Assembly: GCA_002104985.1 (NCBI GenBank)
Contig: MCGO01000144.1
Location: 1-64,000, forward strand
From: Rhizoclosmatium globosum
Lineage: Eukaryota; Chytridiomycota; Chytridiomycetes; Chytridiales; Chytriomycetaceae
Direction: 5' to 3'
Length of the DNA stretch: 64,000 nt
The notes beneath the pieces are model-generated. The model saw only the letters and a program-made list of their open reading frames with translations. It ran no database searches and had not been told where the DNA came from. The first letter of the stretch is position 1; every line of letters starts with the position of its first letter. Positions 1 to 64,000 of this stretch are shown here, piece by piece. A program made the translations under genes and the position numbers.

Positions 1-2831
1 TGTTTCATCATTTGTAAGCACCCCCATGATCGTCGGCGTTCCAAGTTGTCTTGAATGGTTTCAGGGTCATGAGGAAATCCAGTGTCATCTCTGAAGTCAG
101 ACCAGCTGAGAGATCGAATAGGTGCAGAAAGAGGTTCATGAGTTCCGGGATGGAAGTGATCTTCCCTGAAATACACATCCCTTCCAACCATGATGGATGT
201 GGCATCATTATCAACGGTAAGACATCGGTATCCTGGATGTTCCCGGCGAGGTTGCCATGGATAGTTGGAGTGGCCAATGTAGCGTCCTCGGACAGCACGT
301 GGACTGACTTTCCCTTCTATGTAGTTCTTGGGTAGTACACGAATGTACATTGTCTGGAACATTGTCTTAAGATCGCGAACTGTTGGCTTCTTTCCAAAGA
401 GTGCTTGATGAGGGGTGATAGTGTGATCACTGTGGAGGAAACTGTTGTAGATTTGGCACTGGTTGTTCATTCCATCAACCCAAAGATTGGTAGGAGCGTT
501 TGCCCTTATTTGTAGAGCACGGTGTCTGCCCATTGCAATGCCATGCCAGCCTTCCTCCATACCCAAAGATTCAGGCTCTGCTGTACCAGTGTTGATGAAT
601 GACACACCATTCTCCTCACACATGTCCAGAAACCATTGAGGGTGGTTTTCACCACCTTTGTCCAGAAACCATGATTTCACTTTCTGTCCAGTTGTTCGTT
701 CCAACCATCTCCAGGACCATTGCAAATGTTTTGCAGCTTTGCCTTTACTGTCTACTCCAAACCCAAAGCGATACCCAAGTGCGTTTGGAACAGTGAACGA
801 TATCCAATATTTACTACCTCCAAGTGAGACATTTGAAAATACCATTAGATCCATAGTTACGACTGCCAGGAGGTCATCTGGGACATATTGTGCTCCTTTA
901 GATCTAGAATGTGGTAAACGGGGCAGTTTTCCAAGAATACATGCCTCACAGGGACAAGACCCATTCACCAGTACTTCAGCATCAAGATCAAGACCATCCA
1001 CAGCCTTGAGACGAAAAGTTCTCTCCAGCTGACCATCACCAATATGAGTGCGATTGTGCCAAATATGATTTTGAGTAGAGAAAGTCTGAGGCTTAGGTTT
1101 CTTTGCAGCAGCTAGTCCAAGATTGTTGGTTGGATTAACAGGTGATTTGATCACAAGTGGAAAAAGTCCTTTGTCTCCAACACCTTTTGCAACTACAGTA
1201 CGAGATTTGTTTGCAGGAAAGTGACCAATATTGACTGACATATCGTTGTGATCAAATAGCACATCAAACTTGTTCTTAGTTGTTATGTCCCAGACACTGA
1301 GAAGATTATGGTTGGCTGCAGGTATATACTCAATTGGAGGTGTTGTATATATCTCAGAGATTGCTGTGGTGCCTGAAATTACTCCTTCTCTCCCAGGACC
1401 AACAATCTTTGCGCCGCTGATTCCTCCATAAACAGTGGCTGAGCGCGAGGATACATCAAACATTGGATCATTTCCAAGGGATCCAGTTGCTGCAGAGTCA
1501 ACATTGACAGTTATAGTTTTGGTTGAGACAAGAGAGTAGGCATCAATATCGTTGTTTATTTCGATGACCACAAATGCTCCTCCCAAGTTGCTGCCACCTG
1601 TAGTTCTTCCTGGTTGAGCAACTGACTTGACCATCACCAGTGGAAGAGGCTTGCCTTGCTGATCCAGTCTCCCAATAGCCATAGTTTTACACGCAATAGC
1701 TGCTGCCGCTCCAGCAGCTGTAGAGAAAGTAACCCAACCAAGGCCAAGAGTCTTTCCTTGACCAAGGGACACTCGTCCTGTTGGACCAAATCGAGACATT
1801 GCATTCTTCACTGCTTCCTCAGAAATTCCAGGGGGTAAGTTTCTGACAAAGACTTCATTGGGATCTCTATCGCGAGCATCACGATCACGTTGGCCACGGC
1901 CACCTGAACGCTGACCAGAAGTGACATGATGATGTTGTGACGATGGTTGCACAGTAGACTGAGAGGAAGTGTTTGCTTGAAGAGCTGAACCTACTTGACG
2001 AGTGTCATCGTCTCCACGTTGTGCAGCAAGCTGTTTGAGGAATGCAGATCTTGCAGCCAGAAAATCAACCATTTCCACAATAGTATTGCGAGGAGCAGCA
2101 GCACCAGCATTGTCAACATTGCGACGGAATGAATCGACCAAGTCCACAGCAGTGTCAGGATGAAGACCAAGACGTGCTCTTTCACCCCATCTTGTTTGAG
2201 TGACATTAATATCAGCGGCTGCTGGGAAACCATCCAAAGATAACTCATACTGGACTTGAGCAAGTCTTTCCATGTATTGGAGTGCAGATTCATGAGATAG
2301 TTGCTTTGGGCGATCCATCAAAGCCTTTCGAGTATCAATACTAGACGTGGTATGATGGTCAATTTCACGGAGAAAAGTTGTCCATTGTTGATGTGGCGTT
2401 TGAGGATTCGCTGGATTCACCACAAAATACTTTGCCAGATCGTCATCAAGAAACTTCACCAGTCCACCACGAAGAATATCATTATATTGATTGTGAATCA
2501 TAGTCTGAGTGTTGAGATCTTTCCAATCTTCACGAGCTGGGATTGAAGGTAAAGCTGGTTGGTAGTTGGCATCACCAGGGGCACCAACAGCTACCACAGC
2601 AGCAACTGCTGCAATTCGAGTTGCTGGGAATTCAGCCGCAGTTGGGGCTGGAAAATCAGTGGTAAAACGATCCATTCCCTTGGCATTGAGATGATTTGGC
2701 CGCACCATACCCCTTCCAGGTTCCAGAGCATTGAGTGCAAAACTGGCTGTCTGAAGGAATTTGTGAAAGTGAGTGGCTGCATTGGCGCGAGACAATTTTC
2801 CAGCTGGAACAGTGTTGGTTCGAGTGGACAT
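1..2831 (-). CDS. Ty1/copia Gag-Pol polyprotein with RRM in Gag, 5' part (runs off left edge)
   Basis: One uninterrupted minus-strand frame of at least 943 codons starts at the ATG at 2831 and leaves the window still open. In order: a Gag region (codons 1-300) ending in a Gln/Ser- and Arg/Asp-rich linker with no CCHC zinc knuckle; an RRM-like domain at about 1860-1640 (VFVRNLPPG as RNP2, LGLGWVTFS as RNP1); an aspartic protease site DSAATG at about 1499; NHNLLSVWD; a GAG-pre-integrase region (HIWHNRTHIG, then CPCEACILGKLPRLPH); an integrase core (MDLMV, then FLDKGGENHPQWF); and the copia-type GRYIGHSNYPW followed by GRDVYFRED. Reverse transcriptase and RNase H should lie beyond the left edge. 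The order protease-integrase-RT defines the copia superfamily. The lack of any stop suggests a young or active copy. Confidence 0.9.
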   Translation of the reverse strand, partial: MSTRTNTVPAGKLSRANAATHFHKFLQTASFALNALEPGRGMVRPNHLNAKGMDRFTTDFPAPTAAEFPATRIAAVAAVVAVGAPGDANYQPALPSIPAREDWKDLNTQTMIHNQYNDILRGGLVKFLDDDLAKYFVVNPANPQTPHQQWTTFLREIDHHTTSSIDTRKALMDRPKQLSHESALQYMERLAQVQYELSLDGFPAAADINVTQTRWGERARLGLHPDTAVDLVDSFRRNVDNAGAAAPRNTIVEMVDFLAARSAFLKQLAAQRGDDDTRQVGSALQANTSSQSTVQPSSQHHHVTSGQRSGGRGQRDRDARDRDPNEVFVRNLPPGISEEAVKNAMSRFGPTGRVSLGQGKTLGLGWVTFSTAAGAAAAIACKTMAIGRLDQQGKPLPLVMVKSVAQPGRTTGGSNLGGAFVVIEINNDIDAYSLVSTKTITVNVDSAATGSLGNDPMFDVSSRSATVYGGISGAKIVGPGREGVISGTTAISEIYTTPPIEYIPAANHNLLSVWDITTKNKFDVLFDHNDMSVNIGHFPANKSRTVVAKGVGDKGLFPLVIKSPVNPTNNLGLAAAKKPKPQTFSTQNHIWHNRTHIGDGQLERTFRLKAVDGLDLDAEVLVNGSCPCEACILGKLPRLPHSRSKGAQYVPDDLLAVVTMDLMVFSNVSLGGSKYWISFTVPNALGYRFGFGVDSKGKAAKHLQWSWRWLERTTGQKVKSWFLDKGGENHPQWFLDMCEENGVSFINTGTAEPESLGMEEGWHGIAMGRHRALQIRANAPTNLWVDGMNNQCQIYNSFLHSDHTITPHQALFGKKPTVRDLKTMFQTMYIRVLPKNYIEGKVSPRAVRGRYIGHSNYPWQPRREHPGYRCLTVDNDATSIMVGRDVYFREDHFHPGTHEPLSAPIRSLSWSDFRDDTGFPHDPETIQDNLERRRSWGCLQMMK

Positions 2832-2975
2832 TGTAAGAAGAGAAGGCTGGAGTCGAGCAAAGACAAAGAGTAATCCAGCAAATAGAAGCGAGGTGTAGAG
2901 CTGTTGAGACTCTTAATCAATGAGAACCTCGGAGACGAAGCTCGTAATAGTAATGCTTGTAATTTGGTTCGTGGC

Positions 2976-3242
2976 CTGAGTGTTGTTGCAATAAGGTAAG
3001 CAACAGATGCGGCAAGGCGACGAGAACCCAAATGACAAACCTGAGTGTTGTTGCAATAAGGTAAGCAACAGATGCGGCAAGGCGACGAGAACCCAAATGA
3101 CAAACTGGTAGATCATTATATTTAGAACTTCGATAATAAGAGAATCATTCATAAACAAAAGAGAATTACCCTGAGTGTTGTTGCAATAAGGTAAGCAACA
3201 GATGCGGCAAGGCGACGAGAACCCAAATGACAAACTGGTAGA
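2976..3242. repeat. Three copies of a 65-72 bp direct repeat upstream of the copia ORF
   Basis: A 65-bp unit beginning ctgagtgttgttgcaataag and ending aatgacaaac occurs at 2976-3040, 3041-3105 and 3171-3235. The last two copies extend 7 bp further with tggtaga. The first two abut and the third is 65 bp further on. They lie in the untranslated leader of the copia element (minus strand), so may be leader or regulatory repeats; they have no recognised identity. Confidence 0.85.
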
Positions 3243-3458
3243 TACCAGTATCAAGAGGGGAGTCCCTTGCTTCTTATACACTCAAGGGAAAGGGAGAGAT
3301 TTAAGGAATGATTAAATGGAGTGATTAAATGGACTTTCACTTGGTGTAAAAATAGTGGGAGGCACCAAGTGGACTGTGAGACACTGAGTGGACTGGAAAC
3401 TAGATAGAAGAAAGATAACCCGGAAAGGAATTGTAGAAGATAGGCAGTATATCTCACA
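3243..3458 (-). other. Candidate 5' LTR of the copia element
   Basis: Read on the minus strand, a plausible LTR starts near 3458 with TGTGAGATATACTGCC, a start style common in copia LTRs. It contains a TATA-like gtgtataag at about 3275-3283 and stops before tggtatctaccag, which could be a primer-binding site. The second LTR is outside the window, so no LTR pair could be compared and the boundaries are inference. If right, the element is inserted against the 5' side of the next gene copy. Confidence 0.3.
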
Positions 3459-3460
3459 AA

Positions 3461-6165
3461 ATGTGGGAGTCTCATATTCTTACGAATATTGGTACATTGA
3501 TTGATTCCCTCCATCCCAATATGGAGTGGAGACAGCAGGCCATAGTTAACTTGGTTGAATCCATTCCTCAAGCCCAAATCCCTTCTGTGTCCTTTGAAAC
3601 TGCTGTCAACAGTCATAAGCAAATGTTTACAAGGCATGGCTTGAAGCCTACAACTGATAAATCAAAATTGATATTTCTATTAATGCTCAAACTCCTAAAA
3701 TGAAAAAGTTTATTGAGCTAGTGACTGGAAAGATTCCTCATATTGTTAAATGGGGAAACACTGCACTGCATGCACAGCTCATATCTGACTACTCTTGTGA
3801 TATTGACTCAGATATCACAGTTACTAGAAACTTGGAAGATATACTTCCCCAGGGAATGTATAAGCTATTACCCAAATCTGATTTCAAGTATATTCTGGAC
3901 AAAAAGGTGAGCACGTTGTTTCAACAACCTTATCTGAACTTCTGTTTAGCTTGGTTGTATGATTGATCAACCAACTGGAGATGTGGATGCACGTGGCCAA
4001 CCTATTTTGGAACCAGTGGATCTTGCAGACATTCCAAATTTTCAAATAGGAGAGGGAGAGAGGTTTCGCTTGTATATCACATACAATAAGTGCCCAGAAA
4101 ACTTTACTCTGTCTCAATTCCAAACACTTCTTTGGGATCATGGAATCAGACCAGTACTTGCTGATATCCTTCCCCTTGCAACTTTACAACGTGTCTCAAA
4201 TGACTCTCATGGGCTTCAAATCAATGCAATGGTTGGACGTCCTGGACTTCGATTTCCTTCTGTCACTGTTGAAGGAAAATACCTTGCTGGATTTACAGAA
4301 AAATTCAAGAGATTGTTAAATACACAAAATATACCAAGAATTGCAGAATTGAAGACGGCATTGGGTGATTTTCGGTTCATTGGTGTTCATCAAGGTGTAA
4401 AGGATTTGTACACATCTGAAATTTATATGGGCCCCCCATCTGCATGGAGAGATGGAAATCCAATGTATAAACGTAAAAATACAGCTGTAGGTATTGCATC
4501 AACTCCAAGAACTAGATTTACAGTTGTTGATGGTGCCATCAACATGATGTTTGAAAGTCAAAATCCTAGTGAGGGAATTACTACTCTTGCTCCTGTCAGT
4601 AACTGGGAAGCTTTACTCACATCTTTGGGGTTTTCTGTTGAAAGAGAGATAATGTTGGATTGTGTTCACATTGGAGGATTGAAAGCTGTCCCCACTCAAA
4701 ATTGTGCTTATGAAGGTGTTTTCAAGGTTATAATCTATTCTGGTTTCAAGTATCAGACCATTGATCATGTTGACGCAAAACATGGGTTCAGCAGCATATC
4801 TGTTGAGGAAATCATGAACAACTCTGATTCTCTTCGTAAAAAAGTTGTGGCTTTCCAGAACCATCTGCGTAAGGCAGTTGATATGTGTTTTGGGATGCGA
4901 TGTGAAGTCAGAGGTGAAGAAGGGGCTGTTGCGGCATTCCTGCAGGACTTTAAAAATAAGGTCCAACAGTTTGATCGGCTTGCAAGATCTACACTTTTGA
5001 TTGTTGAAAGAACAAAGGACTTGATTCAGTACATTGACATTCGATCGCAAGCACTTTTGAGTTTGGCTGACGTTGCTTATGCCTTGCAGTCCCGCCATTC
5101 TAGACTAAAGCCATACTGGATGGAATTAGCAAATTACATCCAAAAAGAGTTTCTTTGTTTGGTTTCAAAGCCAAGAGGTTATTACACACCCAACTTTGAC
5201 TTGTTCACTCTCCATTACTTTACTCAACAAGTCCATGCTTTCGGGAGTGTACCATATCAAGCCTTTCCCCTGCTTCAGATTTTGGCTAATCCACAGTCTC
5301 TGAATGATGAATTCAGAGATCCATTGCCAAAGAGTTTGGTTCCCAAGTTTGTTGACAAGGCCGCTCTTGTCAAGTATTCCAAGAAAAAGAAAAGCAAAGG
5401 AAAGAATAATCCTGAATCTGTGTTGCATCAGTCATTTGCCCCTGATAGGGTGGCACATATTATGGATATTGTCAGAACAATACAATCTCAGCCAAGGGTC
5501 ACAGACATTCTTGTAACACCAAATGCTCGGACTGTTGATGAACTAGTTACTCAAATGATAGACATGCTTTTTGATGGTCTTATAGAAGATTTGCCTGAAA
5601 ATATGATTCGGTTTCCTGAAAATATGCAGCAAGTAAAGAGTCGGAAGATGCTGACTGTTGATGCTCTGAGACTGATTATTGACAACAAAATGCTTACCCC
5701 TATCACCTGGTAAAGGGAATATTTGGAAATCGGGTAAAATGTTATGACGACAAGTTGGCAAGATTTATCAATTTTGATGAACAAGAAGTGGCTTCCTTTT
5801 TTCAGTCCCCACCAAATAGATCAACAAGACTGGGACGTTATTCAAAGTACTTCGGATTACTCCTGGAACAACTACGTTCTTTTCAATCTATCATTATTTA
5901 TGGTAGCAGAAATGAGGCCAATTCAGCCAAGGAGACATTGAAGAATAAGCTTGTTGCTGAAGCAAGGAAAAGATTTGAGGTGTTGCCATGTGGTGACCTT
6001 GATCCCAATCATGCAGTTTGGGCATGTTCTAATCTTAATTTGCCTGGTGAAAGAAGAATGCAATTCCTGCGAATGTATCATATTGATGGAAGAGGAATAC
6101 CATATAATGCCAAAACTAATGGTTTAATTTATCTTCCGTCCGCAAAACAGAATGTAGTTGTATAG
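3461..6165 (+). pseudogene. Subtelomeric family copy 1, frameshifted
   Basis: I do not recognise this family. Coding sequence runs through three frames. It starts near 3461 (MWESHIL), shifts frame near 3658-3662 in a short A run (frame 2 ends after LKPTTD, frame 1 resumes with IKIDISINAQT), and crosses a clear 43-bp intron at 3907-3949 (gtgagc...tttag) that joins DKK to LGCMIDQPTG in phase 0. A 585-codon stretch to 5713 follows, then a second 1-nt loss in the C run at 5697-5700, after which the frame continues to 6165. Comparison with the paralogue at 13087-14984 places that break exactly (IPYHITK there, TP-YHLVK here). Conserved blocks include QGVKDLYTSEI and DGNPMYKRKNT. No signal peptide or membrane segment is evident. 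The two breaks could be real decay or sequencing error. Confidence 0.7.
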
Positions 6166-6299
6166 TTTATTTGTGTTGCTTTAATTTGTATCGGTGTTTT
6201 AGTTTCAGAAATAGAATACACTTTTGATAACCTTTCCTCATGTTGCAGAAAAATTCAAAACAATATTGCAGAACTTTTTTGCAGACTGCAATCAGAATC

Positions 6300-7257
6300 A
6301 GAGGACAGTAACCTGGAGGACGCTGTTGGAGGACGGTAACACAGGACGCTGTTGGAGGACGCTGTAGGAGGACGGTAACACAGGACGCTGTTGGAGGACG
6401 GTAACCTGGAGGACGCTGTTGGAGGACGCTGTTGGAGGACGCTGTTGGAGGACGGTAACCTGGAGGACGCTGTTGGAGGACGCTGTTGGAGGACGGTAAC
6501 CTGGAGGACGCTGTTGGAGGACGCTGTAGGAGGACGGTAACACAGGACGCTGTTGGAGGACGGTAACCTGGAGGACGCTGTTGGAGGACGCTGTTGGAGG
6601 ACGCTGTTGGAGGACGGTAACCTGGAGGACGCTGTTGGAGGACGCTGTTGGAGGACGGTAACCTGGAGGACGCTGTTGGAGGACGCTGTAGGAGGACGGT
6701 AACACAGGACGCTGTTGGAGGACGGTAACCTGGAGGACGCTGTTGGAGGACGCTGTTGGAGGACGCTGTTGGAGGACGCTGTTGGAGGACGGTAACCTGG
6801 AGGACGCTGTTGGAGGACGCTGTAGGAGGACGGTAACACAGGACGCTGTTGGAGGACGGTAACCTGGAGGACGCTGTTGGAGGACGGTAACACAGGACGC
6901 TGTTGGAGGACGCTGTAGGAGGACGGTAACACAGGACGCTGTTGGAGGACGGTAACCTGGAGGACGCTGTTGGAGGACGCTGTTGGAGGACGGTAACCTG
7001 GAGGACGCTGTTGGAGGACGCTGTTGGAGGACGGTAACCTGGAGGACGCTGTTGGAGGACGCTGTAGGAGGACGGTAACACAGGACGCTGTTGGAGGACG
7101 GTAACCTGGAGGACGCTGTTGGAGGACGCTGTTGGAGGACGCTGTTGGAGGACGGTAACACAGGACGCTGTTGGAGGACGCTGTAGGAGGACGGTAACAC
7201 AGGACGCTGTTGGAGGACGGTAACCTGGAGGACGCTGTTGGAGGACGGTAACACAGG
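6300..7257. repeat. Minisatellite of GGACGCTGTTGGA / GGACGGTAACCTGGA units
   Basis: About 960 bp built from four interchangeable short units: ggacgctgttgga, ggacgctgtagga, ggacggtaacctgga and ggacggtaacaca. Their order forms higher-order blocks. The array has no stops in several minus-strand frames and so throws up long repetitive ORFs, which I do not regard as genes. It begins 130 bp after the family copy at 3461-6165 and ends 30 bp before the coiled-coil ORF at 7287. Confidence 0.95.
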
Positions 7258-7286
7258 AGGGAGGAAAGACTTTTTTAATCACCAAA

Positions 7287-7592
7287 ATGATCATTGAAAT
7301 TGATAGAGACACATTGATGGATGGCTATCAGGCTGCCCTGCGTTTCATTAAGCATCTGGAGGCCATTGTGAAGGAGCAATCAGAGCAGATTCATGACCTT
7401 CATGAGGAAATAGGCACAGTGAATCATGGCAACTCTGAGCTGGAGCAAAAATTGAAGCAAGTCACTGCCTCATTGGATCAACTCAGGCAAATGCAAGTTC
7501 TGCAGGGAACAATTGAAGATGCTTCTCAAAGTGGATCAAAGAGAAGGCACTCAAGTACAAAAGCCAAAATTGAGTATACAGTTCAACAGTGA
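7287..7592 (+). CDS. Small coiled-coil protein (101 aa), hypothetical
   Basis: An intact ATG-initiated ORF of 101 codons. The first 70 residues look like a continuous amphipathic helix (LRFIKHLEAIVKEQSEQIHD, then SELEQKLKQVTASLDQLRQM), consistent with a coiled coil. The C-terminus is short and basic (GSKRRHSSTKAK), perhaps a nuclear-targeting or nucleic-acid-binding tail. There is no signal peptide or membrane segment. It sits between two related minisatellites and downstream of the family copy at 3461-6165, so it may be the second gene of a subtelomeric cassette; no equivalent ORF is visible after the second family copy. Function unknown. Confidence 0.5.
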   Translation: MIIEIDRDTLMDGYQAALRFIKHLEAIVKEQSEQIHDLHEEIGTVNHGNSELEQKLKQVTASLDQLRQMQVLQGTIEDASQSGSKRRHSSTKAKIEYTVQQ

Positions 7593-7782
7593 AGTAATGT
7601 TGCTGAAAGTGGGCATATTCAATGGCATATTAAATAAACATACTGATATTCTCTGAATTTACTCTCTGAATTAACCACCATACATAGAGTGTGACTGAAA
7701 TATCATCCTGTTAAAGTGTCACCTCCTGTGCCTATGTGCCATCAGATGTAGATTTCCATCTCTCAGAATAAACATTTTTGGC

Positions 7783-7847
7783 TTAGTTGGTATGTAACAC
7801 TGCTTCCGCTCGCGAGGTGGTGGGATCAAACCCACTAGAGGGTAGCG
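7783..7847 (+). repeat. tRNA-like (possible SINE) segment
   Basis: The segment ggcttagttggtatg resembles a pol III A box. It is followed about 35 nt later by gtgggatcaaacccac, a perfect T-arm-like hairpin resembling a B box. A full cloverleaf cannot be drawn convincingly, so this is at best a tRNA-derived relic. Confidence 0.3.
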
Positions 7848-7865
7848 GCCCCTGCACACAACGTT

Positions 7866-7952
7866 AGCGTCCTGTGGGTTACGGTCCTGCAAGGTCAGCG
7901 TCCTGTGGGTTACGGTCCTGCAAGGTCAGCGTCCTGTGGGTTACGGTCCTGC
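7866..7952. repeat. 31-bp tandem repeat, 2.8 copies
   Basis: Units at 7866-7896, 7897-7927 and 7928-7952 share agcgtcctgtgggttacggt followed by cctgc and, in the first two, aaggtc. The reverse complement contains GGACCGTAACCCACAGGACG, nearly the GGACGGTAACACAGGACG unit of the minisatellite at 6300-7257. The two arrays therefore appear related and inverted relative to each other. Confidence 0.85.
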
Positions 7953-7997
7953 AGGATGAAGGTGACTCATCCTAATCACCCTAATCCAACAGTATAG

Positions 7998-8017
7998 AAC
8001 CCTAACCCTAACCCTAA
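7998..8017 (+). repeat. Interstitial telomeric repeat (CCCTAA)3
   Basis: Three consecutive CCCTAA units, preceded by ccaacagtatagaa. The same leader precedes the telomeric tract at about 12,980. The tract abuts the 5'-truncated LINE copy directly. Confidence 0.9.
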
Positions 8018-8019
8018 CT

Positions 8020-9188
8020 CAAGGCTCTACCTTAGCCCCACTTCTCTTCAACATCTTCATCAACGACCTTGCCCATCTCTTAGACAACACCCTTCCCCCC
8101 CACAGAGGCAACACTCCTACATCTCTCTTTGCCGATGATGTGGCCGTCAGAACAAACTCCAACGAAAATCTCCAAATTGCCTTTACCGAAATCTCCCGCT
8201 GGTGCCAACAGAATCGTATGTCCCTCTCTCCAACTAAGTGCTTTACTATCAACTACTCTGGTCCCGCCCTCATCTACAACAACACTCGAATTGCAAACAC
8301 TAACTCTCACAAATACCTTGGTATCAACATTTCTACTTCAGGCCCCTTGTTCTATCAGTACTACACTGGCAAGATTCACCAAGCTCGTCAAACCTTCCAG
8401 AAACTCTCGAACTCGCCTTTCGCTCGCTTTTGGCATCCCCACCACCGCCGAAACATATTCTTCTCACTTATCCGTTCACGATGGGAATATGCCACTCCTC
8501 TCGCAATGGCTGTACTTACCCAACAGCAGCTCTCTTCTCTAGACTATCTTGGTACTACACTCATCAACTCTGTCTGCCAGTGGATCTTCAAGCCATTTCA
8601 ACAACACCTGCCTCTACCTGTGCCATCTCCACAAGTTCGCTACCTACTTGGAATCCAGACGTACCGCGATCGTGCCAACTACCTTGTCGCCCTTCTAGCC
8701 GCAAAGCCTCCAACACTCATCCCTACACTTTCACCCGATGCTTGTACTCTCACAACCTTTCTTCGACACTTGCCTCTTGTCAACCAAATTCGTACGTACT
8801 TCCATCAATCCGACGAACTTGACTTGAAAACCGCCATCAAACGATACTTCCGCGACCAAGAAATCCACTCGAACCAGCAACTTAAGCACATTATCTTCAA
8901 ACCCTTTTCAGGAATGGCAAACGTTCTCAAACACTCTCAACTCACAGCTTCACAACAGTCTGCCCTTGTTCGTCACAACTTGTCTCTAGCCCACCGGCCA
9001 GACCCTCTTGTCACCAAAGCCCTAGCCAAGAACGATCTTGTATTTGCTTACCGCCGACTTGTATTTCTTCGCCAACTCTGAATACTCTTGAAACTCTAAC
9101 TTCTTTCGACTCTTGCTTTTTCAATCTTATTCTAACCTAAACTCTGTTGGTATCCACGGAATAAAGAATGTTCAAAAAAAAAAAAAAA
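8020..9188 (+). mobile_element. 5'-truncated telomere-associated LINE copy
   Basis: Nearly identical to 11459-12621 of the longer copy. The only differences I found are one substitution (cat versus cag near 8070) and two single-base homopolymer differences. The copy starts inside the reverse transcriptase with caaggctctacc directly after (CCCTAA)3. It reads in one frame through the RT catalytic motif FADDVAV to the stop at 9079-9081, then a ~92-bp 3' UTR and poly(A) at 9174-9188. Here the C run at 8095-8101 has seven Cs and keeps the frame; the longer copy has six. Truncation inside the RT is typical of target-primed reverse transcription that stopped early. Poly(A) is followed by CCCTAA-like sequence. 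Confidence 0.88.
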
Positions 9189-9228
9189 CCTGACCCTAAT
9201 ACTACCCTAACCTTAACCCTAGAACCCT
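9189..9228 (+). repeat. Degenerate telomeric tract between LINE copies
   Basis: Follows the poly(A) of the truncated copy and contains ccctaa, taccctaacc and ttaaccctagaaccctg. It is C-strand telomeric sequence with mutations, in the same orientation as the other tracts in this region. Confidence 0.75.
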
Positions 9229-9234
9229 GCGGAT

Positions 9235-10258
9235 GTGGCTGTGCAGACCAATTCTACTTTGAACTCTGCCAGACTTAGTCAGACAAACCCTGCCAAGACT
9301 CCATCTTCAAACCCTTCTTCCATTAGTCATCCACAAGCTTCTGGATCATCTTCAAACCCCTCTCCTGCAATTCAAAAAGGCAAAGCCAGAGAGACTTCTC
9401 CTGAATATGGAATGACTGATCCTCGCCTCTTGGATGATTTGATTACCCGCCTTACGAGCTCCATTGCTGCCACTTTTACTGATGCTTTAGATGCTTTGCG
9501 TGCTGACCTTCTAGTGTCCAGGGATGAGGTGAAATCGTTATCCGAAACCCTTAAGCGCCAATCTGATGAAGTTATCGCTCTTCGCAATGAGTTACACGAA
9601 GTCAAATCTCAATATTCTGCTTCTGTAATTTCTCGCGCACAACAATCTACCGCCTCCTCTGCCTCCTCCCTCCGTTCTGATGTCTCAGGGGCAACCCGAC
9701 TTACTTGGGCTGAAGCCACTGCTCGTCATCGCCCTGCCTCTCCTATCCAACAAAACCCTGAAGTACGACAAGTACTTGACTCCCTTGTGAACCCTGCCCC
9801 ATCCCAACAATCCCAACCCCCTGTCCCCCTCCCACAAACGTCGACTTTTATCGCAATTTCACGCAAATTGAGAGAGACCTTAAAGTCGCGATCATTTATG
9901 TTGCTGGAATCAAAAGTCTGACATATCGTGAAATTAAGTCTAAATTGAGTGAGCTTAAGTTTCCAACATCTGAGATCTATAACGTCTCCAAAATTTCTCC
10001 TAACACCCATGAATTTGCAGTCAACATTGTCTATGCTGCCCACATTGCCAAACTCTTTCACTCGCATGGCATCAAAGTTCTGGACAAGTTTGAAATGGAC
10101 CGACCTACTGCTACACCCAAACAGATTCAATGGAATGCAGACCGAGTGAAGAAGATCTCTGACTTGAACCCCAATCGTGCAGTTCGTGATTACTACTATG
10201 AGTGGCACTGCTTCCTTCAAAGAAATTCCCAAATGTCGTCGATGTCAATGTTGAAATG
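9235..10258 (+). pseudogene. LINE gag-like region (ORF1 part), frameshifted
   Basis: The N-terminal 90 residues are Ser/Pro/Asn-rich. A helical, coiled-coil-like stretch follows (DALRADLLVSRDEVKSLSET to about residue 140), then a shift near 9830 into another frame encoding YRNFTQIERDLKVAIIYVAG and on to MDRPTATPKQIQWNADRV. Around 10225-10240 a CRRCQC motif followed by a downstream Cys is visible in a third frame and resembles a degraded zinc knuckle. The open frame at 9235 starts with GTG; an ATG lies two bases upstream but out of frame, so the true start is unclear. Assignment as a nucleic-acid-binding Gag relative rests on position and composition, not on a recognised domain. Confidence 0.55.
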
Positions 10259-10699
10259 AGCGAAGAAACTGCCAGCAACACTCAAATGAATTCCAACACC
10301 ACCCCCCTACCATGCCTTCTACTCAGTCTAACAACTCTCGTGCCAATGACCAATAAAGCCCAAGCCTTTATTCCTCAATACTCTTCTCGCATAAACTACC
10401 GCCGTCAACCTCGCCTCAATCTACTACCACAACACTACACCCCCCTCTTTCGCAACACTATTTCCCCTCCAACATCCCCAAACAACTCCCAACATCTCAT
10501 CAACGAAATCTACAACCAACTCACCGACAAACTTCGTTCAATTGCCCTTGATCTCTATGACCCTTTCATTTCCAAAATCTCATCCTCTGACCCCAAAACC
10601 AATCCCAAGAATCCACCTATTAAACCTCCTGTCTCCACCACAGAAGCCATCCGCCAAGCCCAGAAATCCCTCCACCAGAAACCCCACCATTTACACCGT

Positions 10700-12518
10700 C
10701 CAAAGAACTTCTAGAAAATGCTCGTACATCCTTCCACAAATTATTTGCCTCAGCTGACCCTAACTACTCTGAACCGCCACACCCTTTCCCTGACAATGAA
10801 CAACCACCTCCACTGCCCCAAAACTTTGAATTCTCCACGCCGCAGCAAGTCACCAACATAATCGAAAAACACCCCCTCCACAAAGCCTCTGGTCCCGACA
10901 GTATATCCATAGATCTCTTGAAACACCTCTGCCTCACAACCGACCTTCCCGACCTTCTATCTGCCATGTTTAATCAAATCTTTGTCTCTGGAATTATCCC
11001 CGAACAATGGAAAGCCTTCACCACAGTCCTTATCCCAAAATCAAGCACCCCGCCAGCAAACCCGTCTCTCCTCGACTTCCGTCCCATTGGTCTTAGTAAC
11101 ATCCTCCGTCTCCTCTACGAAAAACATCTTCTTGTATATCTAAAACAGTTCACCTCCCTCCACCCTAGCCAACAGGGTTTCGTCAAAAATCGCTCAACTA
11201 TCTGTAACCTGAATTGGGCCGCCAACACTTCCCACCAGTCCACTCGAACACTCCTTCTCGACTTCCACAAAGCCTATGACACCGTTGACATCCACATCCT
11301 CCTCTTCAAACTTGAACAAAATATTCGCTCCACCGGTCACTGTCCCATTCTTCTACAACTCCTTGCAGCCATCCATCAACTCTTCTCCACCACTTTTACC
11401 AAAATCTGCATCAACTCCAAACTCTCTCGTACAATCCGCCGCAGCCGTGGCCTCCCACAAGGCTCTACCTTAGCCCCACTTCTCTTCAACATCTTCATCA
11501 ACGACCTTGCCCAGCTCTTAGACAACACCCTTCCCCCCACAGAGGCAACACTCCTACATCTCTCTTTGCCGATGATGTGGCCGTCAGAACAAACTCCAAC
11601 GAAAATCTCCAAATTGCCTTTACCGAAATCTCCCGCTGGTGCCAACAGAATCGTATGTCCCTCTCTCCAACTAAGTGCTTTACTATCAACTACTCTGGTC
11701 CCGCCCTCATCTACAACAACACTCGAATTGCAAACACTAACTCTCACAAATACCTTGGTATCAACATTTCTACTTCAGGCCCCTTGTTCTATCAGTACTA
11801 CACTGGCAAGATTCACCAAGCTCGTCAAACCTTCCAGAAACTCTCGAACTCGCCTTTCGCTCGCTTTTGGCATCCCCACCACCGCCGAAACATATTCTTC
11901 TCACTTATCCGTTCACGATGGGAATATGCCACTCCTCTCGCAATGGCTGTACTTACCCAACAGCAGCTCTCTTCTCTAGACTATCTTGGTACTACACTCA
12001 TCAACTCTGTCTGCCAGTGGATCTTCAAGCCATTTCAACAACACCTGCCTCTACCTGTGCCATCTCCACAAGTTCGCTACCTACTTGGAATCCAGACGTA
12101 CCGCGATCGTGCCAACTACCTTGTCGCCCTTCTAGCCGCAAAGCCTCCAACACTCATCCCTACACTTTCACCCGATGCTTGTACTCTCACAACCTTTCTT
12201 CGACACTTGCCTCTTGTCAACCAAATTCGTACGTACTTCCATCAATCCGACGAACTTGACTTGAAAACCGCCATCAAACGATACTTCCGCGACCAAGAAA
12301 TCCACTCGAACCAGCAACTTAAGCACATTATCTTCAAACCCTTTTCAGGAATGGCAAACGTTCTCAAACACTCTCAACTCACAGCTTCACAACAGTCTGC
12401 CCTTGTTCGTCACAACTTGTCTCTAGCCCACCGGCCAGACCCTCTTGTCACCAAAGCCCTAGCCAAGAACGATCTTGTATTTGCTTACCGCCGACTTGTA
12501 TTTCTTCGCCAACTCTGA
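10700..12518 (+). pseudogene. LINE reverse transcriptase, one frameshift at a C run
   Basis: Non-LTR reverse transcriptase motifs appear in order: HKASGPDSISIDLL; GIIPEQWKAFTTVLIPK; LDFRPIGLSNILRLLYEKHL; QQGFVKNRSTI; LLLDFHKAYDTVD; SRGLPQGSTLAPLLFNIFIN; then FADDVAV, the catalytic YxDD-type box. A single missing C near 11533-11538 (six Cs versus seven in the truncated copy) shifts the frame just before FADDVAV. The remainder reads on to 12518. The C-terminal 250 residues have no CCHC or endonuclease-like signature. As drawn, this copy should not yield a full RT unless the shift is a sequence error. Confidence 0.85.
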
Positions 12519-12620
12519 ATACTCTTGAAACTCTAACTTCTTTCGACTCTTGCTTTTCAATCTTATTCTAACCTAAACTCTGTTGGTATCCACGGAATAA
12601 AGAATGTTCAAAAAAAAAAA

Positions 12621-12652
12621 ACCCTAACCCTAACCCTAGTCCTAACCCCTAA
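12621..12652 (+). repeat. Telomeric repeat after LINE poly(A)
   Basis: ccctaaccctaaccctagtc followed by ctaacccctaag, joined without spacer to the poly(A). This is the junction expected if the reverse transcriptase primed on a TTAGGG 3' end. Confidence 0.9.
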
Positions 12653-12798
12653 GGTCTTGTTTTTTAAATGGTTTTAAATAGTATGAAGGAATTAAATGAA
12701 AAGAGGGGGAGGTTGCTCTGCCAATCCCAGTGGAAATCTTGTGCTCTTTCACATTCCTTCGAGAACATCCCTACTAGTACTCCTTGAGATAACTAACT

Positions 12799-12964
12799 GT
12801 GTTTTTATGTTTATTTAGTGTATAAAATTAATGTATAAATGTTCTTTTATTGATAAGTGAGCAGTTAGAGAATAGGAGTCTGCATCTGCATCTGCGTCTG
12901 CGTCTGCATCTGCGTCTGCGTCTGCATCTGCGTCTGCGTCTGCATCTGCGTCTGCGTCTGCATT
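12799..12964. repeat. Duplicated 104-bp segment plus CTGCAT/CTGCGT hexamer array (left copy)
   Basis: 12799-12902 is repeated essentially base for base at 15242-15345 (starting gtgtttttatgtttatttag). It runs into an array of the hexamers ctgcat and ctgcgt at about 12879-12964. With the right copy it brackets the second family member. Confidence 0.9.
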
Positions 12965-12973
12965 GTTGATCCA

Positions 12974-13032
12974 ACAGTATAGAACCCTAACCCTACCCTA
13001 ATTCTAACCCTAAAACCCTAACCCTAATTATA
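12974..13032 (+). repeat. Degenerate telomeric tract
   Basis: After ccaacagtatagaa come ccctaaccctaccctaattc and taaccctaaaaccctaaccc, ending in taattataatc. All is C-strand sequence in the same orientation as the other tracts. Within about 55 bp it gives way to the truncated 5' end of the second family copy. Confidence 0.85.
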
Positions 13033-13086
13033 ATCTGGTATAGATGTGGTTTGATCCTAACTCTCCTAACTCTGGAGTATAGAACC

Positions 13087-14984
13087 TTAACGTTTTCTGG
13101 ACTAGCTGATTCTGTCAGAAGGAGAGTTCAGAACAACCGACAATGTCTTGAGTTGAAAAATCAAATTGGTGCAGATTATGTATTTTGTACAATCAACCAG
13201 GGAACAAAAGACATTTACTCAAGTGATATAATCATGAACCGTAGTAATCGTACAACTTCATGGTCACATGGAAATCCCTTATATAAAAGAATGAACACTC
13301 TCCATGGAAAAGCCACAACACCAGACAATGGGTTTGACTATGTAGATGTCAGTATTACAATTGCCTACAAAAGTTCTACAACTGGGAGAGGCCTGACTGT
13401 TGTGGGCAATATTTTCAATCTGGCTAAATTTTTTAAATCTAAAGGATTCATTGTAACTGAGAATCCTATGTTGGGTTCTAAAAATATTGGTGGCATTGAC
13501 TTTGTGGCTAGAGGATCTTGTCTATATAAAGGAATCATGAAAGGACAGGCATATCCAAACTTCAAGTCACTGTTTGTTGTTCACAAAAATTCAAATACAG
13601 GTTTTAGTGGAACAGGGCCTCGTGATTGGAGGGAGTGCTCACCCAAATTGCTAAATACAGTTGGATCTTTTATGGACTTTTCTAACGGACTTGATGACAA
13701 AGATACTGCATTTCGAATTGAGTTTCGATGTTTAGCTAAAACTGCAGGTGCTGTCGCAGAAAACTTCAAAAAAGATTTGTTCAATTTTGAGGAGAAAGTT
13801 GCATACCTTGTCTTTGTGTTTCCTACAAAGACAATTATCAGTTACATTAGAATACGGATCAAAACCATGATAACACTGGCACTTATATTGAAACAGTTTG
13901 TTCAAAGAAATGAGGATATATTTGGAAGGTACCATCATGATGTAGCAAATGAATTTGATGATGAGTGCCATTCTCTCTTTTCCAAACCACCCTCATATTA
14001 CAGCAATGCTTTCCATCAAGCAACCATGAAACGCTACACAAGATATGTCTTTGAGTTTGGATTGACTTGTCTAGATGCATTTCCAGCATTACAGAAGTTG
14101 AAGAATCCTGAAAATTGGGACAGAGGGGATGTGATGGATAATTATCCAGACAAATTATTGCCTTTCAAGCCTGGTACGGAATTCCGTTTGGACTCATCAA
14201 TGCATCAGTAAGAGCTCCAAGGAACACTAAACTTGGCAATATATTTGAAAAACTAAGTAATCAAACTGCACAACTTGTTCGTAATGGTTTGGCAGAATTA
14301 GATGACACAGACATGGCCGATCAACAAGATACAGTTCCAGTACCACTTTTTAATCTTGATGAAATTGTTCAAGAGTGTGCTATTCTCCTTGTAAGAGGGC
14401 TCATCAGCACTATTCCTGCTCCATGCTTAAGGTTTCCACAAAAATTTGATCAAACTGTGGCAAGAGCAATTCTTGATATTGATGTTTTCAAGAAACATGT
14501 TGACCATTTGAATACCATCCCATATCACATAACAAAATCAATAAGTAGCAGTCGATATAAAACGTTCCAGGAAAAACTTGATGCTGTTGCATGCTTAGAT
14601 GCAAACCGTGTCAAAGAACATTTAAAGAAACAAACCAAATGGAATGGACTGGCTGCTTATTATGGTTTGCTCTGGAAGGTGTTGGAGAGTATTGAAAATA
14701 GGCAGTGATACGGGATGAATGATGGGCCAACAAATTTGATTCCAACCTTCAAAGGAAACTTTCAAGCAGAAATGAAAAGCCGCATTGAAATAATTCCATC
14801 TGGAGGTTGGAGTGATGATTCACACATTTGGAACTCAACAAGACTCTCATACCCCAATGGCAAAGTTATGAATGTGTTGAGAGTCTTCCATAGATCAGAA
14901 CTTGACTATAATGTTACTCCTAGAAATCATAGCTACATTCCAAATGTTTCAACAGACAAAAGTGGTTCTGATTCTTTTTCCTAA
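13087..14984 (+). pseudogene. Subtelomeric family copy 2, 5'-truncated and broken
   Basis: Paralogue of 3461-6165. Similarity starts at about 13087 (FSGLADSVRRRV against LAGFTEKFKRLL), a point well inside copy 1, so roughly the first 265 residues are missing and replaced by telomeric sequence. Shared blocks include QGTKDIYSSDI, HGNPLYKRMNT, IGGIDFVARGSCLYKG and the C-terminal RFPQKF region. The frame shifts near 14165-14180, after which GIPFGLINASV continues in another frame. An in-frame TGA at 14706-14708 interrupts sequence that clearly aligns on both sides (SIENRQ stop YGMNDGP). The last part, to 14984, matches the end of copy 1 (RIEIIPSGGW against RFEVLPCGDL). A pseudogene unless the breaks are errors. 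The family's function is unknown. Confidence 0.75.
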
Positions 14985-15144
14985 TTCAGTGTTCTATCAG
15001 TTACAACCAATGAACCAGCCACTCCTCCTTCTTTTTTCATTAAATAATATTTCCACACCTATGCAGCAATATCCTTCAAATCTCTACAAATAAAGGCAGT
15101 ATCTTTTCAGTGATAACTTTTATTTTCACTTCAACAGTCTGAGA

Positions 15145-15170
15145 CTGCATCTGCATCTGCATCTGCATAT
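15145..15170. repeat. Short CTGCAT hexamer run
   Basis: Four ctgcat units, the last followed by atgc. Same motif as the longer arrays at 12879-12964 and 15322-15400. Confidence 0.8.
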
Positions 15171-15241
15171 GCAAACCCAAACCCAAATCTCAACACTAAG
15201 GCCAAAACAGGATGGGTCAGAAAAAAGTGGTGTGGGAAATG

Positions 15242-15400
15242 GTGTTTTTATGTTTATTTAGTGTATAAAATTAATGTATAAATGTTCTTTTATTGATAAG
15301 TGAGCAGTTAGAGAATAGGAGTCTGCATCTGCATCTGCGTCTGCATCTGCGTCTGCGTCTGCGTCTGCATCTGCGTCTGCATCTGCGTCTGCATCTGCAA
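15242..15400. repeat. Duplicated 104-bp segment plus CTGCAT/CTGCGT array (right copy)
   Basis: 15242-15345 repeats 12799-12902. The hexamer array continues to about 15400. Together the two copies flank the telomeric tract and broken gene between them, so the unit looks like a subtelomeric duplication module. From 15400 to 15600 no gene is visible; a last telomere-like fragment (aaccctaacctaacctgacg) lies at about 15546-15565. Confidence 0.9.
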
Positions 15401-15599
15401 GACATAACCCAAATTAAAACTTGGCCCCAACAAACACATAACAGTATTCTTTGAGGTTGAAATAAGAGTTATATTGGTTGTTTTGGCCATTTATGATGGT
15501 ATAGTCCAGTTGACCATCTTAACCCATCCCAACACTAAGGGTATAAACCCTAACCTAACCTGACGGCCGTATATTGGGGTCAGTTCGGTAGTGTCCTGT

Positions 15600-16255
15600 T
15601 TTGACAAGGGGGTTAGTAGGCCAGCAGACGCACCTGTCGCGGCTTGCTGCAGCAGCACAGTGTCTTTTTGTTGGTGGCACTTTTCCAGTACCCCTTGCCT
15701 TCCACCCTGCTCCATAGCCGCCTGTCCCGCCGGACCCTCCTGTCCCACTTGTCCCGCCTGTCCAGCTCCTGTGGGTCTTTCCCGTCCCTCGCCATGTTTT
15801 GATTGCTCTCCTTCGCCTCTGGCACTGCTGCGTATTGTCTTGTTGAGGGTTTGGCAGTTATTGTTGCTGCGTGTTTCCTGTTGCACCGGCCCCCTCGCCC
15901 CTCTCGCTCCCTTGTCCCTTTAACTCCTCGGCTCCTGCAACGCGTCGTTTGCGTCTGCATGGTGTTGTTGGCGGGGGTGTCGCGTTTTTCGAGAAGTTTT
16001 TTCTGGATTCACACAACCAAATCACATACCTTGTAATCCATCCATCATAGCGGCTCCAAACAGTGTTAGCGTCCCAACCACTACGGCAGGTTGTATTCAC
16101 ATGGTCCATGAGCTGCTTCAACCCATCAACCTTCCTCAACAACTGATCCGATTTCATTTTCACGTCCTGCCCCGCCAACAACAATTTTGAAATTGGATGT
16201 AACTTCCAGCCAATTGATCATAGCTGTGAATTCGCCTGGTGTAGTAAATGTTTGA
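15600..16255 (-). pseudogene. Degenerate fragment, possibly Myb/SANT-like
   Basis: Minus-strand translations give EFTAMINWLEVTSNFKIVVG at about 16235-16175. After a frame change, KSDQLLRKVDGLKQLMDHVN and CRSGWDANTVWSRYDGWITR follow at about 16165-16035. The Trp spacing and helical pattern resemble the Myb/SANT-like DNA-binding domains of transposon-related proteins. Downstream (15960-15600) the DNA becomes GC-rich and encodes a Gly/Gln-rich, collagen-like stretch (GAGQAGQVGQEGPAGQ) in one frame. Frame changes argue against an intact gene. Identification is tentative. Confidence 0.3.
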
Positions 16256-16797
16256 GTAAGTGGCTTGGATGCCGACTTACGGCCTTGTCCTGTAGATCAC
16301 TTTCGCTTCAATGGACTTGGCGGCTTCATTATCGGAAAGTCTGGCAATGGTTCCGTTGGTGGCCGTAACGCTGGCTTCGGTGCCATGGTGGTGGTGAAAA
16401 GCGAAACTGAAAAGCGAAAAGTGAAACACAAACTTGAAAAGCAGACCCACCTCACGCTTTTCGAATCCAAAAGCGAACTTTGGACGTTCCAAAACTTTGC
16501 TTTTCGCACTTCTCAAAATTGTCCAAATTCCCCAACTTTGACCACCCCTATTGTCAACCCGTGTGCTGGTCGGAACAACACTACATCCAAAAATTTGGGG
16601 GGATTCCAAGACAGCGCCAGGGGCGCTCCCACAAAAATTGTGAAATACAAGCTGAGTATGCAAGACTAGCTTTTATTTGGTATCTTTTTAAAAATGATCT
16701 ACTACTCCTAATGTTACACATATTTAAGGCTCTTTGCAACGGTTTCTCAGTTCTGTTTGTAAAATCTACAGCAGTAGAGTGGGAAAGGCAGAGGCTT
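16256..16797. other. No confident gene
   Basis: Contains only a short minus-strand ORF beginning MAPKPALRPPTEPL at about 16385, which may be the 5' exon of the degenerate fragment to the left. Otherwise it is the 3' flank of the carnitine acetyltransferase gene. No repeats or RNA genes recognised. Confidence 0.4.
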
Positions 16798-19202
16798 TTA
16801 TTCAATTTGCTCAAACACTTTTTTCAATTCTGAAATAGATTCTTCCAAAGCATGTACCATTTTTTGATTTTGCATTCCTTCCTTCTTACTCACAACAGTG
16901 AACATAAGATTGTTGCCCTTGATTTGATAACCAATTCCATAACCATCATTGACAACCTGTCCAAAGCCCAAACCATTGAACCACTCACTCGAAATCTGCG
17001 AAGTGCTCAATTTCCAATGAGTTGATTTGGAATACGCAGGATCCAGAAAGAGTCCTCCTAATCCTTGTTGTTTCTCTTTTTCAGTTTGTACAAGCCTCAA
17101 CCCAAGTAAATGCCGATCAACACCTTTTCCATCACAAGCTTCAGCCAGATATTGGCTTTGAGCTTTCATTGCCCTTCTTCCCAGTTTTGCCTTTCTTTCT
17201 AAACCAACGCCTGGATCTTGCATCACTTGTACAAATCGGAGGCTCTCAGAACTCAAGCTGCGACCAGTTTCAGTTCGACCCCATTGAAACTTCTTTGTCT
17301 GCGCAGCTTCATACGTTGCAACAGACTCCCCATAGACTTTATAGTATGCCAATTGAATTGCCATTTGAACGAAAGCATCTGGTGAGCACTTCAACTCTTT
17401 GATGGCATCTTTTCCAAAGCCCTTCACTTCCAGAACTCGCAACTCCTCCCCATCCACTAGTGTTTGAAATTTCTCTTCGGCCTTCAAAATGAAGCTTTTG
17501 ATGTTATCTGAAACATCAAAGTCTAATTTGGAAGGAGCTGTATGTTTGATTCCTGTTGGACGTCCATGATTTATGGTGCCTTTGGCAAGAGACCCAAGAA
17601 GCCAATCACAAAGCCTGAGGGTTGGAGAACCATCAACCATAGAATGTTCGCCATTGAAGCCTGCCGCAGCATTATCAAAGACAATAAATTGCAAACTCTT
17701 GTCAAAGAATCGATTCTTGCCATCTCCCACCCAACAGCCCATAGCTCTCTAAAGTGTTCATTTAGTGTTGAGTACTTAATATGCGAAAGCTAAGAAATAT
17801 TACTTCTTCCAAAGTCGTTGGTTTTGAGTCATCAAGACAAATCACAAAGGCTGCTGTTTCAATCTTGTCCAGAGATAATTGGTTCTTTTTGGAAAAGGAG
17901 AGTAATTCTTGACGAGCCTAGAAGATGATGGCTATTTTAGCAAGATGCTTTATCACAGTGAGTTCAACTGTACATGAGTCCAAGCGTCACGATCTAAAGT
18001 TGTCAATACTCCAACAGGTGGTACATCTTCAAATTGATCTGCAGTGTTGTAGATAGCCTCTATTTGTCTGACGAATCAAAGAATTAGAATCAATAGTTTT
18101 CTGAGAGAAGCTTACTCTTTAATCTCGTCCGTTGACAACTGTTTACCATTCACAACCAGTTCCACATTAAAGAACTGATTCTTTCGAACCACAATAATAT
18201 GATTATGTTTAGTTGGATCTGATAGACGTGTAATATCCTCTGGGATTTGAGGAATACGTGTTGAATTGAAAAGGTATCTGTGGAGAAAATGTTCAACGCC
18301 CCAATTAAAAGTCAGTTTTAGAGCTTACCTGTATTGATTTGAACAGAGTGCTGTCCCGCGGACCATATCCGGCTGCAGCTCTTCACTGCGAGGGGAAAGC
18401 GTCAATGCACAGATCTATTCCATGGTTAAAACTTACGTCACAATCAATCTCCGAAATTCCATTGCAGCCGTGGCTATTTCAGCGGCTCTCAAAGCGGGTT
18501 GCCCCATTCGGTTTGGATCGTCAACAAATGAGTAGTAATAGCTGACATTTACGACAACAGGATCACGATACGCCATATACGCCAGAGAATTCCACCAATC
18601 AATCAACCAACTATTTGGTTTCGACTTGTCGTGTTCGATCAAACGCTGTTGGAGCGTCCTTCCAAAGCCAGTCATAAAATCGTTGACAACTGCTGTGGTA
18701 GTACCGTATTCGGCCTTTGAAAGAAGCGGGCGGACTGATGCAAGATACTTGGAGCATGTTTCTTCAAGGGACGGGATGGGCAGCTTGGTGGTTGATCAAT
18801 GATCAGACACATCACATGGGATACAACCAGGAGCAGACTCACCCGAGGCAAGCTATTCTGATACTTAAAGAGGTTCTTTTGAGGGGCGACAAAATGTGTC
18901 TTCAGTGGTTGTGTTAATGAGGTGCTATTGATTTGAGGTTTTGCTTGTTTCGTCTGTTTGAGTCTCTGAACGATCCGCTTTTTGAGATCCTTTTCGATCA
19001 ATTTGTCGAATTGTTTCAAAGTGAGTTGAGTTGATTGTTGCGGTTTCTTGAGCAGTTTCTGGCCGCCAAAGACAGGCAGTGATGAGGTCACTGATCGCAG
19101 TCCAAGAGCAGTTCCGACTGATTGAAACGATCCAGCGAATGTTGTTCGTCGATCTAAAGTTGCGATGAAGGGCCGCGCGAGGACCGTTGATGATCGCATC
19201 AT
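16798..19202 (-). CDS. CAT2: Carnitine O-acetyltransferase, multi-exon
   Basis: Transfers acetyl groups between CoA and carnitine to move acetyl units across mitochondrial or peroxisomal membranes. Exon 1 (19202-18843, from ATG-ATG at 19202/19199) encodes a basic, Ser/Arg-rich N-terminus typical of a mitochondrial presequence. Exon 2 (18783-18437) has LPIPSLEETCSKYLASVRPL and WWNSLAYMAYRDPVVVN. Exon 3 (18385-18329) has ELQPDMVRGTALCSNQYR. Further exons give PPVGVLTTLDRDAWTHV. The last large exon (17742-16798) contains the catalytic His in FDNAAAGFNGEHSMVDG and the C-terminal FNGLGFGQVVNDGYGIGYQI. Introns are about 45-60 bp with gt...ag ends. The C-terminus (KKVFEQIE) has no peroxisomal SKL-type signal, so mitochondrial location is favoured. 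The family assignment is firm; the symbol follows yeast usage. Confidence 0.93.
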
Positions 19203-19371
19203 CTGTGGCAACAGTCAATATGAGGTTCGAGTTTCAGTGCAGATTTGCAACACTCTCCAGGACAGGTCATGGTTGAATAAATATCAGAATCTTATTTCTT
19301 ATTTCTTATTAAAAATGCTGTCACAGATAACTTGTAAAGTTGTAGAATGAAACTGAGCAAACCCTCACAGT

Positions 19372-20001
19372 CTACAGATCCGACTTTGCGATTAAGTCCA
19401 AGAGTTGACGAACTCGAGGTCTGTCGGCAACCACGTACCGTTGAAGATAAACATCATCAATTGTGACAAGTGTGGCAGCAGGCACAGTATCGTCTCCTCC
19501 ATATCGTCGCTCCCATTGAATAGCAAGCATATCCACAACACTCTCCTCCAAATCTGACGCGGTCATTTCATTTCCGTGATGGAATTCCGGGTGATGCGAA
19601 TTGACGTCGTAATGGTGCTGTTTCGCGGCTTCCCAGTGAATTGTAGTGCCGTGAACCCATTTCTCGGTATACCCAATCACTTCAATAAACGAGTTGAGTT
19701 TCGAGTTATCATGCACATGGACCGTCTCGGCAGTCAAGTTTGGGAAGAATGGCCGGAAGCGGAGAAACGTCTTCCGGATGAATTCCTTGTGGCTCAGGGC
19801 GATTCGAGTGTTCTTCCGGGCCGCGAAAACAGTGGCAAAGAGATCAAAGTCGGCGTCGGCGATTGGAAACTGAGGCGTCTGCCCAAACAGCGAAACAGTG
19901 TCGCCGCCTTCCTCGGCTGCAAGGCGGAAAAGGGCAGCTGTCTTTTGAGCATCGGTCCATGCGAGGAATTGGGTTCCGTCTGTGATTGTTGCGGGATTCA
20001 T
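19372..20001 (-). CDS. DUF5662-like His-rich protein (209 aa)
   Basis: Single-exon ORF from an ATG at 20001. The centre holds VHVHDNSKLNSFIEVIGY, then HWEAAKQHHYDVNSHHPEFH and a C-terminal DMLAIQWERRYGG. This order (HD-SK, then HH...N.HHPE, then D.....W) matches the DUF5662 family, known from bacteria, large DNA viruses and some fungi. The His/Asp clusters suggest metal binding, perhaps HD-domain-like, but no activity is established. No targeting signal is seen. It lies 170 bp downstream of the start of the carnitine acetyltransferase gene on the same strand. Function unknown. Confidence 0.7.
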   Translation of the reverse strand: MNPATITDGTQFLAWTDAQKTAALFRLAAEEGGDTVSLFGQTPQFPIADADFDLFATVFAARKNTRIALSHKEFIRKTFLRFRPFFPNLTAETVHVHDNSKLNSFIEVIGYTEKWVHGTTIHWEAAKQHHYDVNSHHPEFHHGNEMTASDLEESVVDMLAIQWERRYGGDDTVPAATLVTIDDVYLQRYVVADRPRVRQLLDLIAKSDL

Positions 20002-20129
20002 TGGTTGTTGGATGATTTAATGGATCGGACTTGCATCCTCCAATTTGATGTGTCATATTATTGTGGAGAAGTATCTTATAATCAAAAACACGTTTATTTG
20101 AAGAAAATTAAGGAATAGCTCAGAAAGAA

Positions 20130-21454
20130 CTACTGAAACTCATAAGACGCGACAGTTGGCACAAAGTCGTGCAAAAACTCAACAATTTCATGAAACCCTT
20201 TCCTTTGCGCCATTTTCATTGCGGAAATATGATTCGTTGACTTGTCGTGCTTTGCAAGAACTTTAACCACATCTAAATGTCCTTCAAAAACAGCGTTCAG
20301 AATCGCCTGTCCATTCCACGCACTTGGATCCACACGTTCGTCAGACAAGAGCAAGCTGACCATTTTAGCACTTCCCAATCGAGATGCGACGAGTAAAGGC
20401 GTACTGTTCATAACCCCTGGATTGACACGAGGATCCTTCATCAGAATGGAAACAATTTCAAGCATATCATTTTCAACCGCGATGCTGAACGCAATATTGT
20501 CAAATTCACTGGGATCAACACGAGGATCTGACAGCAAAGCCTTGACTGTTTCTGGATGATTCTCTTGGCATGCGGTTAGGATTGCCTCATTGTCACAGTC
20601 ACTGGCATCCACACTATATTGTTATGTTAGTTTCGAGGATAAATTGAAAAATCATCTCACCGCAGATCTTGCATCAACAACTCAACGGTATCTGTGAAAC
20701 CATTCGCTGCTGCCAATATCACAGCTTCATTTCGTTTTGCGCTAGGATCTACTCGATTATCTGAAAGTAGTCGCTTCACAATCTTCAAGTGTCCATTTTC
20801 AGCAGCCATTCTTATGGAATAGTTCAAACAATCTCCTGGATCCACAGCGGTATGTTCTAATAGCATGTTCAAAATTTCCAGATACCCAAACTCGGCCGCG
20901 TGCCGCAAAGAAGCATTGAATTTTGCAGCAGGGTTCACTTGCGGCTGTTTTAACAAGCACGCTACAACTTGCTCGTAGCCCCAAAAACACGACCATCTCA
21001 AACTTCGTTCGCAACATGCTCGGAAGTTATAGCCTCCAGGAAGTCTTTCCAAGGCCCTGAATACTTTCACCGACCTCTCCATAGACATTTTAAGATTTAA
21101 TACTTGACTCATTCGAACATGGTTCATCAGTGGTGTCTGGAATAATTGACCTAAAATAGCAATGTGATAATTTAAAGGCAGCACAGTCCAAACATCGCGT
21201 GTGAACAGAGCCGCACCATTTCCATAAGATTTATAATGAGCGCTTGAAAAATTATAGCTGTTAAAAATAAAAGCCGCAAATCCAGAGTAGCTGATGCCAA
21301 CATTACTTAAGTTGCTGTCAATTGGAACATACAAAAGTATTTGTTCAATAAGCTCGCCGGGTAAGTCTAAAATACCAATAGAAGAATCCAGATAGAATGA
21401 AAGAGACGCGGCACTATCAATCGGCAGCTTGATTTCACATGGCTGGGTGTTCAT
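20130..21454 (-). CDS. F-box-like ankyrin-repeat protein
   Basis: Two exons separated by a 47-bp intron at 20614-20660 (gtgaga...tatag). The splice joins MQDL-R to VDASDCDNEAI and restores the repeat consensus D-RVDPS. ATG at 21454 was chosen because the longer frame starts at TTG. N-terminus: F-box-like LDLPGELIEQILLYVPIDS. From about residue 150 there are seven to eight ankyrin repeats of 33-34 residues, several with the signature LLSDxRVDPSxxxNxAI. This architecture suggests a substrate adaptor in an SCF-type ubiquitin ligase; that role is inferred from domain order only. Such F-box/ankyrin proteins are often expanded in early-diverging fungi. Confidence 0.8.
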
Positions 21455-21735
21455 TGTTTGGTTTATTTTTGATTGTTTCAATACAGATTGTCTTTTCTTT
21501 GAATGAACTAACTAAAACTTATTTGGAAACTCTATCATAACGGCAGGACAATGGAAATGGATGATTTAGAAATACGTCCAGGCTTTTTTCGGATTTTCTG
21601 AATGATTCTGCCAGTTTTCAGGACTTCAGAAAAACGCAAGGAAGAACAAAAACTTTGTTGAATCATAAGGTCAAGTCACTGATTTTAGATAAGAGTTTTG
21701 AAATTCAAGACAAGAAGAAAGTAGAACGTCAGTAG

Positions 21736-23044
21736 CTAGAGCTCTGAACGACGAGAGAAAACATTGGTGTCCTTGTCCACCGAATTGGCACACACATTTC
21801 CATCCTTAAACTCTTTGCAAGATGCTGGTTTGTAGCATAAGCTGGATAGGCAGTATTTTTCCTCGCCGCAATCAACGTCACACTTTCCACAATGCTTCGA
21901 ATTGACTGACAAGTCTTTACACTTTCCGCCACAACAACCAGGAGAGCCGCCGCTCGTACATTTTTGATCACACCCACCACAGTGGGAAGAATTCTCTTTA
22001 GTATTGATAATATTGCCATTACAGCACTTGTCACCTCCTTTAGCTCCCACTTCGTTACCACAGCCGCCACAGTTATTTGAGTCCGTTTTGGTGTTGGCTC
22101 CTTGTCCAGAACAACACATGTCGGCATCTGAACGCCACTGAGTCATACTCTTTCCACATTCGCCACAATTGGCAGTATCGTTTTGTGTGTTTATGGCCAC
22201 GCCAGAACAGCACATATCCCCGCCAGGGGTCTGTAAAGCAACAGATTTGAAGCAATCACCACAATGGTCTGTATCATTTCTTGTGTTTTTACCGCGTCCA
22301 CCACAGCATTTGTCTGCATTTAAGTTATCCAAAGAAGCTGGCCTGTTACAAGCACCACAGTGATCTTTATCGTTCTGAATATCAATTCCTCGTCCGTTAC
22401 AGCATGTGTTTGCCGAATGATTGTCATAAACAGCAAGCCTGCCGCATGCACCGCAGTTGGCCACGTCGTTTTGTAGGTTTCTTGCGATTCCAGAACAGCA
22501 CGTGTCTCCGCTAGGAACAATCTTACCACAGCCACCACAGTTGCTTGTATCATTAGAAAAGTTGACCCACTTTTTTGTATCATAACAATAGTTCTGGTTT
22601 GAATCTGTTGAGCAAATTGCTCTTGGAAAGCTTGGGTTCTGAAGGTATCCGCTGAACACAGTTAGAGCTTTGCAAGCATCCTAAAGGTTGGTTTTCAGCT
22701 CCCTCCGTATTAAATGAATTAATACTAACAACACAGTATGGATTAGCCACCCCTGAACCAAGAGCAGGATAACCGCAAATTTGTTTCTTGCTGATGCAGT
22801 CTCCACTGCCATCCAAAATCCATTTTAAGTCATTACCGCATCTAATCACGTTGTTTGTATCAGAACAGGCGTAAACCCAGTCTGCTTTGCAAGTCCCTCC
22901 GATTTGAAACCCTCTGTAGTTTTGGGCATAAATAGCAGCTTTAGTAGTTGGTGGAACTACTGCAGTCTGGCGTTTCTCTTTGACGACGACAGCGTCAACA
23001 GCAATGAACCCAGCAGCAATGGAGACAAGAAAACTTGTGATCAT
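21736..23044 (-). CDS. Secreted Cys-rich repeat protein (Stig1-like repeats)
   Basis: Starts at ATG 23044 with a signal peptide (MITSFLVSIAAGFIAVDAVV). Exon 1 encodes a ~100-residue Cys-containing domain. A 49-bp intron at 22681-22729 (gttagt...ctttag) joins NPYCV to DACKALTVFSGY in phase 0. Exon 2 carries about nine Cys-rich repeats of roughly 25-30 residues with the pattern CCxGxxxNxxND-xNCGxCG. This spacing resembles the Stig1-type/GGCG-rich extracellular repeats, though the match is to pattern only. Even Cys numbers per repeat suggest disulphide-bonded modules at the cell surface or in the wall. No GPI-like tail is evident; the protein ends KDTNVFSRRSEL. Confidence 0.78.
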
Positions 23045-23637
23045 AATAATCTAGAAAATTGATTTAGTAGATTATTTGTAAATGAAGGGGTAATATAACA
23101 GTGAAGTTTAAATGCAGGATTGTGAAAGCATAAACCTTGTTTTTTGTGAACGTTCTTTTTGAAGTACCATACAACGAAGCCCATGGAACGTTCATGAGCG
23201 AGAAAGAACCGACATAATCCTCCAATCAGAAGAAAGGAAGTCAAATTTGAACAATGGGATGGAGTGCGATTGGCTTGTCCCAAACAGCAACAATGAGATC
23301 GTTTTCATTCTTATTTTCGAACTCAAAGCAATGCATGCCAATATAGATGAGAAAGAGAAGAGGTGTTCGAAAAGCGAAGGTGTTTAAATGTGCGAAAGGG
23401 AGGGAAACGACGGATCCTCGCAGGGATGATGTGCGTAATCGAAATGAGACTTAATTCAAGTTGAACGTTTGCAACTACAAGGTTACATTTATAAATGCCG
23501 CATGCCAAAGTGAGAGATAAGTCGGAAAATACCCACTTTCTAAAATTAGAAATACGAAATTTTCCGAGAAGCACACGTTCTTCCAGTTTGACAGCTTTGA
23601 CAACACACGCCCAACAAGAAACGCACTACCAAAACCA
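23045..23637. promoter_or_regulatory. Divergent intergenic region
   Basis: Lies between the start of the Cys-rich secreted protein (minus) and the start of the CorA transporter (plus), so it should hold both promoters. No TATA pair, repeat or RNA gene stands out. Confidence 0.4.
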
Positions 23638-25361
23638 ATGCCCAAGAAAGACCCCGTCCCCCTCAGTTTCATCCGATCCGATGATCCAGCCACTAATCCA
23701 TCCACTGAAACCGACGACAGCGACCTCGAAAGCCTCCAGGCCAAAGAAGAAGCCTCGAAGCTAAACGACATCAGAGCCGCCGAAGCCTTCCGAAACCTTC
23801 ACAACGACTCCGATTCCGAATCCTCAACTTCAAATTCGAATTCAACGGACAATGCCAACGACGACAACAACGATGACTCACACTCGCAATCAGACAAGTT
23901 GTCGCTGAAAAAGAAGCGATTCACCTTTTCAAAGTCGCCGTCGGGTCTTTATCCAAAGTCGCCTGGCCTGAATCCAAAGAATCCAAAGTCGCCAGGGCTC
24001 AAGGGAATCCAGGCAGCGACCCAGGACACCGAGGAAGACGATGTCAACTTGAAGGACCTAGCCGACTTCTTGATGGCACCGGAATCACTGTCCCGCATTA
24101 AAACTACCTCCTCATTCAGACAGCAGCAGAAACTGATTGAGCAACAGACCCCGCGATTCCTCTTTTACTCTGATAAAACGAAACCACTCAGAGGAACTTC
24201 ACTGCACGATATTCCACTCTGGCAGACATCCTCCGATTCGTCAATCCTCCAAATCCTCGAATCAAGCCCATTCTGGATAAACGTGTGCTCGCCTACAGGT
24301 GCCGAAGTTGAAACCTTATCTCGTCTCTTCAAAATCCACCCTCTCACAACTGAAGATATTCAATCGCGCGATTCCCGAGAACGCTGTGAAATCTTTCCAA
24401 ACTACTATTTCGTTTGCATTCAGTCAGCGTATGAGGATGAGGAAAAGGATATGCTCATTCCCATCAGTGTACATATTCTTGTTTTCAAGCAATGCGTTCT
24501 AACGGTACCTATTCACTGGTATTCACGGATTATGTTCTAACGTTATATTAGTTCCATTCCGCCCCGATGGACCACATTGACAAAGTCCTCGAAAGAATCA
24601 AACGATTGACACTCTACGGTGGCTCCTTCTCTCCCGATTGGCTCAACTATGCTCTTATGGATGAAGTGTGCGATGGATTCCTGCCATCCATCAACTACCT
24701 CGAAACTGAAGTTGATTCCATTGACCAACTTGTTCTTGTTTTGACAGCAAACGAAATGGTACCATCCCCCATCTCTTTCCTCATCATATTGATGCCATCA
24801 TCACTAATTTGAGTTTTGCCGAATAGAGTGACATGCTCCGTCGAATCGGAAACGCTCGCCGAAAAGTAACATTCCTGCAAAAGTTTTGCTCCAAGACCGA
24901 TTTACTCAAGCAAGTTATTAAACGAACATCAAACAAAGTCGAAGGTGAAAGTGGACTTTATCTCAGTGATATTCAAGGTTTGTGTTTTCCTGGTCTTCTT
25001 CTCACGTTCCCATTAACCTAACAACTGGATAGACCACATTTTTACAATGACTCAACAACTCGATCATTCAGAGGAAGTACTCTCGAGAACACATCAAAAC
25101 TACCTTGCTCAAATCTCAATTGAAATGGCAGCAATCTCGAATCGAAGTGCAGAACTTGGAAATAAGGCCACCATTGTTGCTGCTATTCTGATTCCATGGA
25201 ACATTGTTGCCGGTCTGTTTGGTATGAACGTGCGAGTACCAGGACGCGATGTCGATGGTGAAGAATGTGTTTGGTTCTGGGGTCTTGTTGGAGGAATGAG
25301 TGTCTGGTCTGTCATTGCGTTTTATCTGTGCCGCAATTATTTTATTACAAGCAAGAAATAA
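23638..25361 (+). CDS. CorA/Alr-type Mg2+ transporter
   Basis: Four exons, with introns at 24505-24551 (47 bp), 24759-24826 (68 bp) and 24978-25032 (55 bp). The splices join CVLT to FHSAPMDHID, ANEM to SDMLRRIG, and SDIQ to DHIFTMTQQ. The N-terminal ~180 residues are acidic and Ser/Asn-rich with repeated KSPGL motifs, a long cytosolic tail as in fungal Alr1/Mnr2 proteins. The CorA cytoplasmic domain follows (WINVCSPTGAEVETLSRLFK, HPLTTEDIQ). The C-terminus has two membrane helices, the first ending in the diagnostic GMN loop (AGLFGMNVRVPG). Likely a magnesium importer of plasma membrane or vacuole; which membrane cannot be told from sequence. Confidence 0.92.
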
Positions 25362-25469
25362 TCTAGGTTTCTTTTTAACTTTGATTTCGAGATAGCATAG
25401 AGGTTGGATTGCTAGATGACAGGAATAATAATTTCAAACGGACTTTATTCCACGTAAATAACACCAAAC

Positions 25470-26413
25470 TTAAAGCTTTCCAGTCCAGAGTCTCTTGACA
25501 AAGGCAGTGATTCCGACGTCAGTAGTGTTGAATGCGAAACATCCGTACAAAACAACTCCAGTCACGATTCTGAGACCCCAGGTTCCGATAGTGTTCAAGA
25601 TTCCATACTTTCTAGCTGGGATGTAGTCCTGAACGATACAGTCGAAACCCTAGTATTGACGGTATGAGTCCATCTGAGAATATGCCATCATCCATCGGTG
25701 CAACAACACCATCCTCCCTGCCCTACATTCCTACATTCCAAGACAACATCTTTTAATCCTCCCTCGCAGTCTCGCCTTCTCTCCATCCAGTGCCCACCCC
25801 TCAGATACGTTTCGATCCACAAACATCCCAAATCTCTTTTCCCCCAACGTACAAAACCCAAAGACTCACCAAGTGGGTGTGCAAAGGCAAGACAACACCA
25901 AGTCCAAAGTCCACGAGAGGGATAGGACCCGAGATCAAGGCCGTAGCAACGAGAGGGATAGTAACGACAGAAAGACCGCGTTCAAAGTTCCAGTGGTACG
26001 ATCCGTGGGTTTTGCTCTTCTCGGCCAAGTTGGCTATTTAAAATAGAGTATTAGGTGTCAGGCCGGAGTTTTACTCAAAAGGAGGGCGCAATAGTGTGTG
26101 TGTGGGTTGATAATGTGGGTGCTGGATTTCCAATCTCCCTTCCTTCCTCTCACTCGTTCGATAGGGGGGACAAACACCAACCAGCGTTTGAAGCCACAGC
26201 AGTCTCAACACCTGAGGCAGCAGAAAGGGCCTTGGCTGACTTGTTGAAGAAGGCGACAGGAGCTGCAGAAACAAATAACAAAGTGTTAACCCCAACGTTA
26301 ACCCTAACTTAACCCTGAAGCACAATCTCACCCGAGTGGAATCGCGCAATTCCAACTGATGAAATGCGGGCGGCGGCAAACGATCTCACAGATGGAGTGG
26401 CGAGGGAGAACAT
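25470..26413 (-). CDS. SDH4: Succinate dehydrogenase membrane anchor subunit, paralogue A
   Basis: Four exons. Exon 1 starts at ATG 26413 with a mitochondrial presequence (MFSLATPSVRSFAAARISS). It is joined over an intron with telomere-like ttaacgttggggttaac to AAPVAFFNKSAKAL-type sequence, then to NLAEKSKTHGSYHWNFERGL, and finally to GFDCIVQDYIPARKYGI. The region PLHTHL-GFDCIVQDY carries the haem-ligand His and quinone-site Asp-Tyr typical of SDHD. Three hydrophobic helices are visible, as usual for this complex II anchor. It is followed at once by a second anchor gene on the same strand. The C-terminus is short (KRLWTGKL). Confidence 0.85.
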
Positions 26414-26496
26414 TTCTTTCTTTTGTTGTTCTGTTGGAAAAAATGCAAACTTCTCTCTTTCTTCTGCTTTTTGCCTTTAATTCGTTATTTATTGAT

Positions 26497-27065
26497 TCAG
26501 TCATCTTCCACCTTCAGTCGTAACTCTCTTTTACTCGTTCCAGTCCACAGTTTCTGCATAAAGGCTGTAATCCCTACATCCATCGTGTTGAACGTGAACA
26601 ACCCGTACAGAACGATTCCAGTCACAACCCTGAAAGTCCATGTCGAGACAATGTGCCATATACCGTATTTACGCGCAGGAATATAGTCTTGAATCATACA
26701 ATCGAATCCCTATTATTCAATTCAGACCTGGTCCTTTCACAACAAACACGCACCATATGAACATGGACAGGCAACAGCACTCCGAGCACAAGATCATTAA
26801 TAAAAACGGGCCCCACAATCAGCGATGTCGCAAGAGACGGAATAAGAAGGATCGAATAGAAGCGCTCGGCCATCCAGTGTTCGCTTCCATGCCATTTCGA
26901 CTTGTGTTCTACAAGTGCTCTTGTCAGATATTGAGGCTTTATACACTTGAGAGCTAAGTAACCTGTTCCAGTTGGGTTTGTTGCTGATGAAGGATTCAAG
27001 AGAGCCTGCGATGAAAGCGGTGCTGGTCTTGTCACAGCTGTTTGAATCCGCCTTGGCCTTGTCAT
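26497..27065 (-). CDS. SDH4: Succinate dehydrogenase membrane anchor subunit, paralogue B
   Basis: Starts at ATG 27065 (MTRPRRIQTAVTRPAPL, presequence-like). It contains WHGSEHWMAERFYSILLIPS and VHVHM, spliced over an intron ending near 26709 to GFDCMIQDYIPARKYGIWHI. Three hydrophobic helices and the same His and Asp-Tyr positions as paralogue A are conserved, but the N-termini are unrelated and the C-terminus is longer (TGTSKRELRLKVEDD). A 45-nt in-frame segment (gttact...aagag) near 26960 might be an extra intron. Two different anchors side by side may give alternative complex II forms; this is inference. Confidence 0.83.
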
Positions 27066-27216
27066 GTCTATATATGATTGAGTAAATACTTGGCTTATAA
27101 GAAAAGTGACAAGACTCACGGATCCCGCATCGCCTTAGAGGACTTGTCACGATTGAGAGGTGTTGCATCAGATTTCCAACAAACAAAAGAAACAGTCCCA
27201 TTTAATTCTATCCTTA

Positions 27217-28980
27217 TTATCCAAACGACGCTATACATCCATCACATAGCATTCCTTTCAAACTCCCCAACGGCATTATAATATCACACACAGGACATTT
27301 CAAGTTGGTCTTCACAGATTGACTTGCCTGACTCGTCACTGATGACGTATTCGCCTTCATCCATGGTTTTTTACTGGGCCCCCCACTACTTATTCCTACA
27401 GGAGCTCCAATCGTGGGCGGCACGTTACTTCCAGATGTATTACTCAACCACGGTTTCCGTGCCTGCTGAATCGGCTGCTGCGTTTGTAGTTGAGGCTGCA
27501 CCAAACCAACTTGTGAAATAACGTGTCCCACATTCGCTGTATCAGATACATTCTTCAGATTGCTCGTAGTGTGACGAAGCCATGGCTTGTTCTGATTCAC
27601 ACCCGCACTTCCACTATGCCCCACCAAACCACCTTTCACTGGTGGAATATTTGAAGACGCGTTCGTTGTTGATTTAACAGTATCGCGTATTTCAGGTTCT
27701 GGCGTAGGTGTCGCAACCATACTCGCTACTGTCATCTTCCCAGGCTGTGCACCAGGTTGTTGTGGTTGTTGCGGAGTCGGTCGTTTAAGCCACGGTTTAG
27801 ATCCAGCACCCATCGGTACAGGTCTTTGTCCAGTACTCATTGGTGGTAGTACAACAGGTTGGACATCAACTTTCGATGGCATAGGTACAAAAGAATCTGT
27901 CGACGCCTTGACTGCATTCACGGATGATGAAGAGAATGCAGCGTCATAACTTCGTTTAGGAGACGCGTTCGCTACTACAGGAGACACTGGAAGAGCGGTT
28001 GGCGGTATAGGTTGAGGAGGAATCGGTTTTGACGAGTTGATAGAACCAGTCTGATTATTGGCGCGAAGCCATGGTTTATTTCCGCCAGCTGGTTGTTGTA
28101 CTGGACGTGATAAAGGCTTCATGGACTCCATTCCAGAATTCCCAGCTCCATTTCTATCCGAAAGACCAAAGTTGTGATCAGCAGCACGCGTGGAAGGAGT
28201 TTCGGGCATAGCAAACGAATCAGAATCACTCGCTGAAGGCTGACTGCTCGACACTGTAATAGTTACAGGCCGTTTTGAAGGCGGTGGAAGCTTGGGCATA
28301 AAGAAATCATCATCCTCAATATTATCATCCAGCGTTAAATCAATGACAGATATAGATTGATGAGTCGGTATAGATACGAGAGCAAGAGCAGGTTTCGATG
28401 GTTCCGAATCCACCACCATTGGTTCAGGACTCAACGAAGCCGGTACATAATCCGCAATATTCATCTTTGAGGCAACGTGTGAATTGTGATTGATTTGAGT
28501 TGGAGGGACAACATCCGAATCAATGTCCGAATCCAGATGTGCACCTTGAGCACCATCGCTGCCACACTCAGTCGCAGTCGCAGTCGCAGCCTCGTCTCTC
28601 CGCGCAAACACCGCACAACAATCGCTCAATCGGCGCCAGAGTTCGACTTGCTCCGTGGGCAAAGGCGCGAACAAGCACGGATTTGGGTGGATTGCTGTTG
28701 TTGTTTGAAGGCCGAGACAGGCGGGAAGAGACGGAAACAACGGCGGAACTTGGTTGAATTCAACTGGATTTGGCGATGGTTTGGCTGGGTCAGAAACCTC
28801 GTTTGCCTCAACTTGAGGTGCTTCACCATCAACTGCCTCTGGTCCATCAGTAACAACTGCTGAGGCAAATTGTGGAACAGACTTCCGAACAACCGGAGAT
28901 GGTGAAGATGCTGCATTCGATGTTTTGGGGACAGCAAGGGAAAGCCGCTTCCGTTTCTTCTGTGTGCTTGAAAGATTCAT
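27217..28980 (-). CDS. Disordered protein with KPWL repeats, SUMO-interaction-like motif and C-terminal zinc motif
   Basis: A single long exon from ATG 28980 (587 aa). Composition is Pro/Ser/Thr/Gln-rich and probably largely disordered. An N-terminal TQKKRKR may be a nuclear signal. An acidic-flanked ISVIDLTLDDNIEDDD matches the SUMO-interaction motif consensus. The second half has five spaced copies of a short motif: NKPWLRAN, SKPWLKRP, NKPWLRHT, RKPWLSNT and KKPWMKAN. The C-terminus ends in a CxxC...CxxC pair (KCPVCDIIMPLG, then LCDGCIASFG), likely a small zinc-binding hook. No known family is recognised. The features suggest a nuclear scaffold with a repeated docking peptide. A 5' relic of this gene lies at 30475-30798. 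Confidence 0.75.
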   Translation of the reverse strand: MNLSSTQKKRKRLSLAVPKTSNAASSPSPVVRKSVPQFASAVVTDGPEAVDGEAPQVEANEVSDPAKPSPNPVEFNQVPPLFPSLPACLGLQTTTAIHPNPCLFAPLPTEQVELWRRLSDCCAVFARRDEAATATATECGSDGAQGAHLDSDIDSDVVPPTQINHNSHVASKMNIADYVPASLSPEPMVVDSEPSKPALALVSIPTHQSISVIDLTLDDNIEDDDFFMPKLPPPSKRPVTITVSSSQPSASDSDSFAMPETPSTRAADHNFGLSDRNGAGNSGMESMKPLSRPVQQPAGGNKPWLRANNQTGSINSSKPIPPQPIPPTALPVSPVVANASPKRSYDAAFSSSSVNAVKASTDSFVPMPSKVDVQPVVLPPMSTGQRPVPMGAGSKPWLKRPTPQQPQQPGAQPGKMTVASMVATPTPEPEIRDTVKSTTNASSNIPPVKGGLVGHSGSAGVNQNKPWLRHTTSNLKNVSDTANVGHVISQVGLVQPQLQTQQPIQQARKPWLSNTSGSNVPPTIGAPVGISSGGPSKKPWMKANTSSVTSQASQSVKTNLKCPVCDIIMPLGSLKGMLCDGCIASFG

Positions 28981-29081
28981 CACACTAATCCAAAACTATC
29001 ATCTATCCCTCTTGCTCTTCCCTGCTTAACAAATTTAAAATTTATGCATTTTCACAGCCGTGCATGTAAATCACTTCCATA

Positions 29082-30287
29082 ATGTCAATCTCAACCAGAC
29101 AACTTCTCACATGCATAATCGCAGCCGGAGTCATCGCCGAAGTTGCCTTCACAGGCTCAATCAAATACATTTCACAAACAATTTCCGATGTACGCGCACA
29201 AAAGCGCGTTATCTGGGCTCCGACACTCTTAATCAACGGATACAACTTTTTTTGCATAATAGACATGATTGTAACAGAACTTACGTTCACTCTGAATGAA
29301 AATGATTGCGACTTTGGACAGAGATGGGCGAACGTTATTGCTCACTGCTCTTACTTGACTTTTGGTACAACTTTCTCTTTGCATCTTCATTTCTTAACAA
29401 TGTAAATACCCAACACCAGATTCGTTCATATTGTACAAGACGTATGCAATCAGTGGCTTCAATTCCAAGGTTTTGCTCGGCATAATCACGGTCCTTCTTC
29501 ACCGCCTTGTGTGGACTCTACTTGACCTCATTAATAGTGGTGGATTATGGGATGTCGTTGGAAATCAATGCCTATATAATCAGTATCCACTCTCAGGAAT
29601 CGGTTATAATTCAAGTGATGTCGTCTGCGACGTGTTTTCCTTGACCATCTCCTTTCTATACACATACAAAAACATTTCGGATTCTCAATCCTGGCTTGAA
29701 CGAATACTTCTATTTGAGTCAGGTATGTTTTTTTTGATTGCATCTTGTCATTCCTTCATTTTAGCGGTTGTCTCACAGTTATTCGTTCTGCCATCATATG
29801 TTCTGTCAACTTTTACGGAATTTATGTGTCCACCTTTGTAACTGACGGATTCACCATTCAATTCTTTTACATGATTCAAAACTATGCGTGTGAGTTTTGT
29901 CAGTCACATTCACAAACTCTAATACAAACCCAATGCAAAGACTCCAAAGTCATCAATTCCGAGCTATTCTGTAAGTCATGGCAGCAACATTTGACACGGT
30001 CACATTTAAAAATCAAATCGATAGGGAGTCAACTCCGTAAATCAAGTAATTCACGAGCCTCGACTGTCAAGAATGTAGTCAAGGACTCAATCGCCCGAGC
30101 AAGTGCTGCAATCGCTTCAAGTACCGAAACAAGACGAAGGACTATGGAAAGACTGCGAAAATCCAGTTTTCGCGAAGACAAATTTGTTTCAGACGAGTCA
30201 AAACCAAGAACCATCAACAGAATTGCGGATGAGAATCATCGAAAGCAAAGTATCCACTCACAATCACGATCTTTGGGGCCACAATAA
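29082..30287 (+). CDS. Multi-pass membrane protein, tandem copy 1
   Basis: Five exons. The first runs 29082-29364, then a 55-bp intron at 29365-29419, with further introns after LLFES, after QNYA and within ELF-W. The order is confirmed by the sister gene at 30900-32113, which has the same intron phases. Hydrophobic segments: LLTCIIAAGVIAEVAFTGSI, VIWAPTLLINGYNFFCIIDM, ANVIAHCSYLTF, VLLGIITVLLHRLVWTLLDL, DVFSLTISFLYTY and VIRSAIICSVNFYGIYVS, giving six or seven helices. The C-terminal ~100 residues are polar and basic with predicted helices (SIARASAAIASSTETRRRTM). Receptor-like topology is possible, but no family was recognised. It is transcribed divergently from the KPWL gene over a gap of about 100 bp. 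Confidence 0.78.
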
Positions 30288-30474
30288 ACTCATATGTTGG
30301 TTATTGTGTTTTCAAGCTTGTATAAGTTGAAATTGAAATTTAATGATTGTGGACCTGAATTACATTGAGTTTCTTTATGGCAAACAACAACAACTCCCAG
30401 CTCTTCGCGGTACTCATTTCAGCTGGAGTAGTCACATAAGGTTTAATGCAAGGCTCTTGACGTTACATCTCGAA

Positions 30475-30798
30475 AGCAATTAAAGATGTACACTTTTTGA
30501 TTCAATCGAATTGTTGGTTTGAAGGCCAAGACAATGAGAAAGAGACAGATAAAACAACGGAGCTTTGTTTTTGAATTGGAATTGATATCATGTTGGATTA
30601 ACTGAGTACTTCCTCTCAGCTTGAATTTGGTTTGGATTTTCAACTTCAACAACAACTGCCACTGGTCCACCAATCACAACTGCTAATTCCAGTTGTTGGA
30701 CAGATTTCCGAAAAAATAGATGCAGATGATTCTAAATTTCATTCTAGGTCAGAAAGGGAATGTCGCTTCCGTTTCGTTTGTGTGCTTGAAAGATTCAT
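30475..30798 (-). pseudogene. Truncated relic of the KPWL gene
   Basis: From the ATG at 30798 the minus strand reads MNLSSTQTKRKRHSLSDLE and then a stop, matching MNLSSTQKKRKRLSL of the intact gene. Further nucleotide similarity to the intact 5' region continues to about 30475, with many changes and frameshifts. It was carried along when the neighbouring membrane-protein gene was duplicated and lacks everything downstream. Confidence 0.85.
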
Positions 30799-30899
30799 CG
30801 CATTGTTCATGAATGAATACTCCTAATCTCACTTCCTACCCTTAACAAACTTACAAAATATTATCATTTTCACAGCCGTGTTTGTAAATCACCTGTAAA

Positions 30900-32113
30900 A
30901 TGTCAATCTCAACCAAACAACTTCTCACATGCATCATCGCATCTGGCGTCGTCGCAGAAGTTTCTTTCACAGGCTCCATCAAACACATTTCAAAAACCAT
31001 GTCAGATATACGTACACAAAAGCGCGTTATATGGGCTCCAGCAATCTTAATCAACGGATTCAACTTCTTTTGCGTTATGTACATGATTATAACAAACCTC
31101 GCGTACACTCTGAATCAAAGCGATTGTGATTTTGGACAGAGATGGGTTAATGTTATTTCTCACTGCTTTTACTTGACTTTCGGTATTATTTCCCCCTTTA
31201 TTGAGCTTATCTAAGCTGCACCCAACCCAACATCAGATTCTTTCTTGTTGTACAAGACATATGCAATCAGTGGCTTCAATTCTAACGTTTTACTTGGTAT
31301 AATTGCTGTGCTTCTTCACCGCCTCGCATGGACTCTTTTTGACCTTATTAAAAGTGGCGGACTCTGGGATCTGGTTGGGAATCAATGCATATACAGTCAA
31401 TATCCTCTCTCTGGAATCGGTTACAACACCAGTGACATTGTCTGTGACATGTTCTCGTTGATTGTCTCCTTAGCATTCACGTACAAAAACATTTCTGAAT
31501 CCCAATCTTGGCTTGAACGAGTTCTTTTATTTGAGTCAGGTCCGGTTTTTATTTTAATTTCGCTCTTCTCTCTAATTTACTCTGTTTCCATTTTTAACAG
31601 TCATTCGGTCTGCAATCGTATGTTCTGTCAACTTTTATGGAATCTATGTATACACCATAGTTACAGATGGATTCAATATTGCATTTTTCTACATGATTCA
31701 AAACTATGCATGTAGGTTTCATTAGTTGTAAAACACAATCTTAAATGATTTCTCCCGTTCAAGATTCAAAAGTCATCAACTCTGAACTATTTTGTAAGTA
31801 TAAGACCATACTTAACAACATTAAGTTAAAACAAATCAAATCGGTAGGGAGCCAACTCCGCAAATTAAGTAATTCACAAGCCTCAGCCATTAAAAACGCA
31901 GTCAAGGATTCAATCACACGAACAAGTACTGCAATCACATCCACTACCGAAACAAGACGAAAGACTATAGAACGACTACAACGACAATCCAGTCTCCGCG
32001 ACGACCAAGTTGCTTGGTATGAATCAAAGCCAAGAACGACAGAGAGAATTATGGATAAGACTCATCGTAAGCAAAGCACCCATTCACAATCCCGTTCAAT
32101 GGAGCCACAATAA
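30900..32113 (+). CDS. Multi-pass membrane protein, tandem copy 2
   Basis: Sister of 29082-30287 with the same exon plan. Exon 1 ends in YLTF, joined to DSFLLYKTYAISGF. Intron 2 has a long pyrimidine tract ending in aacag before TCATTCGG. The later splices again give NYAYSKVINSELF and FWSQLRKL. The same six or seven hydrophobic helices and polar tail are present. The two proteins are highly similar in the membrane part and diverge more in the tail (ITRTSTAITSTTETRRKT). The whole gene and its upstream region were duplicated together. Function unknown. Confidence 0.78.
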
Positions 32114-32443
32114 ACTCAGTTGTTTTATTTCATTTGTCCCTTTTCAATCATCCTTACCTTTGAAGCAATCAAAGATGTCCAAATTCTGTTGGACTGCTTA
32201 CAAAGACTAGTCCATAAGAATATGAGAATACCTGTTTGTTAGTGTCACGTTGATGAAGGTTTCAGGACCGGTATCAATCTCTCTCTCATTGAACATGGAG
32301 TAAACGAAATAAATACATAAAAATTAATGTCTTTATTTCTGTGAAGAGAACAAAACAGACAACGGCCCATAACTAAAAGCCCCAACAAGGATATATCACA
32401 AGAAAACTGCACAATGAAGATAAACTCAAAAGAAAAGGTCCAA

Positions 32444-33563
32444 TCATGCAGCAATGCTTCCCTTCTTTTCACTAGCCTCCGTGCTAAACACTTCCAGCTC
32501 CTTGGGCACATCCAACAGGTGCCCCATCTTCTGTGCTTTTGTGACAAGGTACTCATCGCGATCTTGGAATTCTCCTTTGCTCAGGTCCGACCAGCTGGCA
32601 GGGATCATGGGTACACGCTCGCTCACAACGACACCGTCCTTTGCCATGCTCTTCATTTTGTGTGGGTTGTTTGTGAGGAGACGGACAGAAGGGATTCGCA
32701 GATCTTGGAGAATGGCAGTGGCGATTTCGTAGGACCGTGCATCAGCAGGGTGGCCCAGCTGGATATTAGCTTCTTGAGTATCGTATCCTTGGTCAATAAG
32801 GTTGTATGCCCTAATTTGAAATCAATATGTTAGGTAATCTGTTCCAGGGATATGACAAAGCAAAATGTAAGCTTACTTCATCTTTTCGAGCAACCCGATT
32901 CCACGCCCTTCTTGTCGGAGGTACAAGATGACACCTCGACCTTCCTCGCCCATCCGTTTCATGGCTTCACAGAGTTGTTCCCGACAGTCACATCGCACAC
33001 TTCCAAGAGTCTCACCAGTGAAACAGCAAGAGTGGATACGAGCGAGAGGGTCCTTGTTTCCCTTCTTTGTTGATGCCTTTGGTACTTTGTCTGTTTTAAT
33101 ACAGTGAGTTAGACGGAGGCTGAAACAAATCTGCCAAACTAGTTGTTAACTCACCAGCATCGACAGCACCTCTTACAGCCCGATCCCTTGGACTCTCCCC
33201 CTCCCGAACACCCTCCAAGCTACGACTGTACACACCATCCTCCGACACTTCATAGCCAAAGACAAGCGCAAGATGCTCCTCGTTGTCAATGTTGTTTGTG
33301 TACAAAAGCAGGGAGTGTTCCATGGATGAGTATTCAGAGGGAAGCCGGGTCTTGACTTGACAAGTGACTTCCAGAGTCGTTGGCTTCTGCTGTTTCGCAG
33401 GAGCCTTTTTGGTCCAGAAGCTGAGGGAGGGAAGCTTTCCGTCCTCGTTCCGCAGCGATGCAATCACATTGATGGTTATAACCGAAAGGGCAATAACTAC
33501 AGATCCAAGGCTGAGTGTGAGAAGTGGCAGTTCGAGATCAGATGCAGCAGAGCTTGAGTTCAT
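32444..33563 (-). CDS. RIB1: GTP cyclohydrolase II with N-terminal membrane anchor
   Basis: First step of riboflavin synthesis (GTP to diaminohydroxyribosylaminopyrimidine phosphate). Three exons. The last intron (about 60 bp, gtaagc...attag) joins GLLEKM to [15 protein letters not shown]. Family motifs: the zinc-binding Cys set in [19 protein letters not shown], the catalytic stretch [17 protein letters not shown], and [15 protein letters not shown]. The start at ATG 33563 gives [20 protein letters not shown], followed by a strong hydrophobic helix ([16 protein letters not shown]) before the catalytic region. Typical fungal and bacterial enzymes are soluble and lack this, so the anchor is unusual. 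Catalytic assignment is firm; the anchored location is inference. Confidence 0.88.
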
Positions 33564-34157
33564 TTTTGGGTACTTGATGGTTGTTTGGGTTTGCGACAGA
33601 GTTTCAAGGAAGATATGAAAGGGGACTCTCAGTTGGTGGCTTTCCTTGTAAAGGAGTTTTTGCGGGTCGATTTCAAATGTGCTTCGAAATGCTGTTGACA
33701 ACCATTGCGCAAGTTGGGCGTGCAAATTGCGAAATTTCGAATCAATCCCAATCACAACTGGCGATTTCGATCGAGATCCCATCGCTAACACACACATCCG
33801 ATACATAAAAGATTCAGCTGTGACATCGCCGATATAGAAACGGATGCGAAAGGTAGAGACCGTTTCGTGAGTAACCCATACTCATAATCTGTGAACCCTG
33901 TGCGCCAACTCTTGATGAGACTTGGCTGTGCTCGAAAGCGTCTTATTTCAAATACAAAAGCCTATTACACTAGTATTAATCCTGTCTTAAATATAGACGT
34001 CAGAGTCATACCCACTCCCTCCCAACAACAACCGTATAGAGGCTAAATGTACCTCACCCTCTTATATCAAAAAAGTCTCAGGGATTGTTCACCATTTTCG
34101 ATAAATCATCATGAATCACGAAATTGTTCAGTTGTAATCATCGACTTTTTTCGTCAG
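33564..34157. other. No confident gene
   Basis: Upstream flank of the RIB1 gene. Reading the RIB1 frame upstream is open to 33806, but its only in-frame ATGs before 33563 give a basic, atypical extension, so I left it out. Nothing else recognised. Confidence 0.4.
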
Positions 34158-34235
34158 CCGTGGCGTTCAACACGTGACTCGAACCTAGGTACCTCGTCAC
34201 AAAATGAAGCAACTCACTATCGCCTGAACGAATCA
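34158..34235 (-). repeat. tRNA-like relic with B box
   Basis: On the minus strand, cgttcag and ttgaacg can pair as a 7-bp acceptor-like stem. Inside are an A-box-like ggcgatagtgagtt and a B-box ggttcgagtc preceded by gaggtacct. The T and anticodon stems do not pair well, so it is a degenerate tRNA or SINE head rather than a functional tRNA. Confidence 0.35.
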
Positions 34236-34264
34236 AGCTCGAATCACCGATTTGAAATACGGAA

Positions 34265-34665
34265 AACGACGCGACTTTATTCATGTCACATGTACATCAA
34301 CAACAAATCATCCTTCTTCTCGACTTTGCCTTCTTGCTCCAACTTCCGCCTCGCTGCAAAATGTGGAAGGACAACGGTTCGAGCAACATCCGCATTGAAT
34401 TTGAGACCAGTGAATGATTGTACCTTCAAGTAGAAGCATTAGTTGATTCCAAACCGGTTGAGTGTCAGCTATTGATTACAGTTCCGTATTGCTCGCATCT
34501 TATTCCCATTTGCTCTGACAAAACGTCTGCCATTGAATTCCCGCTCCCTTCGCAATTCCACTTTTTGTAAACGTTCTTATCGGTTGTACTTCGCTTTCTG
34601 TTCTTCGGATGTGAGCCCGACGACAAATGCGCCGTCCGCAGTGCCTCTCTTCACCCTCCTAGTCC
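34265..34665 (-). pseudogene. Degenerate coding fragments, unidentified
   Basis: Minus-strand translation gives GTADGAFVVGLTSEEQKAKY, an in-frame TAA, then ELRREREFNGRRFVRANGNK. After a probable intron it gives VQSFTGLKFNADVARTVVLP and a basic tail ending at about 34291. The residue pattern looks coding, but the in-frame stop argues for a broken gene. I could not name the family. Confidence 0.3.
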
Positions 34666-34696
34666 ACTATATTGTCATCATTTCACCGTCACTTTT

Positions 34697-35482
34697 CTAA
34701 ATCGCTACTCTCTTCAAACTCCTCAACCTCTCACTCAAACACAGGAGACCCACCTCATTCACCAGCTCATCAATCCCTTCATCAACAACCTCCCCCTGCA
34801 ACCTCGCCAGGACCCGTCCATCTTCCTGACTCCTTTCTTTTTTTGCAGGAAGGGCGAGCAGAGTAGTCTGAATCGAAGGAGACGCACGCAGACAAACAAC
34901 CAGAGCTCCAAGGAAGCGATCATTCAACGGCACGGATGGATTGAGTGTATGCAATGTACCTTATTACAAATCGTAATTAGTAACGCATTAAAGAGGAGGG
35001 GTGAAACGCAGTTACTTTTAGTTTGGCAGTGCAACGCGGCCGTGACAACCTTCACACCCTTTCCAGCCACAACGTCCAAAGCACCAACAACCAACACACG
35101 CGCCACTTTCTGAGCTTCAAAAAGAGAAGCGAGAAGAGCAGCGACCGAAGCGATGCGGTCCGAGTTTGTGAAAGCAGCGATTGAAACAAGCGACACATCC
35201 TGTTTAACCCAGATCAGTTGTCAGAGGAGGGTTAGGGTTAACAAGTAGAAGTAGGAGACAAGTACGTACGCCAATTGAAGTGACTGAAATGGCCTCGGAG
35301 ACAGTGTCAAAGAGGGGTTCGGTGCAGGTTATCGATCCGTGTCGGGCTGCTTCAGACTGAACCTGACCCTGAAGCGAGGCAGCGATGCGTGGGCCGGTGC
35401 TGTTCACATCGCTGCTCCAAGTAAGAACAACCGTTGGTTCAAGGGAAGTGATGCCTTCAAGGACAAGGCTTGGCTGTACCAT
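34697..35482 (-). CDS. Hypothetical protein, three exons
   Basis: ATG at 35482 (MVQPSLVLEGITSLEPTVVL). Intron 1 (gtacgt...aacag) joins VTSIG to DVSLVSIAAFTNSDRIAS; it contains a telomere-like ttaaccctaaccctcc. Intron 2 joins HCQTKS to TLHTLNPSVPLNDRFLG. The protein ends LSERLRSLKRVAI. The sequence has alternating hydrophobic strands (VARVLVVGALDVVAGKGVKV) and Ala-rich helices, like a small alpha/beta protein. A proteasome-assembly-chaperone-like fold crossed my mind, but no signature supports it. The start lies only 85 bp from the divergent kinase gene. Confidence 0.6.
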
Positions 35483-35566
35483 TTTGTTGTTGTGTTTGTT
35501 GGATTTCTTTTGCTTCTCCCTCCAGCTATCCCGTCATTAAATACCTGTCAAACTAGACAGAAAAAG

Positions 35567-37266
35567 ATGCTCGGAAACAACACGTCCGACTACTCTGCCA
35601 CGCGTTCAGTTGCCTCTGGCTCAACTACTCCATCCCTCTCAACATACGAATCAGTTACACCTTATGGCCATGTAACTCCTTTGCCCCAACAAAACAACTG
35701 CTTTCTCAACAAGTACGTGTCAATCAAAGAACTTGGAAAAGGTATGGATCTTATCTACCGCTTCCGTATCTCATTCAACTTAATATCCAAGGTGCATACG
35801 GAAGTGTCCTCCTCGCAAAACGCGCTACTCCAACAAACAACCCAAAACAAGACCCCCTCCAACAGCAACCCTACGTAGCCATCAAATGCCAACAAATTAC
35901 AGAAACAATCCCTTCCCCAGTTCCATCCACTACCACATCCACCACATCAACAAGCCCACCCCCCAACATCATTCGTGAACGTTTAAACATTCCAGCAGCC
36001 TACATTCGTGAACTCATGGTCCTCCAAACAATGACTCGTTCCTGTATCAAGGATTCCTTTCCTTTCCTTGTACAGTTGTTGGATCACGGCAAGGACGTTG
36101 ATAGAGCGTACCTTGTGCTTGAATATTGTCCTTCTACTCTTGCTTGTAGTCTGCGTGAGCGTTCTTGTTTTAATATGAATTGGTCTGCGGTGAGTTGTTT
36201 TTTAGAGATTTGGCTGAGTGAATAGAGTGAGTGGAGGGAACAGCGGGCGGAACGAGTAACTATGACCGACGAAGTCTAAGAGTGAAACTGTGAGCGAAGC
36301 GAAAAGAGATTTCCGACAGATTTATTGACGCAGTCGGAAGGCTTATTTTGGCAAGCGAAGCGAGCAATAGAAACCTCACTAAGCTACTAGTCATATCCTA
36401 TTCATCTCTTAGATTCAACACCAACACTAAACCCCAATTCCTTCAAACACAACACAGCACATCACATACCAACTCACACTCACACTCGCATACCTCTCCA
36501 TCCACGGAATAATGCACCGCGACATGAAACCCTCGAATATCATGCTCCAACATACAACCCCGGAAGCCCGCCATTGATCAAACTGATTGACTTTGGTCTC
36601 GCTCGTCGTGAATGGGTTCCCGCGCGTCCATACTCGCCAGCTGTGCAGACTGTGATTTATCGTGCACCGGAAGTGTTTTTTCAGCAAGAGTTTCCGGTGG
36701 GTGGTGGGAGGGCTGGGAAGCAGTATACCTCTGCGATTGATGTGTGGAGTGTCGCGTGTATCTTTGCGGGTTCGTCTTTCATTTACGTATTTGCCATTCA
36801 AAAGGTTTACAAATTCTTTCGACAGAATGTTTGACTGGAAAACAGTTGTTCAAAGGTGAGAGCGAGATTGCTGTTCGTCAAGATATTGTCGAGTTGAGTG
36901 CCACGTTTGATATTCACGCATGTCCCTTTTGAAACGCTATACTTACTCTTTTGTTGTAGAACACTTGGCCGGCCAGAAGAAAACTGCTTCGAATTTGAAA
37001 CTCTTGAAATCGTCGGAGCCCTTCATCCTGGAAAGTCTCTCAAAGCTAGGTTCCAACGCCAATGTTCCGAACACCCAGGATTTCTGGCGTTGATGGAAGT
37101 CAGTACGCTTTTTTGTATTTTGGTTTGTGTTGCTGAAGTTTGTTGAAAATAGGGCATGTTTGAGTATTCTCCAAAGAAACGCTTGACTCCATCCGCGATT
37201 CTGTTGCACCCATTCTTTGCCTCGATCAAAGAACATTATGAAAGATGGGTTGAGTTGGTGATTTGA
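35567..37266 (+). CDS. CDK-like (CMGC) protein kinase
   Basis: Several exons. ATG at 35567, then a Ser/Thr-rich N-terminus. Intron 1 splits the glycine loop, giving LGKG-AYGSVLLAKR. VAIK-type lysine in PYVAIKCQQ. A ~265-bp intron with a 3' site at aacacag near 36465 joins NWSA to HITYQLTLTLAYLSIHGIMH. The catalytic loop is HRDMKPSNIML and the activation segment LIDFGLARREW, followed by TVIYRAPEVFF. Two more introns lead to TLGRPEENCFEFE, and the C-lobe ends in SPKKRLTPSAILLHPFF. All key catalytic residues are present. The large insert in the activation region (QQEFPVGGGRAGKQYTSA) and an insert after the beta-3 strand set it apart from core cell-cycle CDKs. Substrates unknown. Confidence 0.85.
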
Positions 37267-37500
37267 TGGGCAGTTGACTAGCGGTTATTCAAACAACCTT
37301 TCCCTCTTGTTTCATAATTAATCGAACGTTATAGTGATTTATTTACGACTAAATATATACCGCTTATACACCATACGTTCCTTCCCAAAATCTGATTGGA
37401 TCCAACAACTCTGTTCCCCCAATCACAAGCTGCCGAAAATCAAAAAATTACACAACACCACCAAAGAAAAAACAACAGAAGGAATAGAACGACCCGAGAA

Positions 37501-38086
37501 TGCTATCCATCTTCATTCTCGCCCTCACCGCATTCCATGTCAACGCCACATCCCTCATCCTCAACGATTACTCCACAAACTCAACCCTCACCGACCGCGA
37601 CACGTACGTAGGCGGATGGAGCACCTGTGGCGACGACAGTTTCGTAATCAACACGATCCAACCGTTCTACGTCGGCGGAGGAACACAAACAGTCTTGACC
37701 ATGAATGGATGGTACAAAACCCCCTCAATTATCGTAATTAGAAAAAAAAAGGTCCTCACACAATATTATTAAGGTACACTGCAACAGTCAGTGCAGGCGC
37801 GATCCTCACAATCTCAACAACAGTCTGCGGAGGATCGAAAGGATCTTCGTCGCCATGCATCCTCCCCACATCTCATTCGTATTCATACAATTTCTGCGCG
37901 CTTCCCGGAGCTGTATGTCCAATCGCGATGGATTGGATGACGGTGAACCAACAGATTGTGATTCCACCTCCAGAGACTGTGATTGGCGTGTGGGGCAGTG
38001 CAAAGATTTTGGTGCAGGCTGGAAGTAGCGTTGTATTATGTTTGCAGAATTCGAATTTGTTGTTTCAACAGAACCCAGGGAATTGA
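37501..38086 (+). CDS. Secreted ML-domain-like protein 1
   Basis: Signal peptide MLSIFILALTAFHVNATS. One intron of ~60 bp (gtacaa...attaag) joins MNGW to YTATVSAGAILTIS. The pattern is that of small lipid-recognition (ML/NPC2-type) proteins: an N-terminal strand pair, GxYxATV-like start, FC-x6-CPI, then a proline loop (VIPPPETVIGVWG) and a final VVLCL. Cys spacing is conserved with the next gene. Such proteins bind sterols or phospholipids in vacuole or extracellular space. Family membership is inferred from pattern. Confidence 0.6.
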
Positions 38087-38407
38087 TGCTTTGGTTTCGT
38101 TCCTCGTTAAAAGCACCCCCGACTTCCGTTCTTTCTTCGTTTTATTCAGAAATAAATACCTTACCTTTAATTTTTGATTTTTTTCTGCGAGTTCCAGCTT
38201 GTCACGCTATCTCCAATCATGTTGCGAGAATCGCTGCCATTGTCGTTGACTTCTCATTGTCGTCCATTGTCTCCCATCCAACAATGAAGCGCAAAAGACC
38301 ACCAAAAATCAAAGACTCTCTTCACTTTAAAGGAAAGAAAGAATCCCTGCAAACGTAAACGCATATGATCCTATCGCCTCTAGTTTTTAACCCGATTATG
38401 CTATCAG

Positions 38408-38978
38408 ATGCTTGCCTCTTCAGTAGCCGTCGCCCTAATTTCGTTCCTCCTCCCTCTCTCCACCTACGCACAACCAAACACGGCCAAATATCCACAGGAC
38501 GCGTCATGGTTTGTTTGTGACAACTCAGAATCCTTCACTTTGAACGCTGTCAACCTCCCACCCATGGTAAGACCCATTCCAAAACCAATCTCCTTACTAT
38601 ATCCTAAACGCTTCAATTTTATTCTAGGCGATGGGAGGCGGCCAACCCACAATCGTCCAACTGAACGGATGGTACACCGCAACCGTAACAGCCGGCGCCA
38701 AGATCCAGATGCAAACAACAGTATGTTCACTTGGTGGTGGAAACCCAGGTCAACCATGTTGGGGCCCTGTTTCCCAAACCCAGACTTTCGATTTCTGTAC
38801 ATTCAAGGGAGTGAATTGTCCGATTTCAAAGGACTGGATGACACAGAATTTGCAGCTTGCGTTGCCGGGTATTGTTCCACAGTTTAATATTTGGGGACAA
38901 GCGACTGTCAAGATTTTCAATGCGGATGGATCAGTTGTGCTCTGTTTCAGCAGTAACAACTATTACTTCCATATGTGA
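38408..38978 (+). CDS. Secreted ML-domain-like protein 2 (tandem paralogue)
   Basis: Signal peptide MLASSVAVALISFLLPLSTYA. An intron (gtaaga...ttctag) joins VNLPPM to AMGGGQPTIVQLNGWYTATV. It shares NGWYTATV(S/T)AGA, FCxxxGxxCPI, KDWMTQNLQLALPGI and a C-terminal VVLCF with the gene at 37501. The intron sits at a different place, upstream of NGW rather than within it, so one intron was gained or lost after duplication. The product is probably exported with two or three disulphides. Confidence 0.6.
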
Positions 38979-39118
38979 TAATCTTACAAGATTCTTTCCT
39001 TTATCATTACGTTTTTTATACCCATTTCGAAGTAAACTTTCGATTTCACTTGTTTCATAGTCGCTACACAATTCTAGACTTGGTTGTTTCTAAATGTTTT
39101 ACTACAACATTGCAACTA

Positions 39119-40162
39119 TCATTTATAAATTGACATGACAATAACTCCCGCAAGGAGCAACATGATTCCTCCCGCCTTCAACGCCGACACTTTTTGGACT
39201 GGGAGCCCAAACAACCCAAAATGATCAAATATCGTTGCAGCCAAAAGAGTTGTACACGTCATGGTTCCAACCAAAACAGCAGTTCCCAAGCGAGCTGGCA
39301 AATAGGTCACTGTACAAATGAAAGCAAAGTTGACGGGTGCAGCAATCCATGACCACCATGGAGCTTCTCTGAATACTTTGCGGAAGTCAGTTGGCTGCTT
39401 GGAGTGCTGTACCAAGAAGGCAAGGAATGATGGAACCACAGCGAGACCACTGTTTGCCATAACTGAGAACGAGCTTGATCCGTACCCAACAGACAAGGAA
39501 TACGAAAGACCAGCTTGAACAGAACCAAGTGCTCCAGCCATCGCAGCGAAAGCCACGAAAATAGAATACTTGAATAGACTGCCCTTGTTGACTTTGGAAG
39601 ACGTAGCTGACTCTTCATCTGCCTTGACTACATCAACCTTGTGCTCATGTGCTTGTACCACACCAGGAGAATCAGGAAGCTCTTGAGCCGGTGGCACAAC
39701 TTTAGAAGGAGCGAAGCCAATGACAATGACAGAGAACAAAATGACACCAAGTCCAACAATGGACCCGGTAGAAGCTGTGTTTTGAGGCAACCCAATAAGC
39801 CCATAGTTGTCCAGAATAAGCGCAACCGTCATATTAACAGTCACTGAAACAACAAAGTACAGCGACGCTCCCAAGACTGGAATAATCGTACAGATACACA
39901 GCACAACAAAAGGGCCACACAACCCACACAGGTACGCAAACCACTGCGTATTAGCCCTCCCCAACGCAAGGTCCGGCGAGCTTCCACCGTTCGTATCCGC
40001 CAACCACAGAATCAGCGCTGGGAAGAAAGCAAAGAAGAAGATGATAAACGTTGAGAAACCCGGACCGCCACCGAGCGAAGCAAGCTTTGACCCCGCAGCA
40101 CCTTGGAATGTCATCAACGGTCCAACGACAGCGGGGAATATGATTGTCCAGTCAATGGCCAT
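39119..40162 (-). CDS. YdcZ/DUF606-type DMT transporter, fused double repeat
   Basis: Single exon, 347 aa, about ten membrane helices. Each half resembles one five-helix YdcZ unit. The first starts MAIDWTIIFPAVVGPLMTFQ and has FDNYG-like LDNYGLIGLP; the second has SVQAGLSYSLSVGYGSSSF, ending in FDHFGLFGLPVQKV. A polar cytosolic linker (PPAQELPDSPGVVQAHEHKV) joins the halves. Bacterial relatives are often single five-helix units or gene pairs; the fused form gives a complete carrier. Substrate unknown. Confidence 0.8.
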   Translation of the reverse strand: MAIDWTIIFPAVVGPLMTFQGAAGSKLASLGGGPGFSTFIIFFFAFFPALILWLADTNGGSSPDLALGRANTQWFAYLCGLCGPFVVLCICTIIPVLGASLYFVVSVTVNMTVALILDNYGLIGLPQNTASTGSIVGLGVILFSVIVIGFAPSKVVPPAQELPDSPGVVQAHEHKVDVVKADEESATSSKVNKGSLFKYSIFVAFAAMAGALGSVQAGLSYSLSVGYGSSSFSVMANSGLAVVPSFLAFLVQHSKQPTDFRKVFREAPWWSWIAAPVNFAFICTVTYLPARLGTAVLVGTMTCTTLLAATIFDHFGLFGLPVQKVSALKAGGIMLLLAGVIVMSIYK

Positions 40163-40493
40163 GTTGTTTGTAGTGGCAGGTAGATTCGAGAAGGGTTGTT
40201 AAGGGAAAGAAATTGAGGAAGGGAAGGAGGGTGATTCGGAAAATTTCATGTTTTCGGTCAATTTCGGGTGGCTTGCTCCGAGATTTAATCAAGGGAAGCC
40301 GCATCCTGTGCAAAAAGGAAATGGACGGCTTTGTCGCGAGGCTAGATACGGATGCGTTCCTATCTATCACTATCTTCGCCGTAAGTTCACGATGGTGGGA
40401 CACCTGCCCAAAGCAATAGTCTCTAAAATTATCAAGCAAGTATCTATTTTATTCTAGCTGACATGGCCAGAGCACAAATAAATCAAAAACCAT
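40163..40493. other. Intergenic region
   Basis: Holds the promoter of the YdcZ-type gene and the 3' end flank of the M13 peptidase gene, both minus strand. Short plus-strand ORFs here have no coding character. Nothing else seen. Confidence 0.4.
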
Positions 40494-42910
40494 CTACCAC
40501 ATAACAACACGCTTCTCAGGCGAAAGGTACATTCCGTCACCCTCCTTAATACCAAACGCTTCGTAGAACTGCTCAACATTGGCAACAACACCAGCACGGA
40601 ACGGTCCAGGAGCATGTGGATCCATTGCCAACCGACTAATCGCAGCCTCCTTTGTCATCTTAGTCTTCTGATGAGAAGCCCAAGCCGCGAAGAAGATTCT
40701 CAACAACGCCAACCGCCTCTCCACCTCCTCAGCTCCAACCTTTTCCGCAACACGCTTCGAAAAGGCTTGAACAGCAAGACTAACACCCCCCAAATCAGCA
40801 AGGTTCTCACCCATACACAAACGTGGGTTCATTTTGTGAACGTCGCCAGTCTCTGGGTCTGTGAAGGTGTATTCCTGGAGCGCCATGATATCGCACTTGC
40901 TTTCAAAGAGGGCAGCATCTTCAGGTGTCCACCAGTCGTTCATGTTTCCGTCCTTGTCGAAAGAACGTCCTTGGTCGTCGTATCCGTGGGTGACTTCGTG
41001 GGCAATGACGGCTCCGATTCCACCAAAGTTAACAGCATCCAAGACAAGCTCATCGTCAGCGGCCAAGGCGCGGTCTTCGGCATTCACTTCGTATTTGAGC
41101 TGGTCGATTGAAGCAGTGTAGTATGGAGGCTGCAAGAATGCGGCGGGGAACACAATAATATTGTGACTTGGGTGGTAGTATGCATTTACGACTTGTGGCT
41201 CAATCTCCCATTCACTCTTGTCAACTGGAGTGTTGATCTTGTGCAAAAAGTCCACTTGGAATGAGAAGATCTTGACTTTTTGGTACAATGTCCAGAGCGA
41301 GTCGCCTTCCTCAAAGACAAGACTTTCGTAACTCTTCCATTTGTCAGGGAATCCAATCTGGGTTCTGAAGGTAGCGAGCTTCTCAAGGGCAGCTTCCTTG
41401 GTCACTGGAGTCAACCAATCGTTTCTTTTGATGGACTCGCCCATCACTTCAGCGACTTCGGCAATCATTTGAACAACCTTGACCTTGTCTGCCTCGGAAA
41501 AGTACTTGTTCACAAACACTTTACCAAACAAGAATCCAGTCCAGCTGTTAACAAGGGCAACGGATCTCTTTTCGTCACTCTTTTGCTCACGTTGACCGTA
41601 AATCTTGCGGTTGTAGAAATCAAAGAACTCAGCGTCAAGAGCTTGAGTGCTGTACTGGGAGGCAGCGTGAATGGCTTTGTATTGAAGGTACGCGAGCAAG
41701 TCGTTCTTATTTTCTTCAGCAAAGAGAAGAGTAAAGACTCTGCGGAAGTAGTCACCGTCGTTGACAGAGATTGGGAACTGGTTGGCAGTGCTCCCTGGGT
41801 AGCTCTTGGTAAAGTTTGCCTCAAGAGTTGCACGCAAGTTTAAGTTTCCGTACAAAGACTCCAAGAAAAGACCAATACGTTCCTTGGTGGCGTCATCAAC
41901 GACAACAGTTCCCTCTCCTTCTGGATAGTTGGCTTCCTTCGCATCAAGAGATCTGAGCTCGTTAATTCCAGAGAACAGAGTGTCGAGGGAAGTAATGGTG
42001 TAGTATTTCGAAAACTCTCGTTCCTGGTCACGCTTCATGGAAATCTGAGCCAACTTTGTCTCAAACCGAATCACGGCGGCAGCAAAGTCTGGCGCAAGAC
42101 GGTCTTCACCAACAAGCTTGGCAACGTTGGTGGTATGGGCCAAGAAGTGGGCACGCTTCTCCTCAAACTTGTCATCAAAGTAGTAGTCACGGGACGGCAG
42201 AGAGAGTCCATATGGATCCAAGTTGAGGACCTGGGCCTTAGAATCATCCAACGAAGGCTGTGCATGGAAGAGAAATGGCTTTGCAATTCCAAGTTTTTGG
42301 GCGTGTGCCAAGTATGCCGCAAGAGAAGCATCAGTCCAAGATTCGCAGCCATCGAACAACAACTCGGTAATTAACGAAAGAGCTTGGTCAACAGGCGCAA
42401 TTGAACCACCAGTTTCAGCCCAGTCCTTGAATCGCTGGACAGAGGCAGTCCAAATGGCAAACAGCTTTGCCTCGTCTTCATTCAATTCCGCTTTTGAAGC
42501 AATGTCCTCGAGCAGCGACACCTGCTTTTTCTGCGTAGCGTCCATCAATTCGTAGAAGGATCCCCAGGCTGGGTACTGGAATCCAAAATGATGAGACAGT
42601 TAGGCTTGGTGGAGATCAGATTAGCATTTGAACATACCTCGGCGGGAACAACGACTGCCGGATCGTTAATCCACTCAAAGTTGACGTGCTCGTAGAACTT
42701 GTCCTGAGCCCGGGGCTTCTGAAGGGCTGCACCCATGTTAGCCCAAGTGATGCTAAGGCCATGTCACTAACCTTCCACAATCGCAGCTGCAATCGCCTGG
42801 TACCGAGTTGTGATTGTGGTAGCCTCACGAACGACTCGGGAGGTTCCATCAGCCTTGGTTACTGTGGTCTTGGTGGTCTTGGTCTCCACAGTTTTGTTGA
42901 AGGAGGGCAT
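40494..42910 (-). CDS. M13-family metallopeptidase (neprilysin/PepO-like), soluble
   Basis: Three exons from ATG 42910. Exon 1 encodes MPSFNKTVETKTTKTTVTKA and on to TTITTRYQAIAAAIVEG; exon 2 the M13 N-terminal FYEHVNFEWIND; exon 3 the rest. Catalytic features: the zinc motif HEVTH in GAVIAHEVTHGYDDQGRSF, the third ligand in GENLADLGGVS, the substrate-binding NAYYHPSHN, and a C-terminal SPEKRVVMW. About 740 aa, as expected. No signal peptide or transmembrane anchor is present, unlike animal neprilysins and like bacterial PepO, so it should be intracellular unless exported unconventionally. The first 35 residues resemble the start of the upstream glutamate dehydrogenase. Confidence 0.92.
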
Positions 42911-43035
42911 TTGGATGATCTTTGAAAACGGAAAGCGGGTGGCGTCAGAAAGCCAAAACTCAAATTTCGGGTATTATCGGGACACAATAAAAGGAATGTG
43001 CATTTAAGAAGGATGTATTCGTCAAATATAAATGT

Positions 43036-46000
43036 CTAGTGCGAAATTCTACGCAACTTGTCAAAGTATGGTGCCAAAAACTCGAAAAAGGCGAATTGAG
43101 ATGGATTTGCTCCATGCTTGTACACAAAGCGAGAGGCCAAGTAACTTCCAAAGATAGCTTTAACATAAGCTTCTGGAATACGAGCGAGAAGCGTGTCCAT
43201 CCCCAATTTGTCAAGGAGGACCTTTGGTAATGCCTCGGAAAGAACAGAACGACGAAGAGCTGCATTTTCCCAAAGGGTTGTGCTCTGGAGCTCTTCGTTC
43301 AATTTCACGATACTTTCGGACAACGTATCCGAGAGAACAGAACGTGGAGTCCCAGTACGGCGACCTTCTCGCCATAGAGATTCAAATTCAAGACGCGCAG
43401 TGGTTTCGATAAATTGCTGAACAGATGCGACATAGTCAGCGTAGAAATTTGGAACCACGCCATTTTTAACGGTCATATTCTCGTCGAACTCAATGTCAGT
43501 GAAAGCCAATGCTGCAAGAACCTCAAGCGACGACGATGTAACTCCTCCTTTGTTTGCAGAGGCGTCCTTGAATAAAATAACTCCAGCCTCCTCCAGCTTG
43601 AGACGAGCTTCTTGTGTTAAAAACAAGTTCGCGCCTTCGACAATGTATCTGAACTTTGGTGTTCCATCGTCTTTGAAAAGCTTAATCACGTTTGTAATAT
43701 CCACGGATTCTGGACGTCCTCCACAAGGAACGAAAATGTCTGCAGAAGCCAACGGATTCAGATGAAATTCGTTTCGAAACTTGAACCCCGAACCAACAAA
43801 AGTCCCGTTGGGCAACTTGACATTATTCTCGTCAATCAAGATGCGGAATCCATCAACAGAGAGCTTGACAACGTCAAACTCACTAATCGTTTTCCTAGCA
43901 TCAGCAAGACGTCTCAACTCAGCTCGATCAATCCCAATAGGATCGTACAAGACACCTGACCCATCAACAACTGCAATCGTCATGTCTCCAGAGATTTTAA
44001 TCTCATTCGATCCCAAATCCCCATCCGGTCCACCAGTCTGAACTTTTGTAACCTTACCCTCATCAACCCCCATCTTCTCATAAATCCCAAGAACATATTG
44101 ATGAACAGAGCGCGTTGTCATACCATACAAGTCATGTGGAATACCACCCAACTCCTGCGACTTCCCCGTCGTAAACGCCTTCCAAAACGACGCACCACGA
44201 TGGCGAGCATGCTTCGCCGCCCAGTCCATAAACCCAGCTGTCCCTTCATCCGGTCCAAAGAACAAAATCTCTTGCCGTCCATACAAATCCACAATAACAT
44301 CTTTGACTCCAGGAGTCTGTCCAACCACAACTAAATCCAACACCGCATCAATGTACTTTTCAAAAGCGACTCTAGACTGGTTTTGGTGTGATGGATCCAA
44401 CAGAATAGTTCCTTTGCTCCCGCCTTCAGGGATATCCTTGTTTTTGCGTTGTTGGGTGCTTGCCAGCGCGTAATTCTCATCAAACAATCCCCGTAGGTTT
44501 GTGGAATACGTTTCCTTGTTTCTTGATGTGATTACCCGGATTCCACCGCGAGCAATGTCTCGAAAGCGGAGGTGGAAACCGCGGAACTCGGATCCGACGA
44601 CAAAAAACATTCCGAATAAGGGTTGTGGGTATTCCGTGGCAGGAAGGAATTTGGGGTCCAGACGGAACGATAAGGCGGTTTTGGTGGGTTGATAAAAGTT
44701 GGTCTTGAGAATGTGTTTGTTGAAGGTGACAAGAGACTCGAAGATCTGGAATTCTTGTGTGTTCGCAGTTGTCTTGCGGATTGTATCCAAGAGTTCTGAC
44801 TTAGTTAAGACTGGGGTCGCTTGAAGTCTTTGGTAAGACAAGCTTGGTCCGAGTGCGTTACCAGTGTTAATGTAATGCACCATAGCAAAGTCCACGTAGC
44901 AAAGTTTAATCAGCTGTGGATACTGTCTCAGCACTTGAAGAATGTACTGAGGAGTAAACGTGTCCGACCGGAGTCGCTTCTTGAGATTCAACAAAATTTC
45001 ATTGTGATTCGTGTCTTCGGAGTCAAGAAGAGACGAGAGTGAGGAATACTCGCTACCAAGACGATTAAGAAAATGTTGCGCGAATATCCATCCAACGTGT
45101 CCATAAATAGCTTCTTGGACTGAAATCAAGTCAGTGCAACTTATCGAAAGAAGAAAAACGTTACCTGAAAGTTTGCCCTCGCGAAATTCTCCTTGAAGGG
45201 GCGTATTTGGAAGGCAATACAGGAGTGAAGCCTCTTTCATAACCTGCACAATTGATTCCTCCATAGGTGGTACTCCTTTCTTCTCCAACCGCTTCAGGTA
45301 CACAGACAGGACCACAACACCATTCGCAAAAGACTCGACAAATTTCTTGGTGGAATAAAGCCCGTAGTACTGATACAAGTCCGTCAAAGCCGAAAAGTAA
45401 TTCTCTGTAGTACCCTGCTTATAACCGATAATCAATCGCTTCTCAATACTGTTTGGGACATGTTGACATTCAATAACAATGCCAGCACGAACCAAGACTT
45501 GCTTGATAACCCGCTCATACGAAGTATAGGTAGCCGGGGTACAGTGAAAGATGAAATCTGGATCCGAAATATTCTTCATCAAGAATTCGTTGGATTCGGA
45601 AACCTTAGGAAACGTGCATTTGCGGACAAAATACGACATGAGGTTGGTCGAGAATGCAGCTGTGCTAGAGGAGCGGTATGACTCGAGTCGGTAGACCGCC
45701 TCCTTGTTCTTTGCATTCAAATACTTTTCATCAATTCTGTACACAAATTAATCAGACAACCCTGAAAGATATAGTGTGGCACCCTTACATCCTCTCATAC
45801 CCCAAACGCGACGACGCTCCTGGCGCGGCACTCTGGATATAAATCGCCCCGTTTTCAGTTTCTCGAACCAAGTTGATATCAAGTACGGATTGGTTTTTGA
45901 TAAACGCATCAATCTTGGCAGCGAACAGAGCGAGAATGAGCTGGGAAATGTTTTCAGGAGTCTCAAGCTTGAAATAAAGATCCTCTAATCCAAGATGTCT

Positions 46001-46339
46001 TTTTGTTCAAGACAAACCTCGGTTAGTGTGCTGAACTTCACAAGCAGAGCTGCACTCAACTTGTAAAACCAAACAACCTCCGCCTCAACATGATCGCTTG
46101 GAATCAGCCCGGTTTTCTTGATCAAAGACGACACATGCTTCATCTGATCAACCGTCTCGTCTGTAATGAATTCCCCTTATTCAACACGTGGCCTCAAGTT
46201 TAGAAATACCTCCGGACGACACCAAAGCCAACACTGGCTCATACTTTGTTGTCACGATCGTTTCCTCTTTCACTTGAGATGATCCATCCTTCTTATGGAC
46301 TACAGTTTGGACTGTCTTGGTCGACACTATGCGTCGCAT
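43036..46339 (-). CDS. GDH2: NAD-specific glutamate dehydrogenase (large type)
   Basis: Converts glutamate to 2-oxoglutarate and ammonium with NAD. Exon 1 begins at ATG 46339 (MRRIVSTKTVQTVVHKKDGS). A short intron joins VSSG to DETVDQMKHVSSLI, another joins LTE to DLYFKLETPENISQL, and a further intron near 45750 precedes the long last exon. A 45-bp in-frame intron near 45120-45165 (gtaacg...ttcag) probably joins KLS to VQEAIYGH. Catalytic-domain motifs: RDIARGGIRVI, GGSKGTILL, GGPDGDLGSNEI and the C-terminal domain IVEGANLFLTQEARLKLEEA and KDASANKGGVTSSS. Length of about 1,030 residues fits the fungal 115-kDa class. Probably mitochondrial or cytosolic; no clear presequence. Confidence 0.93.
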
Positions 46340-46739
46340 CTTGGCTTGTTTGGTTTTGAGAGAAGATTCCGACTTCCTCCGAAATATTAAATGGGAGAAT
46401 TTCAAATTTTGCCAAGACAAGCATTTAAAAAATCAAGGATGAGACTGGGAGGGAAGTTGTGGCCCAACCCAAGTCATTTCGCCAATGCTGCCGTTGATAG
46501 AACAGTATACTGAGCTTAGTCTAATTGAATTTGTTTGCTTTGTAAGTATGAAAGAAATTTGTTCTTATTTTGATGCAGTGTTGTAAGGTCGAGACACGAT
46601 TCTCAGTGGGCCAATATTTGTATTTTATGATTGAATTGGACCAACGGCAACCACGCTCAATCTTGGGCAAGCAAATCAAGTTTAATGATTAACAATTCTC
46701 CTTTTCCATTTGTCTGCCAAGTTATTTGCTTCCACAAAA
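46340..46739. promoter_or_regulatory. Divergent intergenic region
   Basis: Separates GDH2 (minus) and the F-box/LRR gene (plus). AT-rich, no repeat or RNA gene recognised; presumably carries both promoters. Confidence 0.4.
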
Positions 46740-48077
46740 ATGGATGCACTCACCAGCCTTCCCACCGAAGTGCTTTCACCAATCTTCCTATGGGTATCCA
46801 TTCCAGAAATATACAAATGCATCCGAATCTGCCGCCGAATCAAGGACATTGTCACATCGAAGCACTTTATCATTTCCGCACTCAAACAATCAATACCCCG
46901 CCTCCAGCACGAGCCCGATCAATCCACAGAATCGAAAAGCGACTTAATGAAACTCTTCTTCTCCGTCGTAGATCCGCCACCTCATTGGATCCAAGATGTG
47001 ATTGTGGATGTGTATTGGCACGGCAAAGTCCGCCTCACATACGACGTTCTGAGCGAGTATAACGAGATAATGAATCGCCATGGAAACAGAAATACAATTC
47101 ATCCGAGAATGAGACCGAAAGTGAAGGAACCGAAGAAGATTGGATTCACGACGTCTTTGTGTGGGATGCCAAATTTAGCCCACCTGGAGTTAATCGGTAT
47201 TAATGGTCGCATTCCGCCAGATATTGGACAGCTTACTAAACTGGAGAGTCTGATATTGACGAATTGCGAACTAACGTTCCCACTTCCTGATGAAATCCAA
47301 CTCTTGAAAGAGCTGCGAAGATTAGTTTTGTCTCAAATAACATGCTTTGGGCCGTTTCCTGAAGTCATTTTCAAATTAAAATCGCTGCGTGAATTAAAGT
47401 TCCGTGTAAAGTCGCCCTGCACTTTTCTGAATGGAACAATTCCCGTTTCAATTGGAACCTTGACGAATCTGGAGATTCTTGATCTATCCGGCAATAATTT
47501 GAGTGGAAGTATTCCACCGGAAATTGGGGAACTAAAAAGTTTGATTTTGTTGAATCTGGCGGGGAATACGTTGACTGGCGAGATTCCAGGAGAAATTGGA
47601 CTGTTAACCAAACTCAAATCGATCCTTTTATCGGAAAACGAGCTGTCTGGACCCATTCCAGTACAAATTGGGAATTTGACGAAATTGTCCAGATTAATCC
47701 TCCACCACAATCGCCTGTCAGTAATGCCAGATGAAATGAAACTGTTGACAAATTTAACCCACCTTGACGTGTCCCACAATCAGTTTTCTGGAGCCATTCC
47801 TCTTGGAACCAAATATTTATCAAAGCTACGTGTGTTTTACTTTGGTGGAAACAACTTTTCTGGACCCATTCCTCCTTGGTTTACGGAATTACTACGATTG
47901 AAGGAACTCGAAATGTGTTCTGATCAATATAACTTGCCCGTCTCGGCTGATTTCGTTAGACTCGTAAATGCGAATGAGATACGATGCTATTTTGATGGAT
48001 CCCAGTGCAATGTCAAGAAACTAAAATTCTCAACGGGTCAAAGTCAACTTCAATTCTACATTGAAAATGATAGTTGA
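46740..48077 (+). CDS. F-box protein with plant-like leucine-rich repeats
   Basis: Single exon, 445 aa from ATG 46740 (MDALTSLPTEVLSPIFLWVS, an F-box-like start). About ten leucine-rich repeats follow from residue 140, most of the plant-type LxxLDLSGNNLSGSIPxEIGxL consensus. No signal peptide or transmembrane segment, so it differs from plant receptor kinases with the same repeat type. An SCF-type adaptor role is inferred from the F-box. The gene at 62875 has the same architecture. Expansion of such F-box/LRR genes is common in chytrids. Confidence 0.8.
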   Translation: MDALTSLPTEVLSPIFLWVSIPEIYKCIRICRRIKDIVTSKHFIISALKQSIPRLQHEPDQSTESKSDLMKLFFSVVDPPPHWIQDVIVDVYWHGKVRLTYDVLSEYNEIMNRHGNRNTIHPRMRPKVKEPKKIGFTTSLCGMPNLAHLELIGINGRIPPDIGQLTKLESLILTNCELTFPLPDEIQLLKELRRLVLSQITCFGPFPEVIFKLKSLRELKFRVKSPCTFLNGTIPVSIGTLTNLEILDLSGNNLSGSIPPEIGELKSLILLNLAGNTLTGEIPGEIGLLTKLKSILLSENELSGPIPVQIGNLTKLSRLILHHNRLSVMPDEMKLLTNLTHLDVSHNQFSGAIPLGTKYLSKLRVFYFGGNNFSGPIPPWFTELLRLKELEMCSDQYNLPVSADFVRLVNANEIRCYFDGSQCNVKKLKFSTGQSQLQFYIENDS

Positions 48078-48222
48078 ACTAAACCGATCCACGACGCTGT
48101 TGACGATCTTGATTCAAAAAGCATATTTACATCAATTTCTGCGTTAATGTAACAAGCTTAACATTGATTTTCTACTTTCTAGTTGTTCATTCATTTGTCT
48201 CAAAAAAGAGCAGAAAGGGAAC

Positions 48223-49043
48223 ATGTTCTCACTGACACGAAGCTTCGCCGCACTTCAAGTGCAACGACCACTGTCTCAGATTGCCGCACGTCAAGTAACA
48301 CCGATGCGCAGCCTTGTCGTCACCTCAGTCGAAGGATGGAAGGAATGCAAAAAGTACCTTGATCTCGATCCAAAGGCGAAAGCAAAGATTGTTCCAAAGC
48401 CACGAGGTAATTTGAACTGGACTAGATTGTATCCTGTGGGTGGTGGATGGTTGGACGTGTGATGAAGGATGCGTTGTGAACTTGAAGGCGTTGGGCTGAT
48501 TGAAAGCCTTCTCCGAGCGCTCGTAGTGGTCCAGTGTACCGAACAGAAACGGAAATTCATAATGGATAAATACAGGCGGGATGTTAAGCTCGTCGGACGT
48601 AGTTGACACCATCAACAAATGTGCATAATATCAATCGTATCCCAACTATACCAATCACTGCACGTTCAAGCTCTCTCTGGAACATCAATATCTCAATCAT
48701 CCAAAAATGAATCCTTGAGCATCCACTGACAACTAACACCCACTCTCACTCAACAGAAGGAGCATCGTCCCCAAAAGAGTTCCTCACTTCAATTGGCCGA
48801 GGATGCGCAGACGTTGCCGACAAATTCAAATCATGGGACCATCTCTTCACAGCAACAAGCGACGAAATGGCGGACACACTCGCGATTCCCGTCAAGAAGC
48901 GAAAGTACATTTTGCAGTGGCGTGAATGGTTTAAGCGTGGTGTGGAGTTGAGGGCGATTGAATTGCCAGAGAGAAGTAAGAAGCATTTGAGGATTAAGAA
49001 GCAGGTGCAGTTGTTGAGACTTAAGAAGAAGGGTTTGGCGTGA
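48223..49043 (+). CDS. Mitochondrial ribosomal protein mS41 (Fyv4/IGR motif)
   Basis: Two exons. Exon 1 encodes a mitochondrial presequence (MFSLTRSFAALQVQRPLSQI). A ~350-bp intron (gtaatt...caacag) joins KIVPKPR-E to GASSPKEFLTSIGRGCADVA. The IGR motif and the following DELFTATSDEMA-like stretch (SWDHLFTATSDEMADTLAIP), then WREWFKRGVE, define the small-subunit protein mS41. About 150 aa, as expected. The intron is larger than its neighbours'. Confidence 0.82.
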
Positions 49044-49415
49044 TTGTTTGGATTCTTTGGGGAATACGGATGAATTAATAGTATGCATGATGAAGGTATC
49101 AAATAAAATACCTTGCAACTTGATTACAGTTTGGGTAAAAGGGCGAGAAGATGGTTGGAAGAGGAAAGGGTGTGACTTTCACCAAAGACCCTCAAACTTT
49201 TCACCAAACACCGTACGTATACCATCCATCACCACGTCCCCACCCATCATCAGCCATCATCAAAGAACGCAAGAGCATCACGGAGCATCCATCGCACGAA
49301 TCAGATGAAGCATGTGAAGCTGCGATGGCACTCTCCTCCATGACATCTTATCATTACGAACATCCCACTACATGCACATACTCACACTACTCATCACCCC
49401 CAGAACTAGCCAAAG

Positions 49416-50538
49416 ATGGGTCGTATGCATGCTCCAGGAAAGGGTATCTCCTCCAGTGCCCTCCCATACCGCCGCACCCCGGCCTCGTGGGTCAAGACCA
49501 CGCCCGAGGAAGTTGTCGAGTCCATCTGCAAGCTCGCCAAGAAGGGTCTCGCGCCATCCCAGATCGGTGTCATCCTCAGAGACTCGCACGGTGTCGCCCA
49601 GGTCCGCTTCGTCACTGGTAACAAGATCTTGCGTATCCTCAAGACAAACGGTCTCGGCCCTGAGATCCCTGAGGACTTGTACCACTTGATCAAGAAGGCT
49701 GTTGCCGTCCGTAAGCACCTTGAGAAGCACCGCAAGGATGCTGACTCCAAGTTCCGCTTGATTTTGATCGAGTCCCGTATCCACCGTCTTGCTCGTTACT
49801 ACAAGACTGCCGGTCAGCTCGCTCCAAACTGGAAGTAGTGAGTATTTTCTTTTCTTTTCTCCTACCATCCCATCCCTCCACTATTTGTCTGGAAACCAAT
49901 ATGCGGTGTTTGGTTTGGGGCTTGTCTTTTGCATTCGCCTGTAAGCCGTGACCTCTGTCTCAAACATGAGTGTGCAGTTGATTCCATTGGAGTGATATCC
50001 ATATCGACGCATTCCTCATTGAGTACCATGTCACGCTGCCGATCCGAAGTCGAGTTAGTGTACTGTTTCGATCGTATGCGGTGATACGCTACATCGTCAG
50101 TACCGTTCCCAACCAATATTTACCACTGCAGCGTGTTGTTGAGTCTTGTGGTCGCGGATGTTTTCGAAGACTCTTGGTTGCGTTTGGTTAAAGAGCCTTT
50201 TGTCACCGTCAAATGTTGCGATAAGAGCCATCGTATTCCTTCTTACCTTGTCGTTTTCGCGCGATGGTACAGAACGGATGTGTTGGGTTGACGTGATGAT
50301 CAAAAGGCTCTTTGTTTTCGAAAAGTACCGCTTCCCAGCCAACAAACGTTTTCCCTTCAATATGGACAGATGCTTTGTGGTTTGCAAAATACTAGCGTTG
50401 ACTTGATACACTTCACTCTTCGTGTTGTCCCTTTCATTTCTTCCTTTTTGCTTACTCTGCTCTTGTCGTCATTGAAACCTTGTGATATTAATCCATATAA
50501 ATAGCGAGGCTGCCACTGCTTCTACCCTCGTTGCTTAA
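49416..50538 (+). CDS. RPS13: 40S ribosomal protein S13 (uS15)
   Basis: ATG at 49416 ([20 protein letters not shown]). Exon 1 covers almost the whole protein to APNWK-Y. A donor gtgagt at 49838 and an acceptor tataaatag ending at 50514 leave a last exon of only 24 bases encoding [10 protein letters not shown] before TAA at 50536. Reading straight through would stop at TAG right after PNWK; splicing restores the conserved 151-residue length and C-terminus. The 677-bp intron is the longest seen in the window. In vertebrates RPS13 introns host U14 snoRNAs; here I see one C-box-like gtgatgat at about 50294 but no convincing D box. Confidence 0.93.
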
Positions 50539-50764
50539 GGAACCGGTCTGGATTCTGCACTTTGGTCCATGTTTGCTGCTCTATTCCCGGTTTCAAGATG
50601 TTTTCTCTGTTTTTATGTTGTAATGATGTGAAAGGGGAGGAAGTATTGAGTGGCGTGAATAGATGTCTTCTTTAAATAACCCTTTTTATGAAATACATGC
50701 TTGTATGTAGTAAAGTTGTAATTTTAGCTTGTCAATATTTGTTGGCTTCAAACATCAGCTCAGT

Positions 50765-51700
50765 ATGACACAGAACACATCGCTACAATCTTTACTTGTC
50801 ACGCTCAAGGCACAACTACAAGAAATCTCTTATGATAAGGGCGAAGCTCCAGACTCGGTCGTGATTTCACTGGTTGATTATATCCTTTGTCGACTTGGTA
50901 CTCGTCGATCAATGATTCCCTAAACTAAAAGCACCCAAAGAAACCCAAACAAAAACGACTCTCCTCAGTAACTCTTTAACAGTTCACGACATCCTTTCCC
51001 TTCTGGTCTCAACCCTTTCGAAATCACAATCCTCAACCAACAGGACTTACAATGCACACGAAGAATCGCCCTTCCTCCTTTTCCACGATCAAACCACCGA
51101 AGAGTCAACCCGAAAACTAAACCACAGAATCCGGAGAATCGCGTCATTCCTCCTCGACAATATTGATCCCACTTCACAAACCAACACCAACAACCCTTCC
51201 TGCACCGCACCAAAAGACGTCCAAAAATACATGACCCAAACAATAACCGACGCCAAAGAAATGCTCCAGCTCTGCAAAAACCGTCCAGACGACACGAAAA
51301 TAACAATCTGCGAAAAGGTCCCCCTCCCAACTCCCACCTCATCCCTCCCCCCCATTTTCAAAACTAACCTTCCTCACCTCTCAAGATCCTCCGCCTCCTA
51401 GAATCCCGCCACTTCTGGCTAACAGAAGGCCACGACACATACGCCCAAATCGGAACCCCCCAGAAACCACACCACATCCGCGTCCACCCCTCCTGCCCCG
51501 CCTGCATAGAATACCTGCGCACCAGCGCCGGACGAAACGTGTTTACGGTGTTTCAGGAGTGTTGTATTGAGATGCAGACGCGGGTGTTGGATGTGATTAC
51601 GGAGGGGAGTGTGAAGGAGAGGCGGAGGGCTGCGAATGGGAGGGTTGATGCGTTTTTGAGGGGGTTGGGGAGGAAGGGAGGAGGAGGAGGGGGTTGTTGA
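50765..51700 (+). CDS. Unknown duplicated family (ECCIEMQT motif), copy A
   Basis: Exon 1 from ATG 50765 (MTQNTSLQSLLVTLKAQLQE) ends near VDYILCRL. After an intron, THDILSLLVSTLSKSQ-like helical sequence and KLNHRIRRIASFLLDNIDPT follow. A clear intron (gtcccc...tcaag, about 51318-51386) joins TICEK to ILRLLESRHFWLTEGHD. The C-terminus has CPACIEYL, then FQECCIEMQTRVLDVITEGS, RRRAAN and a Gly-rich end. Its paralogue at 56912 shares exactly this C-terminal order. The Cys pairs (CPxC, ECC) could bind zinc. The A copy has a Gly tail instead of the acidic tail of B. Function unknown. Confidence 0.65.
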
Positions 51701-51924
51701 AGGGGTTGTGAGGGGGTTGGAGGGGTTGGCGGAGGTGACTTGATGGCGTACAGAGTGATGGCTTATTCGTAGCTTGTTGTAAGTTTGGAATATAAAGTCT
51801 TTTGAAACTGGTGGAGGTAATCATCAAATCTTTCAGTTATATCAAATTAAAAATAATTTTCATAAAATGGAAACAAAAAACAAACAAGTATTGACGTGTT
51901 TTTGTGTGATTTTAGGACATTTCG

Positions 51925-52113
51925 TTATTCCCTTGAGATGCTTCGCAAAACACGAGCCATTTGAGCTTGAAGCTCTTGGATTTCTTGCTTCAGCTCTCTG
52001 ATTTCTGATTTGAGAGCGATGTTTTCTTGCTTCAGCTCTTGGATTTCTGTCTTTTGAGAGTTTGTAATTCGGTTTGGTGTTTGCATATCATCTTTGAAAG
52101 CCAATTCATCCAT
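51925..52113 (-). CDS. Small coiled-coil protein, hypothetical
   Basis: Encodes about 62 residues with a heptad-like Glu/Leu/Lys pattern (KTEIQELKQENIALKSEIRE) ending ARVLRSISRE. The frame is open upstream to about 52125, and an upstream exon near 52150-52235 is possible. It lies in the same relative place as the minus-strand coding fragments beside family copy B. Function unknown. Confidence 0.5.
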   Translation of the reverse strand: MDELAFKDDMQTPNRITNSQKTEIQELKQENIALKSEIRELKQEIQELQAQMARVLRSISRE

Positions 52114-52329
52114 GACAATTTTGGCGCTGTGTCTGAAATTTTCACTTGGTATGATTTGTAACGTTCATAGTTGAATGAGTTTTTCGCTACTCCACTATAA
52201 CACATCACTTTTCGTTTGACATCATGTAATACCAATTAAGTCGAAAACAAACAACTGTCATTATCATGCCTTATTTTATAAGGGGCTCTCAAAACAATCA
52301 TTGTAAATTGTTTATTTGGGTAAATCGAA

Positions 52330-52515
52330 ACCAGAAGAAAAGTTCGTCAGTATGCTTAAAATTCGTTAATCTGATTATCTGCATTGAATCTTCATAGCTC
52401 GACTTCTGTCTGTATCTGCTTCGTTTGCCCGGCATCTGGCTTCAAGATATCGAAGACGAGACTCCGGCGTGTTTGCTTATATTCTGTTAGAATACAAGGA
52501 TCCATCGTGTCTTTT
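52330..52515 (-). pseudogene. Relic of the gene at 55563-55979
   Basis: Nucleotide similarity to the 3' half of the minus-strand ORF at 55563-55979 is evident, for example caggatgcttaaagtttgtt there against cagtatgcttaaaattcgtt here, and attcatagctcgacctct against cttcatagctcgacttct. Flanking DNA (52190-52330 against 55375-55560) is also similar. The ORF itself is broken and incomplete here. Confidence 0.7.
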
Positions 52516-52598
52516 TAGTTTTGCCTTCCACAACATTCTCGATTTTATTCCCTTCAGAAGAAACCCCAGCCAGCTTTAACTTCAATATTTATTTAATT

Positions 52599-54567
52599 AT
52601 GATTCATCTGTTTTCAAAGTCAGTCCGGCCATTGAGTCGATGGACCCACACCAGCTTCAGACAGCGCACATTGAGCACAATTCCAAGTGCAATCCGCGGA
52701 TCGACAGCGACAGCCAAGCATCGATCGACTGGAATTGGAATTGGGCTTGGACTTGGATTGACACTTGGACTCGGCCTGTCCCTCGCTCGAACCGAACCGC
52801 TTTCACTCGATTCGGCGACTCAAACGCAAATTAAAAGTGATTTAAAACTATCTCAAAATGAGGCAAAGTGCGTGGCAAAACAGGAACCACGTCAAAGTCG
52901 CATTCAACTTGTGTTTGGTTTTGCCCGCATTTGCTTTCGAACTCTGTCGCTTGGCCTTGTCTTTGCTCCGCTGTTTGTTCTGTTTCCTGTGTGGCTTGTT
53001 GTGAAGGGCGATTGGTGGTTGGATCTGGCGACAGCGACTTGTGGGCTGGCGGGTGAGTGCCTTGAGTACCTGGAACAACGAATAACGTATCAATCAGGAC
53101 CTATCTATATTAAGTTGTGTCAGTGGGTCGCCATGAGACAAGACTTGTTCTCTCAAGAAGTGTGTACAGCTTTTGCTAAACTGCAGTCAAACTCCCCTCC
53201 TCATGCATTCAAACATACGCGCGAAATTGTGGAAGAAATTTTGAACGATCCTTTGAATGGTTTTATTACTGCGAATGGTAAACGACTGGTGATTGAAGAT
53301 GTCTTTGTTGAATTTGATCCTATTCCTGTTGGCGTTGGAGCTGTCGCACAAGTTCATCGTGCAGTACTGAAACCTCAATATGTACCATCTGATATTATTG
53401 GGTCGAAAGGCACTGAAGCGCGTGTCGCTGTGAAGGTCTTGCATCCTAGAATCGTTCCCTTGATTGAGATGGATTTGACTTTGCTTCAACTCGGCGGAAA
53501 ACTGGTTAATATGGTCATGCCCGGCGCAAAATATTTGGCAATTGATGAAGAATTGGAAACATTTGCTGGTACGGCTGAATAACTTTACTCCAGACATCAT
53601 TTTCACTCTATCCAACACAGATATGATGCGTCGACAACTCGATCTATCAATCGAACACAATAACTTAATCCGCTTTCGAGAAAACTTTGGTACTCCCAAA
53701 AAGGGCGAAGTGAAATTAGACGTGTCCTTCCCAGCCCCCATAATTGGCACTCCCCAAGTAATGATGGAGGAATTCTGTGACGGAATCCGCTGTACAACCA
53801 TTTTAGAAATGGAAGGCGGAATGGGCGGCACATTCGACGAACAAGTCATCAAAATCGGATTACCAGCCTTCATTGTACGTCACCTATATCTCCTCCAACC
53901 CTTAATTCCTAACCGCTTCCCCTCCCCACAGCGTATGATAATGAAACACAACTTCATCCACGCTGACCTCCACGCCGGAAACATGCTCCTAACCTTCAAA
54001 AAACCCTCCTCCTCCTCAACACCCCCCGAATTCGCTCCCCCCTCCCTCTACGAAACCTTCCACTCCTCACCCACCTCAACCCGCCGCGAAATCCTCGAAA
54101 CCCTGAAATCCCAAGGCTACATCCCGCACCTAATATTCCTCGACGTAGGTCTAACCGCAACCCTGTCCCCCAAATCCCTCGAAAACATCCGCCTCGTCGC
54201 GTCAGCAGCCCTCAACGGCGACGGCGACAAAATGGCAGACCTGTTCATATCGCGATGCCGGGACCCGGGTCTCGTGATTGAGAAGGAGGAAGCAAGGGCG
54301 AGGATGAGGCGGATGGTGGATGATGTCGGGCTTGCGGCGGGGGCGAATACGATGGGTGCTGTGTTGCCGTTGAGTAAACTTAAGAGCGCGGAGGTGTTAC
54401 GACAGGCTGCGGATTTCTTTCGGCGGCATCGGATTGGGCTTGATGGGGAGTGGGTTGGACTTTTTGTTGCGGCTGTGCTTGTGGAAGGGGTTGCGAGGAA
54501 GTTGGGGGGTGATGTGGATGTGCTTGAGGTTGTTGTTGATGAGGTTCCTGACGGGTTTGTTGTTTGA
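52599..54567 (+). CDS. UbiB/ADCK-family atypical kinase-like protein
   Basis: Three exons from ATG 52599. N-terminus: mitochondrial presequence-like (Ser/Arg/Thr-rich), then a Gly/Leu repeat (GIGIGLGLGLTLGLGLSLA), perhaps a membrane segment. UbiB motifs: GPIYIKLCQWVAMRQDLFS (the KxGQ region), PVGVGAVAQVHRAVL (Ala-rich loop), VAVKVLHP, and, after a 54-bp intron, MMRRQLDLSIEHNNLIRF. A second intron (gtacgt...cacag) leads to NFIHADLHAGNMLL and FLDVGLTATL. Gly in KxGQ is replaced by Cys (KLCQ), an unusual change at a family-defining position. The family supports coenzyme Q synthesis in mitochondria; closest architecture is ADCK2-like. The role here is inferred. Confidence 0.88.
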
Positions 54568-54619
54568 ATTGAAGTAAAATATTCGGAAGAAAAAGGAAAG
54601 ACCTAGGGGGTTGGAGAAT

Positions 54620-55380
54620 TTATTTAAATACACTCTCCAAAACTTTCTGTATCGACTCCTTTGTAACAATTGAAAGTAACACCAAATTCAAACATCTTGT
54701 CCTTTGCATCAGAACTTTCCAGCATAAAATATCTAACTGATATTATCACCATCCAGGTCAAACTGCATATGCACCATCAATGCCTTATTTCTAAAGAATT
54801 GGAATGTTTGGCCCAGCTATGGTTGTTTTTTTTTTCGGACACTTGATTCAGTATCTTTGATATTTATAAGTAATTGATGTTGTTTGAGTTGTTGGATTCA
54901 TGTGTAATCCAAAAAGAATGTCTTCCAAATAATTCGCTTCCAGGAGATCAATATCCAATGGTTGTTTGTTGCGGATACCACTGTCGCCACCGCGCTCATG
55001 GCGTCTTTCTAAAGACTCAACAAGCATTGACCATAAACGACGTGGTTTTCTGGAATGGCTGTTGGCATTCCTTTTTGGAAAGTCGTTGACATGACAGTCA
55101 CCAAAATATCATCTGCAGCAAAGGGAGAAGTGCACCAACTTTGTAGTCTACCATGATCTAATCACACTATTTAATCCGCATTTTTGAAGTCAACTAAAAT
55201 AATACTACTTACGCCATCAGCCCCATTCCAATTAGAACATTGACAGATGAGGTTTGAGCAATATCAATAGAATGGACAAACGTTTTGGCCAACTCTTTTG
55301 AATTGTTTTTATCCTCCATAGAAGTTCCCAATACGAGATTTATGCTGTTTTAAGAGATAGTGTAAGGTAGTAGGCAACAT
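54620..55380 (-). pseudogene. Degenerate or poorly resolved coding fragments
   Basis: Minus-strand pieces with coding-like composition: NLVLGTSMEDKNNSKELAKT and QTSSVNVLIGMGLMA (about 55340-55215), ALLPFAADDILVTVMSTTF (about 55130-55085), RRHERGGDSGIRNKQPLDID (about 55000-54940), and a possible last exon FMLESSDAKDKMFEFGVTFN ending at 54622. They lie in different frames; splice sites near 55213 and 55155 are plausible. Either a short multi-exon gene that I could not assemble or a decaying one. No family recognised. Confidence 0.35.
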
Positions 55381-55562
55381 AACCCGAAGCACATTACTTT
55401 TTGTTTGATATCATTTTTATGTGCCCAAAAAGGGTGAATACAAATCACTGTCATTTTCATGCATTATTTTATGAGGGGTTTCAAAAATCATTGTTGAAAC
55501 ATTGTTTATTTGCTAGATTGAAACCTTGAATTAAAGAACAAAACAAATAGGTGACAGGATGC

Positions 55563-55979
55563 TTAAAGTTTGTTAATCTGACTTGAATCTTCACCCACAT
55601 CATTCATAGCTCGACCTCTATCCACAGCTGCTCCGTTTGCCTGGAATCTGGATTCAAGACAATCAAGACGGATTCTGACATCATCCAACAGAATACAGGG
55701 ATTCATCGCGTCTTCTTCCCCACTGGTTGCAGCCAAACCGCGTAACGCCACAGCGTTTCTTTCGATTCTGGCTTCAAGGGCGTTAAGTCTTGATTCATTT
55801 TCCATCATATTTTTAGTCAACCAGATAAGCCACGAGAGTGTCATGGAGGCTGGTTCAGTGTTTTGTTGTCTTCTGGAGGAACTGGGAGTCTCTCTCGGAA
55901 TGGGGACAGACGTCACATTCTCGGTGCTTCTTGGGCGGCTACCTGCCCCGTGCTCAAGAAGAGTAGTGTTGCTTGACAT
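55563..55979 (-). CDS. Hypothetical coiled-coil protein (138 aa)
   Basis: ATG at 55979 (MSSNTTLLEHGAGSRPRSTE). A Ser/Arg/Pro-rich N-terminal third is followed by a hydrophobic-helical LSWLIWLTKNMMENESRLNA and a heptad-like stretch (RLNALEARIERNAVALRGLA, VRIRLDCLESRFQANGAAVD). No cysteine motif, signal peptide or known domain. A partial copy lies at 52330-52515. Function unknown. Confidence 0.55.
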   Translation of the reverse strand: MSSNTTLLEHGAGSRPRSTENVTSVPIPRETPSSSRRQQNTEPASMTLSWLIWLTKNMMENESRLNALEARIERNAVALRGLAATSGEEDAMNPCILLDDVRIRLDCLESRFQANGAAVDRGRAMNDVGEDSSQINKL

Positions 55980-56191
55980 ACCTTGTATGATTCAGATTTG
56001 TAGGGGTGGTTTATTTGGAAACTGGTTTTTTTTCCTGTTACCAGTTTGTTCCGCAAATAGCCACTACAAGAGGCGCACAATTGCCCGAACATGTTTTTCG
56101 GATCTTTTGTTTGTTTTTTGGATGGAATAACGTGTCGGGGATAAATTCCAAAGTTCGGTGACGACTAGTAGCTTGAAATAAAACATTACTT

Positions 56192-56746
56192 TTATTCGAC
56201 ATTTGCCATACTCGTTCCATTACTACACTTATCATAAATCTTTCGATAAAGTGAACGAGGAATAGGAAGCAACTTAGCACGGACATCAGTCAAGTCATTG
56301 GTAAGGAGCGGAAGTTCAGCAACCAAAAAAAGACCATCTGTCTCCCCAAAACTAATCAACGGAGACTTAAGAGCAAGCGGAACGTCCAACTTCAAATTTT
56401 CAAGAAGCTTGAGTTCAAGCTCGACAGGAACATCGAGTTTCAAAGTCTCCAGCAACTGTAGCTCAATTTCAAGATCCGTGAGCAAGTATTTGGAGGAACC
56501 GGAATGGAGCATATCGAAACTGAATGAGGGCACCATGATTGCTTTCGCGACAACCAACGAAGGTTCTTTGATTGGATTTGGTTTCCAGAGATGGACCAGG
56601 GCTGTGGTGCCGTCACGGACGAATCGTTGGTGCGTGATTCTTGTGATTTGAGATGGGACGGAAAAGTCTACAACGACAGTTGCATAGCTTGTATCATCTG
56701 GAAGGACTAGAGGGATGGTAGTAGATGCAACAATTGGAAGGGGCAT
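56192..56746 (-). CDS. Hypothetical protein (184 aa)
   Basis: Single exon from ATG 56746 (MPLPIVASTTIPLVLPDDTS). It has an internal near-duplication: ELELQLLETLKLDVPVELEL-type sequence, then KLLENLKLDVPLALKSPLIS. Alternating hydrophobic residues suggest a beta-rich or small alpha/beta fold. No signal peptide or known domain. It is divergent from the family copy B gene, with 165 bp between starts. Confidence 0.6.
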   Translation of the reverse strand: MPLPIVASTTIPLVLPDDTSYATVVVDFSVPSQITRITHQRFVRDGTTALVHLWKPNPIKEPSLVVAKAIMVPSFSFDMLHSGSSKYLLTDLEIELQLLETLKLDVPVELELKLLENLKLDVPLALKSPLISFGETDGLFLVAELPLLTNDLTDVRAKLLPIPRSLYRKIYDKCSNGTSMANVE

Positions 56747-56911
56747 TGGTTACGTGTACAAGTTGATTGAGCTTTTTTTGAATCTATTTCTGGGTGTTTC
56801 GGTTTTTGGAGAAGGCGTCTCCTTTTCCTTTGAGTATTATTCTGAGTTTTAATGTAATAATGTCTGGGAAAGAATGTGTATAAATGTGTATAAATCTTCC
56901 TCAGAACTCCA

Positions 56912-57927
56912 ATGCAAATGGACAGCGCACTTCAGATTCTCGACACACTCAAAACGCATCAAAGGATCCAACTTGCACTAAATTCAACCATCGAAGATCC
57001 TGTTTATCAAAGCGAAGCCGTGATTGTATCGCTTGTTGACTTCAGCTTGTCTCGACTAGGTTGGCATTAACTTGACAGCCAATTGAACCCATTCAAACAC
57101 ACGATTTAAAACAGAGTCTTTTGAGGCACCGACTTTGATCGCAAGTGCCGTGACTGTCAAACAAATCCTTTCAACTTCGATCAACTTGCTCAATTCAAAC
57201 AAGTTCCACGATAACAGTCAAAACCTTCCCTTTCTGAAACAACGAGACTATTCAGATCGAAAGGATGCACTCAAACGAAGGATAGCTCAGATTGCGTCGT
57301 TTGTGTATGGTGGAATTGTATCTGTTCCTGGTTGGGAGGGAACTAGGCCTGTCTTTGCTCCAAAGTACGAATGTTCCGCTGCTTTGGATGTCGAGTCGTT
57401 TGTGAAGGAAGTGGTTGCTACGGCGAGAGCTACGTGGGCGTCAGTCAAAACAGATTCAGAGGATGTCAGAATGGATGTTGGTGAACAAGTGAGTGCACTT
57501 GGTACCAAGTCAACTTCAACGTGTTTTTAAATTCAAATACAGGTGGTCACTTTTATGGACGCGGAATTCTCTCGTCTCAGTCTGAATGACCCAGATCATC
57601 ATGACAGCGTTCACAAGTCATGTCCATCGTGCTTTGAAGCTCTGAAAGCTCGTACGAGTGATCAGGTGTGGATGTATTTCTCGGAATGCTGTATTGAGAT
57701 GCAAACCAAGGTATTATTCCTCCTAGTCTCCTTTCTCGTGATTGAATTCTTTGGTTTACTCATGGAATACTTAACAGGTCTTGGATACAATTGAAGACCC
57801 TTCTCTTCGAGATAGAAGACGTGCCGCGAACAAGAATGTGGATGCATTTTTGGCTCGAATTGAATCCCAGCGAGAGAACGCAGATCTTTTCATGCGAGAT
57901 TTAGAACAACTTGCTGAATTTGAGTAA
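56912..57927 (+). CDS. Unknown duplicated family (ECCIEMQT motif), copy B
   Basis: Paralogue of 50765-51700. Exon 1 from ATG 56912 (MQMDSALQILDTLKTHQRIQ) ends at VDFSLSRL. Exon 2 carries ASAVTVKQILSTSINLLN and KRRIAQIASFVYGG; exon 3 VVTFMDAEFSRLSL, KSCPSCFEAL and SECCIEMQTK; exon 4 VLDTIEDPSLRDRRRAANKN and an acidic end (DLFMRDLEQLAEFE). Introns are about 50-60 bp. The shared core with copy A is VISLVDxxLxRL, then RRIxxIASF, CPxCxExL, ECCIEMQTxVLD, RRRAANxxVDAFL. No known family recognised; the conserved Cys residues suggest metal binding or a structural core. Confidence 0.68.
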
Positions 57928-58003
57928 AGTAAAGTAGAGGATGAGTAATCATTATATTGTTGACATAAACCTTCTATTTGTTCGAAATCAACATTCGAAA
58001 TCA

Positions 58004-59013
58004 ATGCAAGCCCTTATCAACACCTGGATTTCGGCTCCACCACCTCCACAAAATCCATCAGTAAACATGAAACAACCAGCCTACTTTCTGGCGCACGGGT
58101 CTCCCTTCTGGATCCCAAACAAGACAGCCTCAGGCCCAACCTTCCTAAAAAAACTTGGGAAAGAGATCCTATCCTCACCTTCACCTCCAAAGTCAATGCT
58201 CATCATTAGTGCTCACTGGGAAACAAACAACGGTGTCAAAGTTACCACCGCTGCAACACATAAACTGTTGTATGACTATTACGGATTCCCAAAGAACTTT
58301 TACGACGTGAAATACCCTGCGAAAGGTGATCCAGCGATGGCACAAGAAACCATTTCGTTGCTCAAGAAGGCTGGATTCAAAGTCGATGAGGAACGAGAAC
58401 GTGGCTTGGATCACGGAGTATTCACACCACTTATATATCTGTAGGTTTTCTTCTCCCATTCTCGGCCTATCCTTCCCTTACCCTTCTCATTGTTCTAACT
58501 CTTACTCCCAATTTCCAAACCAGATTCCCAAACCAAGAACTCCCAATTGTCCAACTTTCTCTCCCAATCACAAACAAAACCGAAGACTACTACCGCCTCG
58601 GCGCCGCCCTCCGCCCACTACGCGACCAAGGCGTCATGATCGTCGGATCCGGATTCATTCTCCACAACCTCCGCCTTCTTATGCCCAAATTCCAGAATGG
58701 CGGGTCTGAGTTGGATCCGATTTTACCGTGGGCTGATGAATTCGTGAAAGCTTCTGAGAAGGTTGCGTTGGATGTTCCAGCGTCTGAGGAAGGGAGGAAA
58801 GAGGGGGTGTTGGGCTTGTTCAAGTTGAATAGTTATTCGACTGCTCATCCTTCCCCGGAACATTTCGCTCCATTTGTGGTTGCTGTTGGGGCTGCGGGTG
58901 GAGATGCTGGGCATTTGATTCATTCACATTGGTGGGGTGGGCTTGAAAGTGAGGATTCTTTCCGGTTTGGAGAACTGGGGGAAAAGACTGAGGGTGTAAG
59001 GAATGAATTGTAA
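58004..59013 (+). CDS. LigB-type extradiol dioxygenase (DOPA 4,5-dioxygenase-like)
   Basis: Opens catechol rings next to the diol, iron-dependent. Two exons with an ~80-bp intron (gtaggt...accag near 58442-58524) joining LIYL to FPNQELPIVQLSL. Metal-ligand and active-site motifs of the class III, 4,5-DOPA dioxygenase family: AYFLAHGSP, LIISAHWET, ERGLDHGVFTPL and the C-terminal APFVVAVGAAGGDAG. ATG at 58004 gives a ~20-residue leader before MKQPAYFLAHG; the later ATG at about 58069 is an alternative start. About 270 residues, as expected. Substrate not known. Confidence 0.88.
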
Positions 59014-59115
59014 AACTGAATAAATTTATCATAATTAAATGAACACTGGAATTTTGTCAGTGTGCACAAGGGGCTGACAAGATGAACAACCCTGGTTGGA
59101 ATTCTCACAAGGAAA

Positions 59116-60422
59116 ATGACAGACGCTCAACCAAACAGCGACTTTGTGATTGAAGACGCGTTGGACCACCGGAATTCAACACAGACATTAATAGATGAAG
59201 TCGCTCTCACCGTTGAAAAGGAGAAGCTGTCTCAAGAACCACCATCACAACCTCTGAACTGGTGGACTAAACCAACTCTTCTGAAACGAGACGCGATGCC
59301 CGAATGGTATCAGGTGGTCTACCTCATCTCCTCATCATACGGCAAACTAAACAGCTAAAAAAACAGCACGAATACTTTATTTGGACAGGCTACAGGCCCA
59401 TAACGGGGAGCACCTGGGATTGTCTCTATTCCATCACATATCTGCACAACGAGACAGGAAACATATGGACACACGGACTCGGCGCACTATTATTCATTTT
59501 ATTGACTGGATACACGTGGGGCCATCTATTCAGAGAAGATGGGTTGACGGGCGTGAATTGGCGGGATCATCTGATAGCCCTTGAACTGTGCGTCGTTCAT
59601 TATGTCCTTAGATTGGAAACTCACAATTGTGGATTTAGGCATATCGGAGTAATATCGTGTCTGTTCTTTTCAGCAGTGTTTCATACAATGTGCTGCCACT
59701 CTCAAACTGTCCATCGATCGTGTTTAAAGGCGGATTATGTGGGAATCGTATTGCATATCGGGGGTTGTTTCGTCGCGTCCATTTATTACTGCTTCTATTG
59801 CGAAAAGACGCTGCAGACAATCTATCTCGCGCTTATTATCTCGTTTGGTGCTGCTGTGGTTTGTTCCCTCGACTTTCCTTGGATTCACATGTTTATCAGG
59901 ACCTGACAGATATTCACGAACGTATCAAAACGATTCATGAAGCGAGAATACGCGAGGTTGCGTTTGGCCTTCTTCATCGGCTTTGGGTTCTGGGGAATTA
60001 TTCCTATCATCCATTCCTGTCTAATACATAGCGTGAGTCTTTAAATATCATCAGACCTAAAAGTAACTGACTCCTCGCACAGTTTCAATTCACTCAACGA
60101 TCCATCGGACTCAACTACATATTTATTGTCGCCTTGTTTGACTTTGGAGGCGCAATGATATTCAACTTTCGCATCCCCGAACGGTTTATGCCGGGATCGT
60201 TTGACTATATTGTATGTTTGTACTTTTGAAGGTCGTCTTTATTTAGCTACTCTTTACTAGGGCCAGAGTCATCAAATCATGCATATCTGCATTGTTCTCG
60301 GAGCAATCACGCATTACTTGGGATTCATTGAAGTATTCAAATTCTGGCATCTTCAAAATGGCGAGTGCGCCCTATCGTGGGATCAAATGGATGTTGGTGT
60401 TGGGTCAACTATGGGATGGTGA
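59116..60422 (+). CDS. PAQR (adiponectin receptor-like) membrane protein with in-frame TGA
   Basis: Introns: 59311-59368 (joins MPEWYQ to HEYFIWTGYRP), one near 60032-60083 and one near 60212-60260. Seven-helix PAQR family features are present: YLHNETGNIWTHGLGALLF; a Ser-His zinc-type region (FFSAVFHTMCCHS); and the C-terminal RIPERFMPGSFDYIGQSHQI and HICIVLGAITHYLG. A TGA at 59904-59906 interrupts helix-5-loop sequence (PWIHMFIRT stop QIFTNVSKRFMKREY). The sequence on both sides aligns to the family in the same frame, and no splice pair of suitable length removes it. Either a nonsense mutation, readthrough or an error. Otherwise a likely ceramidase-related receptor of the plasma membrane or an endomembrane. 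Confidence 0.82.
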
Positions 60423-60483
60423 TTGCTCTTATACACTGCTACATCTATCAAACTCTCTATCAAACTCCTTTATTTTATTGTTA

Positions 60484-61964
60484 TCATAAATCTTCCATTC
60501 CTGCTGGTTCGTAGCCACTGAACTGGAGTTGTAATATGACTCGAAGAATAAATGCAACCGCGTTGATACCTAACGGAAAGTAAAATTGATTTATTAATTG
60601 TAAAATTGGGAATCGTCACCTCCTGCGACGTATGATAGTCTGATCTGCCTGTCATTCCGAGACTCGTTCGCATAGATGAAAGAGAGGAGAAACAAATACA
60701 TGGCTGATACGTGTAAGAACTATGAATATGTTCGATTTCAATTATGGATAGTTTGATAGATAGAGAACTCACCAGCAACGAAATAAGCCATTGAACTGTG
60801 ACAGGTGCAAACTCCAACACCAACAGACAGATATAATCATAAACCACAATAACCAGCAAACAGACTCCAAAAATAAAGCAAAGCTGCAAGAATATCTTCT
60901 TCTGCTGGAAATTGACCATCATACTCTTTTTCCTCGTCCCTCCACCTCTCTTTAGAACGCTTCCATGCTTGATATACGCAGCGAAACCTTCCCCGCTCCA
61001 GCTCGAATTCTCCTCTCCTTCAACAGGAAGCAGCAAGTCATCCTCGTCATCATACCCACCTGCAATTCCCACACTCAACATATTCAAACTCTCCATTCTT
61101 TGTCCCCTCAATGCCATTTCCAAACTCGTCATGCTCTGCTCCAAAGTGGCAGAAGAATCCATCCCAAACATGATACTGTATGCGCTTGTTCCAACTTGTT
61201 GAGGGGTAGGTTCAAGGTGTTCACGCGATGTTCCGTAGGTACCTCGAACGCCGCTTGGGAATTGGGAGGGAGAGATGTATCGCGACTGTGTGGGACTTAG
61301 AAGAACGTCTGGGCCGCCGGTTGCACTGATGGCGCTTTCGGAGCGGGGTTGGATAGGTTGGTTCACACTTGGAACTCTGCTGATGGGTTTTAAGTTGGAA
61401 AAAGAAGCCTCGCTGATGGGCTTGCCAAGGGGTGTTGCTTGGAGTTGGAGTTGATTGCTGCCACTAAGGCCAGGAGGGACCCTGTTTCCAGTGTTGGCTC
61501 GGGATATTGATGTAGCTGCGTTGTTTGGTATGGCAAGTTTAGCGCTTAATGGGCCGGCTGTTGTTGACAGCTGTTGAGCTTTGCGAAGGGCAGCGGGAAC
61601 ATTCTTGTTCAAAGAATGCGTCAATTGCTTAAATATAAGTGTGCTTAAGATTTACCTTAGTTGCGACGGCCAAAGACGCGTTTCTCGCTGAGGTATGTTG
61701 AAATGTGGGCACTCCAGATATCGCAACCTTGATCAAATTCCCAAAATTATCTCCATCATCATCCTCATAACTCCTGCTTCCTCCAGATGAATGGCTACCC
61801 TGCAGGAACTTTGTAAACATGGTTTCATCATATTCATCATCAGACTCGTTGCTGTCGTTATCATCTTCCTCTGCATCGATTTCATCCTGTGTCAACACAA
61901 AAACGTCAGAAAACGGATCTGTGCCATCACCCTCTCCAGATTTGTGACTTCCTCGACGGGACAT
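60484..61964 (-). CDS. Hypothetical C-terminally anchored membrane protein
   Basis: Four exons from ATG 61964. The N-terminal ~360 residues are acidic then Ser/Pro/Gln-rich and probably disordered (DEIDAEEDDNDSNESDDEYD). A short intron joins LAVATK to NVPAALRKAQQ; two more introns near 60772 and 60620 are needed to read LLFLHVSAMYLFLLSFIYAN and GINAVAFILRVILQLQ. The C-terminus thus has three or four hydrophobic helices, starting IFLQLCFIFGVCLLVIVVYD, and ends SGYEPAGMEDL. No family recognised. Topology suggests a large cytosolic tail on a small membrane bundle, as in trafficking proteins. Confidence 0.65.
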
Positions 61965-62015
61965 TGTATACAGGTTAGGTTCTTGTTTTCGATTGAGTTC
62001 GAAAAATTGTCAAAG

Positions 62016-62794
62016 ATGGCAACTTCAACTCACGGAGGAACAGACTGGAATCGCCACCACGGGCGTGTTGGGTACGTAATTTTAAGCTCAATACGTAAGG
62101 TTTACGCTTTCGAAGTGCAACGCTTTTGGAAAACTGGGTTGAAGAACGAGCTGTGAGCGACAAGATTCTCGCTGAACGCGGCGAGTTTGCAAGCGTCAGC
62201 AAGCGAGGACACCATGTAATAACGTTTTGATTACGCTCTTCTTCGACAACTGATGGAAGTTATAGGATATTCTTATCAATGATCAAAGAGTGCGGGAAGT
62301 TCAAACAACATCCAAAGCCGCGTTTGCCATTTCAGCTTCACGATCCGACCCAAACAAAATTGAGCGTGGCAAGCGTAGACAGTTAGTGGAAGCTGAACTG
62401 ATGAAGCAGGCAATGTAAGGGCTCCCATCCTTGTCTCCATTGTTGAATACCAAGTAAATCCTCATCCACCACATTCAGTGAAGAACTGAAAGAGCCTCCC
62501 ATCGACCGTTCCGCAAAAGAATGGATTTCAACAGCACACAACGATTTCACAAGTTCAGCCCAACCAATCGAGCTTGGACTTCACCTTCCTCCAGAACCTG
62601 TCACTGCAAAATATAACCACCCAATCACTTTCTGGAGTGATCATGCAACAAAAGGATGCGGAACAGTTATTTGCTCAACCGCGTTTACCACGTCCGAAGC
62701 ACCAAGTGCAGAGCAGGGAGTTCAGTTTGGAAAACACGCAGCTTTTAGTACTCCAATTAAGGAATTTAAGAGAGGTCCTGTGAAGGATGTCTGA
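62016..62794 (+). CDS. Hypothetical protein, four exons
   Basis: ATG at 62016 (MATSTHGGTDWNRHHGRV). Proposed splicing gives TLLENWVEERAVSDKILAER and SVSKRGHH, then VREVQTTSKAAFAISASRSD, then EELKEPPIDRSAKEWISTAH and finally KYNHPITFWSDHATKGCGTV to a stop at 62792-62794. The splice after QAM at about 62415 is strong; those in 62070-62285 are weaker. Composition resembles small axonemal or flagellar proteins (Asn-His-Gly and Trp-Val-Glu-Glu patches), which would fit a zoosporic fungus, but I cannot name a family. It ends 80 bp before the LRR gene. Confidence 0.5.
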
Positions 62795-62874
62795 GAGATT
62801 CAAGGGGTGGAAAGATGTGAAAATAAATACCATCCTTGTCAGCCTTCCTTGTTGCGATCAAGAATGTCCCAAGA

Positions 62875-63864
62875 ATGACCAATCTCACAAATCTTCCAAA
62901 CGAGCTTCTCACACCAATATTCGCGTACATCCATCCAAGGAAGGTATTCAAGCTCCGTCGCCTCTCAAAACGAATCAACTCAATCCTGACCACAACCCAC
63001 TTTGCACTTCAAGTCCTGACATCCACAGTAGGACCTCCGGGTCCCCATCTTGATGCATTGACTATGGTGATGCTCTACAGCGGTTCTGAATACGGCTCGA
63101 CGGCTGTAAGCACCGACTTCCTTTTCGCTCCACCTGCATTCCAGGAAGTGATTGCGGGTCTGTACTGGAAACATCGACCCAAGATGATTCAAAATCTAAG
63201 AAAATCGGGTCAAAAGCGTTCTGACTGGCAACTGCTCGCGAAGATACCTCCAGCAGTGGGACTTATGACCAGTCTTACCCACGTGGAATTAACAGGATTT
63301 GATGGATCTATTCCTTCTGAAATCGGAATGCTTGTGAATCTGGAGATTCTTCAGATAACTGATTGTGCATTTGATGATGCAGTTATTCCAGACGAATTGG
63401 GAATGCTGATGAAACTCAAGATGCTCGCAATCGATAACTGTAACATATCTGGGCCTTTTCCGGAAGTCGTTTGCAGTCTCGTTGGCTTGGATAGGCTGTC
63501 GCTTGTTTCCAATAGACTCTATGGAAACATTCCAGCATCAATCGGAAACTTGAAACAGTTGACCCGCCTTCGATTGTCTCATAATAACTTGTCTGGTCCA
63601 ATTCCACAAGAGATTGGATATATCGAAGAGTTGGATACTCTTGATCTTTCACATAACAAGTTGTCAGGGTCCATACCCCAAAGCTTTTCTCAGCTTGGCC
63701 ATCTATGGATTATGCATCTCAACAATAACCTTTTGACCGGAGAAATTCCTCGGGAATTCTTGGAAAATTGCCAAACTCTCAGCAATGGTTATCCACTAGA
63801 TTTTGTTTTGACAAACAATTTAGGTTTACACTGTGATGAAAACATCTTCCCTTTGAAACTGTAG
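62875..63864 (+). CDS. F-box/LRR protein, second copy
   Basis: Single exon, 329 aa, from ATG 62875 (MTNLTNLPNELLTPIFAYIH); the longer frame upstream begins with TTG. The F-box-like start matches the gene at 46740 in position and style (LPxELLxPIF). About eight plant-type LRRs follow, such as LTRLRLSHNNLSGPIPQEIG. It ends NNLGLHCDENIFPLKL. No signal peptide or membrane anchor. Presumed substrate adaptor; target unknown. From 63865 to the window end no further gene is visible. Confidence 0.8.
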   Translation: MTNLTNLPNELLTPIFAYIHPRKVFKLRRLSKRINSILTTTHFALQVLTSTVGPPGPHLDALTMVMLYSGSEYGSTAVSTDFLFAPPAFQEVIAGLYWKHRPKMIQNLRKSGQKRSDWQLLAKIPPAVGLMTSLTHVELTGFDGSIPSEIGMLVNLEILQITDCAFDDAVIPDELGMLMKLKMLAIDNCNISGPFPEVVCSLVGLDRLSLVSNRLYGNIPASIGNLKQLTRLRLSHNNLSGPIPQEIGYIEELDTLDLSHNKLSGSIPQSFSQLGHLWIMHLNNNLLTGEIPREFLENCQTLSNGYPLDFVLTNNLGLHCDENIFPLKL

Positions 63865-64000
63865 CATCGAATACGTTTTAAATTTAACTCTCAATCTTTT
63901 CAAATTTTATTCTTGAAGGTTCATTTAAAATTGATTCCATGAAATTCAACCAGCCACAGTGATAAGGAAGTCATCCCAGCCATTTTAGTTGCAATGCACG

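Follow-up and report, generated by a model that had tools for sequence, protein, structure and literature searches.

How a LINE that appears to encode no endonuclease comes to be inserted in telomere-type repeats is the question raised by two copies of such an element in the window, by which we mean the whole 64,000-nucleotide stretch of Rhizoclosmatium globosum DNA analysed here (G000:C51:1-64000; the genome searched is 56.9 Mb in 420 contigs). The glutamate dehydrogenase of the host shares 97% identity with the Rhizoclosmatium globosum protein, other chytrids coming next, which marks the host as this fungus or one close to it. The element has a reverse transcriptase (RT) and no recognisable endonuclease, its poly(A) is mostly joined to telomere repeats, and its 5' end faces the contig end. 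With a probability of about three in four, we conclude from sequence comparison that it inserts by using the exposed G-strand 3' end of the telomere as the primer for cDNA synthesis.

Organisation of the element in the window

The first copy (C51b, 8020..9173; all features are on the plus strand) is 5'-truncated inside the RT and carries an open frame at 7966-9081. Its 5' end is abutted by telomere-type repeats CCCTAACCCTAACCCTAAC at 8000..8018, with a 5' flank score of 22/24. The poly(A) of this copy, 15 A long (9174..9188), is followed by CCTGACCCTAATACTACCCTAACC, and a degenerate telomere-type spacer (9189..9221; 3' flank score of the first copy 21/24) separates the two head-to-tail copies. 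The earlier note had let an element begin at 9189; this position belongs to the spacer, and the second copy (C51a) extends from about 9222 to 12609. It is 5'-truncated inside ORF1, shares 99.4% identity with the first copy over 1180 aligned columns, and is 98.2% identical to a longer copy, G000:C35:15916-19335, which extends further upstream. ORF1 (9223..10259), gag-like by position, matches no Pfam family above the cut-off, and is broken in C51a by a frameshift between 9223-9921 and 9780-10259. ORF2 (10346..12518), the RT frame, begins with an ATG overlapping the stop frame of ORF1; it is likewise frameshifted in C51a, with RVT_1 matches at 11068-11529 and 11469-11768. The second poly(A), 12 A long (12610..12621), continues with CCCTAACCCTAACCCTAG and is fused to telomere-type repeats at 12622..12652 (3' flank score 22/24). 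The description of both copies as ending in poly(A)-CCCTAA and beginning against CCCTAA-type sequence is borne out at 8000-8018, 9174-9221 and 12610-12652. The sequence CCCTAACCCTAA occurs four times in the window, against 0.00 occurrences expected from shuffles.

ORF2 encodes a reverse transcriptase and no recognisable endonuclease

An uninterrupted ORF2, from its ATG through to the stop, is present in one copy only, C374. The frame encodes 724 residues, its ATG overlaps the ORF1 stop, and RVT_1 is matched at 5.2e-28 with nothing else above the Pfam cut-off. The room ahead of the RT, put at about 170 residues from the window alone, is 161 residues before the profile match in this intact copy. 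Seven copies cross the ORF1/ORF2 boundary, and none of them has an insert there. No apurinic-like (APE) endonuclease was detected in ORF2 by Pfam at E values up to 1; in the control, a 1284-residue ORF from another LINE family of this genome, two endonuclease models are matched at 1.3e-7 and 1.5e-7. Pfam alone is a weak test of absence, as the proteins P0010 and P0019 carry visible endonuclease motifs yet give no Pfam endonuclease match at E up to 1, and the seven endonucleases closest to the element in the RT tree were therefore used to make a profile. Held-out members were recovered at 7.8e-28, 6.5e-32 and 6.7e-37. Outside the endonuclease-bearing rows, the best E value in four runs was 0.69 (the relative P0009, see below), and in six-frame translations of seven stretches with copies of the family it was 2.4. 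The restriction-like CCHC pattern is absent from ORF2 and from all three of its relatives, by a pattern test that had no positive control. Pfam and the related-endonuclease profile agree with the initial reading of ORF2 as lacking a visible endonuclease.

None of the copies found reaches the element's own 5' end, the longest starting inside ORF1; an endonuclease encoded upstream of ORF1 is unlikely. Among the matches listed, this genome holds no longer, endonuclease-bearing version of the element. A fragment on C395, 92% identical in the ORF1 region, was considered as a longer copy and rejected as a relic with no further 5' part.

Codon comparison between copies speaks to the fate of the ORF2 protein. 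Biallelic sites in ORF2 number 58 synonymous and 31 nonsynonymous, giving a pN/pS of 0.165 across 12 of the 15 copies, which share ancestry and are not independent. Compared singly with C374, ten copies have ratios of 0.13-0.31, and the eleventh, C409, has 0 synonymous and 2 nonsynonymous changes; seven of these 11 copies carry indels in ORF2. The sign is clear: codon substitution shows purifying selection on ORF2, and a pN/pS of 0.165 implies that the protein has been retained without an endonuclease.

Affiliation of the reverse transcriptase

The RT is placed in a tree set together with APE-bearing LINEs (support 100/99); the tree holds no Penelope sequence and none recognised as CRE-clade. 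All ten PDB sequence matches of ORF2 are R2 proteins and L1 ORF2p, and the closest structures to a fold model of the relative P0007 are also L1 and R2. The P0007 fold comparison lists no endonuclease, although a missing match there is of little weight. With the RVT_1 match, these results uphold the assignment as a LINE-type RT.

Three proteins, P0007, P0008 and P0009, are 32-42% identical to ORF2, and all begin behind the position where an endonuclease would lie. ORF2 groups with these relatives in a single clade (100/100), next to which stand seven LINEs with an endonuclease. A scan of viral and prokaryote contigs with an alignment of the four rows gave no further relatives. Fewer than 200 residues before the RT (1-183) are also found in 21 of the 72 other tree rows, scattered among endonuclease-bearing rows; none of the 21 falls within the 11-row set of four short and seven endonuclease-bearing proteins. 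These 21 rows are probably partial gene calls, and P0008 and P0009, less likely P0007, could be partial as well. Because short proteins are common among the tree rows, the odds are lowered both for a lineage without endonuclease and for the mechanism proposed below. A longer relative with an endonuclease, a possibility raised in the earlier note, has thus been met with a divided answer: none is present in this genome among the matches listed and three relatives are short at the same point, but the relatives may be partial. On balance we lean slightly towards a clade of LINEs that lost its endonuclease once, long ago, and has since primed on chromosome ends in telomerase-bearing hosts, with the telomere as its sole target. 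The loss would then fall on the stem of the four-member clade. If the relatives are complete, the lack of an endonuclease would be a lasting way of life rather than the state of one broken copy.

Copies in the genome and their 3' junctions

Searched as two halves at the DNA level, the element was located in at least 15 and at least 11 places. Identity to the window copy is 93.6-99.4%, a 52-bp fragment excluded. A poly(A) of 7-18 bases ends all 15 copies examined at their 3' junctions, and truncation points are many and different. The copies represent 13 distinct 3' flanks, C371 and C62a sharing one and C318 and C366 another; the two flanks on C35 have a 24-base degenerate telomere stretch in common and may not be fully independent. 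A flank was called telomere-type when at least 18 of the 24 bases after the poly(A) match CCCTAA repeats, which is the case in 12 of the 15 copies and, counting distinct flanks, in 11 of the 13. When 20,000 sites were drawn at random from the contigs that carry the copies, with the junctions kept in, a score of at least 18/24 had P 0.00185. The exceptions are C395 (12/24, non-telomeric), a 43-bp fragment on C62 (16/24) and C366 (17/24), the last a duplicate of C318 (18/24) and counted together with it. The one copy with a non-telomeric 3' flank, C395, would be where to look for a target-site duplication, but its contig ends inside the element.

The expectation that every 3' junction would be poly(A)-CCCTAA in a single register is correct as to the type of sequence in 11 of the 13 flanks, and not as to the register. 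Read by eye, the first bases after the A run in the 11 telomeric flanks are CC in five, CCC in two, CAA in two, and C and T in one each. Several registers would be produced by an open end stopping at different bases, where a single cut site would give one; TTAGG variants inside the arrays could also contribute.

Polarity and 5' ends

The 5' end of the element is directed toward the nearer contig end in all 14 copies that could be judged; one further copy lies midway along a 22-kb contig and is ambiguous. Contig ends serve here as a proxy for chromosome ends, except in C371, which ends in telomere repeats. Beyond the truncated 5' end in C371, 81 bp of telomere-type sequence run to the contig end, and this is the sole copy capped by terminal repeats; five contigs end inside the element. 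Ten 5' flanks are visible. Five contain telomere repeats (C51a, C51b, C371, C374 and C389), three (C35a, C35b and the C62 fragment) are another repeat ending in AGTATAGAAC, and two, from the one duplicated locus C318/C366, are unrelated DNA. Two scores need comment: the 10/24 of C51a was read from 9189 and thus covers the poly(A) of C51b, the true flank being the spacer at 9189-9221, and the 18/24 of C35a falls in another repeat and was left out of the telomere count. The junctions and the 14/14 polarity confirm telomere attachment in the orientation in which a TTAGGG-strand 3' end could act as primer, as had been proposed, end-priming itself being the inferred step.

Repeats neighbouring the element were noted separately. 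The shared repeat end AGTATAGAAC is found in the window at 7986-8000, 12971-12985 and 13070-13085, and across the genome there are 83 places of CCAACAGTATAGAAC and 25 of CTCTGGAGTATAGAAC with this ending. For CCAACAGTATAGAAC, the 37 plus-strand matches all fall within 22 kb of contig starts, and 44 of the 46 minus-strand matches, judged by coordinates, are in the far part, a polarity equal to that of the LINE, with C379:3558 and C412:21390 as exceptions. Several of these repeat ends run directly into CCCTAACCC or into truncated ends of the LINE. The repeat end AGTATAGAAC may mark other retroposons added to chromosome ends. Long minisatellites adjoin it (window 6314-7247 and 7859-7953; G000:C35:2859-7609), and the C35 minisatellite region contains a coiled-coil-like frame of 122 residues and a 738-residue frame with no Pfam match. 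Motifs resembling tRNA box A and box B, seen by eye near the repeats at 7790-7850 in the window and in L049, possibly belong to tRNA-derived SINEs. In the whole assembly, an 18-mer of three exact CCCTAA units has at least 135 (overlapping) matches on the minus strand and at least 7 on the plus strand; the high-coordinate ends of contigs seem to have kept most telomere arrays, which is probably due to the assembly.

A second, endonuclease-bearing LINE family

The same genome contains the endonuclease-bearing LINE that served as the Pfam control, here family 2, as opposed to family 1 for the element described above. It is found at G000:C318:12043-15894 (-), on C201, C381, C366 and elsewhere, near contig ends and with an open frame of 1284 residues. 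Its own 3' end is GTTAGGGTTAGG, without poly(A), and several copies lie inside one repeated gene-like sequence. At G000:C63:88000-88950, a family 2 copy broken inside its ORF is directly followed by a terminal TTAGGG array, as in chromosome healing. Family 2 was considered as a longer form of the endonuclease-less LINE and rejected, since its RT is only 32-33% identical to that of family 1 and its 3' end is unrelated.

The two families differ in polarity. Among 16 stronger matches of family 2, taken as independent copies, the 3' end is turned to the near contig end in 13 of the 15 that could be judged and the 5' end in two, one more being ambiguous. Among the weaker matches, the five on contigs of known length (C10, two on C35, C90 and C111) are likewise turned with the 3' end to the nearer contig end, and the count leaves aside C279 (probably with its 5' end toward the contig end), C398 and C178. 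Most family 2 flanks are non-telomeric, and with its own GTTAGGGTTAGG end this limits the contrast with family 1 to polarity. Oriented as it is, family 2 could start its first strand only at a nick made in the C-rich strand. Family 1 lies so that the G-strand 3' end of the chromosome itself could be used as the primer.

Proposed priming on chromosome ends and its alternatives

In the mechanism we propose, the element's poly(A) RNA would be the template on which the ORF2 protein directly extends the end of the TTAGGG strand. Early halting of the RT would leave 5'-truncated ends, and the new end would be capped by telomerase or by a further element, giving head-to-tail copies with short CCCTAA tracts between them. 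A TERT domain is present in the same genome (Telomerase_RBD, 1.3e-15).

An alternative, which we hold possible though unlikely, is opportunistic repair, in which the RT-RNA complex primes at any broken end and telomeres are simply the commonest accessible one. The C395 and C62-fragment junctions and the 5' ends joined to other repeats fit such a process. Telomeric flanks nevertheless number 11 of 13, despite the scarcity of such sites even within subtelomeric contigs (P 0.00185). It is in any case a broader form of the same endonuclease-free mechanism and does not contradict it. Less probable still, and in our view improbable, is that an endonuclease acting in trans, for example that of family 2, nicks the telomere arrays and that the element is a half-autonomous parasite. 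In favour of family 2 as donor are its APE matches (1.3e-7 and 1.5e-7), its location near contig ends and its GTTAGGGTTAGG 3' end. Its polarity is nevertheless the opposite (5' to the near end in 2/15 against 14/14), so that a family 2 cut would have to be made in the other strand, the two RTs are far apart (tree path 3.73), the 3' ends are unrelated, and the junction registers of family 1 vary rather than mark one cut. Finally, we think it very improbable that telomere-telomere recombination or break-induced copying accounts for most of the spread of what is now a fossil element, with polarity and flanks reflecting only that process, since the shared flanks of C371/C62a and C318/C366, the 24 bases common to the C35 flanks and the ORF2 indels in 7 of 11 copies compared with C374 are outweighed by 13 distinct 3' flanks, poly(A) lengths of 7-18, varied truncation, identities of 93.6-99.4% and a pN/pS of 0.165, which argue for repeated retrotransposition from a working source.

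Comparison with known telomeric elements

In searches of the open-licence literature we found no earlier report of a LINE-type RT without endonuclease at telomeres. The telomeric LINEs taken here as having a described endonuclease are TART, TAHRE, SART, TRAS, MoTeR1 and FoTeR; Zepp, GilM/GilT and Tx1-1_ACar were left out. In layout, our element resembles MoTeR of Magnaporthe, described as a fungal non-LTR element in TTAGGG repeats with the 5' end nearest the chromosome end, head-to-tail arrangement, short TTAGGG tracts and 5'-truncated copies (PMC7367193); here, too, the 5' end is nearest the (contig) end and telomere tracts lie between head-to-tail copies. FoTeR of Fusarium is a telomeric fungal LINE, likewise in TTAGGG repeats, grouped with MoTeR, CRE and SLACS (PMC12857005). 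In these accounts, both MoTeR and FoTeR carry a (putative) restriction-like endonuclease, and the terminus of MoTeR1 itself bears telomere-like repeats (PMC7367193, PMC12857005). Unlike in MoTeR and FoTeR as so described, neither the restriction-like motif pattern, tested without a positive control, nor a telomere-like terminus was seen in the Rhizoclosmatium element. Since MoTeR combines this layout with an endonuclease, the arrangement by itself is no proof that priming occurs without one.

According to a review, an APE endonuclease is retained by TART and TAHRE of Drosophila and by SART and TRAS of the silkworm, and HeT-A lacks a pol gene (PMC5537684). Our element shares with this group that it is a LINE at chromosome ends or in telomere repeats. 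As far as that account goes, it differs from SART and TRAS in that no telomere-specific APE endonuclease was found, and its genome, with the Telomerase_RBD match at 1.3e-15, differs from those of the Drosophila hosts of HeT-A and TART, which are without telomerase. TART, TAHRE, SART, TRAS, MoTeR1 and FoTeR all keep an endonuclease, even the first two, for which transposition to an end should not need one; the review poses the conservation of the TART/TAHRE endonuclease as an open question (PMC5537684). If our reading is true, a LINE maintained by selection at TTAGGG ends without an endonuclease would demonstrate that nature can dispense with the cutting step, and the compact RT (about 724-740 residues) would lend itself to the study of end-primed synthesis.

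The same review describes how, in end-joining-deficient rodent cells, L1 with a defective endonuclease uses chromosome ends, and an end-priming model goes with it (PMC5537684). Both cases feature a LINE RT at chromosome ends without cutting of its own. In comparison with the defective L1 as reported there, the Rhizoclosmatium element is naturally endonuclease-less, under selection, and housed in a genome with a TERT domain.

Endonuclease-deficient Penelope-like elements, such as Athena of rotifers and others in some fungi, protists and plants, are located largely at chromosome ends (PMC3846280, PMC5537684), and an exposed 3' end has been proposed as their primer, with 5' truncation followed by added telomere repeats (PMC3846280). 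These reports describe features also seen in our element, which has no detected endonuclease, terminal attachment, telomere repeats at its 3' end and a capped truncated 5' end, the cap at a contig end being observed in C371 only. Unlike the Penelope-like elements, it has a LINE-type RT rather than a Penelope-type, telomerase-related one, a separate ORF1 and a poly(A) tail. It is an element that works like the endonuclease-deficient Penelope elements but belongs elsewhere, and, if the proposed priming is true, it would link LINEs to the mode of end extension used by Penelope elements and telomerase.
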